Source: Hamadaea flava (GTDB taxonomy: Bacteria > Actinomycetota > Actinomycetes > Mycobacteriales > Micromonosporaceae). Taken from it: 64,000 nt of DNA. The notes under the pieces are model-generated. The model had not been told where the DNA came from. It saw nothing but the letters and a program-made list of their open reading frames with translations, and did no database searches. The stretch spans positions 2,604,001-2,668,000 of the forward strand of contig NZ_JAMZDZ010000001.1 of the NCBI RefSeq assembly GCF_024172085.1, read 5' to 3'. The translations under genes and the position numbers were made by a program. How positions within the stretch are numbered: position 1 is the first letter of the stretch; each line of letters begins with the position of its first letter. This document shows positions 1 through 64,000 of this stretch, piece by piece.

Positions 1-5
1 GAACC

Positions 6-389
6 ATGCAAATCGGCATCCTGTCGCTCAGCGACCTGCAAACCAGCCTCGACACCGGCCGACCGGTCACCGCCGCCCAGCGCGTCGCCGACACCATCGA
101 CTACGCGATACTCGCCGACCAGCTGGGCCTGGACCTGTTCGCCCTCGGCGAGCACCACACCCTCGACTACGCGGTCTCCTCCCCGGTGGTCGTGCTCGCC
201 GCCGTCGCGGCGCGTACGAACAACATCCGGCTCACCAGCGCAGTCACGGTACTCAGCGTCCTGGACCCGGTCCGCGTGTACCAGGACTTCGCCCAACTCG
301 ACCTGATCAGCAACGGCCGCGCCGAGATCATCGCCGGACGCAGCGCCTTGAGGTCGAGCGATGGCGTCGTCATCCCTCATCACCGGTGA
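6..389 (+). pseudogene. Truncated luciferase-like (LLM class) flavin monooxygenase
   Basis: The first 110 or so residues match the N-terminus of LLM-class flavin-dependent oxidoreductases: an MQIGILSL strand, a GLDLFALGEHH segment, then LTSAVTVLS and a D-x-ISNGRAEIIAGR segment. Family members run to about 330 residues. This frame stops after 127, with an unrelated tail (LRSSDGVVIPHHR) directly after AGRSA. No barrel continuation is visible in other frames downstream, so this looks like a deletion remnant rather than a single frameshift. ATG at 6 sits at the window edge and its upstream context is not visible. Flavin and substrate sites in the missing C-terminal two thirds are lost. Confidence 0.7.
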
Positions 390-475
390 CCGATCGCCCT
401 GACATCGGCGATAGCGGATGCCCGCCATCTGACGCCGCAACGCAGATCGTGGCCGTGTCCGACGCCGCCGGTGTT

Positions 476-1372
476 CTATGGGATCAACTCAGCCATGGAA
501 AGCGCCTCGTCCAGCCGACCAGCGGCCAGGTCGTCGTGACGGATCACGAAACTCCCGTCGCTGCGGTAATAGAGCTCGTTGTCTACGGGAAACCGGGCGA
601 GCGACACCCACTCACTCGTCAGCCGGTGCGACTCCACCTCCACATGGGAATGCCATTTCGCGACCGGGATGACGATCTCGCCGGTCTTCTCGCGCCCCGC
701 GAGGATCTGCTCCGCAATACTCGCTATTACCTCCTCGTCGGCATACCCGCCGAGATAGGCGCTGACGTATCCGTTGTGCGCCGGCCAGAGTTCGTTGGCC
801 AGAGCACAGAGTTCGTCTAGGTGCGGCAGGTCACGCTCGAGGTCGCGGGCCAGCTGCTGCTGGAAGGCCGACAGGTCGTCGTCGTCCTCCTCGTCCTCCT
901 CGTCGTCATCGTCGTCCACCCCGAACCAACCGGGGAACTCCGCGCGCAGCGTGGCGCTGACGGGGTACTGCTCGCCGACGAACTCGTAGTCGGTGGTTCC
1001 TGCCGCCACTTCGGTATCGGTACCGGCCGCCACATACACGACTCGCCCATACCTGCGCTCCCCAGTGGCAGCGGCCTGCTCATGGTCCAGAAAGAACAGC
1101 AGCGAGCCGTCTGCCGGCAGATCGAAGCCGTCGACTCTTGGCAGCGCCGCACAGTCGACCGAGAAGATGAACGGCAACAAACTGACCCCATCCGACGGCC
1201 AGTCCACGCCCACCGGCAGCCGGGGCAACCCACCGAACTGCCCGACCGGAACACCGCCGGATCCACCGCTCAACTGGATCGACAAACGCAGGTGCTGGAT
1301 AAACCGGCTGACTTCCTCGCCCGGGATGCCCGACGCGAGCGCTGCACCATGAAATTGCCCCTGATGATCCAT
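476..1372 (-). CDS. DUF1963 (YwqG-like) protein with acidic run
   Basis: A 298-aa cytoplasmic protein resembling the DUF1963/YwqG family: GGLPRLPVGVDWP near the start, then LLPFIFSVDCAALP and GSLLFFLDHEQ. The function of the family is not established. Near the middle (about plus 875-918) is a run of consecutive Asp and Glu residues, a likely flexible linker. The frame stays open upstream of this ATG, but that stretch has the composition of random high-GC DNA, so the ATG preceding DHQGQFHGAAL was chosen; it has no good ribosome-binding site. It is followed downstream by the truncated monooxygenase on the other strand. Confidence 0.7.
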   Translation of the reverse strand: MDHQGQFHGAALASGIPGEEVSRFIQHLRLSIQLSGGSGGVPVGQFGGLPRLPVGVDWPSDGVSLLPFIFSVDCAALPRVDGFDLPADGSLLFFLDHEQAAATGERRYGRVVYVAAGTDTEVAAGTTDYEFVGEQYPVSATLRAEFPGWFGVDDDDDEEDEEDDDDLSAFQQQLARDLERDLPHLDELCALANELWPAHNGYVSAYLGGYADEEVIASIAEQILAGREKTGEIVIPVAKWHSHVEVESHRLTSEWVSLARFPVDNELYYRSDGSFVIRHDDLAAGRLDEALSMAELIP

Positions 1373-1691
1373 AGCGCAACATGGTGCCACGAGGGCGAGG
1401 CCGGCGACCTGGGTGCCCCACGGCCGGCACGCGGTTCGGCACCGCTGCCGCCGCGATCTGGTGCGCATATCTCGGCAGATCTCGGCAACCGTCTCCAATG
1501 GCCGAACGTACCTGCGCCCTGAGTCCGCTGACGGCGTCGGAGAGCAGTCGTAACCCGCTATTCGGCTCGTCGCCGGTTGGCGTCGAGCCGCTCCGCGTTG
1601 TTCCGCCTGACCGGTAGGGCGAAGGGCGCGGGTCTCACCTCCTGGGCACTGTCGAGGAGCCGACCGATCTTGATCGCGGCCCGGCACACCG
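1373..1691. other. Intergenic, no feature recognised
   Basis: About 320 bases between two leftward genes. Open frames here have the skewed composition of out-of-phase high-GC DNA. I see no strong hairpin or RNA gene. It may carry the promoter of the DUF1963 gene. Confidence 0.4.
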
Positions 1692-2327
1692 CTACGACAC
1701 GAGCGCGAATGCGAGGTAGATCAGCGCGGCGAGCGGGAGGGCCGCAGCGAGTGCGAGCGCCCGGTTGCGGTTCGACCGACCGACGAGCACGACTGCGAGG
1801 ATGCCGAGCGCAACGTCGATCATGACGTTCCAACCGGACCCAGGCTCGTAGCTCGGATCATCGAGCCGGCCCACGAACCGGGCCGCCTCCTCGAAGAACA
1901 CCGCGGCCGGCAGCGCGGTTCCGACGATGTGCCGCCAGCCCGGTTCACGGGCCAACGTACCCCCGATGCCGAAGACCACGCTGGCAAGGACACCGAAGAC
2001 CATCCACAGCAGCGACGTCGGCGACCACGCGACGGACAGTTCATCGGACTGGATCAGGGTCGCGGTGACGTAGTAGGCAGGCACCGCGATGACGAGCAGA
2101 ACGCTGGCCCCGATCGCTGCGCGGGTCCAGCCGGTCCGGAGCCAGTAGCCGTAGAGGAATGCGGCGAGAGCCCAGGTGGCGGTGGAGTTGCCGAGTTCGG
2201 CGAACGGGTAGGGCATCCACTTGATCCACACGAAGTCGAGGGAGCCGAGCAGTAGCCCGCCGACAAGGGCGGTGAGGCCCACCTTCAGATGATCACGCTG
2301 CACGGGCAGAGGATACCGGGTATGCAT
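1692..2327 (-). CDS. Multi-pass membrane protein (DUF6518-like)
   Basis: A 211-aa integral membrane protein with about six hydrophobic segments: VGLTALVGGLLLGSLDFVW, the TATWALAAFLYG area, AAIGASVLLVIAVPAYYV, LLWMVFGVLASVVFG, VMIDVALGILAVVLVG and the C-terminal ALAAALPLAALIYLAFAL. The layout resembles small actinobacterial membrane proteins annotated as DUF6518, an assignment made from memory. No catalytic or transport motif is visible. It is leftward and separated from the DUF1963 gene by about 320 bases, so co-transcription is uncertain. Confidence 0.65.
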   Translation of the reverse strand: MHTRYPLPVQRDHLKVGLTALVGGLLLGSLDFVWIKWMPYPFAELGNSTATWALAAFLYGYWLRTGWTRAAIGASVLLVIAVPAYYVTATLIQSDELSVAWSPTSLLWMVFGVLASVVFGIGGTLAREPGWRHIVGTALPAAVFFEEAARFVGRLDDPSYEPGSGWNVMIDVALGILAVVLVGRSNRNRALALAAALPLAALIYLAFALVS

Positions 2328-2678
2328 GAGGGCCTTGGCGTGCCAGCAGGTTCATGATCATCAAGTGGCTGTGACGCCTTCGTGGAGCGGTTCCTCCTCG
2401 ACCTGGCAGAAATAGTCGAATCCGTTGGCAGCGTCGATGCCTCCGTGGACCTGCCTGACGGGTCCGCTTGGCGTTGGCAGTCTTCACTATCGATGAGGTA
2501 AGGCATCACCTCTCGGTATGGCGCGACAACGGCGAGGCGGATATGGCGGCGGCTTCTGGGCTGTCGACCAGTTGATCGTTCCCGAGCCGGGTCTTCGGGC
2601 GATGATCGTCGCAGTACAGACACTCGGCGATGCGGCAGGTCAGGCGAAGTGGTCCACCTCAGACCCAAGCCGACCTGG
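2328..2678. other. Intergenic, unexplained
   Basis: About 350 bases without a convincing gene. A leftward frame near 2340-2520 carries a short protein-like stretch (PYREVMPYLIDSEDCQRQ) before dissolving into low-complexity Arg/Ser text. It may be the remnant of a decayed gene, but I cannot name a family. Confidence 0.35.
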
Positions 2679-3077
2679 TCATCGGCCGAACTTCTCGATC
2701 GCGGTGGGCGTGACCGGGGTGAAGAAGTTGACCAAGTTGCCGTCGGGGTCGCGGAACAGCAGCGCCCGGTTACCCCACGGCATCGTCGTGGGCACGTTCA
2801 CGAAGTCCTCCACGACGCCCTTCAGGTCCTCGTAGAGCGCATCCACGTCGTCCACCAGGAACTCGATGATCGCGGAGTGGTTGTCGGCCGGACGGGCCGA
2901 TCCCGGCGCGAACAGCGGGACCGTGCGGGTGCTGCCGATGGCCAACGTACCGTGCGCGGTGCGCAGCTCGGCGAAGTCCTGGTCGCCCCAGACCGCCGAC
3001 ACGCCCGTCACCTTCTCATAGAAGCCGACGAGGCGGTTGATGTCACCGGTGATAACGCGGATCGAGACGAAGTCCAT
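2679..3077 (-). CDS. VOC (glyoxalase/dioxygenase fold) protein
   Basis: A 132-aa vicinal-oxygen-chelate protein with paired beta-alpha-beta-beta-beta modules. The N-terminal half has VITGDINRLVGFYEKVTG; the C-terminal half has the typical ALLFRDPDGNLVNFFTPV ending. The members of this fold bind divalent metals or bleomycin-type drugs, or act as dioxygenases; the substrate here cannot be told. AGGGAG lies 7 nt before the ATG. It diverges from the WYL regulator at 3179, and a perfect 9-bp inverted repeat between the two suggests that regulator controls it. Confidence 0.85.
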   Translation of the reverse strand: MDFVSIRVITGDINRLVGFYEKVTGVSAVWGDQDFAELRTAHGTLAIGSTRTVPLFAPGSARPADNHSAIIEFLVDDVDALYEDLKGVVEDFVNVPTTMPWGNRALLFRDPDGNLVNFFTPVTPTAIEKFGR

Positions 3078-3135
3078 GGTGTGCGCTCCCTAGTCCGTGG
3101 TTCGTACGTGCGGGTCGACAGTCACGCTAAAACTG

Positions 3136-3160
3136 ATACTGGACAGAAACGGTCCAGTAT
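3136..3160. promoter_or_regulatory. Perfect inverted repeat, candidate operator of the WYL regulator
   Basis: ATACTGGAC at 3136-3144 and its exact reverse complement GTCCAGTAT at 3152-3160, separated by 7 nt. It sits between the divergent VOC and WYL-regulator genes. A TAAACT box at 3167-3172 lies 6 nt before the regulator ATG, so the regulator mRNA may be leaderless and the palindrome would cover its promoter. Confidence 0.6.
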
Positions 3161-3178
3161 TCTCGATAAACTTCGGAC

Positions 3179-4147
3179 ATGGCGCGACCGACAGCCCAGG
3201 TGCTCACCCTGCTGGAACTCCTGCAGTCGGGCGGCACTCGGACGATGGCCGAGCTCGCCGACCGCCTCGGGGTCGAACCGCGCACCGTGCGGCGCTACGT
3301 GAACCATCTGATCGACCTGGGCGTGCCGGTCGAATCGTTGCGCGGCCGCTACGGCGGATATCGGCTCGCCGCCGGCTACCGTCTGCCGCCGCTCATGCTG
3401 GGCGACGACGAGGCCCTGGCGGTGCTGCTCGGCCTGGTTGCCGGCCGGCGCGTCGGCTTGGCAACGGCGACGGGTACGGCGAGCGAGACGGCCGCAGCGA
3501 AGATCCGCCGGGTGCTGCCCGCCCGGGTCGCGGATCGGCTGGACGCCGTACTCGAGTCCCTCGCCTTCACGGCCGAGCCTGGCGACGTCCCCGCGCCCCA
3601 GGCGGGTGTCCTGCTCGCCATCGCCGACGCGATCCGCCGCCACAGCCCGCTCTCGATCCAATACACCGCGGACCGTGGCCTGCTTAGCGTCCGGGTCATG
3701 CATCCGTACGGGCTGGTCAATCACTCGGGTCGGTGGTACGTCACCGGCGTAGATCCGGAGATCGGCGAGGATCGGACCTTCCGGCTCGACCGCATCACCG
3801 ATGCGCGGACGGTGCCCGGCTCGTTCGAGCCGCCCGCTGGGCTCGATCCCGTGGAGCGTGTCCTCACCTCGATGGCACGGGCGCCGTACCGGCATGAGGT
3901 GATATTGCGCATCCAGGGGACGCTGGAGCAGATCCGCAGGCGGCTACCGGCCAGCGTCGCCGAGCTGCGCGATCACGAGGACGAGGGCTGGCAGCGGGTG
4001 GAGATCCGGGCCGAGAGTCTCGACTGGTTGCCCGGGGTGCTTGCTGTGCTCGACCTGCCGTTCGTCATTGAGCGCCCGGAAGAGCTGCGCGACCGCGTTG
4101 TCGCTCTCGCCGACCGACTGTCGGCCTCGGGACGCAAACTGCCGTAG
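3179..4147 (+). CDS. YafY-family HTH/WYL-domain transcriptional regulator
   Basis: A 322-aa DNA-binding regulator. The N-terminal winged HTH (about residues 5-60) contains MAELADRLGVEPRTVRRYV and the LRGRYGGYRLAAGYRLPPL wing typical of YafY/DeoR-like proteins. A WYL domain follows around residues 140-220, with SIQYTADRG, then VNHSGRWYVTGVD and FRLDRITDAR; a WCX-type C-terminal domain ends the protein. WYL domains sense ligands, often nucleic-acid or nucleotide signals. No Shine-Dalgarno is visible before the ATG; a TAAACT box 6 nt upstream suggests a leaderless start. The likely target is the divergent VOC gene and itself. Confidence 0.9.
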   Translation: MARPTAQVLTLLELLQSGGTRTMAELADRLGVEPRTVRRYVNHLIDLGVPVESLRGRYGGYRLAAGYRLPPLMLGDDEALAVLLGLVAGRRVGLATATGTASETAAAKIRRVLPARVADRLDAVLESLAFTAEPGDVPAPQAGVLLAIADAIRRHSPLSIQYTADRGLLSVRVMHPYGLVNHSGRWYVTGVDPEIGEDRTFRLDRITDARTVPGSFEPPAGLDPVERVLTSMARAPYRHEVILRIQGTLEQIRRRLPASVAELRDHEDEGWQRVEIRAESLDWLPGVLAVLDLPFVIERPEELRDRVVALADRLSASGRKLP

Positions 4148-4484
4148 CTGCCCAGACATGACGGTTGTTCGGCCCGCTCGGCTCGACGTCCTCGCATCCC
4201 GGCTTGATCGCAGCCCGCCATCGGCGAATCAGCAGATGGGCAGGTTGGCAGCTATGGCTAGCCTTCCCCATGGGGGAGCAGCTTGGGATGTATCCCGCCG
4301 TGGAGATCGACCCGCCCGGCACCATCGAGACGCTGCTTCAACTCCGACTTTCCTAAGCGCGACCTGGCGCTTGACCGATTTTTGTGCGATCCGGTCGCGA
4401 CGCAGCCGATTCCTTTCGGCAGCCAGTGGACCCACGCGCGTTGCGGGCTCCAACGGCGCCTGGCGGTGATCGGTTTGGCCCGCG
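4148..4484. other. Intergenic with copy A of a dispersed element
   Basis: About 340 bases between a rightward and a leftward gene. It carries copy A of an approximately 58-base element also found at 6000-6058. The rest shows no credible coding; a short frame at 4165-4356 spans the element and is probably spurious. Confidence 0.45.
4236..4292. repeat. Dispersed intergenic element, copy A
   Basis: This stretch aligns with 6000-6058 with few gaps and, by eye, about three quarters identity. Shared blocks include GGCAGGT, GCTATGGC, GGAGCAG and GGGATG(T/C)AT. Both copies lie downstream of rightward genes. The family is not known to me. Confidence 0.5.
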
Positions 4485-4838
4485 TCATGCGGTGGGGGCG
4501 GGCGCCTCCGCGGCGGCGCGGGCAGGGCCGTCTTCGCGGAGCATGGATAGCAGTCCGGGGAAGCGTTGTTCCACCTCGTCGTAACGGAGTCTCACCAGCC
4601 TGCGGACGCCGTCGACGCGCGTGCGGATCAGGCCGGCGTCGCGCAGCACCTTGAGGTGGTGCGACAGGGTGGACTTGCCGATGGTGACGCCGGTGTCTCT
4701 GAGGACGTCGCTGCCGCAGGTCCAGTCCGCGGCTGCGTCCAGCGCTCGCACGAAGGTGAGCCGTACCGGGTCGGCGAGTGCGCTGAGCACGACGTCGATC
4801 GTCACGGTCTCGATGGCGGGTTCGGTCACCTCGGTCAC
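4485..4838 (-). CDS. ArsR-family HTH repressor
   Basis: A 117-aa winged-helix repressor: LSALADPVRLTFVRAL, then GVTIGKSTLSHHLKVLRDAG as the recognition helix and a TRVDGVRRLVRLR wing. No CxC metal site of the arsenic/cadmium type is present, so it probably senses an organic or redox signal. The frame is open far upstream, but the GTG at 4838 is the sensible start: it follows a TACGCT box by about 8 nt, as in a leaderless mRNA. It diverges from the quinone reductase gene at 4938 over a striking nested palindrome. Confidence 0.88.
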   Translation of the reverse strand: MTEVTEPAIETVTIDVVLSALADPVRLTFVRALDAAADWTCGSDVLRDTGVTIGKSTLSHHLKVLRDAGLIRTRVDGVRRLVRLRYDEVEQRFPGLLSMLREDGPARAAAEAPAPTA

Positions 4839-4866
4839 AAGACCGAAGCGTAGCCGCCTCTTGCGG

Positions 4867-4928
4867 AATGTTCGACCCACGTCGTACTGTTCGATCCAGG
4901 TCGAACAGTACGACGCAGATCGAACATT
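4867..4928. promoter_or_regulatory. Two concentric palindromes, candidate ArsR operator
   Basis: The inner inverted repeat has perfect 15-bp arms (4880-4894 and 4901-4915, CGTCGTACTGTTCGA) around 6 nt. An outer repeat, AATGTTCGA at 4867-4875 and TCGAACATT at 4920-4928, has exactly the same centre of symmetry. The result is four TGTTCGA half-sites, 19 bp from outer to inner on each side. It lies between the divergent ArsR and quinone-reductase genes. Confidence 0.75.
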
Positions 4929-4937
4929 GGACGGATC

Positions 4938-5957
4938 ATGAAGGCGATCATCTACCGCGACAACGGCGGCCCCGACGTTCTCCAACTCGTCGAGCGTGAC
5001 CGGCCTAACCCGGGACCCGGCATGGTCCGCGTCCGGGTCACCGTGTCCGGCGTAAACCCGACGGACTGGCAGGCCCGCTCCGGCATCGCCCACCGCAGAC
5101 TCTTCCCCGAGATCACCCCGCACCTCGACGGCGCCGGCGTGATCGACGCCGTCGGTGAGGGCGTCGACGCGGCCCGGGTCGGGCAGCGCGTGTGGCTGTT
5201 CATGGCCGCCGCCGGGCGGCCCACCGGCACCGCAGCCGAGTTCACCGTCGTGCCTACCGACCAAGCCGTGCCGCTGCCCGACGAAGTCGGATTCGACGTC
5301 GGCGCGTCGCTTGGCGTGCCCGCGCTCACCGCACACCGTGCGCTGACCGTCGCCGAGGACGGGCCGCGCCGCCTGCACCCCGGCGCACTCGACGGCAAGG
5401 TGGTGCTCGCCGCCGGCGGGGCCGGCGCGGTCGGGCACGCCGTCATCCAGCTCGCCCGATGGGCTGGCGCCACCGTGATCAGCACGGTCAGTAACCCGGA
5501 AAAGGGGAAGCTGGCCACCGCGGCCGGCGCCCACCATGTGATCAACTATCGCGAGGACGACCCGGCCGCCGCCATCCGTGCGATCGCCACGGACGGCGTC
5601 GACATCGTCACCGAGGTGGCGCTCGGCGCGAACATCGCTTTGGACCTAGCCGTGCTGCGTACACGCGGCACGATCGCGACCTACGCCAATGAGGGCGGAC
5701 AAGCGGTCGAGCTGAACGTGGGGCAGAACATGGTGCTGAACACCCGCTTGCAGTTCCTGGTGCTCTACACAGCCGGCCCGCAAGCACGCGCCACAGCCGT
5801 CGAGGACGTCACCGCAGCGGTCCGCGACGGTGCCCTGCCAGTCGGCGAGGCGTACGGCCTGCCACTGGTCCGCTTCCCGCTACACCGCACCCCGGACGCT
5901 CACCGGGCAGTGCAGGCCGGCACGATCGGCAAGGTACTGGTGGACGTCGCGCCCTGA
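4938..5957 (+). CDS. NADPH:quinone oxidoreductase-like, MDR superfamily
   Basis: A 339-aa zinc-independent medium-chain dehydrogenase/reductase. The N-terminal GroES-like fold has VTVSGVNPTDWQARSG and PHLDGAGVIDAVGEGV; the Rossmann domain has LAAGGAGAVGHAVIQLARWAGA near residues 155-175. The members of this family reduce quinones or enals with NADPH. No structural-zinc Cys cluster is present. It diverges from the ArsR repressor and probably forms a redox-stress or electrophile-response pair with it. Confidence 0.88.
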   Translation: MKAIIYRDNGGPDVLQLVERDRPNPGPGMVRVRVTVSGVNPTDWQARSGIAHRRLFPEITPHLDGAGVIDAVGEGVDAARVGQRVWLFMAAAGRPTGTAAEFTVVPTDQAVPLPDEVGFDVGASLGVPALTAHRALTVAEDGPRRLHPGALDGKVVLAAGGAGAVGHAVIQLARWAGATVISTVSNPEKGKLATAAGAHHVINYREDDPAAAIRAIATDGVDIVTEVALGANIALDLAVLRTRGTIATYANEGGQAVELNVGQNMVLNTRLQFLVLYTAGPQARATAVEDVTAAVRDGALPVGEAYGLPLVRFPLHRTPDAHRAVQAGTIGKVLVDVAP

Positions 5958-5999
5958 AGCCGACCAGCGGCCGATATCTGATCATGCGAGTCCAGACCA

Positions 6000-6058
6000 C
6001 TTGGCAGGTCAGCGGCTATGGCCTGGCCGTCCCGACGCGGAGCAGTCTAGGGATGCAT
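6000..6058. repeat. Dispersed intergenic element, copy B
   Basis: Second copy of the element described at 4236-4292, starting about 43 bases after the quinone-reductase stop codon and ending just before the stop of the leftward secreted-protein gene. Confidence 0.5.
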
Positions 6059-6062
6059 CTGG

Positions 6063-7004
6063 TTAAGCGACGTAGCCGTTGAACACATGGACGCCGTCGA
6101 ACGCGCCGCTGGAGTTCGCGCGGTTCGTACTGAAGTACAGCTTGCCATCGCTTACGCCGACACCTTCGATCTCGAACAGTTTCGAGTACGCGGACGACGT
6201 GATGCGGAAGGAGAGGTTGGTAGCTGCGGGTGCGGTCCCCGTCGTTGCCGTCGAGACGTTCCGATAGACGAGTACGACGCTGCGGTTGTCCTTGGTCAGC
6301 GGATAGTAGAGGATCTTTTTGGCGGCGTCGTAGTAGATCCCCTGTGTGAGGAACGTGCCGAGGTCTGACACCGTGGCACCGTTGACGAGTGCGCCTTCGA
6401 CCTGCAGCGTGAACGCCTTTGTCACGTTGATGGTGCCGGTATTGGCGCGCAGTGCAAGGCTGCCGTTGTAGATCGTCTTGCCGGCTTTGAACAAGAACTT
6501 GATCGTGGTGCTGGATACCGACACTCGACTGATCCCGGACGGCGCCCATGCTGCGCCGTTGAGATGTACCTGGTACGTCCCGGCGCGGTAGTAGGTGGTG
6601 CCGTCGTAGCGGAGTTTCACAAGCTGTGCGCCAGTCGACTTCATGGTGACGATGAACATGTGATGCTGCCCATCGATGTCCACGATCGTCATGTCGTTCG
6701 CGTGCCCGAGCCAGGTATTGGAAGTTCCGCCATTGGTGCCGTTGGTCATCAGTACCCGCTCACCAGTCGTCTTGTGGACGCGGTAGATGGCGGAGACATC
6801 GTCGTAACCGCTGTGATTCTTGATCGAGTAGAGATACGTCGATCCTGCGGCGAAGCCCTGCGCACCTGTGCAGCAGCCCGTATCGGGCGTGCCGGCAATG
6901 GTCGTGTAGCTGTTGTAATAGGCGGCTTGAGCTGCCGGGCCGGTCAGTACCAGAAGACCAGCCGTCATCAGCGTCACCGTCGCCAGGCGTCGAGCAAACC
7001 GCAT
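6063..7004 (-). CDS. Secreted protein of unknown function
   Basis: A 313-aa exported protein. MRFARR followed by a hydrophobic stretch and AQAA forms a Sec signal peptide cleaved near residue 27. The mature part alternates short beta strands (YLYSIKN, AIYRVHKTTGERV, LVKLRYDG, SVVLVYRNV), suggesting a beta-propeller-like fold. The LGHANDMTI segment recalls the helveticin-J-like class III bacteriocin group, but that link is weak. The ATG at 7004 was chosen over 7025 because GGGAGGACC lies directly before it. A 10-bp inverted repeat lies just upstream (7025-7055). Confidence 0.75.
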   Translation of the reverse strand: MRFARRLATVTLMTAGLLVLTGPAAQAAYYNSYTTIAGTPDTGCCTGAQGFAAGSTYLYSIKNHSGYDDVSAIYRVHKTTGERVLMTNGTNGGTSNTWLGHANDMTIVDIDGQHHMFIVTMKSTGAQLVKLRYDGTTYYRAGTYQVHLNGAAWAPSGISRVSVSSTTIKFLFKAGKTIYNGSLALRANTGTINVTKAFTLQVEGALVNGATVSDLGTFLTQGIYYDAAKKILYYPLTKDNRSVVLVYRNVSTATTGTAPAATNLSFRITSSAYSKLFEIEGVGVSDGKLYFSTNRANSSGAFDGVHVFNGYVA

Positions 7005-7345
7005 GTGGTCCTCCCCAGGCTTCACCGACCTCGAAGACCAGTCCGTCGAGGTCGGCGCGCGCAGGCTATTTGAGTACAGGTAGGACGGTCAAGGCATGCA
7101 CAACCGAGGCCGTCAACCAGGCCCCGACGGACCAGATCCCGCCGCGCATTTCCCGGGACCGCCATACCCGGGCAAGGCGCCCACTCCTACCGAGAAGGGC
7201 TCTAGCAAATCCCGTACGCGCGCGCCCGCGGCGAACCGCCCGCTCCGGCGCGTCCGCGCATCGATGCGCAATCTCCGTCATGCCATTCAAGAGCAGCTGG
7301 TACGCCGAAGGTCCCGCGCGTGACGCGGCGCACGTGGTAGCCCGA
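7005..7345. other. Intergenic with inverted repeat
   Basis: About 340 bases between two leftward genes. Apart from the repeat at 7025-7055 no structure or credible gene is seen. Confidence 0.4.
7025..7055. promoter_or_regulatory. 10-bp inverted repeat upstream of secreted-protein gene
   Basis: CCGACCTCGA at 7025-7034 and its exact complement TCGAGGTCGG at 7046-7055, with 11 nt between. It may be an operator for the gene starting at 7004 or a 5'-UTR hairpin. Confidence 0.4.
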
Positions 7346-7798
7346 TCAGCGCGGCTGCTGCCGGACTTCTTCCGTGGCCGCCTGGTACGCCGCCGTGGCC
7401 TGGAGGAAGTACGCGCTCAGGACGTCGAGCTGTTTCGCGTCGAATCCGGCGAAGATCTCGCCCAGCCGTCGCCGGGCAGGGCCGACGACTTCGTCGATTT
7501 CGAGCGCTGTCACGTCGGCCGGTTCCACGACGACCTTCCGGCGATCGGCGGGATCAACGACTCGGCGGACGAGTCCTCGGGATTCGAGGCGATCGATGAG
7601 GCGAGTGGCGGCTCCGGTGGTGAGGCCGGTTCGTTCGGCGATTTCGCCCGAGGTCAGGCGGCCGGCGTACTGCAGCACGCTCAAGGCGTACAGGTCGGTG
7701 GCGTGCATGCCGAGCGCCTGCGCGGTGGCCTGACCATGCAGCACGACGGCGTCGAGGTAGTGGCGGTAGACGTCGTGCAGCTTCGCGGCGCTTGACAT
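7346..7798 (-). CDS. MarR-family transcriptional regulator
   Basis: A 150-aa MarR protein: LYALSVLQYAGRLTSGEIAE, then TGLTTGAATRLIDRLESRG as the recognition helix, and a wing RRVVDPADRRKVVVEP with the DxR motif. These dimers bind palindromes and release them on binding phenolic or oxidative ligands. It diverges from the NTF2-like gene at 7888 over a perfect 12-bp inverted repeat. Confidence 0.92.
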   Translation of the reverse strand: MSSAAKLHDVYRHYLDAVVLHGQATAQALGMHATDLYALSVLQYAGRLTSGEIAERTGLTTGAATRLIDRLESRGLVRRVVDPADRRKVVVEPADVTALEIDEVVGPARRRLGEIFAGFDAKQLDVLSAYFLQATAAYQAATEEVRQQPR

Positions 7799-7815
7799 CA
7801 GATCATCTTCCCTTC

Positions 7816-7845
7816 TACAGTATCTGCATATACGCAGATACTGTA
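7816..7845. promoter_or_regulatory. Perfect 12-bp inverted repeat, candidate MarR operator
   Basis: TACAGTATCTGC at 7816-7827 and its exact complement GCAGATACTGTA at 7834-7845, with spacer ATATAC. It lies 17 nt upstream of the marR-like start and 42 nt from the NTF2-like gene, and could control both. Confidence 0.75.
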
Positions 7846-7887
7846 CCTAAGCAGCATCTGTTCGAGTAGAGCATAAGGGAGAGCGCC

Positions 7888-8337
7888 ATGACCATCACCG
7901 ACCGCGCCGCGATCGAAAACGTCCTGCACGCCAGCGCCGAAGCCTGGGCCGCTGGTGACGGCACGGCTTACGGAGCCTGCTTCACCTCCGACGCCAGCTA
8001 CGTGACCTGGATCGGCACGCCCTACCACGGTTGCGACGAGATCGCAGCCTCGCACCAGGCACTGTTCGCCCAGTTCCTCAAGGGCACCAAGCTCGCCGTC
8101 GACATCGCCGAGATTCGCTTCTACGGGCCGGACGCGGCGGTGGTGAGCACGACCGGCGACGTCTACAAGGGAGCTCGGCCGGCTCCGGAGAAGTTCAGCA
8201 AGACACAGACCTACACCGTCGTCCGTGAGGCTGACGGGCAGTGGCGCATCGCCGCCTTCCACAACACCAAGCGCAAGCGGATCATGGAGGCGATCTCGTT
8301 CAAGTTCGCGCCGAAGACCGCGCCGCAGCCCCGCTGA
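7888..8337 (+). CDS. SgcJ/EcaC-like NTF2-fold protein
   Basis: A 149-aa cystatin/NTF2-like (SnoaL, DUF4440-type) protein: an N-terminal helix IENVLHASAEAWAAGDG, then the strand pair DASYVTWIGTPYHG and the closing strands TQTYTVVREADGQWRIAAFHN. The members of the SgcJ/EcaC group accompany biosynthetic and detoxification enzymes; the exact reaction is rarely known. AGGGAGAG lies before the ATG. It is paired divergently with the MarR regulator. Confidence 0.85.
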   Translation: MTITDRAAIENVLHASAEAWAAGDGTAYGACFTSDASYVTWIGTPYHGCDEIAASHQALFAQFLKGTKLAVDIAEIRFYGPDAAVVSTTGDVYKGARPAPEKFSKTQTYTVVREADGQWRIAAFHNTKRKRIMEAISFKFAPKTAPQPR

Positions 8338-8662
8338 TCGCCCGCGGATCGAACGCACCTACCACCGCCGTCAAGCCCGCCCTCGGACGACTCCCCTATC
8401 GTTCTGAGACACCGCACACCGCCGCACACGCGGCCTGAACTCGCGCTACCCCGCGAGTCAACCAAACCGGTTCGGTCCCTTCTGATCAACTCTTGCGGTT
8501 TCGGGCGCCAGCCACCCCACGTCGTCGGGCAAACGCCCTGATGCCTGAGGTCGGTACGCGTAGCGTTTCAAGCGTCAGCAGAAACCAAGGGCATTGCCCG
8601 TCGAGCCGCCGCCCGAATGCGCTGGTGTGCCGTGGGGTGCCCGCGCTGCGTACGGGGGAATC
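8338..8662. other. Intergenic with hairpin
   Basis: About 325 bases between two rightward genes. A hairpin with 7-bp arms (ACTCGCG, 8439-8445 and 8452-8458) may end the NTF2-like transcript. The remainder should hold the promoter of the GlcG/formaldehyde dehydrogenase pair, but no clear box is seen. Confidence 0.4.
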
Positions 8663-9073
8663 ATGAAGCAGACGAAGACGGCGACGCTTGAGGACGCACG
8701 GCGGGTGATCGCCGCCGGCGAGGAGCGCGCCCGCGAACTGGGCCAGCCGATGAACATCGCGGTCGTCGATTCCGGCGGCAATCTGATTGCACACGAACGC
8801 ATGGACGGCGCTTGGATCGGCAGCGTCGACATCTCGATCAACAAAGCGTTCACCGCTCGATCATTCGACATCGAGACGGAGGCGCTGGGCTCCAACTCAC
8901 AGCCAGGCAACCAGTTCTTCGGCATCCACACGTCCAACCACGGTCGCATCATGATCTTCGCTGGTGGCGTGCCGCTGCTGTCCGACGGCGAGGTCGTCGG
9001 GGCGGTCGGCGTCAGCGGCGGGGACGGCAAGCAGGACCAGACGGTGGCCGAGGCTGCGGCCAGCGCCTTCTGA
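8663..9073 (+). CDS. GlcG/HbpS-family protein
   Basis: A 136-aa GlcG/HbpS (DUF336) protein: LEDARRVIAAGEERARELG, PMNIAVVDSGGNLIAHERMDGAW and a Gly-rich C-terminus GEVVGAVGVSGG. The members bind heme or corrinoids, or act as accessory proteins of alcohol/aldehyde oxidation operons. It has no signal peptide. GGGGGAA precedes the ATG at 8663; an in-frame upstream ATG at 8594 lacks support. Its stop is 19 nt from the next start, so it is very likely co-transcribed with the formaldehyde dehydrogenase. Confidence 0.88.
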   Translation: MKQTKTATLEDARRVIAAGEERARELGQPMNIAVVDSGGNLIAHERMDGAWIGSVDISINKAFTARSFDIETEALGSNSQPGNQFFGIHTSNHGRIMIFAGGVPLLSDGEVVGAVGVSGGDGKQDQTVAEAAASAF

Positions 9074-9092
9074 GCGCGGAGGCATGATCAAC

Positions 9093-10307
9093 ATGGCAGG
9101 AAACAAGGCAGTTATCTACCAGGGGCCCGGCCAGGTCAGCGTCGAATCGGTGGACTATCCGAAGCTCGTGCTCGAACCGGGTCCCGGGGTTCCGGCCCTG
9201 AACGCCGACCGCCAGTGCCCGCACGGCGTCATCTTGAAGGTGGTCTCCACCAACATCTGCGGCAGCGATCAGCATATGGTGCGAGGCCGCACCACGGCGC
9301 CAGTCGGTCTCATCCTCGGTCATGAGATCACCGGCGAGGTGATCGAGAAGGGCCGCGACGTGGAGTACGTCAACGTGGGCGACCTGGTCTCGGTACCGTT
9401 CAACGTTGCATGTGGACGATGCCGCAACTGCAAGGAAGGCAAGACCGGCATCTGTCTCAACGTGAACACGCAACCCGGCGGCGCCTACGGCTACGTCGAC
9501 ATGGGTGGCTGGCGTGGCGGCCAAGCCGAGTACGTCATGATCCCGTACGCGGATTGGAATGTGCTGCGCTTCCCCGACAAAGACGAAGCGATGGCTCGCA
9601 TCCGCGATCTGACGATGCTCTCGGACATCTTTCCGACCGGCTACCACGGCTGCGTCACCGCCGGTGTCACCACGGGATCGACCGTTTACATCGCCGGCGC
9701 CGGTCCGGTCGGTCTGGCCGCCGCCACGTCGGCGTTCCTGCTGGGCGCGTCGACCGTCATCGTCGGCGATGTCAATAAGGACCGTCTTGAACAGGCCCGC
9801 AGCTTCGGTTGCGAGACCATAGATGTCAGTGACGGCGAGCCGAAGGATCAGCTTGCGCAAATCCTCGGCACGCCGGAGGTCGATTGCGGCGTCGACTGCG
9901 TGGGCTTCGAGGCACATGGACACGGCTCCGACGCGGGCAACGAAGCACCCGCGACGGTGCTGAACTCGTTGATGGAGGCCACCCGCGCGGGTGGCGCGCT
10001 GGGCGTCCCCGGGCTCTATGTCACCGGCGACCCGGGTGCCAAGACCGAGGAAGCCAAAGTCGGATCGCTCTCGATTCGGCTCGGCCTAGGCTGGGCGAAA
10101 TCCCACTCGTTCACCACCGGCCAATGTCCGGTCATGCGCTACCACCGGCATCTGATGATGGCGATTCTGAGCGGACGCACCAACATCGCCCGCAACGTGA
10201 ACGCCACCGTGATCTCACTAGACGAGGCACCGCAGGGCTATACCGACTTCGACCACGGCATGGCGAAGAAGTTCGTGCTGGATCCACACGGACTGGTCCG
10301 CTCCTGA
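9093..10307 (+). CDS. fdhA: Glutathione-independent formaldehyde dehydrogenase
   Basis: A 404-aa zinc-containing MDR enzyme oxidising formaldehyde with tightly bound NAD, without glutathione or mycothiol. Visible are the catalytic zinc region CGSDQHMVRGR and GHEITGEV, the structural-zinc cluster CGRCRNCKEGKTGIC, the long insert GGAYGYVDMGGWRGGQAEYV that marks this subfamily, and the NAD-binding GAGPVGLAAA. GGAGG at 9078-9082 is 10 nt from the ATG at 9093 but only 1 nt from the ATG at 9084, so 9093 was chosen. It is second in an operon with the GlcG-like gene. Confidence 0.93.
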   Translation: MAGNKAVIYQGPGQVSVESVDYPKLVLEPGPGVPALNADRQCPHGVILKVVSTNICGSDQHMVRGRTTAPVGLILGHEITGEVIEKGRDVEYVNVGDLVSVPFNVACGRCRNCKEGKTGICLNVNTQPGGAYGYVDMGGWRGGQAEYVMIPYADWNVLRFPDKDEAMARIRDLTMLSDIFPTGYHGCVTAGVTTGSTVYIAGAGPVGLAAATSAFLLGASTVIVGDVNKDRLEQARSFGCETIDVSDGEPKDQLAQILGTPEVDCGVDCVGFEAHGHGSDAGNEAPATVLNSLMEATRAGGALGVPGLYVTGDPGAKTEEAKVGSLSIRLGLGWAKSHSFTTGQCPVMRYHRHLMMAILSGRTNIARNVNATVISLDEAPQGYTDFDHGMAKKFVLDPHGLVRS

Positions 10308-10433
10308 GGCACGTTCATCCACTCGCACAGCGACTGGCGGGGCCGGGGCTCGGCAGGAGGACTGTCCCGCCGATCCTCGGCCCGTGACCGATCAGCACTG
10401 AGCGGGCGGCCTGCCCAGCCATGGGCTGATGAC

Positions 10434-10463
10434 GGCGGCGCGACCCCAGCGAGTCGCGCCGCC
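10434..10463. terminator. Bidirectional hairpin terminator
   Basis: GGCGGCGCGAC (10434-10444) pairs perfectly with 10453-10463 across an 8-nt loop, between the convergent formaldehyde dehydrogenase and TetR genes. Confidence 0.7.
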
Positions 10464-10541
10464 TACTTCAGGAACACCCCTTCCCGCCCGTTCCGCCGAA
10501 ACGCGGCATCGCCCGTGGCAGGTGGGTGCGCGAATGTCGTA

Positions 10542-11306
10542 TCACTGCTGCACATGTGCCTGGATGCCGTCGAGGATCCGGGCGAGTCCGAACTCGAAGC
10601 CGTCGAGCGAAGGCTCGTCCGCCAGGAACGCGGGGTCTTGCACGACCTCGGCGACGGCATTGAGGTGGCGGGAGCGCAGCTGGCTGTTCAGGAATGCGCG
10701 GACCGCGTCCGTCGTGCGCTGATGATCGGGATGCGCGCTGCGCAGCGCCTCCGGCGTCGGGATGTTGCGTCGGAGGTTTGCGCCATACCGGGCGTGGCTG
10801 TCGAGAAGGTACGCGCAGGTGAGCATCTGCGGCGCGGCCATGCCGGTCGGCTTGAGCACGGTGATGAGCGCGTCCAGCCAGGCCGCGTTGTGGGGCGTCA
10901 GCGGCACGGTCGCCGGCACGTCCAGCAGCCAGGGACGGGAGCAGAAGCGCTCGAAGAGCCTGCGGCACCAGACGGCCGCGGCCTCGCGCCAGCCATCGGT
11001 GGGCAGCGTGGGCGGCTCGCCCCAGGCGCGGTCGGCGACGAGCATGATGAGCTCTTCTTTGGAGGCGACGTAGCGGTACAGCGCGTTGGCGGTCACTCCG
11101 ATCTGGCCGGCGACCTTCGGTAGGGACGCGGCGGCGACGCCCTCCTCGTCGGCCAGTTTCGTGGCGACAGCGATGATCTCGTCGACGCTGTGGGCGGGCT
11201 TCGGGCCGCGGCGCGGCTCGGTGTCGACCACACCCCAGGCTGCGGCCAGGCCAGGCGGCAGCGCGTCCAGGTCGGCGGCGCGTTCGGGTGCCTTGCGTTG
11301 GCTCAT
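10542..11306 (-). CDS. TetR-family regulator
   Basis: A 254-aa TetR protein with an extended N-terminus, an HTH near residues 45-85 (SLPKVAGQIGVTANALYRYV, then SKEELIMLV) and a TetR_C-type ligand domain ending IQAHVQQ. ATG at 11306 has GGAGAGG at a workable distance; the ATG 9 nt upstream abuts it. It diverges from the membrane protein at 11368 over a TetR-like half-site pair and probably represses it. Confidence 0.9.
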   Translation of the reverse strand: MSQRKAPERAADLDALPPGLAAAWGVVDTEPRRGPKPAHSVDEIIAVATKLADEEGVAAASLPKVAGQIGVTANALYRYVASKEELIMLVADRAWGEPPTLPTDGWREAAAVWCRRLFERFCSRPWLLDVPATVPLTPHNAAWLDALITVLKPTGMAAPQMLTCAYLLDSHARYGANLRRNIPTPEALRSAHPDHQRTTDAVRAFLNSQLRSRHLNAVAEVVQDPAFLADEPSLDGFEFGLARILDGIQAHVQQ

Positions 11307-11338
11307 GACCTGCATCCTCTCCGAGATCCGAGAAGAAT

Positions 11339-11353
11339 TGTAGACGGCTTACA
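11339..11353. promoter_or_regulatory. Imperfect TetR-type operator
   Basis: TGTAGACGGCTTACA, a 15-bp imperfect palindrome with TGTA/TACA ends, within an AATTGT/ACAATT pair. It lies between the divergent TetR and membrane-protein genes. Confidence 0.5.
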
Positions 11354-11367
11354 CAATTGTTGTTACT

Positions 11368-12099
11368 GTGCATGCCGTGAACACTTCATCCCTTACACAG
11401 ATTCAGTACCCGGGCGGTGCCCGCCGCTGGGTCGGACTGGCCGCGATCGCCGGGGCAGTCTTCGCCATGGCCGAACTCCCCCTCTACTTCGTCGTCCCGG
11501 CCTGCGACCCCGCAGTCTGCGGCGTCGAGACCGGCAGCCCCATGTCGGACGGACTGATCCTGACCCGCACCCTCTTCAATTTCCTCGCGCTCACGCTGTT
11601 CCTGGTCTTCATGACCGGCGTCCGGTTCCTGATCACCCGAGCCGACGCCCGGTACGAGTGGTTCGGCGCGGTCGCCGGCACCGCGGGCGTCGCGTGGACG
11701 ATCATCGACATGGCCGCCAAGGGGCTCGAAGGCGGCAGCGCGATCAAGACCACCGAACTGATCGACCCGACTCGCACCGTCCCCACCTACCTGCTCTATG
11801 GCGCCATCACGCACTTGATGCTGGTCGTCTTCGGCCTCGCCTTCGGGTACGCGGTGCTGCGGTCCCGCGCGCTCGCACCATGGGTCGGCTGGTCGTCCTT
11901 CGCCATCGCCGCCCTGCACCTGGCCGCCGTGCCGTCGATGTACTTCGGCTTCAACTCCTCGGAGTTCTACGCCGCCAACGGCTGGGGCGCGGTCGCGATG
12001 TTCAACGGCACCGCAGCCATCTGGCTCGCAGCCGTCGGCGCAGCGACGCTCCGGAACCGGACTCCGGCACCGGCGACGCTCGCGTACGCCAACGCCTAG
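11368..12099 (+). CDS. DUF4386-like six-helix membrane protein
   Basis: A 243-aa integral membrane protein with about six hydrophobic segments: WVGLAAIAGAVFAMAELPLY, FLALTLFLVFMTGVRFL, the FGAVAGTAGVAWTIIDMA area, LLYGAITHLMLVVFGLAFGY, WVGWSSFAIAALHLAAVPSM and AAIWLAAVGAATL. It resembles DUF4386-type proteins of unknown function. The start is GTG at 11368 or the GTG at 11377; the ATG at 11372 is out of frame. Divergent from, and probably regulated by, the adjacent TetR. Confidence 0.7.
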   Translation: MHAVNTSSLTQIQYPGGARRWVGLAAIAGAVFAMAELPLYFVVPACDPAVCGVETGSPMSDGLILTRTLFNFLALTLFLVFMTGVRFLITRADARYEWFGAVAGTAGVAWTIIDMAAKGLEGGSAIKTTELIDPTRTVPTYLLYGAITHLMLVVFGLAFGYAVLRSRALAPWVGWSSFAIAALHLAAVPSMYFGFNSSEFYAANGWGAVAMFNGTAAIWLAAVGAATLRNRTPAPATLAYANA

Positions 12100-12107
12100 A
12101 CGGAGAA

Positions 12108-12145
12108 GGTGGCGGGTCGGGGCCTTCGAGCCCTGACTCGCCACC
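12108..12145. terminator. Hairpin terminator after the DUF4386-like gene
   Basis: GGTGGCGGGTC pairs with GACTCGCCACC with one mismatch, continued by GGGGC/GCCCT around a CTTCGA loop, starting 8 nt past the stop codon. Confidence 0.65.
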
Positions 12146-12268
12146 CGTGGATCGCCGACCGGCGTACACGGATGATGTGAAATGGCGCAGACAGGTGATG
12201 ACGTCGTCACTGGTGAGCAGTGATTTCCTTCCCGTGACCGGTGGGTGACGGTGTCGTAGGGTGAAGGG

Positions 12269-14173
12269 GTGGCGCCTGCCGCAGGTGCCCGAATGACCGA
12301 AGGTCACGAGGGCGCCGGGTCGACGGTGGGGACGCCGAGCCTTGGCAGGCTGGCGTCGGTGTTGGTGATACGCCCGTTTCGGCGGTTGTGGCTGGTGCTG
12401 GGTTTGTCGTCGTTGGGTGATTGGCTGGGCTTACTGGCGGCTCCCTCGTTCGCCACAGCACAGGTGGCGGCACCTGCCGCCAAAGGTGCGGCGTTCGGTT
12501 CCGTAATCGCGGTGCAGTTGCTGCCGGCCGTGGTGCTAGGGCCGCTGGCGGGGGTCATGGCCGACCGGTTCGATCGCAGATACACGATGGTGATCGTCGA
12601 TGTTCTGCGATTCTTGCTGTTCGCGTCGATCCCCACGGTCGGGCTGTTGGTGGACCGACCGGCGCTGGTGGTCGCATGGGCGGCAGGGGCGCTGTTTGTC
12701 GCGCAGGCCGCAGCGATGGTGTGGAACCCGGCCAAAGACGCGGCCGTGCCGAATCTGCTGTCACGCGAAGGGCTCGAGGTAGCCAACCAACTCACGCTGG
12801 CGACGACGTACGGCGTGGCTCCGGTACTGGCAGCCCTTGTTTTCGCGGCGTTGGCCAGGCTCCCAGGCCCCGGCGGTCTCGGCGGCGCCGATATCGCGCT
12901 GTACTTCGATGCGGCGACGTTCCTCGCCTCGGCTGTGGTGGTGTGGTTCGGGATCAGGCAGATCTCCGGCCGTGGTCGGCCAAGCGAGCGCGCGGCATCT
13001 GGCATGTGGCGCGACTTGGCAACCGGCGCCCGATATGTGGTCGCGACGCCTCTGGTGCGGGGCCTCATGGTGGGAGTTCTCGGGGCGTTCACAGGGGCTG
13101 GTGTCGTGGTGGGCGCCGCGAAGTTCTACGCCGGCTCGCTCGGCGGTGGCGACGCCACGTTCGCGATCTTGTTCGGGGTGCTGTTCGCCGGCTTTGGGGT
13201 CGGTATCGTCGCCGGGCCGATGGTCGTGCGTGGGCTGTCGCGTCGGCGCTGGTTCGCCGTGTCGATCGTGATGGCCGGTATGGCGGTGGCCGCCTTGTCG
13301 GTGGCGCCGCGTCTGGCTAACGCCGCTGTGATCGCGCTGGTGGCGGGGGCCGGTGCGGGTATGGCGATGCTGTCGGGAATCACTTTGCTAGGTAATGAAG
13401 TGCCCGACCGTCTGCGTGGGCGGGTGTTCGCGTTCCTGCAGACCGCCGTCCGGGTGTGCCTGATCGTGGCGATCTCGGCTTCGGGTGTTCTGGTCGGTGT
13501 CGGCTCGTCACGGCACTTTCGGATCGGGCCGGTGGGTGTCGAATTCTCCACCGCACGGGCGCTGCTGGCTGTTGCGGGTCTCTCTGGTGTCGGGCTGGGG
13601 ATGGCGGCCTTTCGGCAGATGGACGACCGGCCGGGTGTGCCGCTGCTGCGCGACCTGTGGGCCGTGCTGCGCCGGAGGTCGCCGGACGCACCGGCAGGGC
13701 TGTACGTCGTGATCTACGGACTGGATCCGCTGATGGCGACCGCCCACTACGGTGCGCTTGCCGCACGACTGCGGCAGCTGGGTTTACCGGTACTGCTTGC
13801 CGGGTCGCCAGCCGATTCGCGCATGATGCGAGCAGCGATGGCGCGAGGCGTTGTCGCCATCACTGGTCTGGCCCTGCCGACGCCAGGATCCGGCACGGCT
13901 GCCGCCGGGGTGCCGGTGCCCGATGACTGGACACCGCTTCAAGCGAAGCCCAGGCCAGACCTCACCGTATTCCTGTGCCGGCAGCCGGCGCGGGAGCAGC
14001 TCTCACGCGGCACGACGAACTCCGGTGCTGAGCAGGTACTGGTCCTCGACAGCGGACACGATCCAGCTGACCTCGCCGTCGAGATCAGCGCCCGCGTTGT
14101 CGAGTTGCGGCATGCCGCCAACTGTTCGGGGCGTGCGCGACAGGATCGCGAAGATGAGCCTCGTACAGGCTGA
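12269..14173 (+). CDS. MFS transporter fused to degenerate dTMP-kinase-like domain
   Basis: A 634-aa protein. Residues about 25-445 form a 12-helix MFS permease with the helix 2-3 loop GVMADRFDRRYTMVIVD. Residues about 475-610 resemble the thymidylate kinase domain fused to MFS permeases in related actinomycetes: LYVVIYGLD, then LAARLRQLGLPVLLAGSP, later RPDLTVFL and VLDSGHDPADLAVEISARV. The P-loop is gone: after GLD the sequence reads PLMATAHYGAL with no GKST, and the DRY-type segment is not seen. Kinase activity is therefore unlikely. Start is GTG 12269 or ATG 12293. A separate functional tmk must exist elsewhere. Confidence 0.8.
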   Translation: MAPAAGARMTEGHEGAGSTVGTPSLGRLASVLVIRPFRRLWLVLGLSSLGDWLGLLAAPSFATAQVAAPAAKGAAFGSVIAVQLLPAVVLGPLAGVMADRFDRRYTMVIVDVLRFLLFASIPTVGLLVDRPALVVAWAAGALFVAQAAAMVWNPAKDAAVPNLLSREGLEVANQLTLATTYGVAPVLAALVFAALARLPGPGGLGGADIALYFDAATFLASAVVVWFGIRQISGRGRPSERAASGMWRDLATGARYVVATPLVRGLMVGVLGAFTGAGVVVGAAKFYAGSLGGGDATFAILFGVLFAGFGVGIVAGPMVVRGLSRRRWFAVSIVMAGMAVAALSVAPRLANAAVIALVAGAGAGMAMLSGITLLGNEVPDRLRGRVFAFLQTAVRVCLIVAISASGVLVGVGSSRHFRIGPVGVEFSTARALLAVAGLSGVGLGMAAFRQMDDRPGVPLLRDLWAVLRRRSPDAPAGLYVVIYGLDPLMATAHYGALAARLRQLGLPVLLAGSPADSRMMRAAMARGVVAITGLALPTPGSGTAAAGVPVPDDWTPLQAKPRPDLTVFLCRQPAREQLSRGTTNSGAEQVLVLDSGHDPADLAVEISARVVELRHAANCSGRARQDREDEPRTG

Positions 14174-14268
14174 GGTTTGGGCGACCATCTTCCATGACTG
14201 CCCTTCGCCGCCGAGCCGGCGATTCACGTCCTCCGTTGTTGGTAGCCTTCGCGGACGTGGAGTCGCGA

Positions 14269-14955
14269 ATGATCCAGGTAAGAGATGCCGCGTTGCACCT
14301 GGGTGTGACGGGCCACGGACCTGACATCGTCGTCCTGACCGGTGGACCTGGTTGCGTGCAGTACCTGGAACACGACGAGATCTCGCCGCTGGGCTACCGC
14401 GCTTGGTATCCCGAACCGCGCGGCGTCGGCCGCTCGGGCGGCGGCCCGCACACGATGGAAGAAGCGATCGCGGACCTCGAAGGCATCCGTGCGGCGGTCG
14501 GTGTCGCCAGCTGGATCGTGGTGGGCCACTCCTGGGGTTGTGATCTCGCTGTGCGCTATGCGGTCGAACATCCGCAGGCGGTGACTGCGGTGGTCGGCAT
14601 TGCCGGTAAGGGTCCCCAGCGAGACCGCACCTGGTCCGCAGCGTACGAAGCCGGGAAGGCCACAGAACTTCCTGTCGACATCGACTGGGCTCCTGACGTG
14701 CACGCGGCTCTCAGCGACTCTTTCACCGAATGGATACATCGACCCGATCTGTGGCGCGGCCTCGCGGACTGCGCCGTACCGATGCATTTCATCGCCGCCG
14801 GGGACGACATCCGCCCGCCGTGGCCCCTAGCGCAACTCGCCGCGCTCGTTCCGCGCGGGAGGTTCTCCATCGTGCCAGGCGTACCGCATGACTTCTGGTT
14901 CACCCATCCCGATGTGTGGACTGAGACCGTCACGAATGCCTGCACCACTTGGTGA
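14269..14955 (+). CDS. Alpha/beta hydrolase, proline-iminopeptidase-like
   Basis: A 228-aa alpha/beta hydrolase. LTGGPGCVQYL carries the GGPG oxyanion motif of the proline iminopeptidase group; VVGHSWGCDLAVRYA is the nucleophile elbow (GHSWG), and VPHDFW supplies the likely catalytic His. The cap is short. ATG 14269 has GTGGAG upstream; in-frame ATG 14194 lies in non-coding-like sequence. It follows the MFS fusion in the same direction with a 95-nt gap, and converges with the PPOX gene. Confidence 0.82.
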   Translation: MIQVRDAALHLGVTGHGPDIVVLTGGPGCVQYLEHDEISPLGYRAWYPEPRGVGRSGGGPHTMEEAIADLEGIRAAVGVASWIVVGHSWGCDLAVRYAVEHPQAVTAVVGIAGKGPQRDRTWSAAYEAGKATELPVDIDWAPDVHAALSDSFTEWIHRPDLWRGLADCAVPMHFIAAGDDIRPPWPLAQLAALVPRGRFSIVPGVPHDFWFTHPDVWTETVTNACTTW

Positions 14956-14994
14956 CGGGCGCTTGTCGGCCTCGTTCATCACCACGGTGATCTA

Positions 14995-15408
14995 CTAGTG
15001 CGTCTTCTTGCTCTGGGTCGTCTGATGCTCGATGACCTTCGTCGGCGTGACGCGGCATACGACCCGCGTCTCGTCCGGGCGCACCTTCCACGGCACGCCG
15101 TCGTACGCCCGTGACAGCTCGTCGATCAACTCGACGCCGCCCTCCTCCACCATCGACACCGTGCCCCGGATCTCGACGTAGAAGTACGGATCGCCCGGGT
15201 CGTACGCGCACAAGCTGATCTGCGGATTCCGCTCCATGTTGCGCGCCTTCAGCCGGCCCCGGATCGTCGAGAACAGCACTTCGTCGCCGTCCGTACGCAC
15301 CCAGATCACGCTGGACTGCGGCGCGCCGCTCGGCCCGACCGTACTCAGGATCGCGAAGACCGGCTGGTTGAACAGCCGTCGCGCCTCGTCGCTCAGCTTC
15401 ATCGTCAC
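14995..15408 (-). CDS. PPOX-class (F420-type) pyridoxamine-phosphate-oxidase-fold protein
   Basis: A 137-aa split-barrel protein: FAILSTVGPSGAPQSSVIWV at the N-terminus, EVLFSTIRGRLKARNMERNP and the closing strand FYVEIRGTVSMVEEGG. This pattern matches PPOX-class proteins that bind F420 or FMN and reduce or shuttle cofactors. Actinomycetes that make F420 carry many. It is monocistronic, converging with the hydrolase. Confidence 0.87.
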   Translation of the reverse strand: MTMKLSDEARRLFNQPVFAILSTVGPSGAPQSSVIWVRTDGDEVLFSTIRGRLKARNMERNPQISLCAYDPGDPYFYVEIRGTVSMVEEGGVELIDELSRAYDGVPWKVRPDETRVVCRVTPTKVIEHQTTQSKKTH

Positions 15409-15558
15409 ACGGCCCAGCGTAGTGGCTGCGACTCACGGGTGTTCATCTGGTCGGTTGCTTGCGGAAGCGGTTGGCTCGCCACGCTGGTGCCGCCTGTGAG
15501 CAGTCAGTGACCCACCGCCGCCAGCAGAAGTGACGGCGATGGCGTCAATGCTCAGACG

Positions 15559-16695
15559 CTATTTCAGCGGCAGCCAGTCGGCAGGGTCGGCGGGATGGGC
15601 CAGCAGGACGACATCGGCGTACGCGGTCGTCGCGTCGCCATGATGGCCGGGGTACTCCACTACGGAACGCGTATCGCTGGCACCGAAGACGATGACGGCC
15701 GTTCCGTCGGCCGCCCGCCACGCTGGGTGGCCGTTGACGGTCGTGTTGGGCTCCCCATCGCGATCTTTGATCCGGCCCGACGGGTCGCCGGGGACGAACA
15801 TGACATCCACGATGAGGCCGATTTGGTATAGGTCGTCGTCCGGCTTGACCACCGTCCCGGCCGGTGCGAGTTGCACATCGGCCGACCATGCTTCGCCGTG
15901 GAATCCAGGTGTGCTGTAGATGTTGGTGCTCGTACGGGTCACCGTCATGCCCGCCAGCTTCCCTGTGAGCGTGAACGGCATACGCACTGCCTGGTCCTTC
16001 GTCAGCGTGACCGACTCCGCGACTCGGCGGGCGACCGCCGCCGCCTGCGCCGGGGTGGCACCGGCACTGCCCGCATAGGACACCCGAGCCCAGGCGTCCG
16101 GTGCGTATTGCCATCGGATCGCCGAGCAGGAGCCGGGCACCTGCGGGTCGGTGAGGCACTCGGCCGCGCCGCCGTTGACCGGCTCGGTGGGCTTGGCCAC
16201 GGCAGAGCTCGGCAGGCCGAGCGCCCCACCGGAGAAGTCGGTAAGGGGCCGATTCTTCGCCAGCACCGTAACGACGAGACCGATGTCCGGACCGCCGTTG
16301 ACGTAGGCCGCGTCATGGCCACCGAAGGTCTGCTGCCACGGTGTGATGTCGGCGTGCTGACCGCCGAGACCGGCCGGAATCCAGCCGACGTTCAGTGTCC
16401 GGCGCAGCGGGTCGAACTGCACCGGGGCCTCGGTGGCCGTCGAGGAGATCGCGGCGACGAGAACGGGGTTAGGCGGGCCACCGGCGATCGGAGGCACGGG
16501 CTGATCCGGGCCGCTCCCCGGCTGCAGCGCCGTGAACAATCCAACACCCGCGGCTACGGTGACTGCCGCGACTCCGGCCACGGCTCGTCTGGCGGCTCGG
16601 ATACGCCGACCCTTGGCGATCATCCCGATGGTGTCCGGAGTGGAGGATGGCGACTGGTAGCTGAGCGCTGCCCGCAGATCGTCAGTGGTCTTCAT
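15559..16695 (-). CDS. Membrane anti-sigma-factor candidate
   Basis: A 378-aa protein with a short cytoplasmic N-terminus (MKTTDDLRAALSYQ...RRIRAARR), one membrane helix (residues about 36-56, AVAGVAAVTVAAGVGLFTAL) and a long extracytoplasmic domain. Its ATG overlaps the stop of the SigE-type sigma gene by 4 nt, the usual arrangement for a cognate anti-sigma. No zinc-binding HxxxCxxC motif is visible, as is common in SigE-linked proteins of this form. GGGAGAAC precedes the ATG. Last gene of the 15.6-20.2 kb operon. Confidence 0.75.
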   Translation of the reverse strand: MKTTDDLRAALSYQSPSSTPDTIGMIAKGRRIRAARRAVAGVAAVTVAAGVGLFTALQPGSGPDQPVPPIAGGPPNPVLVAAISSTATEAPVQFDPLRRTLNVGWIPAGLGGQHADITPWQQTFGGHDAAYVNGGPDIGLVVTVLAKNRPLTDFSGGALGLPSSAVAKPTEPVNGGAAECLTDPQVPGSCSAIRWQYAPDAWARVSYAGSAGATPAQAAAVARRVAESVTLTKDQAVRMPFTLTGKLAGMTVTRTSTNIYSTPGFHGEAWSADVQLAPAGTVVKPDDDLYQIGLIVDVMFVPGDPSGRIKDRDGEPNTTVNGHPAWRAADGTAVIVFGASDTRSVVEYPGHHGDATTAYADVVLLAHPADPADWLPLK

Positions 16696-17354
16696 GCTTG
16701 TTCTCCCATCGATGTCGGTGTGGTCAGCTCTGGCGAGATCCGCAACTTGCCCAGGGCGCGGGCGCTTGTGCTCTTGACCGTGCCCGGCGCGATACCGAGA
16801 GTGCGGGCGATCTCGCTCTCGCTGAGCGCCTCGAAGTAGCGCAAAACCACGACGGCGCGTTCGCGTGCGGTAAGGGCGGCGAGCGACCGTTGGACGGCAT
16901 CGCGGTCGACGACCCAGGCGGCAACGTCGGGCGCCACGGAGTCGGGAAGCTTCTCCGTTGGCCGCTCCCGTCCACCCCCACGGCGCCACCAGTCGGTACG
17001 GGCGTTGCTCAGCGCGGCCCGGACGTATCCGATCGGGTTGTCCTGCCGGACCTTCGACCAGCGCAGGTAGGTGCGGATCAGGACGGTCTGGAGGAGATCC
17101 TCCGCGCGAGCACGGTCGCCGATCAGCAGATCGGCGAGGTGTAGCAGCCGGCTGTGGTTGGCCTCCACGAACTCCGCGAACTCCTCCTCGGCACCACGCC
17201 GACCCGCCCGCGCCAACACCGCTCCTCTGCTCTGGCTCACCGGCGGGGCCAACTGGCCCGGCGTCACCGGTCCGTTCCTTGGTGTGAAAGTTGCCCTGTC
17301 ATGCCCCCGAAGACGCGAGACGGCGGTCTCAGGTTCTGTGGGATGACCGGCCAT
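16692..17354 (-). CDS. SigE-family RNA polymerase sigma factor (ECF)
   Basis: A 220-aa ECF sigma factor. Region 2 has LADLLIGDRARAEDLLQTVLIRTYLRW, with NPIGYVRAALSNARTDWWRR after it; region 4 has LTARERAVVVLRYFEALSESEIARTLGIAPGTVK, quoted as separate motifs of one HTH. An N-terminal extension of about 50 residues is unusual, but GGAGGTGA directly precedes the ATG at 17354. The stop overlaps the anti-sigma candidate by 4 nt, and the response-regulator stop is 28 nt upstream, so it is probably read from the two-component operon. Confidence 0.9.
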   Translation of the reverse strand: MAGHPTEPETAVSRLRGHDRATFTPRNGPVTPGQLAPPVSQSRGAVLARAGRRGAEEEFAEFVEANHSRLLHLADLLIGDRARAEDLLQTVLIRTYLRWSKVRQDNPIGYVRAALSNARTDWWRRGGGRERPTEKLPDSVAPDVAAWVVDRDAVQRSLAALTARERAVVVLRYFEALSESEIARTLGIAPGTVKSTSARALGKLRISPELTTPTSMGEQA

Positions 17355-17382
17355 TCACCTCCGACCGTCGACGACGGTGTCG

Positions 17383-18027
17383 TTAGGACTGGAGGTACGC
17401 GACGACGGCCAGGACACGTCGATGTGTTTCCCGGTCGTGCGCCAAGCCGAGTTTGCCGAAGATGCTGGCCACATGTTTCTCGACGGATCCCTCCGAGATG
17501 TGCAGCGCCGTGGCGATGGAGGTGTTCGAGCGGCCTTCGGCCATGGCGGTGAGGACCTGCTGTTCGCGGTCGGTGAGGGTTTGCAGGCGCGGCCCGTGGC
17601 CACCGCGACTGAGCAGTTGCCGGACGACTTCGGGGTCGATGACGGTCCCGCCGGATCCGACACGGTGCACTGCTTCGAGGAAGTCGGCGATGTCGGCGAC
17701 TCGATCCTTGAGCAGGTAGCCGATGCCACGGATGTCGGAGCCGAGCAGGTCGGTGGCGTACTGGGCGACGACGTATTGCGACAGCAGCAACACGGCGACG
17801 CTGGGATGCTGCTCGCGGATCGTGCGCGCAGCGCGTAGGCCCTCATCGGTGAAGGTCGGCGGCATCCGTATGTCGACGATGGCCAGGTCGGGGCGATGGG
17901 CGGCGACCATGGTCAGCAGCCCGCCGGGATCGGACACGCCGGCCTCCACCTGATGCCCTTTGTCGGTGAGCAGCCGGGTCAGTCCGTCGCGTAGCAGGAC
18001 GGCGTCTTCAGCGATCACTATCCGCAC
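17383..18027 (-). CDS. LuxR-type (NarL/FixJ) response regulator
   Basis: A 214-aa response regulator. The receiver has the acidic pocket VIAEDAVLLRDG, phospho-acceptor Asp in LAIVDIRMPP (about residue 52) and Lys in GYLLKDRV. The output HTH (about 150-210) has LTDREQQVLTAMAEG, SNTSIATALHISEGSVEKHV and SIFGKLGL. Its ATG overlaps the 3' end of the kinase gene by 10 nt. A perfect palindrome upstream of the operon (20302-20323) is a candidate binding site. Confidence 0.93.
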   Translation of the reverse strand: MRIVIAEDAVLLRDGLTRLLTDKGHQVEAGVSDPGGLLTMVAAHRPDLAIVDIRMPPTFTDEGLRAARTIREQHPSVAVLLLSQYVVAQYATDLLGSDIRGIGYLLKDRVADIADFLEAVHRVGSGGTVIDPEVVRQLLSRGGHGPRLQTLTDREQQVLTAMAEGRSNTSIATALHISEGSVEKHVASIFGKLGLAHDRETHRRVLAVVAYLQS

Positions 18028-19298
18028 GGCAACTCCACGGTGATCAGGGTCGGCCCGTTTACGGGGCTGGAAATCGCGATGGTGCCCCCGATGCTGTCGA
18101 CCCGGTCCGTCAGCCCGGCCAGGCCGCCCGTGGGGTTCGGGGCGGCTCCGCCGACCCCGTTGTCACCGACTTGTACGCGCAGCCGGGTGGCCGATCGCCC
18201 GATTCGGACCCATCCGGCGGTGGCCGCGCTGTGCTTGCACAGATTGGCCAGGAGTTCGCCGACGCAGAAGTACGCGGTGGCTTCGACCGCTGCGGGTGGC
18301 CGGCTGTCGAGGGTGATGTCGGCGGAGACCGGGATCGGGCATCGGGCGGTCAGTACGGGGATCGCGCCGGTGAGGCCGGTGTCGGTCAGGACGGCCGGAT
18401 AGATGCCGCGGGCTAGTTCTCGCAGCTCGACGAGCGCTTGCTTGGCTTCGTCGTGGGCGGCGGCGACCCGGATCGCTGCCTGTCGGGGGTCGGCGCCTTG
18501 TTCGAGTTCTTCGCGGGCGCGCCCGAGTTCCATGGCCAGGGCCACCATGCGTACCTGCGCGCCGTCGTGCAGGTCTCGTTCGATGCGTCGCAGATGCGCG
18601 CCGGCCTGTTCCACGGCGTTGTCCCGGCGCCGCTGCAGCGTGCGCACCTGGTCATCGTGGTGGCTTCCGAGGGTGAGAATTCGCAGTCGCCACCGGTCCA
18701 GGCTGGTGAATCCGTGCACCAGCCACGGTGCCGCGAGCACCCCGGCGATGCCGATGACGGAGACGAGCAGCGGGTGGGGCCACTGGTCGGGGTGCCAGCG
18801 CCAGGACGAAGTCAGCTGGATCGCGTCGAAGTGGTGGCCGTCGCGCAGTGGAGGGATCAGATACCAGGCCGGGTACGCCGCCATCAGCAGCGACAGTGCC
18901 CACCACAATGACACGACGTACGCCTGGGCGATGCCGAACGGCACGCTAGTCACGGCGTACAGCAGGCAGAGCCAGCTCGTCCGGTCGGCAAGCGCGTCGC
19001 GGACCCAGCCGGTCAGTCCGGCACGGGTCCTTGCTCGGGCGGGCGGCATCGCGATGGTCAGCCCAAGGATCCGGCGAGCACGCAGCCGTTCGATCGCGCC
19101 GATCCCGCGAGCGCTGCTCACCACTGCTGCCAGCGCCGCCAGACCGATCACCGTGATGCTGGCTATCGCGGCGTAGAACGCGGCCAGCACAACGACTACA
19201 CAGGCGGCCGCGACCAATGGGCCCAGCAGCAGATATCCGGTCTCCCGCCACGTGCGGGCCCGCACCGGCTCCGTCATCAACCGCCGAAAGACGTTCAT
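18018..19298 (-). CDS. Sensor histidine kinase (HisKA_3 type)
   Basis: A 426-aa membrane kinase. The N-terminus has about four hydrophobic segments in two pairs (YLLLGPLVAAACVVVVLAAF, TVIGLAALAAVVSSA, then LCLLYAVTSVPFGIAQAYVV and LLVSVIGIAGVLAAPWLV). The HisKA_3 box RRIERDLHDGAQVRMVALAM holds the phospho-accepting His. The HATPase has GELLANLCKHSAATAG (N box) and VGDNGVGG (G box). ATG at 19298 overlaps the CPBP stop by 4 nt and the next gene starts inside its end, so the genes are translationally coupled. Confidence 0.92.
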   Translation of the reverse strand: MNVFRRLMTEPVRARTWRETGYLLLGPLVAAACVVVVLAAFYAAIASITVIGLAALAAVVSSARGIGAIERLRARRILGLTIAMPPARARTRAGLTGWVRDALADRTSWLCLLYAVTSVPFGIAQAYVVSLWWALSLLMAAYPAWYLIPPLRDGHHFDAIQLTSSWRWHPDQWPHPLLVSVIGIAGVLAAPWLVHGFTSLDRWRLRILTLGSHHDDQVRTLQRRRDNAVEQAGAHLRRIERDLHDGAQVRMVALAMELGRAREELEQGADPRQAAIRVAAAHDEAKQALVELRELARGIYPAVLTDTGLTGAIPVLTARCPIPVSADITLDSRPPAAVEATAYFCVGELLANLCKHSAATAGWVRIGRSATRLRVQVGDNGVGGAAPNPTGGLAGLTDRVDSIGGTIAISSPVNGPTLITVELPCG

Positions 19299-20218
19299 CG
19301 ACCTTCCCATGTCCGCATCCCGCGTCGACGCTGAAGCAGCCAGTACCCGGCGAACAGGGCGGCACTGTTGAGCAGGTACAGCAGCTCCACACCGCCGCCG
19401 TGGCCCAGGCCGAACTCCGGAGCGTCCAGCTGGACGTGTATCAGCGCGTTGCCGTAGTCGGTGCCCGCATCCGTGTCCATCGACAGTACGCAGTCCATGA
19501 CCCAGTTCCACGTCGTGTGAAACCCGATCGCCAACCACAGTGCGCCGGTGGACAACCTGGTCAAGACCAGGAACCCGGCCATGAGCATGATGTCGGCCAG
19601 CAACACCACCACGAACCACACCGACGTCGGTGGCTCGGCGAAATGCAGAATCGCGAAGATCAGGCTCGACACCAATGCCGCCCTACGCATCGGCCAACCA
19701 TCAGCCAGAGTCTGCAGAACGTACCCCCGGAACGCCAGCTCCTGCACGAACGCACTCGTCGCGTACATGAACAACCCCGCCGAGAGCAGGACCGCCATGG
19801 CCCCAGGCCCTCGATCCGAAAGCTCCGATCCGGCAACTCGTGCCCACCCGAGGGAGCCTGCCACCGCGAACACCACCAGCATCGACCCTGTGCCGACGGC
19901 AAGCCCGAGGACAGCGTGACGCCACCGCCACGTCGACACCCCGATCTGGTGCCAGGCACGGCGATCGACGAGGCGTCGAAACGCGTACGTCGCGGCCAAC
20001 GCGAAAGCCACGACACCCGCGTGCCCGGCCACGTTCATCACCAGCGACCCGCGCATCAAGCTGCTCAGTACGCCCGTCGTCCCGATCAGAACGATCAGGT
20101 ACGCCGCGACCCGCCACCCGCGACGCGGCCGACCCCCGGCTTCGGCGAACACCCGGACCAGCCAATTCCGAGATCGCGATGCCAGCGCCACATCGGACGC
20201 GTCAACCACGGTCCTCAT
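19295..20218 (-). CDS. CPBP-family intramembrane metalloprotease
   Basis: A 307-aa protein with about eight membrane segments and the CPBP (Abi, CAAX protease/bacteriocin-processing) motifs: QELAFRGY, where the usual EExxxR reads QE, then FAILHF (FxxxH) and FHTTWN (HxxxN-like). The first Glu of motif 1 is thus Gln. GGGAGG precedes the ATG; the open frame extends 61 codons upstream but through the palindrome region. It leads the operon with the kinase, regulator, sigma and anti-sigma genes, where such a protease could act on the membrane anti-sigma candidate. Confidence 0.85.
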   Translation of the reverse strand: MRTVVDASDVALASRSRNWLVRVFAEAGGRPRRGWRVAAYLIVLIGTTGVLSSLMRGSLVMNVAGHAGVVAFALAATYAFRRLVDRRAWHQIGVSTWRWRHAVLGLAVGTGSMLVVFAVAGSLGWARVAGSELSDRGPGAMAVLLSAGLFMYATSAFVQELAFRGYVLQTLADGWPMRRAALVSSLIFAILHFAEPPTSVWFVVVLLADIMLMAGFLVLTRLSTGALWLAIGFHTTWNWVMDCVLSMDTDAGTDYGNALIHVQLDAPEFGLGHGGGVELLYLLNSAALFAGYWLLQRRRGMRTWEGR

Positions 20219-20301
20219 TCCGCACCTCCCTGCGTCATCAGTTCTCTCCGACGACGCTAAAAGCGCGGGCCGCCAGCCGGTACGCGGTTGCCCTCCAACA
20301 A

Positions 20302-20323
20302 TTGTGGGGGCTAACCCCCACAA
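20302..20323. promoter_or_regulatory. Perfect 9-bp palindrome in divergent promoter region
   Basis: TTGTGGGGG (20302-20310) and CCCCCACAA (20315-20323) around CTAA. It sits between the CPBP-led operon and the small membrane-protein gene at 20459, and could be an operator for the LuxR-type response regulator. Confidence 0.6.
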
Positions 20324-20458
20324 AGCCGGGTGGATGTCGGGTGATCGCCCGCATCCACCCATCGCTCGACGCGAATCGGTCAGATTTCGAGAAGCCCGCA
20401 CCGGCGGCCGTGACTAGCGTGCCCTCAAGGGATGTCGCTGGACGAAAGGAGTGGGCCA

Positions 20459-20695
20459 ATGCAAGAGAACAAGACGGTACGGCAGATTCACCGCTGGTGC
20501 TCGGTCGCCTTCACCATCGCTGTCATCATCGACTTCGTTGCCATCATGCTGGGCTATTACCGCGACGAGTCGGCGCTGTGGGTGTTCTATCTGCCGCTGC
20601 CTCCGCTGGCCGTGCAATTGTTCACCGGGCTTTACCTGTTCGTCCTGCCCTACCTCGGCAGACGGCGTACGCCGCGACGTGCCGACACGGCGTGA
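20459..20695 (+). CDS. Small two-helix membrane protein
   Basis: A 78-aa protein with two hydrophobic helices (VAFTIAVIIDFVAIMLGY and the FYLPLPPLAVQLFTGLYLFVL region) and basic ends (HRW, GRRRTPRR). GAAAGGAG lies 8 nt before the ATG at 20459. It is divergent from the CPBP/two-component/sigma operon and may belong to the same regulon. The family is not recognised. Confidence 0.7.
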   Translation: MQENKTVRQIHRWCSVAFTIAVIIDFVAIMLGYYRDESALWVFYLPLPPLAVQLFTGLYLFVLPYLGRRRTPRRADTA

Positions 20696-20775
20696 AAGCC
20701 GCAATGACGTTGCCGGCCGAATAGACTGGTGATCGACTTTCGACCTCGCCGACGAGAAGTGGAGAGCGATTCAGA

Positions 20776-21165
20776 ATGGCAGACAAGCCTGCCGCTGAGC
20801 AGATCGACGACATCATCGCCGGCCTCGACGACTGGCGAGGCGAGACGCTGACCCGGCTTCGGTCATTGATCAACAAGGCCGACCCTGCCCTCGTCGAAGA
20901 GGTCAAGTGGAAGATGCCTTCCAGGCCGGAGGGCATCCCGGTGTGGACCTACAACGGGATCGTGTGCATCATCGAGCCGTTCAAGCAGGCGGTGAAGCTG
21001 ACCTTCTTCAAGGGCGCTCAGCTGACGGACCCTGACAAGTTGTTCAACGCCCGCCTGAAGAGCAGAACGGACCGCGCGATCGACTTTCGCCAGGACTCTC
21101 CGATCGACGCGACCGCGGTGAAGGCGATGGTGCGTCAGGCGGTCGAATTGAACAAGCCCTCCTGA
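20776..21165 (+). CDS. DUF1801 (YdhG-like) protein
   Basis: A 129-aa DUF1801 protein: WRGETLTRLRSLINKADPAL, then EEVKWKMPSRPEGIPVWTYNG and AVKLTFFKGAQL with a C-terminal FRQDSPIDATAVKAMVRQAV helix. The fold is small and cytoplasmic, and the function is unproven. The upstream sequence GTGGAGAG serves as a ribosome site. Stands alone between two small genes. Confidence 0.88.
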   Translation: MADKPAAEQIDDIIAGLDDWRGETLTRLRSLINKADPALVEEVKWKMPSRPEGIPVWTYNGIVCIIEPFKQAVKLTFFKGAQLTDPDKLFNARLKSRTDRAIDFRQDSPIDATAVKAMVRQAVELNKPS

Positions 21166-21305
21166 CATAACCAGCCTGCACCGCTGGCCTGACCTGGCCT
21201 GTTACGGCTCAAAAGATTTTCGCGGCCAGGGTGTCGGATTCGCCGGACGCCGTTCGTAGCGTAGGTGAACACGGACACCGGGTCCGGCCGAGTAAGGGAG
21301 TCAAC

Positions 21306-21668
21306 GTGCCCGAATACCTCATCTATTTCAATCAGCAGTGGGTGGGCGACCACTCCGAGGAGTGGTTCCGTGGGCGTGGGCCGCTGTCCAGGGCGGTCGT
21401 CGACGAGATCAAGGCTGCCGGGGAGTACGTCTTCGCCGGAGGTCTGGAGGAGGAGGACGGCCCGGTCTTCAGCGCCGACGCGACGAGCGGCACGGTGTTG
21501 TTCTCCGACGGCCCCTACGTCGAGACCAAGGAGTTCCTGGGCGGGTTCACCATCGTGAAAGTGGCCGACGAGGCGGCTGCCAGGATGTGGGCCGGCAAGA
21601 TCGCCGAGGCGTGCGGCTGGCCGCAGGAGGTTCGCCGCTTCAAGCCGCGCCGCGAAGCCCAGGGCTGA
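21306..21668 (+). CDS. YciI-family protein
   Basis: A 120-aa YCII/DGPF-type dimeric alpha-beta barrel protein: YLIYFNQQWVGDHSEEWF, AGEYVFAGGLEEEDGPVFSA and the DGPYVETKEFLGGFTIVKV segment typical of DGPF-domain proteins often linked to SigJ-like sigma factors. GTG at 21306 follows AAGGGAG by 6 nt. Monocistronic, ending at a long hairpin. Confidence 0.85.
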   Translation: MPEYLIYFNQQWVGDHSEEWFRGRGPLSRAVVDEIKAAGEYVFAGGLEEEDGPVFSADATSGTVLFSDGPYVETKEFLGGFTIVKVADEAAARMWAGKIAEACGWPQEVRRFKPRREAQG

Positions 21669-21712
21669 CATCGCGAAGCCCCTGGACGGACCCTGGACAC
21701 AAGGCCGATGCG

Positions 21713-21749
21713 ACTCCGGGCACCCCGCCGGCCGCGGGGTGCCCGGAGT
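21713..21749. terminator. Perfect 16-bp hairpin terminator
   Basis: ACTCCGGGCACCCCGC (21713-21728) pairs perfectly with 21734-21749 over loop CGGCC, followed by a T/A-rich stretch (TTATATC). It separates the convergent YciI and acyl-CoA dehydrogenase genes. Confidence 0.85.
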
Positions 21750-21763
21750 TATATCAGGGGGCT

Positions 21764-22936
21764 TCAGAGAGCCCGGGCGAGCAGCTCCTTCATGATCTCG
21801 TTCGTACCGCCGTAGATCTTTTGCGCGCGTGCGTCGGCGTACATGCGGGCGATGGGGTACTCGGTCATGTATCCGTATCCGCCGAAGAGCTGCAGACAGC
21901 GGTCGATGACGGTGCACTGCGACTCGGTCAGGTGGAACTTGGCCATCGCGGCGGTGGGCAGGTCGAGGTCCCCCGCGAGGTGCCGCTCGACGCAGTCGTC
22001 GAGGAAGGTTCGCCCGGTGCGTACCAGGGCGGCGCATTCGGCCAGGGTGAAGCGGGTGTTCTGCTGGGCGTACAACGGCTTGCCGAACGCGTGCCGCTCC
22101 TTGGTGTAGGCGGTGGTCAGCGCGAGCGCGCGCTCCATCGCCGCGACCGCGCCGACGGCGATGACCAGGCGTTCCTGCGGCAGCTGCTGCATCATCTGGA
22201 AGAAGCCCTGGCCGGGTACGCCGCCGAGGACGGCGTCGGCGGGCACCCGCAGGTCGTCGAAGAACAGTTCGGCCGTGTCGTTGGCCTGCAGGCCGATCTT
22301 GTGCAGGGTACGGCCGCGCCGGAAACCGGGCGGGTCGTCGCGCAGGTCGCAGACCAGTAGCGAGATGCCGGCGGCGCCCTCGTCGCGGTCGGTCTTGACG
22401 GCGAGCAGAAGCAGATCGGCCAGGCGACCGTTGGTGATGAACGTCTTGGCGCCGTTGACGAGCAATGCGTCGCCGTCAGGCTTGGCCCAGGTACGCATCG
22501 ACTGGAGGTCGGAGCCGCCGGACGGTTCGGTCATGGCGATCGCGCCGACGAGTTCCCCGCTGCACAGCCCGGGCAGGTAGGCGCTCTTCTGCTCGTCGGT
22601 TCCGTACGCGGTCAGGTAGCCGGTGACGATGCCGCTGTGCACGGCCAGCCCCAGGCTGGCGTCTCCGGCGTAGGTCTGCTGCTCGAACAGGACGGTCTCG
22701 TGGCTGAAGTCGCCGCCGCCACCGCCGAAGTCCTCCGGTACGGACAGGCCGAGCAGGCCGAGGGCACCGGCGTGGTGGTAGAGCGCACGGTCGGTGTGCC
22801 CCTGCGCGGCGAACTCGTCTTCGCGAGGCATCACCTCCCGGGTGAAGAACGTGGCTACCGTCTCGGCCAGCGCGTGATGATCGGGGGTACGCCAGCGAGA
22901 CTGGTAGCCGCCGAGCCCTGGAACCGTTGCGGGCAT
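21764..22936 (-). CDS. Acyl-CoA dehydrogenase, long-chain type
   Basis: A 390-aa FAD enzyme oxidising an acyl-CoA to the 2,3-enoyl-CoA. Typical segments are IAMTEPSGGSDLQSMRTWA (FAD/substrate loop), TFITNGRLADLLLLAV, YTKERHAFGKPL and the C-terminal IYGGTNEIMKELLAR. The usual medium-chain catalytic Glu position is Gly (YGGT), so the base is probably the Glu of LPQERL, as in long-chain and isovaleryl-CoA types. GGGAGG precedes the ATG. Its start is 16 nt from the hydrolase stop, and its upstream region carries site D of the shared operator. Confidence 0.92.
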   Translation of the reverse strand: MPATVPGLGGYQSRWRTPDHHALAETVATFFTREVMPREDEFAAQGHTDRALYHHAGALGLLGLSVPEDFGGGGGDFSHETVLFEQQTYAGDASLGLAVHSGIVTGYLTAYGTDEQKSAYLPGLCSGELVGAIAMTEPSGGSDLQSMRTWAKPDGDALLVNGAKTFITNGRLADLLLLAVKTDRDEGAAGISLLVCDLRDDPPGFRRGRTLHKIGLQANDTAELFFDDLRVPADAVLGGVPGQGFFQMMQQLPQERLVIAVGAVAAMERALALTTAYTKERHAFGKPLYAQQNTRFTLAECAALVRTGRTFLDDCVERHLAGDLDLPTAAMAKFHLTESQCTVIDRCLQLFGGYGYMTEYPIARMYADARAQKIYGGTNEIMKELLARAL

Positions 22937-22952
22937 GGGACCTCCCAAAGTC

Positions 22953-23741
22953 TCAACCAGCTTTTCCAGCTGTTGGCAGATTGTCAATAGCGGTCTCGGT
23001 GATCAGCTGCACGCAGCCGTCGGGGTCGTCGCCGAACGGCAGATGACCGCAGCCAGGCAGGCGTACATGACGCGCGGCCGGCAGTGCGGCCGCGGCTCGC
23101 CCGGCCTGGCGTACCGGCAGTATCAGGTCCCGACTCCCCCACACGATCGTGACCGGGATGCCCGCCAGCGCGGCGGGATCGCCGAACCGGTGCTCCGCGA
23201 ACGCCGCCCGGGCCGCCCCGAAGCCGGGCGCCGCCGCCAGCGCGCGAGCGTCGTCGAGTCCGGTCACCGGATCGATCCGGCTCGGCCGTCCGTAGAACAG
23301 TCCGAACAGGACGATCCGGCCCGCCGCCGTCGCCGCGAGCCGTGGCAGCGACGGTCCGAGCACGCGGGCGAGGCGGTGGCCCGTCTCGACCGACGCTTGA
23401 CACCAACGGCGTCCCAGCGGACCCCAGAAACCGATGGGCGCGAACGCCGTCACCGACTGGGCTACGCCGCGCCGACCCAGCTCCAGCGCGACGCCACCGC
23501 CCAGCGAGCTGCCGACGACATGGCAAGGCCGGCCTGCCAGCTCGGCGACGGCATCGGCAAAGGCCGCCACGTCAGCGCCCGTGCCGACCGGCGAGCCGCC
23601 GAACCCGGGCAGGTCAACGGCGAGCACTTCGAAGCGGGCCTCCAGCGCGGGCAGGATGGGGCGCCACAGCTGCCAGGTGCCGCCGATGCCGTGGATCAGG
23701 ACGAGCAGCTCACCCGAGCCGCCGCGGTAATGCGAGAGCAT
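22953..23741 (-). CDS. Alpha/beta hydrolase
   Basis: A 262-aa alpha/beta hydrolase: LLVLIHGIGGTWQLW (oxyanion HG), VVGSSLGGGVALELG (nucleophile Ser) and the C-terminal GCGHLPFGDD catalytic His. In a cluster with a Baeyer-Villiger-type monooxygenase it could hydrolyse the ester or lactone product. No Shine-Dalgarno is seen; a TACCGT box ends 6 nt before the ATG, so the mRNA is probably leaderless, and the shared operator (site A) covers its -35 region. The reading frame stays open far upstream, antisense to the oxidase, but only from 23741 does it look coding. Confidence 0.85.
   Translation of the reverse strand: MLSHYRGGSGELLVLIHGIGGTWQLWRPILPALEARFEVLAVDLPGFGGSPVGTGADVAAFADAVAELAGRPCHVVGSSLGGGVALELGRRGVAQSVTAFAPIGFWGPLGRRWCQASVETGHRLARVLGPSLPRLAATAAGRIVLFGLFYGRPSRIDPVTGLDDARALAAAPGFGAARAAFAEHRFGDPAALAGIPVTIVWGSRDLILPVRQAGRAAAALPAARHVRLPGCGHLPFGDDPDGCVQLITETAIDNLPTAGKAG
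22969..22991. promoter_or_regulatory. Shared operator, site D (acyl-CoA dehydrogenase)
   Basis: Matches site A at 15 of 23 positions (TGTTGGCAG, then GTCAA), inside the 3' end of the hydrolase gene, 33-55 nt upstream of the acyl-CoA dehydrogenase start. On the minus strand it includes a TTGACA -35-like box. Confidence 0.5.
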
Positions 23742-23753
23742 CACGCCACGGTA

Positions 23754-23776
23754 GTTGTTGACAGGCCGACAACAAC
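23754..23776. promoter_or_regulatory. Shared operator, site A (hydrolase/oxidase divergent promoters)
   Basis: Perfect inverted repeat GTTGTTG (23754-23760) and CAACAAC (23770-23776) around ACAGGCCGA. It overlaps the TTGACA -35 box (23758-23763) of the oxidase promoter, whose CACGGT -10 box follows after 17 nt, and the -35 region of the divergent hydrolase promoter. Related sites are at 22969, 26166 and 28358. Confidence 0.72.
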
Positions 23777-23792
23777 AGGGCACGGTTTCGGC

Positions 23793-25520
23793 ATGTCCCC
23801 CGACGGCCGGACCATCGACTCCGAATTCGACTATGACGTGCTCGTCATCGGCTCGGGTTTCGGCGGCAGCGTCAGCGCGCTGCGGTTGACCGAGAAGGGC
23901 TACCGCCTCGGCGTACTGGAGACCGGCCGCCGGTTCGCCGACGCCGACTTCGCCAAGACGTCCTGGCGGCTGCGCGACTACCTGTTCGCCCCGGCGCTGG
24001 GCTGCTACGGCATCCTGCGGATGACCGTGCTCCCGGACGTTCTGGTGATGACGGGCGCGGGCGTCGGCGGCGGATCGCTCGGCTACGCCAACACCCTCTA
24101 CCAGCCGCCGGACGTGTTCTTCACCGACCCGCAGTGGGCGGGCATCACCGACTGGAAGCGCGAGCTGGCACCGTACTACGACCAGGCCACCCGGATGCTC
24201 GGCGTCGCCGCCAATCCGGTGGTGACGCCGTCGGACGAGGTGCTGCGCGCCGTCGCCGACGACATGGGCGTCGGGCACACGTTCCGGTCGACTCCGGTCG
24301 GCGTCCTGTTCGGAGCCGCGCCGGGTCAGCCGGTGCCCGACCCGTACTTCGGCGGGGTCGGGCCGACCCGGACTACTTGCACCTTCTGCGGGTCGTGCAT
24401 GACCGGCTGCCGGGTCGGCGCCAAGAACACCACCGTCAAGAACTACCTTTACCTCGCCGAACAGGCCGGTGCCGAGGTACATCCGCTGACCACGGCGGTG
24501 TCGGTGGCCCCGCTCCCGGCCGGCGGATACGCGGTGCGCACTGTGCGTACCAGTGGCAGATTGCGCAAACGGTCGCGCACCTTCACCGCGGAGCAGGTGA
24601 TCATGGCGGCGGGGGCGCTCGGCACGCAGCGGCTGCTGCACCACATGAAGCGCGCAGGCGCGCTGCCGCACCTGTCCGACCGGCTCGGTGAGCTGAGCCG
24701 TACCAACTCCGAGTCGATCCTCGGCCCGCGGACCCGCCGCGACGATCGGGACTTCAGTCACGGCGTGGCCATCACCTCGTCGTTCCATCCCGACGGTGAC
24801 ACTCATGTCGAGCCGGTGCGCTACGGCCCCGGCAGCAACCTCCTCGGCCTGATGGCGGCGGTGCTGATCGGCGACACCGGCCGGACGCCGCGCTGGCTGG
24901 CCGGACTCGGCAGGACCCTGGCGAGCTGGCGAGACTGGCCCCGGCTGCTGTGGCCGCGCCGCTGGTCGCAGCAGACGATCGTGCTGCTGGCCATGCAACC
25001 CAAGGACAACTCGATCACGGTCCGCGGCAGGCGCGGCCCCTTCGGCGGCCAGCGCCTGACCAGCCGCCCGGGCATCGGCGACCCCGCGCCGTTGTTCATC
25101 CCCGTCGCGCACGAGGTCACCCGCCGTGTCGCCGAGAAGATCGACGGCGTGCCGATCGGGTCGGTCACCGAACTCGCGGGAAGGCCGGTCACCGGCCACT
25201 TCCTCGGCGGCGCCCCCATCGGCGTCGACGCCGCACACGGCGTCGTCGACGCGTACCATCGCGTCTTCGGACACGCTGGCCTGCACATCGTCGACGGCGC
25301 TGTGGTGGCGGCCAACCTCGGGGTCAACCCCTCGCTGACCATCTGCGCGCTGGCGGAGCGGGCGCTGGCGATGTGGCCCAACAAGGGCGAGGCTGACGCG
25401 AGGCCCGCGCTCGGCGATGCCTACCAGCTTGTACGCGCGGTGGCGCCGATCGCGCCGGTGGTGCCCGACGGGGCTCCCGGGCGGCTTCAGCTGCCTGGCC
25501 ACGGTGCCGCTACGTCATAA
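23793..25520 (+). CDS. GMC-type FAD oxidoreductase (cholesterol-oxidase/ChoD-like)
   Basis: A 575-aa flavoprotein. VLVIGSGFGGSVSALRL (residues 16-32) binds the FAD ADP moiety; GAGVGGGSLGYANTLYQ is the GMC/cholesterol-oxidase signature; FLGGAPIGVDAAHGVVDAYH and NPSLTICALAERAL form the C-terminal FAD-binding part. Cys 196, 199, 202 and 206 form a CxxCxxCxxxC group, seen in ChoD-like relatives. The enzyme should oxidise a sterol or other secondary alcohol to a ketone, feeding the monooxygenase at 26205. No Shine-Dalgarno; the ATG is 6 nt from a -10-like CACGGT. Its stop is 9 nt from the TetR start. Confidence 0.88.
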   Translation: MSPDGRTIDSEFDYDVLVIGSGFGGSVSALRLTEKGYRLGVLETGRRFADADFAKTSWRLRDYLFAPALGCYGILRMTVLPDVLVMTGAGVGGGSLGYANTLYQPPDVFFTDPQWAGITDWKRELAPYYDQATRMLGVAANPVVTPSDEVLRAVADDMGVGHTFRSTPVGVLFGAAPGQPVPDPYFGGVGPTRTTCTFCGSCMTGCRVGAKNTTVKNYLYLAEQAGAEVHPLTTAVSVAPLPAGGYAVRTVRTSGRLRKRSRTFTAEQVIMAAGALGTQRLLHHMKRAGALPHLSDRLGELSRTNSESILGPRTRRDDRDFSHGVAITSSFHPDGDTHVEPVRYGPGSNLLGLMAAVLIGDTGRTPRWLAGLGRTLASWRDWPRLLWPRRWSQQTIVLLAMQPKDNSITVRGRRGPFGGQRLTSRPGIGDPAPLFIPVAHEVTRRVAEKIDGVPIGSVTELAGRPVTGHFLGGAPIGVDAAHGVVDAYHRVFGHAGLHIVDGAVVAANLGVNPSLTICALAERALAMWPNKGEADARPALGDAYQLVRAVAPIAPVVPDGAPGRLQLPGHGAATS

Positions 25521-25529
25521 TGGCTGATT

Positions 25530-26153
25530 GTGTCTGCCAGAAACACCGCGACCGCCCATGATGTGATGCCGCGTGGCCGCCGGCTGGAGCCCGACGCGCG
25601 GCGCGAACAGATCCTGGCCTGCGCGGTGCGGCTGTTCGGCGAGCGCCCGTACGCCGAGGTCAGCACGACCGACATCGGCAACGCCGCGGGCGTGGCCCGC
25701 GGCCTGATCAACCACTACTTCGGCACCAAGAAGGGCCTGTACCTGGAGTCGGTGCGGGTGCTGGTGACGATCCCGGCCGTCGCGGTCGAGCAGCTCCCGC
25801 AGGGCGATCTGGCGACCCGGGTGGACGCCAGCGTGGCCTGGTTCCTCGACGTGGTGTCGCGGCACAGCCGATCATGGCTGGCGGCGGTCGACGGCGGCGG
25901 GGTCGGCCGGGACCCCGACGTCGAGCGGGTGCTGGCCGAGGCGGACGAGGTCGCCGTCGACAGCATCCTGGTAGCGGTCGGGCTGGCGGAGTCGACCCGG
26001 ACCGAGGTGCGGGCCATGGTCCGGGCGTACTGCGGACTCGCCAAGGCGACGGCGCGCGAGTGGCTGGAGCGGGGCGCGCTCGATCGCAAGCAGGCGCACC
26101 GGCTGCTCGGCACGACATTGATCGCACTAGTGGAGCAGGTCATCCCGCGCTAG
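25530..26153 (+). CDS. TetR-family regulator of the oxidation cluster
   Basis: A 207-aa TetR protein; HTH near residues 20-66 (REQILACAVRLFGERPYAEV, TDIGNAAGVARGLINHYFG, TKKGLYLESV). It starts with GTG 9 nt after the oxidase stop, so the two are co-transcribed. The N-terminal HTH and central location make it the likely reader of the four matching operator sites at 22969, 23754, 26166 and 28358, and thus autoregulated through site A. Confidence 0.9.
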   Translation: MSARNTATAHDVMPRGRRLEPDARREQILACAVRLFGERPYAEVSTTDIGNAAGVARGLINHYFGTKKGLYLESVRVLVTIPAVAVEQLPQGDLATRVDASVAWFLDVVSRHSRSWLAAVDGGGVGRDPDVERVLAEADEVAVDSILVAVGLAESTRTEVRAMVRAYCGLAKATAREWLERGALDRKQAHRLLGTTLIALVEQVIPR

Positions 26154-26165
26154 TCGGCCCACGAC

Positions 26166-26188
26166 CCTATTGGCAGGCCGTCAACAAG
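26166..26188. promoter_or_regulatory. Shared operator, site B (monooxygenase)
   Basis: Matches site A at 17 of 23 positions (TTGGCAGGCCGTCAACAA core). TTGGCA at 26170-26175 can be the -35 box, with TACGGT at 26192-26197 as the -10 box and GTG at 26205 only 7 nt later, which implies a leaderless mRNA repressed at its -35. Confidence 0.65.
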
Positions 26189-26204
26189 TTGATACGGTCC
26201 GGCC

Positions 26205-27671
26205 GTGACACGGGTTGCCATCATCGGGGCCGGCTTCGGCGGCATCGCCGCGGCACACCTGCTGCGCCAGGCCGGGTTCACGGACCTGACCGTCTTCGAC
26301 CGGGGCGACGACGTCGGCGGGGTGTGGCGCGACAACACCTATCCCGGGTGCGCCTGCGACATTCCGGCACCGCTGTACTCGTACTCGTTCGCCGTCAATC
26401 CAGATTGGACCCAGCGCTTCCCGCCGCAGTCCGAGATCCTCGCTTACCTGCGGCGATGCGTACGCGACTTCGGGCTGACGCCGCATCTGCGGCTCGGCCA
26501 GACGATCACCGACGCGGTGTGGACCGGAACGAGCTGGCGGCTCACCGGGGCCGACGGTCGCACCGAGGAGTTCGACGTCCTCATCCCGGCCCTGGGCCAG
26601 TTGTCGGAACCGATCGTGCCGAGGCTCGAAGGCGCGGCCGACTTCGACGGGCAGGCGGTGCACACGGCCCAATGGAGCCCGGCGGTGGCGGTAGCCGGGC
26701 GACGGGTCGGCGTGATCGGAACCGGGGCCAGCGCGATCCAGCTGGTGCCTGCGATCGCCGATGCTGCGGCGAGCGTGGTCGTATTCCAGCGCTCCGCTCC
26801 GTGGACGCTGCCGAAACCCAACCGCCGCTATGGCCGGGTACGCCGGGCGCTGAACCGTCGGCTGCCCGGACTGATGCGCGCATCGCGGGCGGGCACCTGG
26901 CTGCTGACGGTCGTCACCGGCAAGGCCGTCACCGGCAACCCGCTCGCCCGGTACGCGGTGGGAGCAGTCTCGCGTACGCAGCGGTTCGTCCAGGCGCGAC
27001 AGTTGGGTAGCCAGGTCAGGCCCGACTACGCGATGGGCTGCAAACGAGTGCTGTTCACCGGCGACTGGTTCCGCACCCTGCGCCGCCCCGATGTGCGGCT
27101 GGTCACCGTAGGGATCGAACGGCTGACGGCGACCGGCGTACGCACCACCGACGGCGTCGATCATCCGCTCGACCTGCTGGTCTACGGGACCGGCTTCGCC
27201 GCGACGGAGTTCCTGGCGTCGCTGCGGGTGTACGGGCGCGACGGGCGATATTTGGCCGACGAGTGGCGTGCGGGTGCGTACGCCCACCTCGGCATCGCGG
27301 TTCCCGGATTTCCCAACCTGTTCCTGATGTACGGGCCCAACACCAACACCGGCAACACGTCGGTCGTGTACTTCCACGAAGCGCAGGCGCGTTACATCGT
27401 CCAAGCGGTACGGGCAGTGGACGCGTCCGGTCCACTAGAGGTACGCGACGAGGTCGCGACGGCGTTCGACGCGGAGATGCAGAGCCGGCTGACCGGCAGT
27501 ATCTGGTCAGGCTGCGAGAGCTGGTATCGCACCGGCACGGGCCGCATCGTCACCAACTGGCCCGGTTCGGCAGCCGAGTACCGCTCCCGTACCCGCCGCT
27601 TCCGCTCCGCCGACTACACATCGCTGGAGCCGGCCCCGGTCGCAACAGCACCGTCACCGGCGCGAACCTGA
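26205..27671 (+). CDS. Baeyer-Villiger-type class B flavin monooxygenase
   Basis: A 488-aa FAD/NADPH monooxygenase. IGAGFGG (7-13) and GVIGTGASA (169-177) are the two Rossmann motifs; between them FDGQAVHTAQW (147-157) fits the Baeyer-Villiger fingerprint FxGxxxHxxxW. GGVWRDNTYPGCACDIPAPL near residues 38-57 is also typical. It should insert oxygen next to a ketone carbonyl to give an ester or lactone. It is preceded by operator site B and starts 51 nt after the TetR stop. It converges on the decarboxylase-like gene. Confidence 0.9.
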   Translation: MTRVAIIGAGFGGIAAAHLLRQAGFTDLTVFDRGDDVGGVWRDNTYPGCACDIPAPLYSYSFAVNPDWTQRFPPQSEILAYLRRCVRDFGLTPHLRLGQTITDAVWTGTSWRLTGADGRTEEFDVLIPALGQLSEPIVPRLEGAADFDGQAVHTAQWSPAVAVAGRRVGVIGTGASAIQLVPAIADAAASVVVFQRSAPWTLPKPNRRYGRVRRALNRRLPGLMRASRAGTWLLTVVTGKAVTGNPLARYAVGAVSRTQRFVQARQLGSQVRPDYAMGCKRVLFTGDWFRTLRRPDVRLVTVGIERLTATGVRTTDGVDHPLDLLVYGTGFAATEFLASLRVYGRDGRYLADEWRAGAYAHLGIAVPGFPNLFLMYGPNTNTGNTSVVYFHEAQARYIVQAVRAVDASGPLEVRDEVATAFDAEMQSRLTGSIWSGCESWYRTGTGRIVTNWPGSAAEYRSRTRRFRSADYTSLEPAPVATAPSPART

Positions 27672-27687
27672 GCACCAGCCCCGGCGC

Positions 27688-28314
27688 CTATTCGGCCGCG
27701 AGCCGTTCTGATCCGAAGAGCATCCGAAAATCCGCGGCGGTCACGGCGAGCAGCGGTCGGCGTCCGGCCAGAAAGCCCAGCGGTCCATCGGCAGCGAGCT
27801 GCCAGGTGAGGTGGGCCGGGCCGCAGCGGGCGCGGGCGCGTACCGGCGTGGTCAACGCACGCCCGGCCAGCGCCTGAGTCACCTTGAACCCGATGGGCAG
27901 CCGCAGCGCCAGGCGTGATCGCCGGATCGTCCCGATGGCGATCGCGTGCCCGGCGACGACGGCCGCGGCATCGGTCTCGGTCAGCTCGAATTCGGCCAGC
28001 TCCTTGGGGATGCCCCACAACTCGCGGCCGCCGTCGCGCGAATCAGCGCTGTCGACCCAGATGTGGGTGATCGTGACACGGGGCCGCAGCCCCGCCCGCA
28101 TCAGCACCGCACTCAGCAGCTCGCGATAGGCCATGTCCCCGCCGGACCGGTAGTCCACCCACGCGGTGCCGACCAGCGCGTACCGTCCGATGCGGACCAG
28201 CCGCACGGCGGCGGTCACCTCCGGCGGGATCGACGGCAGATCCGCGACCGGCACGAGCCACACCGAGACGTGCAGCTGGCCGCGAAGCGACCACGGTTGC
28301 GGTGGATACGCCAT
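27688..28314 (-). CDS. Acetoacetate-decarboxylase-family protein
   Basis: A 208-aa ADC-fold protein. The segment WGIPKELAEFEL places a Lys in the position of the Schiff-base Lys of acetoacetate decarboxylase; ELLSAVLMRAGLRPRVTIT and VDSADSRDGGRELWG are also family-like. It could decarboxylate or act as aldolase/dehydratase on a keto acid. GGAGGGAGGCGGG precedes the ATG at 28314. Operator site C lies 44-66 nt upstream, which ties it to the same regulon as the monooxygenase, with which it converges. Confidence 0.8.
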   Translation of the reverse strand: MAYPPQPWSLRGQLHVSVWLVPVADLPSIPPEVTAAVRLVRIGRYALVGTAWVDYRSGGDMAYRELLSAVLMRAGLRPRVTITHIWVDSADSRDGGRELWGIPKELAEFELTETDAAAVVAGHAIAIGTIRRSRLALRLPIGFKVTQALAGRALTTPVRARARCGPAHLTWQLAADGPLGFLAGRRPLLAVTAADFRMLFGSERLAAE

Positions 28315-28357
28315 CCCGCCTCCCTCCGCTGTGCTCGGCCGAGGTGGGCACTCTATC

Positions 28358-28380
28358 GCTCTTGACCGCCTGCCAACAAC
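28358..28380. promoter_or_regulatory. Shared operator, site C (decarboxylase-like gene)
   Basis: On the minus strand it matches site A at 18 of 23 positions (GTTGTTGGCAGGCGG, then TCAA). It contains TTGGCA (28376-28371) as a -35 box, with TAGAGT at 28355-28350 as a possible -10 box. Confidence 0.62.
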
Positions 28381-28478
28381 GCCGAGCACGGCGGGGGGCG
28401 GATCGCTTGAGTGTTCCCGCCCCTTGCCCGTACCACCTGGGTTGCCGGAGTGTTGGACGATAGGGACGGGAGGTTGCG

Positions 28479-28655
28479 GTGTCGCAAGAGGAGCGAGATG
28501 CCCGGCTGGGCCTCACAGGTCTGACCCCGGAGCAACGCCGACAGCGGATCGCGCAGCTGGAGCGCGAGTTGGCCGAGCGGTACGCGGCGGCGAAGGCGGA
28601 CCTGGCTGCCCGGCGGGCCGCGCGGCCGAAGTCTCCAGAGGCCGGAACGCGCTGA
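28479..28655 (+). CDS. Small charged, helix-rich protein (58 aa)
   Basis: A 58-codon gene starting with GTG at 28479, with GGGAGG 7 nt upstream. It encodes VSQEERDARLGLTGLTPEQ, then RRQRIAQLERELAERYAAAK and ADLAARRAARPKSPEAGTR. Third codon positions are almost all G or C, as in neighbouring genes. The product is a predicted single amphipathic or coiled-coil helix, soluble, with no recognised family. It ends directly in a strong hairpin, which supports its being a real transcription unit. Confidence 0.68.
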   Translation: MSQEERDARLGLTGLTPEQRRQRIAQLERELAERYAAAKADLAARRAARPKSPEAGTR

Positions 28656-28682
28656 TGTCTCGGCCGCGAGGGCCGAGACATC
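28654..28682. terminator. Perfect 12-bp bidirectional terminator
   Basis: GATGTCTCGGCC (28654-28665) pairs perfectly with 28671-28682 over GCGAG. It overlaps the stop of the 58-aa gene and faces the end of the muramidase gene. Confidence 0.8.
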
Positions 28683-28727
28683 AGCGATCGTGCTGCCGAG
28701 CGGAAGCCGGGCCGCGATCTCGGAGCG

Positions 28728-30014
28728 TCAGTAGAGCAGGAACGGCTGACGCTGCCGCTCGAACCCCGTCAGCTCGTCCGACCAGGCGCCGACCACGTCG
28801 TCCACGTCCGCGCCCGCGTCGATCATCGTGCGCAGCCGGGTTGAGCCGGTGAGCTTGTCGACCCAGTACGGGCGGACGGGATCGTAGGAGTCGTAGCGCC
28901 AGGCGAACGCCGGATACTTGCGCGCTTCCACGAGCATCGCCACGGCGGTGCGGATCGGGTCGTACGCGGCCCGGTCGACGACCTTGACCTCCACGCCGGC
29001 GCAGAGCTGGTTGAGCATCGGCGGGTGCTGACCGGCGATCGTCGGGACGAAGTACGCCTCCCGGAATCGCACGCCCGGCAGTTCGCGGGCGTTGAGCCGG
29101 TCGGACCAGTGGTAGTCGAAGTCGGTCGCCAGGCCGCCGATCAGCTCGAACGGGCGCGCAGTGCCACGACCCTCGCTGATGGACGAGACGCCTTCGAACA
29201 GGCCGGTGCCCGGGTACACCAGGGCGGTGTCGGGGGTGGGCATGTTGGGGCTGGGCATGACCCAGGGGAGGTCCAGGTCCGCGGCGAACATCGTGCGCTT
29301 CCAGTGCCGCAGGGCCACCACTTCGAGGTCGACCGACCGGCCCGCCTCGGCCGGCAGGAACACGGCGTTGAAGTAGCGGGCGAGCTCGCCGACGGTCATG
29401 CCGTGCTGCTGCACGATCTCCTTCAGACCGACGCCCGAGGTGTACGGCGCCGTCATCAGCGGGCCGTACGCCTTGCCGCCGATCGGATTGGGCCGGTCGA
29501 GGACGACGTAGCGCAGGCCCAGCCGGGCCGCCACGACCATCGACGTGTACATCGTCCAGATGTAGGTGTAGAAGCGGACTCCCACGTCCTGGATGTCGAA
29601 GACAAGGGTGTCCACGTTGGCCGAAGTGAGCATCTGCGCCCACTTGGCCTGCGAGGCACCGTAGGCGTCATACACGGTGATGCCGGTACGTGCGTCGATC
29701 CCGGTCCCCTCGCTGCCACCGGCCTGAGCCGAGCCGCGGAAGCCGTGCTCGGGCCCGAACGCGGCGAGGTGGCTCACGGAGCCGGATTCGTGGATGAGAT
29801 CGACGAGATGGCGATAGTCGGAGTCGACGCCCGTCGGGTTGGACAGCACGCCCACCCTCCGGCCGGCGAGGGTCGCGAAGTCATCCGCGACCAGGCGGTC
29901 AAGCCCAGTGTCGACGCGGCGGGCCGGCGGCGCGGCGGCGGCTGGTGCGGCCGACGTCATCGCCGCGCCCAGGGCGCCTGCGGCACCGGTGGCGAGAAGA
30001 GTTCTGCGCTGCAA
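28728..30014 (-). CDS. NamZ-like exo-beta-N-acetylmuramidase (DUF1343), exported
   Basis: A 428-aa DUF1343 protein. The N-terminus MQRRTLLATGAAGALGAAM followed by AAPAAAA is a Tat-like signal peptide. The domain has VGVLSNPTGVDSDYRHLVDL, AFGPEHGFRGSAQAG, FDIQDVGVRFYTYIWTM, then DRPNPIGG and SEGRGTARPFELIG, all hallmarks of the NamZ family, which removes terminal MurNAc from peptidoglycan fragments in muropeptide recovery. Monocistronic; its 3' end is separated from the small gene by the hairpin at 28654. Confidence 0.9.
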   Translation of the reverse strand: MQRRTLLATGAAGALGAAMTSAAPAAAAPPARRVDTGLDRLVADDFATLAGRRVGVLSNPTGVDSDYRHLVDLIHESGSVSHLAAFGPEHGFRGSAQAGGSEGTGIDARTGITVYDAYGASQAKWAQMLTSANVDTLVFDIQDVGVRFYTYIWTMYTSMVVAARLGLRYVVLDRPNPIGGKAYGPLMTAPYTSGVGLKEIVQQHGMTVGELARYFNAVFLPAEAGRSVDLEVVALRHWKRTMFAADLDLPWVMPSPNMPTPDTALVYPGTGLFEGVSSISEGRGTARPFELIGGLATDFDYHWSDRLNARELPGVRFREAYFVPTIAGQHPPMLNQLCAGVEVKVVDRAAYDPIRTAVAMLVEARKYPAFAWRYDSYDPVRPYWVDKLTGSTRLRTMIDAGADVDDVVGAWSDELTGFERQRQPFLLY

Positions 30015-30088
30015 GGTTCCTCCTACCGGTCAGGCTGCGATCCAGCGAAAGTTACCTACACGCATCCATCTGGTCAAGAAGCTAATCT

Positions 30089-30538
30089 TCATCGCTTGAG
30101 GAGAATGTGGGCGCCATGCCGGCCTACCGGGGCGGGCGGGCCGACCCGGTGAGGTAGAGCGCCCATGGATCGGTGGCGTGCAGCGGCACGACAGTGATCA
30201 TCACTGCCGCACCCACCTTGGGTGCGCTCCCCTCCGGCGTCAGGCGGCTGCCCGGGCCGAGGTCGAAGGAACAGCCGATCTCGGCGTACGTCCAGCTTCG
30301 GCAGGTGGTGAGGAAGTGGCCGTCGCCACCATGCCGAATACGTCGTGACCATGATGCGGCGCACGTATGCCTCGGGATCGGCGATCCGCCCCCAAACCGG
30401 CCATGCACGAGCCAGCGCGGTCTGCACGAGATCCTCCGCCTGCCCCCGATCACGTGTGAGCAAGTACGCCAAGTGAAGCAGCCGCGACGAGCGAGCCGCG
30501 ACGAAGTCCGCGAACGGGACCTCATGAAGCACTGACAC
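30089..30538 (-). pseudogene. Broken SigE-family sigma factor
   Basis: From the GTG at 30538 the frame gives a clear sigma region 2: FADFVAARSSRLLHLAYLL, DRGQAEDLVQTALARAW and DPEAYVRRIMVTTYSAWWRR. After that the frame turns to low-complexity Arg/Pro text; region 4 is absent in every frame. In another frame (stop near 30124) an unrelated ending appears (KVGAAVMITVVPLHATDPWA, LYLTGSARPPR), as if an internal deletion had joined a sigma gene to the tail of a different gene. Not functional as a sigma factor. Confidence 0.65.
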
Positions 30539-30763
30539 CGCAAGCCCTTTCCAGCTACGGGATGCCGACGCTAACAAGGAGCGGCGAGTACGCCCCGGCT
30601 GCGTACCGGCTTAGTCATCCGTTCGGTTCGGACCGGCCAGCCGAACGGCTTACCTGTGCGGCACGGCTGCGCGGCCGTCCGGATCCGACCAGTCCTGGGA
30701 CTCCTGCAGCCAGGCGGCGTCACCGTTGTCCACAATGGGCAGGTTAAGGAGCGGTGGTGCTGA

Positions 30764-31738
30764 TCAGTGCAGTCCAGGCGTCTGCGGCGGTGCCGGTGGC
30801 CGGGGCGACGACGGCCGTAGGCCCTCCGGCGGGACGGGCCGGCTGGCGGGCGCCTGCGTACCTGACGGCCCGACCCGGTTCGGCCCGGCTGGGATCAACC
30901 AGTCGGCGGAGAGGTATGTCCGTAGCCGTGGCGTGGAGACGAGCCACACTTCGCCAGCGAGCAAAGCTACTGGGAACACCGCGATGCAGAGCGCGACAGG
31001 CGCATGGGTGTCGGCATCCGAGGCGGCGATGATCGCCTCGATCACCGCCGTGCAGATGAACGCGAGCCGGAGCCAGGTGACCGACAGCAGGAAGGCTCGG
31101 CCCCAGCGTCTGGTGGCCGGCAGCGACGCGGCGGCGGCCAGCGCCGACAGGTCCGCCAGCAGAAACGGGACGCCGGTGATGGCGAGCGTCACGAGGAAGT
31201 CGGCCCCGGACAACCCCGAATTGCCGTGGGTGATCGCCTGGTAGACCACGACCGAGAAGAAGCCACTGACACACAACAGGAACACTTCCAGCGCGATGAC
31301 CACCCAGATCTGCGGTGGCACCCCGGGCTCCGGCTGCGGCACGGCTGACGGCTGCTGCCCATGCATGACCTCGATGCGACTCTTCGGCCCTGGCGACGGC
31401 ATCCGCGCGAGGATCGAGATCCACCATCCGGCGTAGACCAGGAGCATCGCGTACTCGGCCGTCGCCAGCAGGATGAACGAGCTGACGAGCATCGAGTAGA
31501 CCACCGAGATGACGACAATCGGCCGTGCCTTGGGCGACCTGGCCAGCAACACGCCGGCCGACAACGCCAGCGGCAGCAGTTGCGTCACCACCAGACAGCT
31601 CGCCAGCCACGGGTCGTCGTCGTCATGAAAGCCCGAACCGGCCGCGGCCACCACGACCAACGCCAGCGAGATGGCCAGTTGAACGACTGCGAACACATGC
31701 GCATCGGGCAACCGCGGAGCAGCGGAACGGTCAGGCAT
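30764..31738 (-). CDS. Multi-pass membrane protein of unknown function
   Basis: A 324-aa protein with about eight hydrophobic segments in two halves split by a Pro-rich polar stretch near residues 110-140 (PSPGPKSRIEV, VPQPEPGVPP), and a Pro-rich C-terminal tail (PPEGLRPSSPRPPAPPQTPG). Segments include VFAVVQLAISLALVVVAAA and IWVVIALEVFLLCVSGFFSV. No transporter or enzyme signature is seen. Isolated among broken genes. Confidence 0.65.
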   Translation of the reverse strand: MPDRSAAPRLPDAHVFAVVQLAISLALVVVAAAGSGFHDDDDPWLASCLVVTQLLPLALSAGVLLARSPKARPIVVISVVYSMLVSSFILLATAEYAMLLVYAGWWISILARMPSPGPKSRIEVMHGQQPSAVPQPEPGVPPQIWVVIALEVFLLCVSGFFSVVVYQAITHGNSGLSGADFLVTLAITGVPFLLADLSALAAAASLPATRRWGRAFLLSVTWLRLAFICTAVIEAIIAASDADTHAPVALCIAVFPVALLAGEVWLVSTPRLRTYLSADWLIPAGPNRVGPSGTQAPASRPVPPEGLRPSSPRPPAPPQTPGLH

Positions 31739-31871
31739 GACCCGCAGAGTGCCAGTGCCGTACCGCGTCTAGCATCATCCAGCCCCCGTTCCGGACAACT
31801 GCCGGACAACTCTCGTGCGAGATTTGGCCCGCCGGAAGGACTTCCGCCCACCGACGGGCAGGTGGACCGGT

Positions 31872-32313
31872 TCAGCAGCAGGGTGCCTTCTGCGCCAGCG
31901 TCAGCAATGCGGTGGATGCCGCGGAGGCCGTCACCGGCTCTGCCGAAGCGATCGGAGCCGGCTCGAAGAACGGCTGGTTCGGGTGTGCGGCGGGCACGCG
32001 CCCCTTGGGCTCCTCCCATTCCTCCTGCCGCCCGAGCGCGGTGAGATCGAGGAGCGTGCAGGTTCCCGGTTCGGTGCCGCGCCCGAACGTCGAGTACGTG
32101 TGGAAGACCTGGTCGCCGTCGCGCAGGAAGCAGCTGACGCCGGCCATCTCACGCGGCTCGTCGACGATCCAGCCCAGCCCCGCCGTGCGCAGTTCGCTCT
32201 CGCCGGTCGGCGTTGAGCGCGTCACGCTGCCGCGTCACTTCTTTCTCGCGGGCCAGCAGGTCGACGCGAGCGGCCAGCCACTCGTCCCGGCTCACGATCT
32301 CAGGCAAGCTCAT
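31872..32313 (-). pseudogene. DUF899 protein gene with internal deletion and frameshift
   Basis: The 5' piece (from ATG 32313, after GGAGGAACCG) reads [20 protein letters not shown] and [17 protein letters not shown], the DUF899 N-terminus. The 3' piece, in another frame and ending at 31872, reads MAGVSCFLRDGDQVFHTYS and FGRGTEPGTCTLLDLTALGR, the DUF899 C-terminus. The junction lies near 32190-32220. DUF899 proteins (thioredoxin-like) are about 230 residues; roughly the central 80-100 are missing, so the gene is dead. Confidence 0.8.
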
Positions 32314-32426
32314 CGGTTCCTCCAGGACGTGATCCACCGGCGGCTTTCGCCGGCCTCACTCTCACGACGATCGAGTACGCCCAGACCGGACAGGCCGCCG
32401 GAAGATTTTGTCGCAGTAACCGAGCG

Positions 32427-32969
32427 CTATACGCACACCCAGCAGTAGAGCCGATTGCCGGCGGCGGTGGCGTTGCGTGCCAGCAAGGCCAGCTGCCGCA
32501 GGAAGTGCGCCAGAATCTCCGGCTCGCCATTACCCCAGAATTCGTCGGTCTGCGACCACGGAACGGCAACCGCGTCGAGTTGCTGCTCGGTGGCCGCCGA
32601 CAGGACGGCTTGCAGCTCATCGGTCAGGGTCAGCACGAGCCGCTCGCCCTCGTCCCGGACGGCCACCGCTTTGCCTGACCTTGCCCGCGAGAAGATCGCA
32701 TCGGTGCTGGTTCCGGTGAGGAGCTGCTCGAGCGTCGCCATCTGCACGACCGGATCGATGCCTTTGACGCAGAGGACGTCAAACCCGTGCTCGGACAGCC
32801 GGACCTTGGGCATCATGAGCCGCCGCATCGCCGCACGATCGTTGGCCCGGAGGGCGGCTTGCAGCTCAGCAGAGGATGGCTCGGCGCCTCCCGGGCCGCC
32901 CAGCAGGTCGATCGTCGCCGCGGCCGCGTCGTCCGTCGGCGCGGCGAAAAAGTCGTAGAGCACTCCCAT
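32427..32969 (-). CDS. Conserved actinobacterial protein of unknown function
   Basis: A 180-aa soluble protein starting MGVLYDFFAAPTDDAAAATI, with a central LSEHGFDVLCVKGIDPVVQM, a TLTDELQAVLS helix and a C-terminus ending RLYCWVCV. The composition is normal coding and the ends look complete. Start is ATG 32969 or ATG 32981; neither has a clear ribosome site. I do not recognise a function; paralogues with the same YDFFAA opening occur in other actinomycetes (from memory). Confidence 0.68.
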   Translation of the reverse strand: MGVLYDFFAAPTDDAAAATIDLLGGPGGAEPSSAELQAALRANDRAAMRRLMMPKVRLSEHGFDVLCVKGIDPVVQMATLEQLLTGTSTDAIFSRARSGKAVAVRDEGERLVLTLTDELQAVLSAATEQQLDAVAVPWSQTDEFWGNGEPEILAHFLRQLALLARNATAAGNRLYCWVCV

Positions 32970-33006
32970 GGCCGGGATCATGCAATACGGGCCTGACAGT
33001 TCGAGT

Positions 33007-33096
33007 CAGCGCTTCTCATACATCTGCGCGGGGTACCAGGTCTCGGTCTGCAGGGGCACGTCGTCGGTCAGGCGGTTGGAGACGAGCCGGCGCCCG
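33007..33096 (-). pseudogene. C-terminal gene fragment, minus strand
   Basis: A coding-like tail reads RRLVSNRLTDDVPLQTETWY, then PAQMYEKR and a stop at 33007. Upstream of about 33096 it meets the siderophore-interacting protein fragment of the other strand. It appears to be the 3' scrap of a lost gene; the family is not recognised. Confidence 0.4.
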
Positions 33097-33403
33097 CGTA
33101 CGCGTGGAGCTGGAGGTGGAGGGTCCCGGCGATCGCATCGCCCTACCCGCGCATCCGGGCGCGCAGCTCCACTGGCACGACCGTGCCACCGGCAATTGGG
33201 GCGGCGGACTCCTCGACGCGGTCCGCGGCTCCCACCTCGACTCGCAGACGCACGTGTGGGTCGCCTGCGAAGGAGCTGCCGTCCGCCGCATCCGCCGGTA
33301 CCTGCTCGACGAACGCGGTCTCCCCCCGGCGCAGGTCACCACTCGTGGTTATTGGCAAGCAGGGCAAGCCAACCATCCCGACCACGACTTCGGCGAAGAC
33401 TGA
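33085..33403 (+). pseudogene. Siderophore-interacting protein, C-terminal fragment
   Basis: About 100 codons match the C-terminus of SIP/ViuB-type ferric-siderophore reductases: GDRIALPAHPGAQLHWHDRA, HVWVACEGAAVRRIRRYLLD, ERGLPPAQVTTRGYWQAGQA and NHPDHDFGED. The flavin-binding N-terminal half (about 150 residues) is missing, and the upstream sequence belongs to another gene scrap. Decayed remnant. Confidence 0.75.
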
Positions 33404-33420
33404 CGTACGCGTACGGCACG

Positions 33421-34179
33421 TCAGCCGGCGGTCAGGATGTGCATGCCGTCTGTGGCGAGCTGCTCGACGACCGGGTGGTCGGCAGCCGCGTCGGTGATCA
33501 GCCCGCTGACGTCCGCCCACGGCAGGACGAGGTATCGGGAGGCGGTGCCGATCTTCTCGGAGGACGCGAGGATGTAGGTGTCCGCGGCCCGAGCGGACAG
33601 CGCCCGTTTCATCGCGGCTTCCTCGGCGTCGCCGGTGGTCAGCCCCGCCTCAGGATGGACGCCGGTGACGCCGATCAGGCAGAGGTCGGCCGAGATCTTC
33701 TGGGCCGCCTCGATCGCCGCGGCCCCGCAGGCGACGGCGGAGTGCTTGAAGAGCCGCCCGCCCAACAGGAAGACCTCCGCGGTCGGATGGTCGAGCAGCG
33801 CCACCGCGACGGTCGGGCTGTGCGTGATCACGGTGCAGTCCAGATCCGGCGGCAAGGCGCGAGCGACCGCTAGCGCGGTGGTGCCGCCGTCCAGGATCAC
33901 GGCGCTGCCCGGCCGGACGAGCGCGGCGGCAGTCGCGGCGACCGCCCGCTTGCCCTCGGGAGTGACAGCCTGCCGGGCGGCGTAATCCGCGAGGGCCGGC
34001 GACACCGGCAACGCTCCGCCGTACACCCGCTGGCACAGTCCCTCGGCGGCGAGATCACGCAGATCGCGGCGCACGCTGTCCTCCGAGATGCCCAGATCCA
34101 CCGCGACGCTCCGAGCCACGATCTTGCCGTCGCGGGCGAGCAGTTTCAGCAGGTGATCCCGCCGTTCAGCGGCTAGCAT
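33421..34179 (-). CDS. DeoR-family transcriptional regulator
   Basis: A 252-aa DeoR/GlpR regulator: MLAAERRDHLLKLLARDGKI, then SVAVDLGISEDSVRRDLRDL as HTH, the VYGGALPVSP linker, and a DeoRC sensor domain with GSAVILDGGTTALAVARAL, FLLGGRLF and DLCLIGVTGVHPEAGLT. Such proteins sense phosphorylated sugars. GAGGGAG precedes the ATG. It diverges from the leader/NUDIX unit at 34236; direct TGCACGTT repeats lie between. Confidence 0.92.
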   Translation of the reverse strand: MLAAERRDHLLKLLARDGKIVARSVAVDLGISEDSVRRDLRDLAAEGLCQRVYGGALPVSPALADYAARQAVTPEGKRAVAATAAALVRPGSAVILDGGTTALAVARALPPDLDCTVITHSPTVAVALLDHPTAEVFLLGGRLFKHSAVACGAAAIEAAQKISADLCLIGVTGVHPEAGLTTGDAEEAAMKRALSARAADTYILASSEKIGTASRYLVLPWADVSGLITDAAADHPVVEQLATDGMHILTAG

Positions 34180-34198
34180 GCACACTCCCTCGCACTCT

Positions 34199-34216
34199 TG
34201 CACGTTTCTGCACGTT
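34199..34216. promoter_or_regulatory. Direct repeats TGCACGTT, candidate DeoR sites
   Basis: TGCACGTT at 34199-34206 and again at 34209-34216, a 10-bp period that places both on one DNA face. CACTC (34193) and GAGTG flank them. They lie between the divergent DeoR and leader/NUDIX genes. Confidence 0.5.
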
Positions 34217-34235
34217 CGAGTGTACCGTGGCTGCC

Positions 34236-34295
34236 ATGATCGCCTATCAGCACGTGGACGAGATCCCGCACCGCACCCCGCAGGAGACCGCATGA
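34236..34295 (+). CDS. 19-aa leader peptide overlapping the NUDIX gene
   Basis: A short frame MIAYQHVDEIPHRTPQETA whose TGA overlaps the NUDIX ATG (ATGA at 34292-34295). It begins about 20 nt past the DeoR-type repeats, so it would be the first thing translated. It may couple NUDIX translation to its own, or be the scar of a lost gene. Too short to tell by composition. Confidence 0.4.
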   Translation: MIAYQHVDEIPHRTPQETA

Positions 34296-34972
34296 CCAGC
34301 CCGGCTCGCCCCGGCATCGACACGCCCGACCATCGCGGCCGCACCGACCTCGACCGCGCCGGGCGTGACCTGAAGCGCAACCCCCACGTCGTCGTCCGCG
34401 ACGTGGAACTCACCTCCCACGGCTGGCACGTGCTACGCCGCACCACCTTCGACTACCGCCGCCGCGACGGGCGCTGGGAGACCCAGCAACGCGAGACGTA
34501 CGACCGTGGCGACGGCGCGGTGGTCCTGCCGTACGACACGCGACGCGGCTACGTCCTGCTCACCCGTCAGTTCCGCTATCCCGCGTACGTCAACGACCAC
34601 CCCGACGGCATGCTCATCGAGGCCGCCGCCGGCCTCCTCGACCACGATGCTCCTGAAGCCGCCATCCGACGCGAGGCAGCCGAGGAACTAGGCGTACGCC
34701 TCGGCGAGCTCACGCACATCCTGGACGCCTACATGAGCCCAGGCTCGGTCACCGAACGCCTGCACTTCTACGCCGCCCCCTACACCGAGGCCGACCGCAC
34801 CGGAAACGGCGGCGGGCTCGAAGCCGAAGGCGAGGACATCGAAGTTCTCGAACTCCCCTTCGCCGACGCGCTGGCGATGATCCACGATGGACGCATCACC
34901 GACGGCAAGACGATCCTGCTCCTGCATTGGGCCGCCCTCACCGGCCCCTTCGCTAACTCGATTGCGACGTAG
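34292..34972 (+). CDS. NUDIX hydrolase, GDP-mannose pyrophosphatase (NudK)-like
   Basis: A 226-aa NUDIX hydrolase. The catalytic helix region is GLLDHDAPEAAIRREAAEEL, with REAAEE binding divalent metal in the NudK/ADP-ribose pyrophosphatase spacing. YVLLTRQFRYPAYVND and AYMSPGSVTERLHFYAAPY are typical of NudK/NudF proteins, which cleave nucleoside-diphosphate sugars. CAGGAGA lies before the ATG, inside the leader frame. The sugar-nucleotide role matches the divergent DeoR-type regulator. Confidence 0.87.
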   Translation: MTSPARPGIDTPDHRGRTDLDRAGRDLKRNPHVVVRDVELTSHGWHVLRRTTFDYRRRDGRWETQQRETYDRGDGAVVLPYDTRRGYVLLTRQFRYPAYVNDHPDGMLIEAAAGLLDHDAPEAAIRREAAEELGVRLGELTHILDAYMSPGSVTERLHFYAAPYTEADRTGNGGGLEAEGEDIEVLELPFADALAMIHDGRITDGKTILLLHWAALTGPFANSIAT

Positions 34973-35020
34973 GTGGGGCGGCGTCACGATGATCAGCGCC
35001 CGCGTCGATAGGGAGCCGCC

Positions 35021-35136
35021 GTGACCGCCTTCAACGTCCGAACCGCGAACCTTCCGGCCATCAACTCGATGAGAAGGCGATCGCCAAGGCCCGCTTCCAG
35101 GACTACGAACGGACCCTCAAGCGCAGGGGCCGCTGA
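35021..35136 (+). pseudogene. Possible frameshifted small gene
   Basis: GTG at 35021 follows GGGAGCC and reads VTAFNVRTANLPA; after a frame change near 35060 the sequence LDEKAIAKARFQDYERTLKR followed by RGR and TGA at 35134-35136 looks coding. Together they would make a basic protein of about 40 residues. Evidence is thin; sequencing error is possible. Confidence 0.3.
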
Positions 35137-35232
35137 CCGCGGGATCACGCCGAGACCGCCGGATGTTCTCAGCGGGGCGATGAGTTTCCGGGTGCCGGTT
35201 CGTCTTAAGTGATGACCCGGAAGGAGCAACAG

Positions 35233-36075
35233 ATGCGGATCAAGGTCAACGGTGTCGAGTTGTGCGTGCAGACGCTGGGGAATCCGGCGGATCCACCGGT
35301 GCTGCTGGTGGGTGTCACCACGTCCAGCTGGCCGGACGAGCTGGTCGCGGCGCTGACCGGGCGGTACATAGTGCGGTACGACCTGCGCGACGCCGGTGAG
35401 TCGACGTTCGTCGACCCGGACGCGCCCGCCTACGATCTGCGCGACCTGGTGACCGACACATCCGAGCTGCTGCTCGCGCTCGACTTGGGGCGTACGCACG
35501 TGGTCGGCATGGGGGTCGGTGGGTTCATCGCGCAACTGCTCGCGCTCGACCACCCTGATCAAGTCGCGTCGCTGACGCTGGTCTCCACCCGTCCGGTCGC
35601 ACCTGGCCCGGTCGATGCCGACCTGCCCGATCACGCACCGGAGTTGTTGGGGCAGCTGTTCGGGCGTCCCCAGCCGGACTGGACGGATCGCGGCAGCGTG
35701 GTCGACTACATGACCGACTCCGCGCGGCTGATGTCCGGCACGCGGGGATTCAACGAGCAGGATGCGCGGGCGGCTGCCGGGTCCGTCTTCGACCGGGCGG
35801 GACGCACGGCGGAGGCGCAGCGTGCGAGCCATCTCGGCACCATGTTCGCGGCCATCGACTGCCGGCCGAGATGGCGCGAACGGCTCGGCGAGATCACCGC
35901 GCCGACCCTGGTGATCCACGGCGAGGAGGACCTGTTCTTCCCGCACGGGAACGGGGTCGCGCTGGCGGCGGAGATCCCCGGCGCCACGCTGCTCACCTTG
36001 CCCGGCGTCGGCCAGGGCCTGCCGCGCGTGACCTGGCCGGTTGTCGTGGACGCCCTACTGCGCCACACCTCCTGA
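35233..36075 (+). CDS. Alpha/beta-hydrolase-fold pseudoenzyme
   Basis: A 280-aa alpha/beta hydrolase by overall pattern (VVGMGVGGFIAQLLALDHPD, WPDELVAAL, VIHGEEDLFFP). Relatives have GASMGG at the nucleophile elbow and GMGHDLP at the catalytic His. Here the elbow is GMGVG (residues 92-96) with Gly at the Ser position, and the His site is GVGQGLP with Gln 261; the oxyanion loop after VLLVG is also shortened. Only the acid Asp (233) is left. Ester hydrolysis is therefore unlikely; a binding or regulatory role is possible. GAAGGAG precedes the ATG at 35233. Confidence 0.82.
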   Translation: MRIKVNGVELCVQTLGNPADPPVLLVGVTTSSWPDELVAALTGRYIVRYDLRDAGESTFVDPDAPAYDLRDLVTDTSELLLALDLGRTHVVGMGVGGFIAQLLALDHPDQVASLTLVSTRPVAPGPVDADLPDHAPELLGQLFGRPQPDWTDRGSVVDYMTDSARLMSGTRGFNEQDARAAAGSVFDRAGRTAEAQRASHLGTMFAAIDCRPRWRERLGEITAPTLVIHGEEDLFFPHGNGVALAAEIPGATLLTLPGVGQGLPRVTWPVVVDALLRHTS

Positions 36076-36136
36076 CCGATCGCTGCCGACCTCCAGGTGA
36101 TGCCCGGCCGAACGATCATCACGATAGAGTCTGCCG

Positions 36137-36523
36137 ATGCCTTTCGCTTCACGGTCGGTACGCCTGCTGATGGTCGCGTCGGCCGCTGTCTTCGCCGCGG
36201 CGGCGTTCGGCATCCGCGCCGTCACCGATGGCCAGATCGGGCAGTATTCGGGTGCGGCTCTGTCCGGTTCGATCGTCTACACCATCGTGGTGTTCGTCCG
36301 GCCGCCGATCTCGCCGCTGGTGGCTGGCGGGATCGCGACGGCGTACTGCTGGTTTGTGGAGTTCTCGCAGCTCACTGGGATTCCGGCGGCTTTGTCGGAG
36401 CGCAGTGTGATCGCTCAGCTCCTGCTCGGTACGCAGTTCGACATCGTCGATGTCGCCTGGTATCCCGTCGGCGTCGTTCCGTTGGTGGCTCTGCACTGGT
36501 TCTTGCGTACGCGGAGTTCATGA
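36137..36523 (+). CDS. DUF2809 membrane protein
   Basis: A 128-aa membrane protein with four hydrophobic segments: LLMVASAAVFAAAAFGI, GAALSGSIVYTIVVFV, PLVAGGIATAYCWFVEFSQL and FDIVDVAWYPVGVVPLVALHW. The FVEFSQL and GTQFDIVDVAWYPVG segments match DUF2809. The function is unknown. Its end overlaps the convergent DinB gene by 6 nt. Confidence 0.82.
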   Translation: MPFASRSVRLLMVASAAVFAAAAFGIRAVTDGQIGQYSGAALSGSIVYTIVVFVRPPISPLVAGGIATAYCWFVEFSQLTGIPAALSERSVIAQLLLGTQFDIVDVAWYPVGVVPLVALHWFLRTRSS

Positions 36524-37090
36524 CCATGCGGCGGCGGCTTGGCTGACCTTCGCCCAGTACGCCTCCCGAACCCCGACGTCGATCGGCTGCTCGTATTCGG
36601 CGGTCGTCCCGGTGCGCCCGTCCAGCTGTTCGCGCAGGATGTCGGCGTGCCCGGCGTGCCGGGTGGTGTCGGTGAGGCTGTGGAGCATGATGGTGAACAG
36701 CTTCACGTCGGGACTCGGCCACCACGGCACGTGACCCGGTGCGTCGATGGGCAGGGCGTCGATCGTCGTGTCGACGTGTTCGCAGACGGCTTGGTGGAGC
36801 GTCAGAATGTCGGCCCGCGTCTCGTCGGTGGCGGCCCAATGCTCGTTCTCCCAGGCGCCGGCTTCGTTCCAGCGTGGCACCGGACCGGGGAACGGTCGGC
36901 CGAAGACTTCCCCGAAGTACCGCGCGTCCGAGTACGCCCGATGCTTGACCAGCCCGAGGAGGTTGGTCCCGGTGGCGGTCAGGGGACGGCGGGCGTCGTA
37001 CTCGGAGAGCCCGTCGAGCTTCCACACCAGCACTTCGCGCACGGTGCGCAGCTGATGGTGGAGGTACGCCTTGGCGAAGTCGTCGATCAT
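36518..37090 (-). CDS. DinB/DUF664-family protein
   Basis: A 190-aa four-helix DinB-like protein: MIDDFAKAYLHHQLRTVREV, LVWKLDGLSEYDARRPLTAT, GTNLLGLVKHRAYSDARYFG and MLHSLTDTTRHAGHADILRE. His residues in LVKH and RHAGH are the usual metal ligands. DUF664 proteins are related to thiol-dependent (mycothiol/bacillithiol) transferases. The frame is open far upstream; ATG 37090 fits the family N-terminus. Confidence 0.85.
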   Translation of the reverse strand: MIDDFAKAYLHHQLRTVREVLVWKLDGLSEYDARRPLTATGTNLLGLVKHRAYSDARYFGEVFGRPFPGPVPRWNEAGAWENEHWAATDETRADILTLHQAVCEHVDTTIDALPIDAPGHVPWWPSPDVKLFTIMLHSLTDTTRHAGHADILREQLDGRTGTTAEYEQPIDVGVREAYWAKVSQAAAAWS

Positions 37091-37239
37091 GGCCGCCAAG
37101 TCTGCCACCAATGGGTGCGGCCAACTGTCCCACCAGACCGGGAGGCTCCGGAAGTTTCGGTTGCCCATTCTCCGTGCTGACGTGCCCGAAGTGCGGTCGC
37201 AGTCCCCAGGAAGGCCGGGTCGAACTCCGAAAACTTGCG

Positions 37240-37261
37240 GAAACAAAGATGGCGATGTTTC
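37240..37261. promoter_or_regulatory. Inverted repeat upstream of the CE4 gene
   Basis: GAAACA (37240-37245) and TGTTTC (37256-37261) flank 10 nt, 73 nt upstream of the deacetylase ATG. A possible operator for carbohydrate control; weak on its own. Confidence 0.35.
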
Positions 37262-37333
37262 AATGAGGCTCCCATTCCGTCCAATGCCGTGGCCACCGGT
37301 CTCCACCCGGTGGCCGCCACGCAAGGAGAGGCC

Positions 37334-38404
37334 ATGGTTTCCACACCTCGCCCGGCCCGCAGAATCCTCGCCATCGCCGCCGCGGTCGCGGCAGCCGCCG
37401 CCGGCGCCGTAGCCGCCGTCACGCTCGTCGCCACCCCGTCCCAGGCGGCTACGTGCAACGGGTATGTCGGGCTGACGTTCGACGACGGCCCGACCGCCGG
37501 CAACACCCAGAACCTGCTCAACGCGCTCACGTCGAACGGCCTGCGGGCCACGTTCTTCGACGAGGGCAAGAACGTGCAGGCCAATCCGTCGCTGGTACAG
37601 GCGACCAAGAACGCCGGCATGTGGATCGCCAACCACAGCTGGGATCACCCGCACATGACGCAGCTCAGCACGGCCCAGATGGCCACCCAGATCGGTAACA
37701 CGCAGTCGGCGATCCAGCAGATCACCGGTGCCGCGCCGAAACTGTTCCGGCCGCCGTACGGCGAGACCAGCAGCGCGCTGAAGTCCGTCGAGGCGCAGTA
37801 CGGCCTCACCGAGATCATTTGGGATGTCGACTCGCAGGACTGGAACAACGCGAGCGTCGCGTCGATCGTGGCGGCCAACGCCCGGCTGACCAACGGGCAG
37901 ATCATCCTCATGCACGACTGGCCGGCCAACACGGTCGCGGCCATTCCGCAGATCGCGGCCGGCTTGGCCAGCCGCAACCTGTGCGCCGGCATGATCTCGC
38001 CGACGACCGGCCGGGCAGTCGCCCCGGACGGCACCCAGCCGCCCGCCTCGCAGTCGCCTTCGGCGCAGCCGTCGACCCCGCCGCCCACGGGCGGTGGATG
38101 CCGGGTGACGTCGCAGATCAGCGCCTGGAACACCGGCCTGACCAACAACCTCACCATCACCAATACGAGCGGCTCGGCGGTCACCAACTGGCGACTGACC
38201 TTCACCCTCCCCGGTGGACAGACCATCACCTCGGGCTGGAACGCCACCTACAGCCCGGCGAGCGGCGCGGTGACCGCGACCAACGCGGGCTACAACTCGA
38301 TCATCGCCGCCGGCGGGTCGGTGGGTATCGGCTATCAGGCCAACCACACCGGCAACACCGGAGCGCCTACCGGCTTCGCGCTCAACGGCGTCGCCTGCAG
38401 CTGA
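37334..38404 (+). CDS. Secreted CE4 polysaccharide deacetylase with CBM2
   Basis: A 356-aa exported enzyme. A signal peptide (ILAIAAAVAAAAAGAVAAVTL, cleaved near SQAA) precedes the NodB/CE4 domain (about 38-225) with motifs TFDDGP, HSWDHPHM, RPPYG, DVDSQDW and ILMHDW; the Asp and two His bind metal. A Pro/Ser/Thr linker leads to a C-terminal CBM2 (about 256-356, CRVTSQISAWNTGLTNNLTI, W-rich strands, final Cys). It should deacetylate xylan or chitin-type polymers bound to crystalline polysaccharide. AAGGAGAGG precedes the ATG. Confidence 0.93.
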   Translation: MVSTPRPARRILAIAAAVAAAAAGAVAAVTLVATPSQAATCNGYVGLTFDDGPTAGNTQNLLNALTSNGLRATFFDEGKNVQANPSLVQATKNAGMWIANHSWDHPHMTQLSTAQMATQIGNTQSAIQQITGAAPKLFRPPYGETSSALKSVEAQYGLTEIIWDVDSQDWNNASVASIVAANARLTNGQIILMHDWPANTVAAIPQIAAGLASRNLCAGMISPTTGRAVAPDGTQPPASQSPSAQPSTPPPTGGGCRVTSQISAWNTGLTNNLTITNTSGSAVTNWRLTFTLPGGQTITSGWNATYSPASGAVTATNAGYNSIIAAGGSVGIGYQANHTGNTGAPTGFALNGVACS

Positions 38405-38412
38405 CCCGAAAA

Positions 38413-38458
38413 CTCAGCTGGTACGCCGGACCGAGGAGGTCGCGGCGTACCAGCTGAG
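38413..38458. terminator. Long bidirectional terminator hairpin
   Basis: CTCAGCTGGTACGCCG (38413-38428) pairs with 38443-38458, extended by GACC/GGTC around loop GAGGA with one bulged G. It lies between the convergent deacetylase and 74-aa protein genes. Confidence 0.82.
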
Positions 38459-38481
38459 GGGGGTGATCGGCGTAAGCCTGT

Positions 38482-38706
38482 TCAGACGGTCGCCACGGTC
38501 TGGCGTACCCAGCGCATCCGGGCGGCGGCCGCTTCCGGGTGGTCGCCGAATTCCTGGGCCACCCGCCCGGCGCAGTCCTGCGGGCCGAGCAGTTCCAGCG
38601 CTCCGGTGATCGCCGCGGAGACCTGCTCCGAGTCGGGGCGGTCGGAAGCTTGCACGTGCGAGGCGAACAGCGCCTCACACATGGTGTCCAGGTTCAGGTC
38701 GACCAT
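38482..38706 (-). CDS. Small conserved protein of unknown function (74 aa)
   Basis: A 74-aa soluble protein: MVDLNLDTMCEALFASHVQA, SEQVSAAITGALELLG, then CAGRVAQEFGDHPEAAAARM and RWVRQTV. The EFGDHPEAAAARMRW ending recurs in short actinobacterial proteins of unknown role. GGAGGGATG lies upstream of the ATG at 38706. No neighbour suggests a function. Confidence 0.7.
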   Translation of the reverse strand: MVDLNLDTMCEALFASHVQASDRPDSEQVSAAITGALELLGPQDCAGRVAQEFGDHPEAAAARMRWVRQTVATV

Positions 38707-39049
38707 CGCTTCATCCCTCCGTGTGCTCGTCACCTGTTCCATGGTCGCGTCGATCACACCCCGTGGAACATCGCCTATCCGGCCTATAACACGAATCCGG
38801 CATTACCGGGATGTAAACCATCGCGAGGTCGGCAACCTCGCAAATCCGATGACACTGCGTTACGGCTCGCTGCCGTGAGTCACGACACAGCCTTTCCCGA
38901 AAGCACGCGGCAGTCCACCCACCGAGACACTAAGACATCGACGTTCATCGTCAAGTAGGGTCCACTGTGGTGCCCGACGACGCTGTCCCACCTGCCATCG
39001 AAGCCGCCGCAGCCGAATAGCGCGGCGACCGGCCGAAAGGATCAAGCCC
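38707..39049. other. Divergent intergenic region with small hairpin
   Basis: About 340 bases between divergent genes, somewhat AT-richer than its surroundings. GCGAGGT (38823-38829) pairs with ACCTCGC (38835-38841) over CGGCA. Promoters of both neighbours should lie here; a small RNA is possible but unsupported. Confidence 0.4.
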
Positions 39050-40270
39050 ATGCGGGTCACCCGATCATCGCGTGCCCTCGGCGCGCTCGCCGCCGCCGTC
39101 CTCACCGCGACCGTCCTGGCCGGCACGGTCGTCGCGACCGCGCCCGAGGCGAGCGCCGCGACGGCGTGCCAGGTCACGTACCGCGTCAACGAATGGCCGG
39201 GCGGCTTCGTCGGCTACATCGACATCACCGCCGGCAGCACCGCCCTCCACGGCTGGACGGTGACCTGGGCGTACGGCGGCGATCAGAAGATCACCTCGTC
39301 GTGGGGAGCGACCGTCACCCAGTCCGGGACAGCGGTGAGCGCCACCAATCTCGCGTACAACGGCGACCTCAACCCCGGCGCCACGGTCGAGTTCGGCGTC
39401 CAGGGCACCTGGGCCACCGCCGATCCCACGCCCACGCCGCTCCTGCTCAACGGCACTCTCTGCGGCACGGAACCCTCAGTCAGCCCGTCGGCCTCAGCGT
39501 CCGTGTCACCGTCACCCTCCGTCTCCGCCTCGACCTCGCCCTCCGTCTCGCCGTCCGGGTCACCATCAGGATCGCCCGGCTCAAGCGGCTGCGGAACACT
39601 CACGCTGTGCGAGGGCTTCGAGACGCAATCCACTGGTACGCCCAGCGGAGCATGGGCGTTGAGTTACCCGGATTGCCAGGGAACCGGCACCGCAACGGTC
39701 GACACGACGACGGCGTACCGCGGGGGCAAGTCGCTGAAGATCAGCGGAACCGAAGGCTACTGCAATCACGTCTTCGTCAAGTCGACGGCGACGCTGACCG
39801 GCTCGGTGTGGTACGCCCGCTTCTACGTGCGTCACACCACCGCGCTCCCGGCCGCGCACGTGACGTTCGTGGCGTTGAAGGACTCCGCCGACGGCAACCG
39901 CGATCTGCGGATGGGCGGCCAGAACGGTGCGCTGCAATGGAATCGCCAGTCCGACGACGCCACCCTGCCCGAGCAGAGCCCGGCCGGCGTCGCGTTGTCC
40001 TCGGTGCTGCCGGTGAACTCGTGGAACTGCGTCGAGTTCAAGGTCAGCGGCTCTGACGGGACGATGCAGACCTGGCTCAACGGGACCGAGGTCGCCGGGT
40101 TGCACGAGGACGGCGTACCGACGCATGACATCGATCAGCAGTGGCTCAACCGGACCGGCTGGCGGCCGAGTCTGACCGACTTCCGCCTCGGCTGGGAGAG
40201 CTACGGAACGGGCTCCGACACCTTGTGGTTCGACGAGGTGGCCCTGGGCGCGAGCCGGATCGGCTGCTGA
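39050..40270 (+). CDS. Secreted CBM2 protein with Cip1-like C-terminal domain
   Basis: A 406-aa exported protein: Sec signal peptide (about 1-36, ending ASA), CBM2 (about 38-140, CQVTYRVNEWPGGFVGYIDI and GWTVTWAYGGDQKITSSWGA), a Ser/Pro linker of SPS repeats (about 141-177), then a beta-jelly-roll domain with LCEGFETQSTG, TTAYRGGKSLKIS and LWFDEVALG. The last part resembles Cip1-like cellulose-induced proteins related to glucuronan lyases. It probably binds plant cell-wall polysaccharide; catalysis is unproven. CGAAAGGATC precedes the ATG. Confidence 0.87.
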   Translation: MRVTRSSRALGALAAAVLTATVLAGTVVATAPEASAATACQVTYRVNEWPGGFVGYIDITAGSTALHGWTVTWAYGGDQKITSSWGATVTQSGTAVSATNLAYNGDLNPGATVEFGVQGTWATADPTPTPLLLNGTLCGTEPSVSPSASASVSPSPSVSASTSPSVSPSGSPSGSPGSSGCGTLTLCEGFETQSTGTPSGAWALSYPDCQGTGTATVDTTTAYRGGKSLKISGTEGYCNHVFVKSTATLTGSVWYARFYVRHTTALPAAHVTFVALKDSADGNRDLRMGGQNGALQWNRQSDDATLPEQSPAGVALSSVLPVNSWNCVEFKVSGSDGTMQTWLNGTEVAGLHEDGVPTHDIDQQWLNRTGWRPSLTDFRLGWESYGTGSDTLWFDEVALGASRIGC

Positions 40271-40328
40271 CCCCGGTCGGCCGTTCTGCGTACTTTCCGA
40301 ATGGCCCTCCACATGCGAGCTTTAACGG

Positions 40329-41513
40329 GTGCGACAGCCGGCCACGATTCCCGAGGGCGCCCGGGCCCGCGCGGAGCTGCTGCTCATCCAGGCCTCCGCA
40401 GCACTACGCGCGGTTCAGCTCGCGGTGGGCCTGCCGGTGTTGTTGTCCGGGGGGCTGGATGACTTCCGGGTCCAGTGGTTGATCGTGGCCAGCCATCTGT
40501 CCGCGGTGTTGTGGTCGGCGGCCCTGTTCACCGCCACGCTGCGCAGCCGTCGCGTTGCGCTGCCGTGGGTGCTGGCCGACCTCATCCTCGCCGCGATGTG
40601 GCTGGTCACGGTGCCACAGCTGTGCGTCACCTCGTGCGTGAGCGGATGGCAGCTGTGGGTGGTGCCGTCAGCGATGGGCTCCATCATCCTGGCCACGATC
40701 TTCGTCCAGGCCGGCGTCGCGGCGGTGGGCGCCGCTACGGTCGTCGGGGCGTACGTGCTGGGCATCCAGGAACACCTGGCGCGGACCGCAGCCGCGCCGA
40801 ACACCCTCGGCACAGTGGGCGTCAATGTGTTCTTCATGCTGGGCTTCGGCGTGCTCGGCTGGCTGTGCGCGCGCCTGTTGCGGGAATCGGCCCGCCGACT
40901 GGACGCGGCGACCGCCGAGGCGATCGAGGCGCGGGCCCGGGAGGCCACCGCCACCGCCCGCTACGACGAACGGATCCGGCAGTTCGACGCGTTGCACCAC
41001 ACCGTGCTCAGCACGCTGAGCAAGATCGCCCGAGGCGGCTTGGACCACCGTGCCGAGGATGTCCGAGAGCTGTGCGCCCGCGACGCGGATTTCCTGCGCG
41101 GCATGATCAGCGGCCAGGGCGACGGCGGGCCGGGTGACTTCCTCGCCTCGCTGGCCGGGGTGGTCCGCGACAAGCAGGCGCTCGGGCTGCGGGTGCACTC
41201 GCAGTTCCATGCCCTGCCGACCGAGCTACCGCCACCGGTCGCGGCCGGGCTGCTCAGCGCGGTACGCGAGGCGCTGAACAACGTCGCCCTGCACGCTGAA
41301 GCCGACGAGGCGTGGCTGACCGCGGTCGGTGAGGACGGCGGCGTACGCATCGTGGTCGTCGATCGGGGCGTCGGGTTCGACCCGGCCCTGACGCCGCCCG
41401 GCCGAGGTCTGGTCCGGGAACTGCGGCATCGGGTCATCGAGATCGGCGGCACCGTGTCGGTCTCGTCCGGCCCCGGTGACGGGGCCGTGGTGGAGGTGTC
41501 ATGGAGCCCGTGA
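40329..41513 (+). CDS. Sensor histidine kinase, atypical H-box
   Basis: A 394-aa kinase. Six hydrophobic segments span residues about 20-175. A coiled linker (LDAATAEAIEARAREATATA) leads to the dimerisation helix FDALHHTVLSTLSKIARGG, which resembles but differs from canonical HisKA_3 LHD boxes: the Asp after the first His is His. The HATPase has VREALNNVALHAEADEAWL and VVDRGVGFDP. The start is GTG 40329. It overlaps the response regulator by 13 nt. Confidence 0.87.
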   Translation: MRQPATIPEGARARAELLLIQASAALRAVQLAVGLPVLLSGGLDDFRVQWLIVASHLSAVLWSAALFTATLRSRRVALPWVLADLILAAMWLVTVPQLCVTSCVSGWQLWVVPSAMGSIILATIFVQAGVAAVGAATVVGAYVLGIQEHLARTAAAPNTLGTVGVNVFFMLGFGVLGWLCARLLRESARRLDAATAEAIEARAREATATARYDERIRQFDALHHTVLSTLSKIARGGLDHRAEDVRELCARDADFLRGMISGQGDGGPGDFLASLAGVVRDKQALGLRVHSQFHALPTELPPPVAAGLLSAVREALNNVALHAEADEAWLTAVGEDGGVRIVVVDRGVGFDPALTPPGRGLVRELRHRVIEIGGTVSVSSGPGDGAVVEVSWSP

Positions 41514-42199
41514 TCGAGATCGCCGCCATCGACAACGACCAGATGCTCCTGGAGGGCATGGCGACCTGGATCGCGGGAGTGCCCGACATCCGGCTGGTGG
41601 CGACCGCGCCGTCGGTGGCCGACTTCTTGAGTCAGACCGTCACCGCGCGGATCGTGTTGCTGGACCTCAACCTCGAGGACTTCACCGACCCCGTCGACAA
41701 CGTGGCGGCGCTGGTCCACGCGGGATTCACCGTCATCGTGATCACGGTGGTGCCCGATCTGTCGTACATCCTGGCGACGACCGAGGCCGGTGCGGTGGCG
41801 TACGTCGCCAAGACCAGCAATCTCACCAACCTGGCCGACGTCGTCCGCGCGGTGGCTCGCGGAGACTCGCCGTTGACCACGGAACATGCCTTCTGGCTGG
41901 GGCGCGACGACCGGCCGGATCGGCCCGAATTGACTCCACGTGAGCATGAAGTGCTGGTGGCGTACGGGCGCGGGATGACCGTGGACGCGGTGGCCCGGCG
42001 GCTGGGCATCGCGGCCGGCACGGTACGGACCCACCTGGAGCGAGCGAAGCAGAAGTACGCCGAGGCGGGCCGCCCCATCCGGCATCGCGGCCAGTACGGC
42101 GAACGGATCCGCGAGGACGGGCTGGGGCGCGAGCGGCTACCCGGGCCGGGCAGCAACCCACCGGCGCGCACCGAGGAGCAAGGCCCGCTCACAGCCTGA
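41501..42199 (+). CDS. LuxR-type response regulator
   Basis: A 232-aa regulator. The receiver has AAIDNDQMLLEGM, phospho-acceptor Asp in IVLLDLNLED and Lys in AYVAKTSN. The HTH (about 145-205) has LTPREHEVLVAYGRGMTVDA and VARRLGIAAGTVRTHLERAK, followed by a polar tail. It is translationally coupled to the kinase gene and partners with it. Possible targets are the flanking secreted-protein genes; no shared site was identified. Confidence 0.9.
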   Translation: MEPVIEIAAIDNDQMLLEGMATWIAGVPDIRLVATAPSVADFLSQTVTARIVLLDLNLEDFTDPVDNVAALVHAGFTVIVITVVPDLSYILATTEAGAVAYVAKTSNLTNLADVVRAVARGDSPLTTEHAFWLGRDDRPDRPELTPREHEVLVAYGRGMTVDAVARRLGIAAGTVRTHLERAKQKYAEAGRPIRHRGQYGERIREDGLGRERLPGPGSNPPARTEEQGPLTA

Positions 42200-42292
42200 T
42201 CGACTAGGCAGTTCTGCCGACTCACCTCACCGGGACCGACTGATTATCGTCCCTTTTCGAGATCTGGCCCGGCACATCCCCAGGAGGATCAG

Positions 42293-42631
42293 ATGAGTGT
42301 GCTCGTCAAGAAGGCACGGTCGGCGGCTCTGGCGCTGGCAATGGCCGGCGTCGCCTTCATGGTCGCGCCGATTTCCCCGGCCGCCGCGTCGCCCACCAAC
42401 TGCTCGATCATCGCCCACCCCATCCTGCCCGCGTATGGCCGGGCGGCCCACTGCACATCCGGCACCGGAGAGTTCCGCATCGTCATCCGTTGCAGCAACG
42501 GATACAACGGCGGCCCCGACTTCTACTACTACGGCGAGTGGGTACGCCCCGGCGACTACTCCATGACCGCTTGCCTGACCGGCGCGGCCGGCGGCTTCTA
42601 CCGGTCCTCGTACATCGCCAAGCGCGGCTGA
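42293..42631 (+). CDS. Small secreted protein (112 aa)
   Basis: MSVLVKKARSAALALAMAGV plus AFMVAPISPAAAS is a Sec signal peptide; the mature part is about 78 residues with four Cys (NCSII, AHCTS, IRCSN, TACLT), likely two disulfides, and aromatic segments such as FYYYGEWVRPGDYS. CAGGAGGATC precedes the ATG. The family is unknown; small disulfide-bonded secreted proteins of this kind are common in streptomycetes and relatives. Confidence 0.8.
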   Translation: MSVLVKKARSAALALAMAGVAFMVAPISPAAASPTNCSIIAHPILPAYGRAAHCTSGTGEFRIVIRCSNGYNGGPDFYYYGEWVRPGDYSMTACLTGAAGGFYRSSYIAKRG

Positions 42632-42655
42632 TCGTTCATCGATCCAGCGCACCTT

Positions 42656-42695
42656 CGAGGCGGGCCGCCGGGCACGATCCCGGCGACCCGCCTCG
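42656..42695. terminator. Terminator hairpin after small secreted-protein gene
   Basis: CGAGGCGGG pairs with CCCGCCTCG, continued by CGCCGGG/CCCGGCG after one mismatch, over loop CACGAT, 25 nt past the stop codon. Confidence 0.75.
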
Positions 42696-42792
42696 ACTGT
42701 CTTCCAGGCCGATCTCGCCGAGGATCCTCGCCGGAGAAGGCCCGGCAGCTACGCGGACCCCGGAGTGGACGCCGAACGGTAGCGTGCCGCGT

Positions 42793-43227
42793 ATGACGAC
42801 GGGGGCGAGGCCAGACGAGGTCCGACGGTGGAAGCTGATCGCATTGGCGAGTGCGTTCGTCGCGGTCGCGGCGGTGGCCGGGCTGATCGGATGGGTCGCT
42901 CGCAGTTCGACCGTCGCAGACGCCCCGCCTGTCGAGACGTTCACCGGTGGCGGTTGGACGCTCAGCGGACGGTGTGACGAGGCCGAAGGCCAGCGGCTCT
43001 CCGTCGGCACGGCGGTGACGGTCCTCAGCGCCGACGGTGCTCAGCTCGCGGTCGGCAAGATCGTGTCCGGTCCGGTGGGCGTCGACCAAGGCTGCCGTCA
43101 GGAGTTCCTGATCGACGGCATTCCCGGCAGGCGGGGCGTCTATCTGCTCGAGGTCGGCCACTGGCGGCACCCGGTCTCCGAGGCTCAGCTCCGCGGCAAC
43201 CAGGCGGAGCTGAGCCTCATCTCCTAG
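42793..43227 (+). CDS. Membrane-anchored small protein
   Basis: A 144-aa protein: a short cytoplasmic N-terminus (MTTGARPDEVRRW), one helix LIALASAFVAVAAVAGLIGW and an extracytoplasmic beta-rich domain with two Cys (LSGRCDEAEG, DQGCRQEFLI). It may be a substrate-binding-like or sensor module; no family recognised. It follows the secreted protein after a terminator, so it probably has its own promoter. Confidence 0.68.
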   Translation: MTTGARPDEVRRWKLIALASAFVAVAAVAGLIGWVARSSTVADAPPVETFTGGGWTLSGRCDEAEGQRLSVGTAVTVLSADGAQLAVGKIVSGPVGVDQGCRQEFLIDGIPGRRGVYLLEVGHWRHPVSEAQLRGNQAELSLIS

Positions 43228-43512
43228 CCGTCGCAGTGGTCGATCTGGGCCGGCAGGTCCGGTGGATCAGTCGACATCCATCGGGTCGGCTCGACCGACG
43301 CGTGCGGGTCGTCATCTTCTCCTACGAATGCGGGCTGGTACGCCTCGGTTCATGGCCGGGCGGGCGGCGTCCTCACAGCATCCGATGTAGATGGACGCGC
43401 TCGGAACGCGTTGTGCCTCCGATGCCACGGAAGTCCGCTTCTGTGGTCGAATAGCGGCCGAACGCCGGAGCCACAGTGGATCCGGCATGTCCGTCCGTTT
43501 TGGAGGATCGCA

Positions 43513-43917
43513 ATGATGAAATGGACCCGCAGGTGGGCCTTGGGCGTAGCGGCGACGGTTCTGGTGGTGGCCGGCACGGCCGCGCCGGCGCACGCGAGCA
43601 CGAACATCGGCTGGATGTACACGCAGGGCGCCAACGGCAAGGCCTACTTCGACGCGGATGTCGCCGGATGGACGGGCGCCGAGCAGATCACCGTCTGCGA
43701 CATCGACACGGACGGCCACTCGGTGCGCGCGTATCTGTACAACGAGAACACCGGCCGCCTGATCGAGTGGATCGGCGACTCGCAGAACGACGGGAGTTGC
43801 GTCAGCGTGGCGTACAACATGGTCACCGACGAGGTTCTGGTCGAGCTCGCGGTGTGCGACTACGAGGCCAGCACGGGCAAGGTCTGGGACTGCGCCAGCG
43901 CACGGGGCTGGTCCTGA
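43513..43917 (+). CDS. Small secreted protein (134 aa)
   Basis: MMKWTRRWALGVAATVLVVA with GTAAPAHAS is a signal peptide; the mature protein of about 103 residues has four Cys (TVCDID, GSCVSV, AVCDYE, WDCASA) and beta-strand patterns. GGAGGATCGCA precedes the ATG at 43513. It is not closely similar to the neighbouring secreted proteins, but shares their size and cysteine style. Function unknown. Confidence 0.78.
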   Translation: MMKWTRRWALGVAATVLVVAGTAAPAHASTNIGWMYTQGANGKAYFDADVAGWTGAEQITVCDIDTDGHSVRAYLYNENTGRLIEWIGDSQNDGSCVSVAYNMVTDEVLVELAVCDYEASTGKVWDCASARGWS

Positions 43918-44016
43918 TCGGTGACCGCGGGTGGTGCGCGGACTGCGCACCACGTTCAGGATTTCGCTGTTGATCTAGGGATGGCCGGAAAGATCAGGAT
44001 CTGGCATGCTACGGCG

Positions 44017-44445
44017 ATGAATATTGCGAAACGTATCGCCATCGTCGTGGTTGGCGCGCTTACGGCGGTCATGGCCGTTGCGGGGCCTGCCTCGGCCGTC
44101 GTTCCCCCGCCGACCGAGTGGAACGAGGCGCAGTCGTACGGGATGGACCCGGTGACGGACGGGTGCATGCTGAACACCTATGCCCAGGCGTGTTTCCGCA
44201 AGGACGGCGACATCTTGTTCGTCAAGGACATGGAGTCCGACGGCTATCCCGCCGTCATCTACTGGCAGAACCACTACAACGGCGAGTTCTACCGCCAGGG
44301 CATCTGCATCAACCGGCTGACGGCTGGACATTGGGGAACCTGCAACAAGGACTACCACGAGGGCAGCCTCATCAGCTTCCGGGCCTGTCGATACATCGAC
44401 GGCGAGCTGAGCAACTGCACGGACTGGAAGGGCATCAACGCCTGA
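44017..44445 (+). CDS. Small secreted protein (142 aa)
   Basis: MNIAKRIAIVVVGALTAVMA and VAGPASAV form a signal peptide. The mature part has six Cys (GCMLN, QACFRK, GICIN, GTCNKD, RACRY, SNCTDW), enough for three disulfides, and DILFVKDMESDGYPAVIYW strands. ATG 44017 gives a standard signal peptide; the in-frame ATG at 43981 would add 12 residues. A strong terminator follows. Function unknown. Confidence 0.75.
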   Translation: MNIAKRIAIVVVGALTAVMAVAGPASAVVPPPTEWNEAQSYGMDPVTDGCMLNTYAQACFRKDGDILFVKDMESDGYPAVIYWQNHYNGEFYRQGICINRLTAGHWGTCNKDYHEGSLISFRACRYIDGELSNCTDWKGINA

Positions 44446-44484
44446 CCCCAGGCTCGCTCAACCCGTCCAACGGGTGCGGACGGT

Positions 44485-44512
44485 GCCGCGCTGGAAACCT
44501 TTCCAGCGCGGC
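44485..44512. terminator. Perfect 13-bp bidirectional terminator
   Basis: GCCGCGCTGGAAA (44485-44497) and TTTCCAGCGCGGC (44500-44512) form an almost continuous palindrome between the convergent secreted-protein and TetR genes. Confidence 0.82.
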
Positions 44513-44537
44513 ATCACCGTCTCTCTACGATGGGCTG

Positions 44538-45182
44538 TCAATCCTCGGTCGTGCGGTAGCCGTACAGGAAGGTCCGGACGCCCGCGGCGACCATCTCGGC
44601 CAGCTCCTCGCGGGTGGGCGTACGCCCCTCGCGGAACAGCGTGGTGCTTTCGAACGTGGTCAGCGCCGTGAAGTGCAACGCCATCCGTTCCAGGTCACCG
44701 GATCGCAGCACGCCCTCCTCGACCAGTACGCGAAGACGCTCGACCACCTCGGCGCGTACGCGCAACGGGCCGGCCTGTAGCCAGCCGTCGAGCATCTCGG
44801 CCGGGAAATGCCGCCGTTCGGCGTTGATCTGCTGGACGAGTGCGAAGTGGTCGGGAAAGTCCAGCCCGTGCGCGACGAGCGCGTGGCCGATCACGAAGAG
44901 CTGCTCCTCCGGCCCGGCTGCGTCCCGCAGGCCGTCGTCCAGATAGGCCGAGAACGCGTCGGCGACCCGGACGGCGCTCATCGCCAGCACGCTGGAGAAC
45001 AGCGCTTCCTTGCTCGGGAAGTGCTTGTAGAGCGTACGTGTGGAGACGCCGGCTTCCCGCGCGATGGTGTCGGTGGTGGTGCGGGCGTACCCGTCGCGGC
45101 CGAAGACCGCGCGTGCCGCCTCGACGATCGCGTCGCGTTTGGCCGGCCGCCCACGGGTGGGCGGTTGTGACGTCTCCGACAT
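44538..45182 (-). CDS. TetR-family regulator
   Basis: A 214-aa TetR protein: HTH near residues 15-62 (RDAIVEAARAVFGRDGYART, DTIAREAGVSTRTLYKHFPS, KEALFSSVL) and a TetR_C-type ligand domain. It diverges from the FMN-reductase/DHA2 efflux pair at 45259, the typical arrangement of a drug-responsive repressor. No clean palindrome was found in the 76-nt gap. Confidence 0.91.
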   Translation of the reverse strand: MSETSQPPTRGRPAKRDAIVEAARAVFGRDGYARTTTDTIAREAGVSTRTLYKHFPSKEALFSSVLAMSAVRVADAFSAYLDDGLRDAAGPEEQLFVIGHALVAHGLDFPDHFALVQQINAERRHFPAEMLDGWLQAGPLRVRAEVVERLRVLVEEGVLRSGDLERMALHFTALTTFESTTLFREGRTPTREELAEMVAAGVRTFLYGYRTTED

Positions 45183-45258
45183 GATCTCCCCTTCGGCGGC
45201 CGGGCCGCGCTAATTTCTGCCGTACACGCTTTACTTTACCTCAGTGGGAGGCGGTCCA

Positions 45259-45825
45259 ATGAGCGAGGCTCTCAAACTCGCGGTCATCCTGGGCAGTGTG
45301 CGGCCTGGTCGCCGGGCCGATGCCGTCGGGCGGTGGGTCCAGCGCCACGCCGCGCGGCGGCCGGGTGTCGAGGCGGAGGTCGTCGACATCGCGGCTTACC
45401 AGCTGCCGGTGCTCGACGAGCCGCTGCCTGCGGCGTACGGGCGTTACGCGCATCCGCACACCCAGGCGTGGGCGGACACGATCGCCGCCTTCGACGGGTA
45501 CGTCTTCGTGACCCCGGAGTACAACCGCTCCATCCCCGGGCCGCTGAAGAACGCGATCGACTTCCTGTACGCCGAGTGGCACAACAAGTCCGCCGGGTTC
45601 GTCAGCTACGGCATGGACGCGGCCGGCACCCGGGCGGTCGAGCACCTGCGGGTGGTCATGGGCGAGCTGCAGGTCGCCGATGTGCGGGCGCAGGTCGCGC
45701 TGACCCTGGGCGGCGACTTCGACGGCGACGCGTTCCAGCCCTTGCCGTATCGGTCCGGCCAGCTGGACATGATGCTCGACCAGCTCACCACCTGGAGCCA
45801 CGCGCTGCGGACGGTCCGGCGATGA
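45259..45825 (+). CDS. NADPH-dependent FMN reductase
   Basis: A 188-aa flavodoxin-fold reductase: LKLAVILGSVRPGRRADAV (FMN phosphate loop), YVFVTPEYNRSIPGPLKNAI and FVSYGMDAAGTRAVEHLR. It reduces FMN, quinones or azo compounds with NAD(P)H. GGGAGG is 7 nt before the ATG at 45259. Its stop overlaps the efflux-pump ATG by 4 nt (ATGA), so the two are coupled. Confidence 0.92.
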   Translation: MSEALKLAVILGSVRPGRRADAVGRWVQRHAARRPGVEAEVVDIAAYQLPVLDEPLPAAYGRYAHPHTQAWADTIAAFDGYVFVTPEYNRSIPGPLKNAIDFLYAEWHNKSAGFVSYGMDAAGTRAVEHLRVVMGELQVADVRAQVALTLGGDFDGDAFQPLPYRSGQLDMMLDQLTTWSHALRTVRR

Positions 45826-47288
45826 CGACCACCGTGCCGACGCGCCGGGACGAGGCGATCCGATGGCCGGTCTGGCGGCTGGCGCTGGTGATCGCGTTCG
45901 CCGCCTTCATGAGCCAGCTCGACACCTCGGTCGTCAATGTCGGGCTCGACAGCATCGCCGCCGATCTGGGCGCCGATCTCAGCGACGCCCAGTGGGTCGC
46001 GAGCGCGTACCTGATCGCGCTCGGCCTGTCCCTGCCGGCCAGCGGCTGGCTCGGGCGGCGGCTCGGCGTCGGGCGGGTGTGGTTCGCCGCGCTGGCCGCG
46101 TTCACCGGCACGTCCGCGCTGTGCGCGCTCGCCGACGGCGTGTGGTGGCTGGTCGCGGCTCGCGTGTTGCAGGGACTCAGCGCCGGGTTGCTGCTGCCGG
46201 CCGGGCAGACGATCCTCGGCCAGGCGGTCGGCCCCCAGCGGCTCGGCCGGGTCATGGCCACCCTCGGCATCGCCGTCAGCCTCGGTCCCGCGCTCGGCCC
46301 GGTCGCCGGCGGCCTGATCATCCACAACGGATCATGGCCGTGGTTGTTCCTGGTCAATCTCCCGCTCGGCGGGATCGCGCTCTACCTCGGCTGGCGGTTC
46401 GTGCCGCGCGACCGGCCCGACGCGCATCCGGGCCGGCTCGACTGGCCCGGCCTGCTGCTGGTCAGCGCCGGCGTGCCGCTGCTCGTCTACGGGCTCACCG
46501 CCTGGGGCGAGCAGGGCAGCCTCGCGAGCCTCGGCGCCGGTGGCCCGGTCACGCTCGGCGGGCTGCTCCTGCTGACATTCATCTGGTACGCACGACGCAC
46601 CGTCCGGCCGGTGTTGGATCTTCGCCTGTTCGCCAATCGGGCGTACGCGGCAGCCACCGCGACCGGTGCGGTCATGGGTGCCGCCATGTTCGGCGCGACG
46701 CTGCTCTTCCCGCTGTACTTCCAGATCGGCCGGGGCGCGGGCGTCCTCGAGACCGGAGTGGCGCTGATTCCGCTCGGCCTCGGCACCGCGGTGGCGCTGC
46801 CGATCAGCGGCCGATTGCTGGACCGGATCGGCGGCGGGCTGGTCAGCCTGGTCGGCGGGCTCGGCACGGCTGCTTCCACGGTTCCGTTCGCGCTGGCGGG
46901 CACGGAACTGCCCACGCCGGCCGTCCTCGGTCTGCTGTTCCTGCGCGGCGTGGGTATCGCGTTCGCCGTCGGCCCGGCGTCGATCGCGGCGTTCAAGGCG
47001 GTCACCACCGCTCAGTTGCCCGATGCCACCACCCAGGTGAACATCGCGCAGCGGGTGGGCGGGGCGCTGGGCGGAGCCGTCTTCGCCGTCCTCCTGGCCA
47101 CCCGGCTGCCCGGCGGCGTCGACGCCGCGTTCCGGCAGACGTTCTGGTGGCTCACCGCCGCCTCGGCGCTCGGCCTGGCCACCGCGGCCTGGCTGACCGT
47201 CGCCGAACGCTCCCGGCCGGCGACGAGTTCCGGCGTGGACGCCACCCGGCTGCCCGAGGGCGTCCACGGCCGGTCATCGCGTGGTTGA
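45822..47288 (+). CDS. DHA2-family (14-helix) MFS drug exporter
   Basis: A 488-aa EmrB/QacA-type permease: FAAFMSQLDTSVVNVGLDSI (motif D1), the ASAYLIALGLSLPASGWLGR loop, QGLSAGLLLPAGQTIL and GPALGPVAGGLI (motif C). About 14 helices fit the length. It exports organic toxins by proton antiport. Co-transcribed with the FMN reductase and divergently controlled by TetR. Confidence 0.92.
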   Translation: MTTTVPTRRDEAIRWPVWRLALVIAFAAFMSQLDTSVVNVGLDSIAADLGADLSDAQWVASAYLIALGLSLPASGWLGRRLGVGRVWFAALAAFTGTSALCALADGVWWLVAARVLQGLSAGLLLPAGQTILGQAVGPQRLGRVMATLGIAVSLGPALGPVAGGLIIHNGSWPWLFLVNLPLGGIALYLGWRFVPRDRPDAHPGRLDWPGLLLVSAGVPLLVYGLTAWGEQGSLASLGAGGPVTLGGLLLLTFIWYARRTVRPVLDLRLFANRAYAAATATGAVMGAAMFGATLLFPLYFQIGRGAGVLETGVALIPLGLGTAVALPISGRLLDRIGGGLVSLVGGLGTAASTVPFALAGTELPTPAVLGLLFLRGVGIAFAVGPASIAAFKAVTTAQLPDATTQVNIAQRVGGALGGAVFAVLLATRLPGGVDAAFRQTFWWLTAASALGLATAAWLTVAERSRPATSSGVDATRLPEGVHGRSSRG

Positions 47289-47839
47289 CGTCAGCCGATG
47301 CGCCGGCGTCCCGGTGCGAAGCACTGGCCGAGCCGACGACGACGCGACTGCGGCAGCTCGCGGGCCGAGCCTGGGGTCGCCCGGCAGGCGCCCCGGCAGC
47401 CGCGCCGAGCGGCCGGTCCGGCCGACCGGGTGGCGTGGAGCCGGGCGGTCAGCTGCTCAAGGACGGTGAGCGGAGCGGGGGCGGGAAGCACGACAGACAG
47501 ACGGGTGGGTACGACCACCCAGGTGGTGAGCACAGATATACACCCAATCGGTGAGAAGTCCGCAGCAGGAAGGAGCGCGGCGGCGTACTTGACGCGACGC
47601 GCGACGAATCAGCTCTGGAGGGTTCTCACAGGGAGTACAACGGCGTGTCCTCGGCTAGACGGATGACCTGGAGAGCACGGTAATGACGCGCGACGGCACC
47701 GGTCCAGCGGTTTTCCGGGATATTTGAGCGGTGAACGATATCGTCAGATCGTGACCTGGTCATCCATACAGGTCGAGCCACTCTCGCCGAACAGGCGTCC
47801 TAGACCGCACCGGCACCGCAGCGGAGGAGACGAACAGAC
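47289..47839. other. Long intergenic region, no gene recognised
   Basis: About 550 bases between two rightward genes. Frames here show out-of-phase composition; a leftward GTG frame (47533-47291) begins plausibly (LTTWVVVPTRLSVVLPAPAP) but degrades into Arg/Ala text and is not called. No strong hairpin is seen. Confidence 0.4.
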
Positions 47840-48097
47840 ATGGCGGACGCTCACCTACGAGCCGACGACGCGGCCGCGCGTCAACTTGCCACTCGGCTGC
47901 GTCAGCAGCGAGAGCAAGCCCAGCTGTCCGCAGACGAGCTGGCGAGCCGGATCGGCATCACCGCGGCCGACGTGGAGACCATCGAGAACGGCGACCGACT
48001 GAGCCCACGCCAGCTCGTCTACGCCTGGCTGAACGCGTGCGGACTACTCGGTCCCGAGCGCCGGGACATCATGGACATCGTCGACAAGCCCCACTGA
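47840..48097 (+). CDS. Small XRE-type helix-turn-helix protein
   Basis: An 85-aa XRE/Cro-type DNA-binding protein: LATRLRQQREQAQLSADELA, SRIGITAADVETIENGDRLS and a C-terminal VYAWLNACGLLG helix. It is almost only the HTH. Acts perhaps as an autoregulator or antitoxin-like protein, though no toxin partner is adjacent. Ends at a perfect hairpin. Confidence 0.85.
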   Translation: MADAHLRADDAAARQLATRLRQQREQAQLSADELASRIGITAADVETIENGDRLSPRQLVYAWLNACGLLGPERRDIMDIVDKPH

Positions 48098-48143
48098 CCG
48101 GCGGCTACGCAATACAGCCTGGCTGAGGCGCTGACCAGCGCAG

Positions 48144-48175
48144 AGGGCGGCCCGAAGATCACTTCGGGCCGCCCT
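48144..48175. terminator. Perfect 14-bp terminator
   Basis: AGGGCGGCCCGAAG (48144-48157) pairs perfectly with 48162-48175 over loop ATCA, 47 nt after the XRE stop codon. Confidence 0.88.
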
Positions 48176-48191
48176 GGCGTCTCCGTAGGTC

Positions 48192-48222
48192 TTGACAGGC
48201 ATCAATGTTAGCGCGAACATTG
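48192..48222 (+). promoter_or_regulatory. Promoter with LacI-type operator for the arabinanase
   Basis: TTGACA at 48192-48197 is a -35 box. Immediately after it CAATGTT (48203-48209) and AACATTG (48216-48222) flank AGCGCG; the core resembles the TGTTAGCGCTAACA operator of LacI-family sugar repressors. The palindrome would block the promoter. No LacI gene is in the window. Confidence 0.65.
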
Positions 48223-48314
48223 CTGCCGCAGCCTTTCGCGACACCCTCCCTCCGAGCGTGGCCATTCGGGGACGCCGCGGTCCCCCACCCGCTCCCGACA
48301 AGGCTGGAGGCACC

Positions 48315-49823
48315 ATGATCGTTCTCTCCGCACCCTCACCACGCTGGCGGTTCCGCGCCGTCGTGGCCGTCCTGGCCAGCGCCGCAGCCGTCGCCGCGAT
48401 GACCGTCGCCGTACGCCAGCCCGCGCAGGCGGCGAGCATCGACACTTCGGCCTGGTACCGCCTGACGGCGCGGCACAGCGGCAAGGCGATGGACGTCGCC
48501 GGTTCGTCGACGGCCGACGGAGCCGGCCTCGTCCAGCAGACCGTCAGCTCAGCCAGCACCAGCCAGCAGTTCCAGTTCGTCGACTCCGGCGGCGGCTTCT
48601 TCCGGCTGCGCGCCCGGCACAGCGGCAAAGTGGTCGACGTGTCCAACCGGTCCACCGCAGACGGCGCAGCCGTCATCCAGTGGAGCGACCTGAACGGCAC
48701 CAACCAGCAGTGGTCTGTCATCGACACCGACAGCGGCTACGTCAAGCTGCTCAACCGCAACAGCGGCAAAGCCCTCGACGTATCCGGGCGATCCACCGCC
48801 GACGGCGCCACCGTCGTGCAGTGGGCCGACAACGGCGGCGCCAACCAGCAGTTCCTGCTGACCAAGCTCAGCACCCCGACCCCCACCGCCAGCCCGACGA
48901 TCTCCGGTACGCCGACCACCCCGCCCGCCGCGTACCCGAACCCGGGGACGGTCACCGGCAGCACCGGCGCGCACGACCCCAGCGTGGCGAAGGGGCCGAA
49001 CGGGACCTACGTCCTCGCCGCCACCGCGAACAACCTGTCGCTCAAGACCTCCACGGACCGCACCGCGTGGTCGAACGCCGGTGTCGTGTGGCCCAACGGC
49101 GCGTCCTGGACGACGGCGTACACCGGTGGCAGCGCGAACCTGTGGGCCCCGGACATCTCGTACCGCAACGGCCAGTTCTTCCTCTATTACGCCGCGTCCA
49201 CGTTCGGGTCGCAGCACTCGGCGATCTTCCTGGCCACCAGCCCCACCGGCCTGCAAGGCTCCTGGACCAACCAGGGTCTGATCATCGAGAGCAGCACCGC
49301 CGTGAACTACAACGCGATCGACCCGAACCTCGTCGTCGACGACGCCGGTCAGTGGTGGTTGACCTTCGGCTCGTTCTGGAGCGGGATCAAGATGATCCGG
49401 CTCGACGCCGCCACCGGCAAACGCTCCACGAGCGACACCGCCGTACGAGCGTTGGCCACGCGTACCACCGCGAGCGGGGCCGTCGAAGCGCCGTTCATCT
49501 TCAAGCACGGCGGCTACTACTACCTGTGGGTCTCGTTCGACCTGTGCTGCCAGGGCGCGGCGAGCACCTACCGCGTCATGGTCGGCCGGTCGACCTCGGT
49601 CACCGGGCCGTTCACCGACCGGGCAGGCACCGCGATGACCTCCGGCGGCGGTACGCAGGTCCTGGCCGGGCACGGTTCGATCCACGGCCCCGGCCATCAG
49701 GCGGTCATCACCGACGTCGACGCCGAAGCGCTCTTCTACCACTACTACGCCGACAGCGGCGCGTCGTACCTCGGCATCAACCTCATCGGCTACGACTCGG
49801 CCGGCTGGCCGTTCGTGTACTGA
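48315..49823 (+). CDS. Secreted GH43 arabinanase with ricin-type lectin domain
   Basis: A 502-aa exported enzyme. Signal peptide (about 1-41, ending AQAA); a ricin B/CBM13-like trefoil (about 42-190) with three repeats YRLTARHSGKAMDV, FRLRARHSGKVVDV and VKLLNRNSGKALDV, each closing in NQQ/SQQF-type ends; a Thr/Pro linker; then a GH43 five-blade propeller (about 215-502) with the catalytic triad in AHDPSVAKG, AIDPNLVVDD and EAPFIFKHGGYYYLW. It should cleave alpha-1,5-arabinan. GGAGGC lies just before the ATG. Confidence 0.92.
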   Translation: MIVLSAPSPRWRFRAVVAVLASAAAVAAMTVAVRQPAQAASIDTSAWYRLTARHSGKAMDVAGSSTADGAGLVQQTVSSASTSQQFQFVDSGGGFFRLRARHSGKVVDVSNRSTADGAAVIQWSDLNGTNQQWSVIDTDSGYVKLLNRNSGKALDVSGRSTADGATVVQWADNGGANQQFLLTKLSTPTPTASPTISGTPTTPPAAYPNPGTVTGSTGAHDPSVAKGPNGTYVLAATANNLSLKTSTDRTAWSNAGVVWPNGASWTTAYTGGSANLWAPDISYRNGQFFLYYAASTFGSQHSAIFLATSPTGLQGSWTNQGLIIESSTAVNYNAIDPNLVVDDAGQWWLTFGSFWSGIKMIRLDAATGKRSTSDTAVRALATRTTASGAVEAPFIFKHGGYYYLWVSFDLCCQGAASTYRVMVGRSTSVTGPFTDRAGTAMTSGGGTQVLAGHGSIHGPGHQAVITDVDAEALFYHYYADSGASYLGINLIGYDSAGWPFVY

Positions 49824-49830
49824 CCACGCG

Positions 49831-49860
49831 GCCGGGCGGGATCGGCTGGTCCCGCCCGGC
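49831..49860. terminator. Perfect 11-bp terminator between convergent genes
   Basis: GCCGGGCGGGA (49831-49841) pairs with 49850-49860 over an 8-nt loop, 7 nt after the arabinanase stop. Confidence 0.78.
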
Positions 49861-49880
49861 GGTGTCCACGGCAGAGGCCG

Positions 49881-51353
49881 TCAGCGCAGGTGGCCCGCGT
49901 GCTCGGCGCCGGGCAGCGTACGCGAGACGAACTGCTCGGTGCCGGGCTTGACGATGACGAACTGGCCCATCATGCCGGAGTCCTCGTGCCGCAGGATGTG
50001 ACAGTGGTACATGTACGGCCAACCGGGGTCGGTGTGCTCGCCGAACTGGACGGCCAGCCGGACGGTGGTCTTACCGGGCACGTAGACGGTGTCCTTCGGG
50101 CCGGCCGCGTACGCCAGCGGCGGCTTGCCGTCGACGTCGAGCACCCGGAACGCCACTTCGTGAATGTGGAAGTTGTGGGCGTACACGTTGTTCTCGATCT
50201 CCCAGATCTCCTGCGCGCCGGCGGGCACGATCTCGTCGATGCGGGTCATGTCCATCGACTCGCCGTTGATCGCGTCGTGGCCGTTGAGTTTGAAGTGGCG
50301 TACGCGTGCCCCGGCCGGGACGTCGATGTGCCGATCGGCGAGCCGGGCCGGCAGATCCGGCATGGCGGCCAGCTTCGCCGCGGCGACGAACTTGATCAGG
50401 TCGAGGTCTCCCTCGTCGATGTCGGCTTTGCCGCCGACCGAGGTGAGCACCACCTGCTCGCCGGGTGCGAATCCGACGACGATCTCGATCCGTTCGCCGG
50501 GGGTCAGTGACACCGTGTCGACTTCGACCGGCGCGTTGACCAGACCCGCGTCGGTGGCCACGACGTGGAACCTGCGGCCGTCGGCGAACCGGAGGTGGTA
50601 TCGGCGGGCGTTCGAGCCGTTGAGCACACGCAGCCGAATCCGCTGCGCCTTGACCTCGAAGAACGGGTTGTAGGTGCCGTTGACCAGGACGTGGTCGCCC
50701 AGGATGCCGAAGGTGCCCTTGAGCGGGTCGCCGGTGAACGAGCCGTCGGCGGCGAACCGCTTGTCCTGCAGGATCAGCGGCACGTCGGTCACCCCGTACG
50801 CATGCGGGAGGTCAGGGCCGCCGGGCTCGTCGAGGAGGAACAGCCCGGCCAGTCCACGGTAGACGTGCATCGCGGTGGAGCCGTGCGGATGCGGGTGATA
50901 CCAGGACGTCGCGGCGGGCTGGTCGATCGTCCATCGAGGACTCCAGGTGGCGCCCGGCTCGACCGGCTGGTGCGGCCCGCCGTCCATCCGAGCCGGCAGC
51001 CGCATGCCGTGCCAGTGCACCGTGCTGGCCTCGCCGAGGGTGTTGGCGACCGCCAGCTGCACCGTGTCCCCTCGCGCGGCGCGGATCGTCGGGCCGAGGA
51101 AGCCGGAGTTGAACCCCCAGGTCGGCGTCTGCTTGCCCGGCAGGATCTCGGTCTGCCCGCTGCGCATCGTCAGGTCGAACCGCTTGATCCCATCGGGCTG
51201 GACCTTCGGCTGGGCCAGCGGCGGGATGCGCAACCGGTTGTTGAACGTCAGCTTCTCCGGCGGCACCGACGAGCCGCCGCCATCCTGGTCGGTGCCGCAG
51301 GCGGCGGCGAGGGCGGGAAGGGCTGCGGCCAGGAGGAACCGTCGGCGTTGCAT
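49881..51353 (-). CDS. Multicopper oxidase (CotA/CueO/bilirubin-oxidase-like)
   Basis: A 490-aa cupredoxin-domain oxidase. All copper motifs are visible: VHWHGMRLP and WYHPHPHGST (type 2/3), HNFHIHEV (type 1/2/3) and YHCHILRHEDSGMM (type 1/3, axial Met). The N-terminus MQRRRFLLAAALPALAAACG has an RRRFLL Tat-like motif and a LAAC lipobox with Cys 19, so it may be a Tat-exported lipoprotein. It oxidises phenols or metals with O2. The frame opens 20 codons earlier; ATG 51353 gives the proper signal. Confidence 0.92.
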   Translation of the reverse strand: MQRRRFLLAAALPALAAACGTDQDGGGSSVPPEKLTFNNRLRIPPLAQPKVQPDGIKRFDLTMRSGQTEILPGKQTPTWGFNSGFLGPTIRAARGDTVQLAVANTLGEASTVHWHGMRLPARMDGGPHQPVEPGATWSPRWTIDQPAATSWYHPHPHGSTAMHVYRGLAGLFLLDEPGGPDLPHAYGVTDVPLILQDKRFAADGSFTGDPLKGTFGILGDHVLVNGTYNPFFEVKAQRIRLRVLNGSNARRYHLRFADGRRFHVVATDAGLVNAPVEVDTVSLTPGERIEIVVGFAPGEQVVLTSVGGKADIDEGDLDLIKFVAAAKLAAMPDLPARLADRHIDVPAGARVRHFKLNGHDAINGESMDMTRIDEIVPAGAQEIWEIENNVYAHNFHIHEVAFRVLDVDGKPPLAYAAGPKDTVYVPGKTTVRLAVQFGEHTDPGWPYMYHCHILRHEDSGMMGQFVIVKPGTEQFVSRTLPGAEHAGHLR

Positions 51354-51595
51354 GATCGAAATCGTTTCATCGGAGCCGGCTGGGAACCATGCGGGAGTCC
51401 ACCCAGGAACCACCCAAGAACTGCCGACGAAACCACTTAAGGGGTGAGCGTCGCCGCAGCCGACTGCGGCATCCGGCGCGGCGACTGCGGCGGCGGGATG
51501 ATCGCGTACAAGTAAGTTAGCAGCCAGGGCCGCCTGGCGGTATCGGGCGACGAACCGACTCCCTGGCGGTGGGGCGGGCCGTTAGCCTCCTCCGC

Positions 51596-52819
51596 GTGCC
51601 GATCTTGCCGCGTCTTCTCCGAGCTGTGCTTCCCGAGGCCGGGCCGCAGCGCGTCATCGCGCTTTCCTCCTTCGTCAACATGCTCGGCAGCGGCATGTTC
51701 ATGGTCAGCTCCGCCTTGTTCGCCACACGCGTTGTCGGCCTGTCGGTCGCGCAGGTCGCCGTCGCGCTGGGCATCGCGGCGATCATCGGGATGACCGCGG
51801 GCATTCCGGTCGGGCACCTCGCCGATCGTCGCGGTCCGCGGGAGGTCTATCTCGTCACGCTGTGCGTGCAGGCCACGGCGATGGCGGCCCTGGTCGCGGC
51901 TCGGTCCTTCGCCGTCTTCCTGGTGGCACTGTGCGTCGGGGAACTCGCGCGCATCGCCAGCGTCTCCGCGCGGGCCCCACTGGTACGCCGCTTCGGCGAC
52001 GCCGAGCTGCCCCGGTTCCGGGCGTACCTGCGATCGGTGGCCAACCTCGCCGGCGCGTTGGGTGCGGTGGCCGCCGGGTTCGCGGTGCAGCTCGACACAC
52101 GGACGGCGTACGTGGCGGTGGTGGTGGGCAACGCGGCCAGCTTCGTCGTGAGCGCCGCCATCACCGTACGGCTGCCGTCGGTCGCCCCGGTCGAAGCGCC
52201 TCCGGCGGCCCGGCGGTGGCTGGCCCTGCGCGACCGGGGGTACCTGGCCTTCACCGTCCTCGACGCGATCATGTCGATCCAGGGTCGGGTCCTGGTCTTC
52301 GGCCTGCCCCTGTGGATCGTCGGGCATACCTCGGCGCCACGCTGGCTGGTCGGGGCGGCGATGCTGCTCAATACGGTGCTGGTCGTCGTGTTCCAGGTAC
52401 GCGCCGGCCGCAACGTCGACGGCAGCGCGCCGGGCGGCCGGGCGTTCCGCCGGGCTGGGCTGGCGTTCCTGGCCGGGATGGCGTTGATGGCCGCCGCCAC
52501 GGGCCAACCGGGCTGGGTGGCCGCCGTGCTCGTCGTCGCCGGGGTCGCCGTGCACACCATCGGCGAGCTGTGGCAGGCGGCGGGCTCGATGGAGCTGCGG
52601 TTCAGCCTCGTCCCGGCGTACGCCCAAGGCCAGTACACCGGCGTCGCCAGCCTCGGCAGCGGGCTGGTGAACGTGGTCGCGCCGACGGTCGTCGCGGTGC
52701 TCTGCCTCACTTGGGGTGCGCCGGGCTGGCTACTGCTCGGCGGCGTCTTCGTCCTGGTCGGGCTGTCCATGCCGGCTGTCGTGCGCTGGACCGAACGGCA
52801 CAGTCCGGTGTACGCCTAG
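51596..52819 (+). CDS. MFS transporter
   Basis: A 407-aa 12-helix permease: ALSSFVNMLGSGMFMVSSAL at the start, GIPVGHLADRRGPREVYLVT as the helix 2-3 motif, and GELWQAAGSMELRFSLVPAY in the second half. Substrate unknown. GTG 51596 was preferred to GTG 51569 because TAGCCT ends 7 nt before it with no Shine-Dalgarno, the leaderless pattern. It converges on the S4 protein gene with a 4-nt gap. Confidence 0.82.
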   Translation: MPILPRLLRAVLPEAGPQRVIALSSFVNMLGSGMFMVSSALFATRVVGLSVAQVAVALGIAAIIGMTAGIPVGHLADRRGPREVYLVTLCVQATAMAALVAARSFAVFLVALCVGELARIASVSARAPLVRRFGDAELPRFRAYLRSVANLAGALGAVAAGFAVQLDTRTAYVAVVVGNAASFVVSAAITVRLPSVAPVEAPPAARRWLALRDRGYLAFTVLDAIMSIQGRVLVFGLPLWIVGHTSAPRWLVGAAMLLNTVLVVVFQVRAGRNVDGSAPGGRAFRRAGLAFLAGMALMAAATGQPGWVAAVLVVAGVAVHTIGELWQAAGSMELRFSLVPAYAQGQYTGVASLGSGLVNVVAPTVVAVLCLTWGAPGWLLLGGVFVLVGLSMPAVVRWTERHSPVYA

Positions 52820-52823
52820 CCGG

Positions 52824-53030
52824 TCAGGCCACCCGGAGCTGTTCCCCGTCGATGTCGACGACGTCACCGCGGTGCAACTGCCGGCCGCGCCGCAACTCCT
52901 CCTCGCCGTTGACCGTGACCTCGCCCGCGCCGATGGCGGTCTTGGCCTCACCGCCCGATTCGATGACACCGGCCAGCTTGAGGAACTGGCCCAGCCGAAT
53001 CATGTCGTCGCGGATCGGAACGTCTCTCAT
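52824..53030 (-). CDS. S4-domain RNA-binding protein (YbcJ/YaaA-like)
   Basis: A 68-aa S4 domain: IRLGQFLKLAGVIESGGEAK, TAIGAGEVTVNGEEELRRGR and QLHRGDVVDIDGEQLRV. Stand-alone S4 proteins bind structured RNA, often rRNA or tRNA. ATG 53030 gives the standard domain length; upstream in-frame codons to 53081 look non-coding. Confidence 0.88.
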   Translation of the reverse strand: MRDVPIRDDMIRLGQFLKLAGVIESGGEAKTAIGAGEVTVNGEEELRRGRQLHRGDVVDIDGEQLRVA

Positions 53031-53202
53031 CCCTGCATTCTCGGCCCTGCGGCCGGGGCGCGCCCAGGCGACTCGCGGCAATGTCGATCACACCACGTCG
53101 CCGCGCGTACGTGCGCCTGGCCATGGCCGGGCGACCCGCGTTCGCTGCCGGCGGACGGGGCCCTCCCGCCGGGACGGGCCGGCACCAGGTAGCTTCGCGA
53201 CC

Positions 53203-54033
53203 ATGCATTCGGTGATCACCTCCGACGGCCGGGTCCTCGCCGTCGAGGAGTACGGCGTGCCCAGCGGCGTGCCCGTGGTGTATCTGCACGGCACCCCGAT
53301 GAGCCGGCTCGCCCGGCACCCCGACGACCAGATGTTCATCGACCTCGGCATTCGGCTGATCACCTATGACCGGCCCGGGTTCGGCCGCTCGACGCCACAG
53401 CCGGGCCGGATCGTCGCCGACGCCGCGGAGGACGTGGTCACGCTCGCCGACGCGCTCGGGCTGTCGCGCTTCGCGGTCTTCGGGGTCTCCGGCGGCGGGC
53501 CGCATGCCCTGGCCGCTGCCGCGGCGTACCCGCATCGCATCTCGCGGGTGGCGACTCTCGCGAGCCTGGCGCCGTGCGACGCGGACGGTCTGGAATGGAC
53601 CGCCGGGATGACCGAGGGCAATCAGGGGAGTTCCGTCGCGGCGCGGCGTGGCCGCGACGAGCTGACGGTGCGGTTGACCCAGGCCGCGGAGAGCCCGCTG
53701 CCGCTGCCGGAGCGCGACCTCGCGGTGCTGGGCCGGCCGGAGATCGCCGCGATGGTCCAGCCGGCGATGGCCGAGGCGCTCGCGCCCGGCGTGTCCGGCT
53801 GGGTGGACGACGTGTTCGCGCTGTACGGCCTGCCCTGGGGGTTCAGCCCGCGATCGGTGCGGGTGCCCGCCCACCTGTGGCACGGCGAGCTGGACGAACT
53901 CGTTCCGGCGGCGCACAGCCGATGGCTGGCCGACCGCATCCCCGGCGCCACCCTCGTGACCGACGCCGAGGGCTCGCACGCGGGACATTTCGCCGCGACC
54001 CGGGACACGCTCACTTGGCTACTGGCGAGTTAA
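53203..54033 (+). CDS. Alpha/beta hydrolase
   Basis: A 276-aa alpha/beta hydrolase: VVYLHGTPMSRLARHP (oxyanion), ITYDRPGFGRSTPQPG, FGVSGGGPHALAAAAAYPHR (nucleophile GVSGG), LWHGELDELVP (acid) and GSHAGHF (His). Substrate unknown. No Shine-Dalgarno; TAGCTT ends 7 nt before the ATG, so a leaderless mRNA is likely. The coding frame stays open far upstream antisense to and across the MFS gene; only from 53203 does it look real. Confidence 0.87.
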   Translation: MHSVITSDGRVLAVEEYGVPSGVPVVYLHGTPMSRLARHPDDQMFIDLGIRLITYDRPGFGRSTPQPGRIVADAAEDVVTLADALGLSRFAVFGVSGGGPHALAAAAAYPHRISRVATLASLAPCDADGLEWTAGMTEGNQGSSVAARRGRDELTVRLTQAAESPLPLPERDLAVLGRPEIAAMVQPAMAEALAPGVSGWVDDVFALYGLPWGFSPRSVRVPAHLWHGELDELVPAAHSRWLADRIPGATLVTDAEGSHAGHFAATRDTLTWLLAS

Positions 54034-54220
54034 GAAAATTCCGATTTAACCCGTTTAGTCCGGTGTCATCGTCGGTATCCGGAACCGGCATTGCTGCAAC
54101 CGGTCATGAGCATGCCGAAATCACGCAAAAGGTGCGAAAAGAAAAAGTAGACGACGTCGCGTGACCGCTGGAACACTCGCCGTAGTCAACTTGGCCTGCA
54201 CCTACGTCGAGGGAGTGCTC

Positions 54221-54679
54221 ATGAGCCGGAAGCTCTTCGCCGGATCCATCGCGGTCGCGACGGTCGTCGCCGCCGTTCTGATCCAGTCGGCCATGTCGGC
54301 ATCGGCCACCAGCGGCACCTCCGTCGCCCCCACCGGCGACAGCTCGGTCTACCTCGCCGCGAACGGCAAGAACGCGGCCTCCGCCGCGGTGACGCCGCAG
54401 ACCGCCCCCATCTCGCAGGACTCCTCGCTGAAGCTGTCCGACATGACCTGGACCAGTTGGTCCGACAGCGCTTCCGGCACGGGCAGCGCGACCGTCAACC
54501 TGTGCGACCCGAACTGCGCCACCGGCAAGAGCGTGACGATCCCGGTCACCGTGACCCTCAGCGCCCCACAGCAGCTGTGCGGCCACGACTTCTACACCGA
54601 CATGCGGCTGGCGTTCCAGAGCACACCGCCGAACGGGCTGCCGAGCACCACGACCGTCCCGGTCGCCCCGCTCTGCTGA
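54221..54679 (+). CDS. Secreted protein (152 aa)
   Basis: MSRKLFAGSIAVATVVAAVL with IQSAMSASAT is a signal peptide; the mature part is Thr/Ser-rich with a disulfide-type CDPNC pair, SVTIPVTVTLSAPQQLCGHD and a terminal Cys. GAGGGAG precedes the ATG. It follows an AT-rich promoter region (54034-54180). A 17-bp-period direct repeat overlaps its stop. Family unknown. Confidence 0.75.
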   Translation: MSRKLFAGSIAVATVVAAVLIQSAMSASATSGTSVAPTGDSSVYLAANGKNAASAAVTPQTAPISQDSSLKLSDMTWTSWSDSASGTGSATVNLCDPNCATGKSVTIPVTVTLSAPQQLCGHDFYTDMRLAFQSTPPNGLPSTTTVPVAPLC

Positions 54680-54703
54680 TCGCGCGGCACTGCTGATCGC
54701 GCG
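54673..54703. repeat. Short direct duplication over the stop codon
   Basis: CTGCTGATCGCGCG occurs at 54673-54686 and 54690-54703. The first copy includes the stop codon of the secreted-protein gene. Looks like a recent slippage duplication. Confidence 0.7.
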
Positions 54704-54717
54704 ACCGACGTCGGAGG

Positions 54718-54965
54718 TCAGGTACGGCGGCTGAGGGTTTCCGCTCCGCCGTACCTGCCGACGACCTCGAAGCCCTCGCTCAGGTAGAGGCCGTGGGCGT
54801 TGTTGTCCGGCTCGACCGACAGCGACAGCTGCTCGATTCCCGCCTCCCGCGCGACCCGGACCAGTTCACGCAGCATCAGCCGGCCGAGACCCCGGTCCGA
54901 TGGGCCGCGGCCACGCCGAGCGTCAGCTCCGGAATGTCGGCGGCGACCCAGCCATAGCCCGGATC
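54718..54965 (-). pseudogene. GNAT acetyltransferase, C-terminal remnant with frameshift
   Basis: One frame reads YGWVAADIPELTLGVAAAHR; after a frame change near 54900 another reads RGLGRLMLRELVRVAREAGI, then LSLSVEPDNNAHGLYLSEGF and EVVGRYGG. Together these are the acetyl-CoA-binding and C-terminal part of a GNAT domain. The N-terminal half is absent: upstream lies the end of the AhpD-like gene. Not functional. Confidence 0.75.
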
Positions 54966-54973
54966 GTCGGCGG

Positions 54974-55564
54974 CTACTCCTTGGCGGCTTCGCGGCCGAC
55001 CACCATGGTGGCGTACAGGTCGGGGTCGAACTCCGCCGCGATCTCCACGTCGAGCTGCGCGCCGAGTCCATCGAGGACGCGGGTGAAGAAGCTGCGCGCG
55101 GCGGCGGCGTACACGATGTCGGCGATGTCGCCGTCGGAGAGCCCGGCCGCGTGCAGTTCGTCGACGTCGTCCTGAGACACCGAGGCGGCGTCCCTCGCGA
55201 CCTTCGTGGCGAACCGGTATACAGCCCGGTCCTGCTCGCCGAGGGTCTCGCCGTCCGGCGACTCGGCGATCCGGTGCAACGACGCTTCGTCACCGCAGAT
55301 GTCGCGGAGCATCTTCGAATGCGCGACCGTGCAATAGGTCGACCGCAGCGCGCGGGCCGCCGCGATGGTGGCGATCTCGAAGCGCCGGCGGTCCATTCCC
55401 CCACGGATGGCCAGGTTGAGCGTGTTCCAGGCCTGGGCGACGTCCGGGCGCTGACTGAACGCGCCGGTGTAGTTGGGCAGGAATCCCCAAGAGGAACGTT
55501 GCTGCTCGTAGTACTCGGCGGTGGCGCCGGTCGCGGCCTGCTCGGGCGTCGTCTGGATGAACAT
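54974..55564 (-). CDS. AhpD-like/carboxymuconolactone-decarboxylase-family protein
   Basis: A 196-aa peroxidase-related AhpD-fold protein: LPNYTGAFSQRPDVAQAWNT, FEIATIAAARALRSTYCTVA with HSKML, and DIADIVYAAAARSFFTRVLD. Only one Cys of the CxxC pair is present, in the CxxxH form (YCTVAHS) seen in uncharacterised relatives. May handle peroxides or act on lactones. Start ATG 55564 (or GTG 55579); both without a Shine-Dalgarno. Its stop abuts the GNAT remnant. Confidence 0.85.
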   Translation of the reverse strand: MFIQTTPEQAATGATAEYYEQQRSSWGFLPNYTGAFSQRPDVAQAWNTLNLAIRGGMDRRRFEIATIAAARALRSTYCTVAHSKMLRDICGDEASLHRIAESPDGETLGEQDRAVYRFATKVARDAASVSQDDVDELHAAGLSDGDIADIVYAAAARSFFTRVLDGLGAQLDVEIAAEFDPDLYATMVVGREAAKE

Positions 55565-56044
55565 GCCGTCATTGTGCACACGCGGGTTCCAGTGTGGGCA
55601 TGACTGGCGGAATGGCGTCAGTGCTGTGCGCGTACCAGTGGGTGACGCTGATTGTCATTGGTTCGTCATGGATTCGCGCGGTGATCGCGATGGCCGGGCC
55701 CGACCGTGTCTCTGGGACGCGGACGCGGTCAGCGACGCATCCGGCCCGCATCGGGGTGGGCCGGGACAGCACTTCACGTCCCCGCCGGCGCCGGACCTCT
55801 CAGGTCCTCCGGCGCCGGCACACTCCCCCTGTCGGCGGCCGCCACGACGCATACGCTGCACGCCCCGGCGGCTCGTGCCCAGTCGTCCCGTTCGGGGGCA
55901 GAAGTCCCGACCGCGTAATCCGGCAAGCCATTGAACTGCTGCTGAACCCGCCCGCGGCGGCTCGGGCCGGACCTATTCTGACTTCAGCCGGGTCACGGGG
56001 TCCGACGGGTTCGAAGTGAACGCGAAAACCGGGGGTGAACTGCG
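55565..56044. other. Divergent intergenic region, mostly unexplained
   Basis: About 480 bases between the AhpD-like gene and the LuxR regulator. A GC-rich hairpin lies at 55784-55819. Short frames are present but none resembles a known protein. Promoters of both genes should be here. Confidence 0.4.
55784..55819. terminator. GC-rich hairpin
   Basis: GCCGGCGCCGG (55784-55794) pairs perfectly with CCGGCGCCGGC (55809-55819), with inner ACCT/AGGT. It stands alone in the 480-base gap, so it may end an unseen transcript or lie in a 5' leader. Confidence 0.5.
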
Positions 56045-58597
56045 ATGGACGGGTGGACGTCGCACATCCCCGAATCGCCGTCCCCCATCGATCGGCCCCG
56101 GGTGCGGGACCTGCTGTCGACGCGGCTGCGGCACACTCGCGTGCTGCTGGTGACGGCCGGGGCGGGCAGCGGCAAGACGACCGCCGTGGCGGAGTGGTGC
56201 AAGCGCCGGGCGTTCGGCGAACGCATCGCCTGGGTCAGCGTCACCCGGGACGCGTCGCCGGCCCATTTCTGGTGGCAGACCCGGCATGCGTTGCTGAGCG
56301 CGGTCGTCTCCCCCAGCACGGTCGGCGGCGACCTCGCCAACTCCGCCGGGCAACCGCCCGTGACCCGGGCCGGCAAGGCCGAACTCGATCGGCTACGGCG
56401 CACCATCACGATGATCGGCGCGCCGACGATCCTGGTCGTCGACGACCTGCACTACCTGCGGGACGTCGGCGTACTGGAACAGTTGCGCGACTTGATCGAG
56501 CATGCGCCGCCGGACCTTCAGGTCGTGCTGGTCAGCCGGTCCGATCCCGCGATGCGGCTGCACCGGTTGCGCATCCGCGGCGAGCTGGCCGAGGTACGCG
56601 CCCGCGACCTGGCCTTCGATGCGGGCGAGGTCACCCGGCTGTTCGCGGAGTACGACCTCACGCTGTCCGATCCGCAGGTACGCGCGCTGCTCGACCGCAC
56701 CGACGGCTGGGCGGTCGGGCTGCGGCTGGCGGCGATGTCGCTGGAACCCGACGCGGTCGACCAAGGGATCACGCGGTTCACCGGCGACGAACGCACCGTC
56801 ATGGAGTACTTGACGGGCGAGGTGCTCAGCCACGTCCCTGAACCGGTACGCCGCTTCCTGCTGCGTACCAGTGTGGCCGAACGTCTCACGGTGTCCCTGG
56901 CGGAGTCGCTCGGGGGCGGCACCGCCGATGCGCTCCTGGCCCGGCTGGCCCGCGAGGACGAGCTGATGATCCGGGCGACGCGGGACGGCCGGGAGTACGC
57001 GTACCACCCGCTGTTGCGGGAGATGCTCTACCACCAACTGTCGTTGGAGGACGGTGCGCTGCGGGACCGGCAGCACGGCCGGGCGGCCGCCTGGTACGCG
57101 GCCGGCGGTGACGTGGCCGAGGCGACCCGGCACGCGCTGCTGTCCCGGGATCCCGAGGTGAGCGTCCGGGTCCTGCTGACCATGACGATCCCGGAGATCC
57201 TGGCCGGACAGGGCGACACCGCCATGACCGCCCTCCGGGAGACCGCCGGGCGTGGTGGCGATCCGCTGGTCGACGCGCTGCACGCCGCCGCACGACACGC
57301 GTACGAGCGGGATGGCGCTTCGCTGAGCGCGGACGTCGACGAGACGGGCCGGCATCTGGCCGGGCTGCCCACGGACGTCGCCGAGGCCGGTCAGACGGCC
57401 TTGAACCTGCTCGGGATGACCTCGTCGGTGCTGCGGACCGGCGGCGCGGGCGACCTGGACGAGGTCCGGAACGTGGTCCGCCGCCTCCGCGAAGGCGCAC
57501 TGGCCCTCAGCCCGGCGGCGGCGCGCTACCAGCCGGTCGCCGAAACCCACCTCGGGGTGGAGCTGATGTGGACCGGGCAGACGGCGGAGTCGGAATGGCA
57601 CCTGCGGGCCGCCGCGGACAACGCGGAGCACCAGCGGCTCGAAGGTCTCCGGACTCAGTGCCTGAGCCACCTCGCGGTACTCGACGCCCGCAACGGCGCG
57701 CTGGCGTCGGCCCGGCATCGAGCGGAGTCGGCGCTGCGGGAGGTCGGCGACACCGCCACCGCTCACCTCGCGTTGGCCCAGGTCAGCCTGCAACAGGCGG
57801 ACTTCGACCAGGCCGCCCGTCATGTGGTGCTGGGACTGGCCGCCGACGAGTCCATGGTGGACCGTCGGGCTCATCTGGCGGTACGCCTGACCGCGGCGGA
57901 GTTGCTGCTGGCCCACGACGCCCCGGCGAAGGCGGCCGCGACGGTCGCCCAAGTGCGGGCCGAGGCCGAGGAGACCCAAGCGGGTACGCCGTTGCTGCGG
58001 CACTGGATCGACCTGGTGGACGCCGACGCCCGGCTGGCCGGAGCCGACTACGCGACGGTCGCGGAGCAGTTGCGCGACCGCGTCGGCGACGGCGATCTGC
58101 TGCCCGCGGAACTGATCCGGCTCGCGCAGGCGGAGCTGGGCCTGGGCCGCACCAAGCAGGCCGAGCAGCTCCTGCAGCCGATCCTGGCGGAGGAGCCGAC
58201 GTCGGTCGCCGCCGTCGAGGCCTGGCTTGTTCAGGCGGCCGTGCAGGACCGCCGGCACGACGAGGCGGCTGCCGAGGACGCCCGCCGGCACGCCATGGAC
58301 TTGGCCGCGCCCGAACGACTGCGTCTGCCATTCCTGCGTACGCCGGCCAGGTCCCGGCGGATCGAGATGGCCGTCGACGGCGGCGCCGCCGCCCCGGCGC
58401 TGCTGGAGGCGCTCACCGAACGCGAGCTGACCGTGCTGCGCTACCTGCCGACGATGCGCGGCAACACCGAGATCGGCGAGTGCATGTTCGTCTCGGTCAA
58501 CACGGTCAAGTCGCATTTGAAGGCGGTCTATCGAAAGCTGGCCGTCAGCAACCGCCGCGAGGCCGTCAACCGAGCCCGCGAGCTGCATCTTCTCTGA
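56045..58597 (+). CDS. Large LuxR-family (MalT-type/LAL) transcriptional regulator
   Basis: An 850-aa STAND-type regulator. Walker A TAGAGSGKTTAVAEW (about 37-51), Walker B PTILVVDDLHYL, sensor VVLVSRSDPAMRL, a winged-helix part, then helical TPR-like repeats (about 350-770), and a C-terminal LuxR HTH with LTERELTVLRYLPTMRGNTE and GECMFVSVNTVKSHLKAVYR. MalT relatives bind ATP and an inducer to activate transcription. The start at 56045 follows GGGGGTGAACTGCG. It is followed closely by a run of five small genes it may control. Confidence 0.92.
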   Translation: MDGWTSHIPESPSPIDRPRVRDLLSTRLRHTRVLLVTAGAGSGKTTAVAEWCKRRAFGERIAWVSVTRDASPAHFWWQTRHALLSAVVSPSTVGGDLANSAGQPPVTRAGKAELDRLRRTITMIGAPTILVVDDLHYLRDVGVLEQLRDLIEHAPPDLQVVLVSRSDPAMRLHRLRIRGELAEVRARDLAFDAGEVTRLFAEYDLTLSDPQVRALLDRTDGWAVGLRLAAMSLEPDAVDQGITRFTGDERTVMEYLTGEVLSHVPEPVRRFLLRTSVAERLTVSLAESLGGGTADALLARLAREDELMIRATRDGREYAYHPLLREMLYHQLSLEDGALRDRQHGRAAAWYAAGGDVAEATRHALLSRDPEVSVRVLLTMTIPEILAGQGDTAMTALRETAGRGGDPLVDALHAAARHAYERDGASLSADVDETGRHLAGLPTDVAEAGQTALNLLGMTSSVLRTGGAGDLDEVRNVVRRLREGALALSPAAARYQPVAETHLGVELMWTGQTAESEWHLRAAADNAEHQRLEGLRTQCLSHLAVLDARNGALASARHRAESALREVGDTATAHLALAQVSLQQADFDQAARHVVLGLAADESMVDRRAHLAVRLTAAELLLAHDAPAKAAATVAQVRAEAEETQAGTPLLRHWIDLVDADARLAGADYATVAEQLRDRVGDGDLLPAELIRLAQAELGLGRTKQAEQLLQPILAEEPTSVAAVEAWLVQAAVQDRRHDEAAAEDARRHAMDLAAPERLRLPFLRTPARSRRIEMAVDGGAAAPALLEALTERELTVLRYLPTMRGNTEIGECMFVSVNTVKSHLKAVYRKLAVSNRREAVNRARELHLL

Positions 58598-58682
58598 CCT
58601 TCGACCACCTGCCGGAAGTACCCCCGCCGGGTGAGGCGCGGTGGTCTCCGCACGCCCAGGCTGGTGTCGAGGGGGGTGCGCC

Positions 58683-58898
58683 ATGCCGAACCGTTGCTAC
58701 GAGATCCACGTGAGCGGCTCCGTCGACGATCGCCTTCTGGTCGAGCTTCCCGGGCTGACGATCGGGCCGCCGGAGGTCCGGACCGTGCTCTACGGTCCCG
58801 ACCTCGACCAGGCCGCGCTGTACGGCCTGCTCGACCAGTTGCAGGCGCTCGGGCTGGACCTGGTCGAGGTACGCACCACCGACGACGCGAGCCTATGA
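58683..58898 (+). CDS. Small paralogous protein A (71 aa)
   Basis: A 71-aa protein: YEIHVSGSVDDRLLVELPGL, then PPEVRTVLYGPDLDQAALYG and LLDQLQALGLDLVEVR. It aligns with the next gene product (VSG-V, TVL, AAL, LL--L spacing), so the two arose by duplication. A small alpha/beta domain is likely. It is 85 nt after the LuxR gene and its stop overlaps the next ATG by 4 nt. Confidence 0.75.
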   Translation: MPNRCYEIHVSGSVDDRLLVELPGLTIGPPEVRTVLYGPDLDQAALYGLLDQLQALGLDLVEVRTTDDASL

Positions 58899-59158
58899 AC
58901 GCCGTCGAGGTCACCGTGTCGGGCCGGGTGGGGCCGCTGCTCCGCGAGGCGATCTCCGGCACCCCGGTCGCCGATCTCCGGCTGGTCACGGTCCTGCGGG
59001 TGACCGCCGCCGACACCGCCGCGCTGTGGCGACTGCTGGGCCGGCTGGATCAGGCCGACCACGCCGCGCGAACCGTCCGCTTCCATCGGCACTCCCGAAC
59101 CAGACGAATCCCACCCGATGCGGGTGATGATTCGTCCTCCGCCGATAGCCGAGGGTGA
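58895..59158 (+). CDS. Small paralogous protein B (87 aa)
   Basis: An 87-aa paralogue of the preceding protein: VEVTVSGRVGPLLREAISGT, LRLVTVLRVTAADTAALWRL and LGRLDQADHAARTVRF, plus a polar tail (RTRRIPPDAGDDSSSADSRG). ATGA overlap with protein A means coupled translation and suggests equal amounts or a heterodimer. No known family was recognised. Confidence 0.72.
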   Translation: MNAVEVTVSGRVGPLLREAISGTPVADLRLVTVLRVTAADTAALWRLLGRLDQADHAARTVRFHRHSRTRRIPPDAGDDSSSADSRG

Positions 59159-59195
59159 ATCACAGCCGCGCATCGCCTCATCGAAGGAGACAGAC

Positions 59196-59624
59196 ATGGA
59201 TGTCGAGACCATGGGACCGGTCGACTACCTCGTGATCGAGTTCCCCGGAAACCGGATGACCGGCGAAGGCGTACCGCTGCTGCTGGACCTCGTCGAACGC
59301 GGTGTCATCCGCATCCTCGACCTGGCCTTCATCCGCAAGGACGCGGACGGCACGATCAGCGCGCTGAAGATCGAAGACCTCGACGCCGAAGGCGCGGCGG
59401 AGTTCGCGGTGTTCGAAGGCGCGTCCTCGGGCCTGCTCGGCGACGACGAACTGCGCGAGGCCGCCGACGTCATCGAGCCCGGCAACTCCGCCGGAATCAT
59501 GGTCTACGAGAACACCTGGGCCGCGCCGCTGGCCATGGCCTGGCGTCGCGGTGGCGCACAGATGGTCGCGTCCGGCCGAATCCAGATCCAAGCCCTGCTC
59601 GCCGCGGCCGAATCCAGCGCCTGA
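59196..59624 (+). CDS. DUF6325-like protein
   Basis: A 142-aa soluble protein: VDYLVIEFPGNRMTGEGVPL, LLDLVERGVIRILDLAFIRK, the SSGLLGDDELREAADVIEPG segment and a GIMVYENTWAAPLAMAWRRG C-terminus. Matches the actinobacterial DUF6325 group, also near DUF1269-like membrane-stress proteins. GAAGGAGA precedes the ATG at 59196. Lies in the run of small genes behind the LuxR regulator. Confidence 0.78.
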   Translation: MDVETMGPVDYLVIEFPGNRMTGEGVPLLLDLVERGVIRILDLAFIRKDADGTISALKIEDLDAEGAAEFAVFEGASSGLLGDDELREAADVIEPGNSAGIMVYENTWAAPLAMAWRRGGAQMVASGRIQIQALLAAAESSA

Positions 59625-59633
59625 CCGATCCGA

Positions 59634-59659
59634 GCCGATCCGAAACGCCGATCCGAAAC
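59634..59659. repeat. 13-bp perfect tandem duplication
   Basis: GCCGATCCGAAAC twice in direct succession (59634-59646, 59647-59659), between the DUF6325-like and SHOCT genes, just before the GAGAGGAAC ribosome site of the latter. Confidence 0.75.
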
Positions 59660-59674
59660 GCCGAGAGGAACATC

Positions 59675-59956
59675 ATGGGACTGCTTCGAGGAGTCGCGCG
59701 CACCGCAGTGGTCGCCGGCACGGCAACCGCCGTGTCCAACCGCGTGTCCCGCCGCCAGGCCGGCCGCTGGGCCGCGCAGGACCAACAGCAGCAATACCAG
59801 TACGCCCAGCAGGAAGCCGCGACGCAGCAGCAGGCGCCGCCGCCGGCCTCGGCCGACAAGCTGGATCAGCTCAAGACGCTGGGCGATCTGAAAGCCCAGG
59901 GCGTGCTCACCGACGCCGAGTTCGAGCAGCAGAAGCAGCGGATCCTGGCGAGCTGA
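59675..59956 (+). CDS. SHOCT-domain protein, Gln-rich
   Basis: A 93-aa protein: a short hydrophobic N-terminus (ARTAVVAGTATAVSNRV), a Gln-rich middle (DQQQQYQYAQQEAATQQQAP) and a C-terminal SHOCT helix pair DQLKTLGDLKAQGVLTDAEF with EQQKQRIL. SHOCT domains occur at protein ends and often aid oligomerisation. GAGAGGAAC precedes the ATG. Confidence 0.85.
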   Translation: MGLLRGVARTAVVAGTATAVSNRVSRRQAGRWAAQDQQQQYQYAQQEAATQQQAPPPASADKLDQLKTLGDLKAQGVLTDAEFEQQKQRILAS

Positions 59957-60034
59957 CGTGCCGTCACCGAGCGGCGGCCGGCGATGGAACACGACCAGCC
60001 ATGAGTTGCGGGTCGTCGAGTAGGAAAGAGGTCG

Positions 60035-60409
60035 ATGACGATGGACTTCGGCGACGTGCTGTGGTCGATGATCGTATTCTTCTTCTGGTTCATGTTCATC
60101 TGGATGTTCATCGCGGTCTTCGCCGACGTGTTCCGGCGCAAGGACCTGTCCGGCTGGGGCAAGGCGGGCTGGATCGCGTTCGTGGTGATCCTGCCGTTCC
60201 TGGGCGCGCTGGTCTACCTGATCGCGCGGCCGAAGCCGACCGAGGCCGAGATGCGTTCGATGGGCATGATGCCGTATCGCGCTCCGGAGGCGGCGGTCCA
60301 CTCCACCGCGGACGAGATCGAGCGGCTCAGCAAACTGCACGACGACGGCAAGATCGACGACGCCGAGTACGCCACGCTCAAGCAGCGGGCGATGGGCCTG
60401 ACCGCTTGA
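60035..60409 (+). CDS. PLDc_N plus SHOCT membrane protein
   Basis: A 124-aa membrane protein: two helices (VLWSMIVFFFWFMFIWMFIA and WIAFVVILPFLGALVYLIAR) in the PLDc_N style, then a cytoplasmic SHOCT motif ERLSKLHDDGKIDDAEYATL. No phospholipase catalytic domain is attached. Shares the SHOCT end with the previous gene, so the two products may interact. AGGAAAGAGG precedes the ATG. Confidence 0.87.
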   Translation: MTMDFGDVLWSMIVFFFWFMFIWMFIAVFADVFRRKDLSGWGKAGWIAFVVILPFLGALVYLIARPKPTEAEMRSMGMMPYRAPEAAVHSTADEIERLSKLHDDGKIDDAEYATLKQRAMGLTA

Positions 60410-60418
60410 CCGGACTGG

Positions 60419-61282
60419 TCATCGGTGGCGGCGATGCGCGGTCTCCGGGCCGACGACGCGGAGCAGACCGAGCGCGTCGACGCTCGGCGAGCCCGGCGGC
60501 GGCGTGAACAACCGCAGCCGCTGATCGGCGGACTGAGTCTGCAGTAGTTCGTAGTCGAATTCGATGAGCCCGACAGCCGGATGCCGTACGCGCAGCCGGC
60601 TGTCGCGGCGTACGGCGACCTCGTGCTCCTGCCAGAGCGCGCCGAACTCCTCGCTCGCCGCTTCGAGCCGCTGGATCAGCAGCGTCGAGGGGCGGTCGTA
60701 GCCGTGCCGGGTCGCCGCCGCTCGCAGGTCGGCGACGTGCATCCGGCTGAGGTCGTCGTGCTCCTCGACGGCGTACGCCTCCCGGACGAACGGGTCGGTG
60801 AACCAGCGCCAGACGACGTTGCGATCCGGTTCGGCGATCGAGCAGACGCAGCCGAACAGCGCCTCGGCCAGGGCGTTCTGCGCGAGTAGATCGCCGAGGT
60901 CGGTCAGCAGCTGAGCCGGGGTGTCCCCCAGCCGGTCGAGCAGATAGAGCAGACCGGGTCGCACGTGGGTGCCGGCTCGGGCGCCTTCCGGCGGGCGGTG
61001 ACCGGCGAGCAGGTAGAGGTGGTCGCGCTCGTCCTCGGTCAGCCGCAACGCCCGGGCGAGCGCGGCCAGCAACTGCGTCGACGGCTGTGAACTGCGCGCC
61101 TGCTCCAGCCGCATGACGTAGTCGGCCGACACCCCCGACAGCTGGGCCAGCTCTTCGCGGCGCAGACCGGGCGTCCGGCGTCGCGGTCCGGCCGCCAGCC
61201 CGACCTCCTGCGGCGGGAGGCGCTCCCGCGACCGGCGCAGGAAGTCCGCCAGCTTGACCTGGTCCATCCTCATGTCGTCCAT
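60419..61282 (-). CDS. XRE-family regulator with MmyB-like ligand domain
   Basis: A 287-aa regulator: HTH (about 12-85, ADFLRRSRERLPPQEVGL, RRTPGLRREELAQLSGVSAD, YVMRLEQAR) and a PAS-like MmyB C-terminal domain (AEALFGCVCSIAEPDRNVVW, RFTDPF-like WRWFTDPFVREAY, VGLIEFDYELLQT). Relatives repress a divergent dehydrogenase or hydrolase. It diverges from the hydrolase at 61415 across a perfect palindrome. Start at 61282 (or ATG 61270). Confidence 0.9.
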   Translation of the reverse strand: MDDMRMDQVKLADFLRRSRERLPPQEVGLAAGPRRRTPGLRREELAQLSGVSADYVMRLEQARSSQPSTQLLAALARALRLTEDERDHLYLLAGHRPPEGARAGTHVRPGLLYLLDRLGDTPAQLLTDLGDLLAQNALAEALFGCVCSIAEPDRNVVWRWFTDPFVREAYAVEEHDDLSRMHVADLRAAATRHGYDRPSTLLIQRLEAASEEFGALWQEHEVAVRRDSRLRVRHPAVGLIEFDYELLQTQSADQRLRLFTPPPGSPSVDALGLLRVVGPETAHRRHR

Positions 61283-61317
61283 CCTCGGCCCTTCGCGCCC
61301 GGATCGCCGCTGAGCAG

Positions 61318-61338
61318 CCTAGGAGCGCTGCTCCTAGG
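61318..61338. promoter_or_regulatory. Perfect 9-bp palindrome, candidate MmyB-type operator
   Basis: CCTAGGAGC (61318-61326) and GCTCCTAGG (61330-61338) around GCT, between the divergent XRE regulator and hydrolase genes. Confidence 0.7.
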
Positions 61339-61414
61339 CAAACCGCTCCCCTCCTCATCACTACCCGGTCCTGGCACTGTCGCTGGCGTACCGCGATCAG
61401 AAAGGGACAGCGAA

Positions 61415-62185
61415 ATGATCGAGATCACAGTCGGCTCCGCCCGCGTGCCGTACCGGACGACGGGCCAGGGTCGCCCGCTCGTGCTGGTGCACGGAACCAA
61501 CCGAGGCGGCGCCTCCTGGGACGGCGTGGCCGACGCGTTCGCCGACCGCTGCACCGTCGTGCTGCCGAACCTGTCCGGCAGCGACCTGGCCCGCGACGAT
61601 GGCCGCGACCTCACCGGTGAGCAGCTCGCCGACCAGGTCGCCGCCGTCATCGCCGACGTCGGGGCCGGACCCGCCGACGTGGTCGGGCACTCCATGGGTG
61701 CGGTGGTCGTCGCGACGCTCGCCGCCACGCGGCCCGACCTGGTACGCACGGCCGTCCTGGCCGCCGGCTTCGCCGGGCAGGGCGACGAGTACTTCCGCAA
61801 CGTGCTGACCGTCTGGCGCGACCTGGCCGGCGTCCCGGACACGTTCGCCCGGTACGCGATGCTGCAGGCGTTCAGCCGCGAGTACCTGAACTCCCTCGAC
61901 CGGGCCGCCGTCGACGAACTCGCGGGCGGCTATCAGCCGAACGCGAACCGGCTCCGGCAGCTCGACCTGGATCTGCGGTTGGACGTGCGGCAGCTGTTGC
62001 CGCGGATCCAGGCGCCGACTCTGGTGATCGGTGGCAGCCGCGACACGCTGGTGCCCGTGGAACACTCCCGTGAGCTGGCCGCCGGCATCCCCGGAGCCGC
62101 GTACGCGGAGCTGGACTGCGGGCACCTCATGGCGACCGAGCGGCCGGCCGAGTTCGTGAAACTGGTCCGCGACTTCATCCGCTGA
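61415..62185 (+). CDS. Alpha/beta hydrolase
   Basis: A 256-aa alpha/beta hydrolase: LVLVHGTNRGGASWDGVADA, VVGHSMGAVVVATLAATRPD (nucleophile Ser), IGGSRDTLVPVEHS (acid) and DCGHLMATERP (His). All catalytic residues are present. AAAGGGA lies before the ATG. Divergent from the XRE regulator and probably its target; ends at a strong hairpin. Confidence 0.9.
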   Translation: MIEITVGSARVPYRTTGQGRPLVLVHGTNRGGASWDGVADAFADRCTVVLPNLSGSDLARDDGRDLTGEQLADQVAAVIADVGAGPADVVGHSMGAVVVATLAATRPDLVRTAVLAAGFAGQGDEYFRNVLTVWRDLAGVPDTFARYAMLQAFSREYLNSLDRAAVDELAGGYQPNANRLRQLDLDLRLDVRQLLPRIQAPTLVIGGSRDTLVPVEHSRELAAGIPGAAYAELDCGHLMATERPAEFVKLVRDFIR

Positions 62186-62191
62186 GGTGAT

Positions 62192-62224
62192 CCGGGGGTG
62201 TCTCCAGTGTGGAGACACCCCCGG
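62192..62224. terminator. Perfect 15-bp bidirectional terminator
   Basis: CCGGGGGTGTCTCCA (62192-62206) pairs perfectly with 62210-62224 over a GTG loop, between the convergent hydrolase and phospholipase-D-like genes. Confidence 0.88.
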
Positions 62225-62231
62225 CCGGCGA

Positions 62232-63500
62232 TCAGCAGCTGCCGCCCGGCTCCCGGGAGGTACGCCAGTCGTCGGAGGTGGTCGACGTGGCTTCCGGAGT
62301 GTGGACGATGTCGGAGAAGTTGTCGAAGTACGCCTGGAAGGTCTTGGCTCCCGAGATGCGCAGCAGCGACTCGTCGTTGTCGTAGACCGCCGGACTGCTC
62401 CAGTTCGTCGAACCGGTGTAGACGATCTCCTCGGTCGCCCCGGACTTGAGCTTGCCCGAGATCGCGAACCACTTCGAGTGCACGCTGCGGGGCAGGTCGG
62501 TGCCCGTCGGCTTCCACCAGCGCTGCACACCCGAACAACGCAGCGCGTCGACGACGCCGGCGTTCAGCCCGTCCGTGCGTACGTGGTAGATCAGCTGCAC
62601 GACGCAGCCTTCGGCATCCAGCGACGCCAGCAGTCGCGCGATGTCGGAGCGGGTGAAGCCGTTCATCGCCACCCGGATGAGGGTCCGCCCGTTGTGACCG
62701 AGGCTGTCGGGCAGGTCCCGGGCCGAGCAGTCGGCACGCGACAACATGTCCAGCACGAAGTTGCCGTCGCCGTCGGCGATCGGGCTGAAGTAGTTGCGGA
62801 ACGCGCCGTAGCCGCTGGCCGCCTCGGTGCCGTCGGCGTTGTAGGAGACCGGCTTGCCGTCGGCGGAGTTGTAGTAGTCGTTGTTCTTGTGCTTGAGGGC
62901 GAGGTCGGAGAAGTACGCGTTGAACTTGCCGTACAGGCCGGCGTTGTCGACGACGACCATCGCGTTCTCCCAGTAGGGGCTGCTGCCCCACCAGTTCTGC
63001 GAGCTGATGAGCACCACGTTGCGTACGCCGCCGACGGAGGTGATCGTCATGAACTTGTTGTGCATGATCCCGGTGCCCACGCACGCCGACCCGGGCGCGT
63101 TGCCGCAGGCGACATGCCAGGACCCGGCCGCGTTGGCCTCGGTACGCGCGGGCAGGAAGTCGTAGGTCCAGTCATCGGATCCGCCTTCGGGACCGGTGTT
63201 GGAGCCGTGCACGATCCGGACGTCCACGCCCCGGGCGATCGCCCGCTGCAGGGCCGCCCCGATGGCCGCGCTGCGGGCCTCGAAGATGGCCACCCGCACG
63301 ATCGACCCCGCGTCCGCCCCGTCGACGAGCCGGACCACCTCGTCGTAGACGGCGGTCGAGGTCGAGTTGTACGGGTTGTTGAACACGGGATGTGTGACGG
63401 GTGCGTACGCGGCCGCCGCCGGTTGGGCCGCCGCCATCGGCGCGAGCACGAAGGCCAGGCCGGACATCGCCAGCCAGGCCGAGAATCGCCGTAGTCTCAT
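62232..63500 (-). CDS. Secreted phospholipase-D-like protein with altered HKD motifs
   Basis: A 422-aa exported protein; MRLRRFSAWLAMSGLAFVLA and PMAAAQPAAAA form a signal peptide. Two PLD-type half-domains have IMHNKFMTI with SSQNWWGSS (about 145-165) and SVHSKWFAISG with GSTNWSSPA (about 338-365). Each HxK is present, but the Asp of HxKxxxxD is Thr in the first and Ser in the second. Four or more Cys suggest disulfides. GGGGAGG precedes the ATG, which overlaps the stop of the upstream TPR gene by 4 nt. Confidence 0.85.
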   Translation of the reverse strand: MRLRRFSAWLAMSGLAFVLAPMAAAQPAAAAYAPVTHPVFNNPYNSTSTAVYDEVVRLVDGADAGSIVRVAIFEARSAAIGAALQRAIARGVDVRIVHGSNTGPEGGSDDWTYDFLPARTEANAAGSWHVACGNAPGSACVGTGIMHNKFMTITSVGGVRNVVLISSQNWWGSSPYWENAMVVVDNAGLYGKFNAYFSDLALKHKNNDYYNSADGKPVSYNADGTEAASGYGAFRNYFSPIADGDGNFVLDMLSRADCSARDLPDSLGHNGRTLIRVAMNGFTRSDIARLLASLDAEGCVVQLIYHVRTDGLNAGVVDALRCSGVQRWWKPTGTDLPRSVHSKWFAISGKLKSGATEEIVYTGSTNWSSPAVYDNDESLLRISGAKTFQAYFDNFSDIVHTPEATSTTSDDWRTSREPGGSC

Positions 63501-64000
63501 ACGTTCCTCCCCAGGATGAATCGACTGTGCCGAGCAGGTAGCAGGCCGCATTTCGCCATCCGGTCGGCGGCCTGCTCGGCGAGATCACATGCGTGGTCGT
63601 GGTGTCCTTCCGCGCGGGCGAGCACCGCCAGCACGTCCAGCGCCTCGGCCTCGACCAGCTCGTACTGCCATTGCTGGGCCAGCTGTACGGCCTGGCGCAA
63701 CTTCTCGGCGGCATCCGCGTACCGGCCGTCGCGCAGATGCGTACGCCCGAGTCCGATCAACGCCACGGCGGCCGTGTGCGCGTTGCCGGCCGCGGTGGCT
63801 TCGCGGTGCAGCCGGTCCAACTCGGCCGCGGCGTCGTCGGACCGCTCGCCGAGGTCGATGCGCAGCACGGCGGCTTCGACCGCGCAGCGCACGAGGTGAC
63901 CGGTGTCCCCGGCGAGGCGGGCGTGCTCGATCGCCGCGTCGGCGTGACGCACCGCCGCGACGGCCTGACCCTCCTGCGCCGCCACCTGGGCCAGTCCCTG
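63497..64000 (-). CDS. 3' end of a TPR-repeat protein (partial)
   Basis: About 167 codons visible; the frame is open to the window edge, so the gene starts outside. Helical TPR-like repeats include AAVRHADAAIEHARLAGDTG, AAVALIGLGRTHLRDGRYAD, AAEKLRQAVQLAQQWQYELV and ACDLAEQAADRMAKCGLLPA. The ending RFILGRNV overlaps the PLD-like ATG (ATGA). It is probably the C-terminus of a large regulator or AAA/LuxR-type protein, but the identity cannot be told from this part. Confidence 0.75.
   Translation of the reverse strand, partial: QGLAQVAAQEGQAVAAVRHADAAIEHARLAGDTGHLVRCAVEAAVLRIDLGERSDDAAAELDRLHREATAAGNAHTAAVALIGLGRTHLRDGRYADAAEKLRQAVQLAQQWQYELVEAEALDVLAVLARAEGHHDHACDLAEQAADRMAKCGLLPARHSRFILGRNV

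Follow-up and report, generated by a model that had tools for sequence, protein, structure and literature searches.

The mycobacterial regulator FdmR is reportedly a TetR repressor of fatty acid catabolism that responds to long-chain acyl-CoA, and we know of no Baeyer-Villiger monooxygenase (BVMO) or GMC module accompanying it. FasR acts on fatty acid synthesis. EthR adjoins EthA, a pairing of a TetR regulator with a BVMO; to our knowledge, no set of GMC, acetoacetate-decarboxylase-like (ADC) or acyl-CoA dehydrogenase (ACAD) genes belongs to that pair. According to an excerpt of its description, MftR, the mycofactocin TetR protein, has a palindrome of GGCA/TGCC half-sites with the motif T-N2-GGCA-N5-TGCC-N2-A and long-chain acyl-CoA effectors (PMC8728441). 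The part of the report on Thalassolituus oleivorans that bears on subterminal alkane and ketone oxidation gives the order secondary alcohol, ketone, ester formed by a BVMO, esterase and fatty acid (PMC6304351).

Here, a 64-kb window (the whole stretch of DNA analyzed) from contig NZ_JAMZDZ010000001.1 of the soil-type actinobacterium Hamadaea flava was examined, together with the 8.86-Mb genome of this organism and a series of related genomes. The window contains what appears to be a TetR-operator switch for the breakdown of fatty, ketone-like compounds, which is conserved in many related species and apparently undescribed. A search of the open-access literature found no description of this regulon.

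Palindromic element and gene organization

A previous sequence-only reading of this DNA had placed copies of a 23-bp element at positions 22969, 23754, 26166 and 28358. All four could be located on the letters, each upstream of a cluster gene, and hand counting reproduced the reported identities to the 23754 copy (17, 18 and 15 of 23 at 26166, 28358 and 22969, respectively), with the 18/23 of the 28358 copy holding for its reverse complement. The 23754 copy had been called perfectly palindromic, which is true of its 7-bp arms and not of its 9-bp centre (ACAGGCCGA). The overlap of every copy with a TTGrCA -35 box was found for ACAD, GMC, BVMO and ADC (TTGACA or TTGGCA) and not toward the hydrolase (HYD); in that direction, the 23754 site offers TTGTCG alone and lacks a clear -10 box.

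The core motif TTGNCN5GNCAA (TTGNCNNNNNGNCAA) occurs four times in the window, compared with a mean of 0.39 in 100 shuffles of the same 64 kb, none of which reached four. A wider 19-mer, TNTTGDCVNNNBGHCAANA, which was composed after the sites had been seen, also has four matches in the window versus 0.00 expected. The genome scan that had been suggested as a check revealed no random spread of the element, as four of the five 19-mer matches in the whole genome lie in the cluster and the reversed control pattern has none. The earlier observation of a four-copy palindrome is confirmed. A looser pattern restricted to the arms (up to 3 mismatches) matched 73 places in the genome and was outnumbered by its reversed control (159), so the arms alone are unspecific.

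The fifth 19-mer match in the genome (C1:5472091) was dropped from the regulon, because the same palindrome is present in two genomes (G002 and G003) without a TetR match (E<=1e-30). The ORFs adjoining it look unrelated by eye.

Table 1. Genes and predicted operators of the H. flava locus (positions within the window)
Feature	Position	Strand	Properties
ACAD, closest to long-chain type	21764..22936	-	390 aa; Pfam PF02771/PF02770/PF00441
Alpha/beta hydrolase	22953..23741	-	262 aa; PF12697, 91.2 bits; GxSxG (GSSLG) at residue 77
Predicted ACAD operator	22969..22991	-	-35 TTGACA 22982-22987; -10-like AAAGCT 22959-22964
Predicted operator between divergent hydrolase and GMC genes	23754..23776	.	23-mer dyad
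GMC oxidoreductase, cholesterol-oxidase-like	23793..25520	+	575 aa; PF05199/PF00732; CxxCxxCxxxC motif
TetR-family regulator	25530..26153	+	207 aa; PF00440, 51.7 bits; PF21943, 37.3 bits
Predicted BVMO operator	26166..26188	+	-35 TTGGCA 26170-26175; 17-bp spacer; -10 TACGGT 26193-26198
Type I BVMO	26205..27671	+	488 aa; fingerprints FDGQAVHTAQW and GGVWRDNTYPGCACD
Acetoacetate-decarboxylase-superfamily protein	27688..28314	-	208 aa; PF06314, 44.4 bits; invariant WGIPK
Predicted operator upstream of ADC-like gene	28358..28380	-	23-mer dyad with TTGGCA

The features of the locus are listed in Table 1. The predicted ACAD operator lies within the last codons (3' end) of the hydrolase ORF, whose start codon could be slightly upstream of the annotated one. 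In the GMC direction, the 23754 site offers a -35 box TTGACA (23758-23763), a 17-bp spacer and CACGGT (23781-23786), 6 bases from the ATG; the predicted -10 box of the BVMO gene is also 6 bases ahead of its start codon, GTG. The tetR gene starts 9 bp beyond the GMC stop codon, which makes co-transcription of the two genes plausible from their arrangement.

Identity of the encoded proteins

The enzyme labels given earlier (GMC, BVMO-type, hydrolase, ACAD and ADC-like) held, with refinements from profiles, motifs and folds. With its ACAD domains and with 8w0t, a long-chain acyl-CoA dehydrogenase of mitochondria, as its closest solved relative (350 bits), the first enzyme belongs to the long-chain type, its chain-length preference being a prediction. 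The GMC protein retains the HxxGG and NPSLT motifs, and its best solved relatives are cholesterol oxidases (1coy, 81.6 bits); an assignment as cholesterol oxidase proper was rejected, since it scores 550.2 bits against model NF058674, whose curated cut-off is 850. Its cysteine motif may point to a dehydrogenase instead of an oxidase. Type I BVMOs are characterized by the fingerprints FxGxxxHxxxW and [AG]GxWxxxx[FY]P[GM]xxxD, both of which are present in the H. flava protein and in 19/19 orthologues from the relative loci; its solved relatives are cyclohexanone and steroid monooxygenases (7v8o, 4ap3). The ADC-like protein exceeds the PF06314 cut-off of 29.8 bits, and its 24 fold matches (E<=0.001) comprise ADCs, MppR (which we take to be a superfamily member), an aldolase-dehydratase and Swit_4259, all of the ADC superfamily. 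Acetoacetate decarboxylase proper has adjacent active-site lysines after a proline (PKK). The present protein keeps the invariant lysine and lacks the adjacent pair, PK being followed by D or E in 9/9 aligned sequences, and the narrower name was therefore rejected.

The regulator is assigned to the TetR family by its PF00440 helix-turn-helix and an all-helical model fold (pLDDT 87). Nearest to the latter are 2qib and FasR; KstR is also a fold match, as are FasR with C20-CoA and Thermus FadR with lauroyl-CoA. FasR is also the top-scoring curated TetR model, and EthR appears among weak matches (about 33 bits, mainly over the DNA-binding part). Identity with either FasR (NF053731, 53.8 bits; cut-off 330) or MftR (TIGR03968, 28.7 bits; cut-off 224.9) was rejected.

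Several of these similarities would fit a sterol regulon, in which the GMC enzyme begins sterol or steroid breakdown, ring or side-chain opening falls to the BVMO and hydrolase, and the TetR protein is KstR-like. Cholesterol oxidases and a steroid monooxygenase are among the best relatives of the two oxidative enzymes, KstR is among the regulator's fold matches, and CoA-transferase-III genes, whose family includes alpha-methylacyl-CoA racemase, stand behind ACAD in 46/59 relatives. Nevertheless, the GMC score reaches only 550 of the 850 bits required, and among ACAD types the long-chain fatty one is the nearest. The H. flava genome has no HsaD over the cut-off, which weakens the sterol reading as a single marker without a positive control (14/14 control genomes likewise have none). 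We therefore regard a sterol regulon as quite improbable.

Conservation in related genomes

Among the relative loci, the palindrome was found at the gene starts of 59/59 ACAD, 14/14 GMC, 12/16 HYD, 11/19 BVMO and 5/7 ADC genes. In the 69 loci used for the motif matrix, 101 of 104 core matches score at least 18 and the remaining three 9.1 or less, on a matrix trained on the same sites that it scores; 94 of the 101 high-scoring sites precede an ACAD, HYD, GMC, BVMO, ADC or TetR gene, and seven precede others. A -10-like hexamer usually lies 17-18 bp beyond the -35 box in the operator, and TAnnnT is present at spacer 17 in 10/10 distinct BVMO sites. Several BVMO genes without a site of their own have one on the upstream gene of the same run; nothing accounts for the two site-less ADC starts.

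The proposed four-site TetR regulon is strongly supported by this conservation across genera, by unlinked copies, by the absence of the element from paralogues and by the lack of an intact dyad where the regulator is missing. GMC-BVMO-HYD modules located megabases away from the TetR gene still carry the palindrome, which is present on 51/53 regulon-type GMC genes versus 0/17 GMC paralogues. The sequence-only reading had held that related clusters lacking the motif would speak against a regulon; such cases exist for some HYD, BVMO and ADC genes, and motif-less GMC and ACAD genes occur only in genomes without a TetR match. In such genomes, no intact dyad was detected at two GMC and eight ACAD loci, nine of these ten retaining the -35 half. 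Since the -35 hexamer lies inside one half of the dyad, the motif might be just a conserved promoter, that is, a -35 box with its flanks and no operator. This explanation is extremely improbable, as the half distal to the -35 box is conserved with TetR and degraded without it while the -35 box stays, the promoters of paralogous GMC genes have no motif, and the motif also adjoins distant tetR genes.

Across 354 genomes, TetR and ACAD occur together in 101, TetR only in nine, ACAD only in eight and neither in 236. In a tree, the seven ACAD rows of Micromonospora type that lack TetR group together and need one to three changes, through either loss or absence before gain; because of this grouping they are not seven independent events. 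For distant TetR orthologues, the site was present in 13 of the 15 loci taken and absent from two, and of 22 genome-wide site matches in 12 genomes, 17 have a TetR orthologue no more than 5 kb away and five are far from one. One genome (G006) has the TetR gene and one looser site with no 19-mer match. At the level of sequence, these comparisons tie the dyad to this predicted regulator and these genes, and to an overlap with promoter-like boxes.

Thiolase and FadB genes stand behind ACAD in 43/59 relatives; together with the CoA-transferase III genes, they make the regulon core look like beta-oxidation, to which GMC, BVMO, hydrolase and ADC would form an accessory module. This thiolase-FadB run had been missed in the earlier reading. 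In H. flava itself, the best FadA and FadB homologues are unlinked and have no motif match scoring at least 6 in the 18 kb around them. They were thus rejected as regulon members, and beta-oxidation would be only partly in the regulon of this organism.

The same partners bear on another explanation, that the BVMO and GMC enzymes detoxify or tailor a terpenoid or polyketide sensed by the TetR protein, an arrangement comparable to that of EthR next to EthA. The weak EthR match and the 171 bits of the BVMO against the pentalenolactone D synthase model agree with it. That score is far under the cut-off of 1100, no biosynthetic core enzyme was found among the nine window proteins scanned, and the most constant partner is ACAD with thiolase and FadB genes; such a role is unlikely.

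Proposed function

We consider it highly probable that the regulator is a TetR repressor of acyl-CoA or lipid catabolism, which in H. flava would also control a ketone-to-ester module. Protein-DNA contact, repression, ligand, substrate and the alcohol-ketone-ester-acid order of the enzymes are what we infer from the comparisons above. At four places, the TetR protein would bind a 23-bp dyad with a consensus of about SYTRTTGRCANNNTGYCAAYARS. This element contains the -35 hexamer (TTGACA or TTGGCA) of the predicted ACAD, GMC and BVMO promoters and, ahead of the ADC-like gene, a TTGGCA, so that the bound protein would block RNA polymerase. With tetR so close behind the GMC gene, the repressor would also regulate its own expression. 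Its release from DNA is probably brought about by an acyl-CoA or a related intermediate of lipid metabolism. The GMC enzyme would convert a secondary alcohol to a ketone, the BVMO would convert the ketone to an ester, and the hydrolase would split the ester into alcohol and acid. The acid would enter beta-oxidation through ACAD, which in most relatives is followed by thiolase, FadB and often CoA-transferase genes. A possible, still tentative extension is an undescribed catabolic pathway for long-chain lipids with a secondary alcohol or ketone (mid-chain hydroxy fatty acids, for example, or the ketones of plant wax), in which a GMC dehydrogenase (perhaps bearing an iron-sulfur cluster), the BVMO, the hydrolase and the ADC-superfamily enzyme feed beta-oxidation under one lipid-sensing TetR protein, with an operator that is conserved in a large part of the class.

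Across several families within one bacterial class, the proposed pair of regulator and operator is recognizable from sequence. It would tie GMC, BVMO, hydrolase and ADC-like genes without prior assignment to one physiological signal. Genomes with the promoter and without TetR provide a natural control, with an operator either decaying from, or built on, a -35 box.

Comparison with known systems

By description only, FdmR resembles the proposed role of the H. flava protein as a TetR repressor of fatty acid catabolism. FasR of M. tuberculosis, an acyl-CoA-binding TetR protein, provides the best curated model and one of the nearest folds, whereas the H. flava regulator is far under that model's cut-off and shares 21-22% identity with it; furthermore, the curated name denotes an activator, and the H. 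flava gene set is catabolic. EthR/EthA has the same TetR and BVMO pairing, with regulator similarity mainly in the DNA-binding part. As far as the excerpt of its description goes, MftR is likewise a TetR protein with a palindrome of GGCA/TGCC half-sites, and its motif has a 5-base centre versus 3 in the H. flava palindrome (PMC8728441). The reaction order in T. oleivorans is the same as that proposed for the H. flava cluster, whereas the enzyme put forward there for the first step is an alcohol dehydrogenase, in place of the GMC enzyme, and the relevant part of that report describes no common TetR operator (PMC6304351). The genes that would carry out such a reaction sequence on one substrate have predicted operators and neighbourhood in common.

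The palindrome in the window and in the whole genome

The Hamadaea flava genome (8.86 Mb in one contig, with the window inside) contains six adjoining genes around 21764-28380, which encode an acyl-CoA dehydrogenase (ACAD) and an alpha/beta hydrolase (HYD) on the reverse strand, a GMC oxidoreductase (GMC), a TetR regulator and a Baeyer-Villiger monooxygenase (BVMO) on the forward strand, and an acetoacetate-decarboxylase-like protein (ADC) on the reverse strand. The closest clusters were found in Catellatospora and Hamadaea tsunoensis. The sequence-only reading had reported four copies of a 23-bp palindrome, the predicted TetR operator, and all four were indeed present at the coordinates it claimed (22969, 23754, 26166 and 28358). 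The core TTGNCNNNNNGNCAA has four matches in the window (0.39 expected), all at these 23-mers, and the 19-mer TNTTGDCVNNNBGHCAANA also has four (0.00 expected). When the whole genome was scanned, the 19-mer gave five matches, four of which are the cluster sites, and its reversed control gave none. The palindrome arms alone, with three mismatches allowed, are not specific (73 places versus 159 for the reversed control).

The fifth 19-mer match (locus L161) is the palindrome TCTTGACACSGTGTCAAGA, which also occurs in two other genomes (G002 and G003), neither of which gave a TetR match at the chosen threshold; it probably belongs to some other regulator. The ACAD operator lies within the last codons of the HYD gene, and the sites in the corresponding position in Catellatospora and H. 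tsunoensis likewise overlap the hydrolase match. A NamZ-type gene adjoining the cluster apparently has no tie to it.

Coordinates of features in the window, the H. flava genome (G000) and the loci compared
Feature	Location	Remark
ACAD operator	window 22969-22991	HYD codons read AIDNLPTA
GMC CxxCxxCxxxC motif	window 24378-24410	CTFCGSCMTGC
NamZ-type exo-beta-N-acetylmuramidase gene	window 28728-30014	adjoins cluster
Fifth 19-mer match (L161)	G000:C1:5472091-5472109	
Best FadA-FadB homologues (L219)	G000:C1:2928000-2946000	
Double operator, Smaragdicoccus	L139:863-916	upstream of ACAD
Double operator, Nocardiaceae MAG	L140:864-917	upstream of ACAD
Further site, H. tsunoensis	L165:5077-5099	

Conservation of the site at regulon genes

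A total of 70 named loci were found, 69 of which (L072-L140, 1,283,489 bases) were scanned; L141, a weak partial match with no feature in it, was left out. The core matched 104 times, and scoring with a matrix derived from the very sites being scored put 101 matches at 18 or more and three at 9.1 or less. Among the high-scoring sites, 94 of 101 precede an ACAD, HYD, GMC, BVMO, ADC or TetR gene. The other seven, one each in L076, L077, L083, L093, L095, L109 and L134, precede other genes, that in L093 being upstream of an AMP-binding enzyme gene followed by BVMO. Omitting one HYD and one ADC gene whose start was cut off, the site was present at 59/59 ACAD, 14/14 GMC, 12/16 HYD, 11/19 BVMO and 5/7 ADC starts. 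Two Dactylosporangium loci (L075 and L078) gave no GMC match, and there the site lies directly upstream of tetR, followed by BVMO. Smaragdicoccus and a Nocardiaceae MAG have two operators 31 bp apart upstream of ACAD, and each of these loci has two TetR paralogues.

The site travels with the regulon genes. In three genomes of Actinoplanes type (genus g40; G080, G082 and G099), the GMC-BVMO-HYD module is megabases away from TetR-ACAD, and the palindrome is still found between GMC and HYD despite this distance; the H. tsunoensis BVMO gene, about 5 kb from TetR, also keeps its site. A further H. tsunoensis site (L165) precedes a gene whose product looks secreted and begins with a signal-peptide-like stretch. 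In L072, L075, L076 and L078 a site likewise has beside it a gene for a protein 75-78% identical to this one (four proteins in all), and in three of these loci that gene is divergent from ADC. The H. tsunoensis protein is weakly hydrolase-like, all its Pfam matches to alpha/beta hydrolases falling below the cut-off.

Beyond the family, the TetR search against 394 genomes of the class (E<=1e-30) yielded 33 matching genomes, two of which, H. flava itself and G006, belong to the same family. Fifteen of the other 31 were taken for a site scan, and 13 of these 15 stretches contained a site with a score of about 18 or higher, with none in L173 and L177; neighbouring genes include ACAD, thiolase, FadB-like and acyl-CoA-synthetase-like genes. 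Scanning 12 distant genomes (11 of the 15, plus G556) with the 19-mer gave 22 matches, compared with 4 in total for the reversed controls; 17 of the 22, spread over 11 genomes, are within 5 kb of a TetR orthologue.

Loci with and without TetR as natural controls

The 70 GMC loci of the family comprise 53 regulon-type loci (66-100% identity) and 17 paralogues (59-63%), separated by a 65.5% identity line that was set after the gap was seen; the 53 are from a total of 56 genomes with a regulon-type GMC, the G057, G071 and G102 loci being omitted from this count. The site was detected on 51/53 regulon-type GMC genes versus 0/17 paralogues. The two siteless loci, in G075 and G104, both keep TTGACA, and TetR was matched (E<=1e-30) in all of the 56 genomes except these two.

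Across 354 genomes, 101 have both TetR and ACAD, 9 TetR only, 8 ACAD only and 236 neither (Fisher p 3e-67, kinship ignored); in at least one TetR-only genome, G049, an ACAD gene (in L097) does exist but fell short of the search threshold. No intact dyad was found at the ACAD start in any of the 8 ACAD-only genomes (best scores -19.2 to 10.9). Seven of them (ACAD identity 69.7-73.4%) keep a TTGACA or TTGACT half with a degraded distal half, and the eighth, G043 (59% identity), has neither. Because the seven TetR-less rows group together in the ACAD protein tree (one to three changes), they are not seven independent events, and the direction of change may have been either loss or gain.

Promoter overlap and predicted mechanism

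At the 58 distinct ACAD sites, a -10-like nAnnnT follows the operator's TTGnCn with a spacer of 17 bp in 48 and 18 bp in 8, and at the 13 GMC sites the spacer is 17 bp in 6 and 18 bp in 7. BVMO sites have TAnnnT at spacer 17 (10/10) and ADC sites at spacer 15 (5/5); no -10-like box was found at spacers 14-20 in 11/12 HYD sites. A TetR repressor sitting on the dyad would cover the -35 box. In the window, six bases separate the -10 hexamer of GMC and BVMO from the ATG or GTG, as would be expected if their transcripts were leaderless.

Fold matches of TetR include FasR with C20-CoA, Thermus FadR with lauroyl-CoA and KstR with a cholesterol-derived CoA ester (14-22% identity). Since unrelated TetR folds score much like these ligand-bound ones, the matches point only weakly to a ligand, tentatively an acyl-CoA or a related lipid intermediate.

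Enzymes and proposed pathway

The best relative of ACAD is mitochondrial long-chain acyl-CoA dehydrogenase. Behind ACAD, on the same strand and within 6 kb, thiolase and FadB-like genes occur in 43/59 loci and a CoA-transferase III gene in 46/59; all three are missing from a single locus, in which the sequence behind ACAD is short. The representatives are a thiolase (PRK08242, 697 bits; cut-off 514), a FadB-like protein with enoyl-CoA hydratase and 3-hydroxyacyl-CoA dehydrogenase domains, and a CoA-transferase (CoA_transf_3, 291 bits). Unlike in H. flava, whose best FadA-FadB homologues (L219) are unlinked to the cluster and have no site near them, the FadA-FadB genes of H. tsunoensis follow ACAD.

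Both type I fingerprints of BVMO are kept in 19/19 orthologues, and GxSxG of HYD in 13/13. The ADC-like protein has the invariant lysine in WGIPK and lacks the second lysine (9/9), and all 24 fold matches of its model at E<=0.001 are ADC-superfamily folds. The GMC motif CxxCxxCxxxC is common to 53/53 regulon-type and 17/17 paralogous proteins. It may bind an iron-sulfur cluster, in which case the enzyme would more likely be a dehydrogenase that hands electrons on than an oxidase. Subterminal oxidation has been described with the order alcohol, ketone, ester, acid (PMC6304351), and we infer that the cluster enzymes could act in this order on one substrate.

Comparison with known systems

In the open-access literature searched, neither a publication on this regulon nor a prior description of the accessory oxidation module was found. 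The cluster is best read as a TetR-controlled lipid catabolic regulon with that accessory module. FdmR is reportedly a functionally close regulator. Assignment of TetR as MftR or FasR was rejected, its scores being far below both cut-offs. MftR, whose effectors are long-chain acyl-CoA, has a related palindrome, but one spaced differently from the cluster site (PMC8728441).
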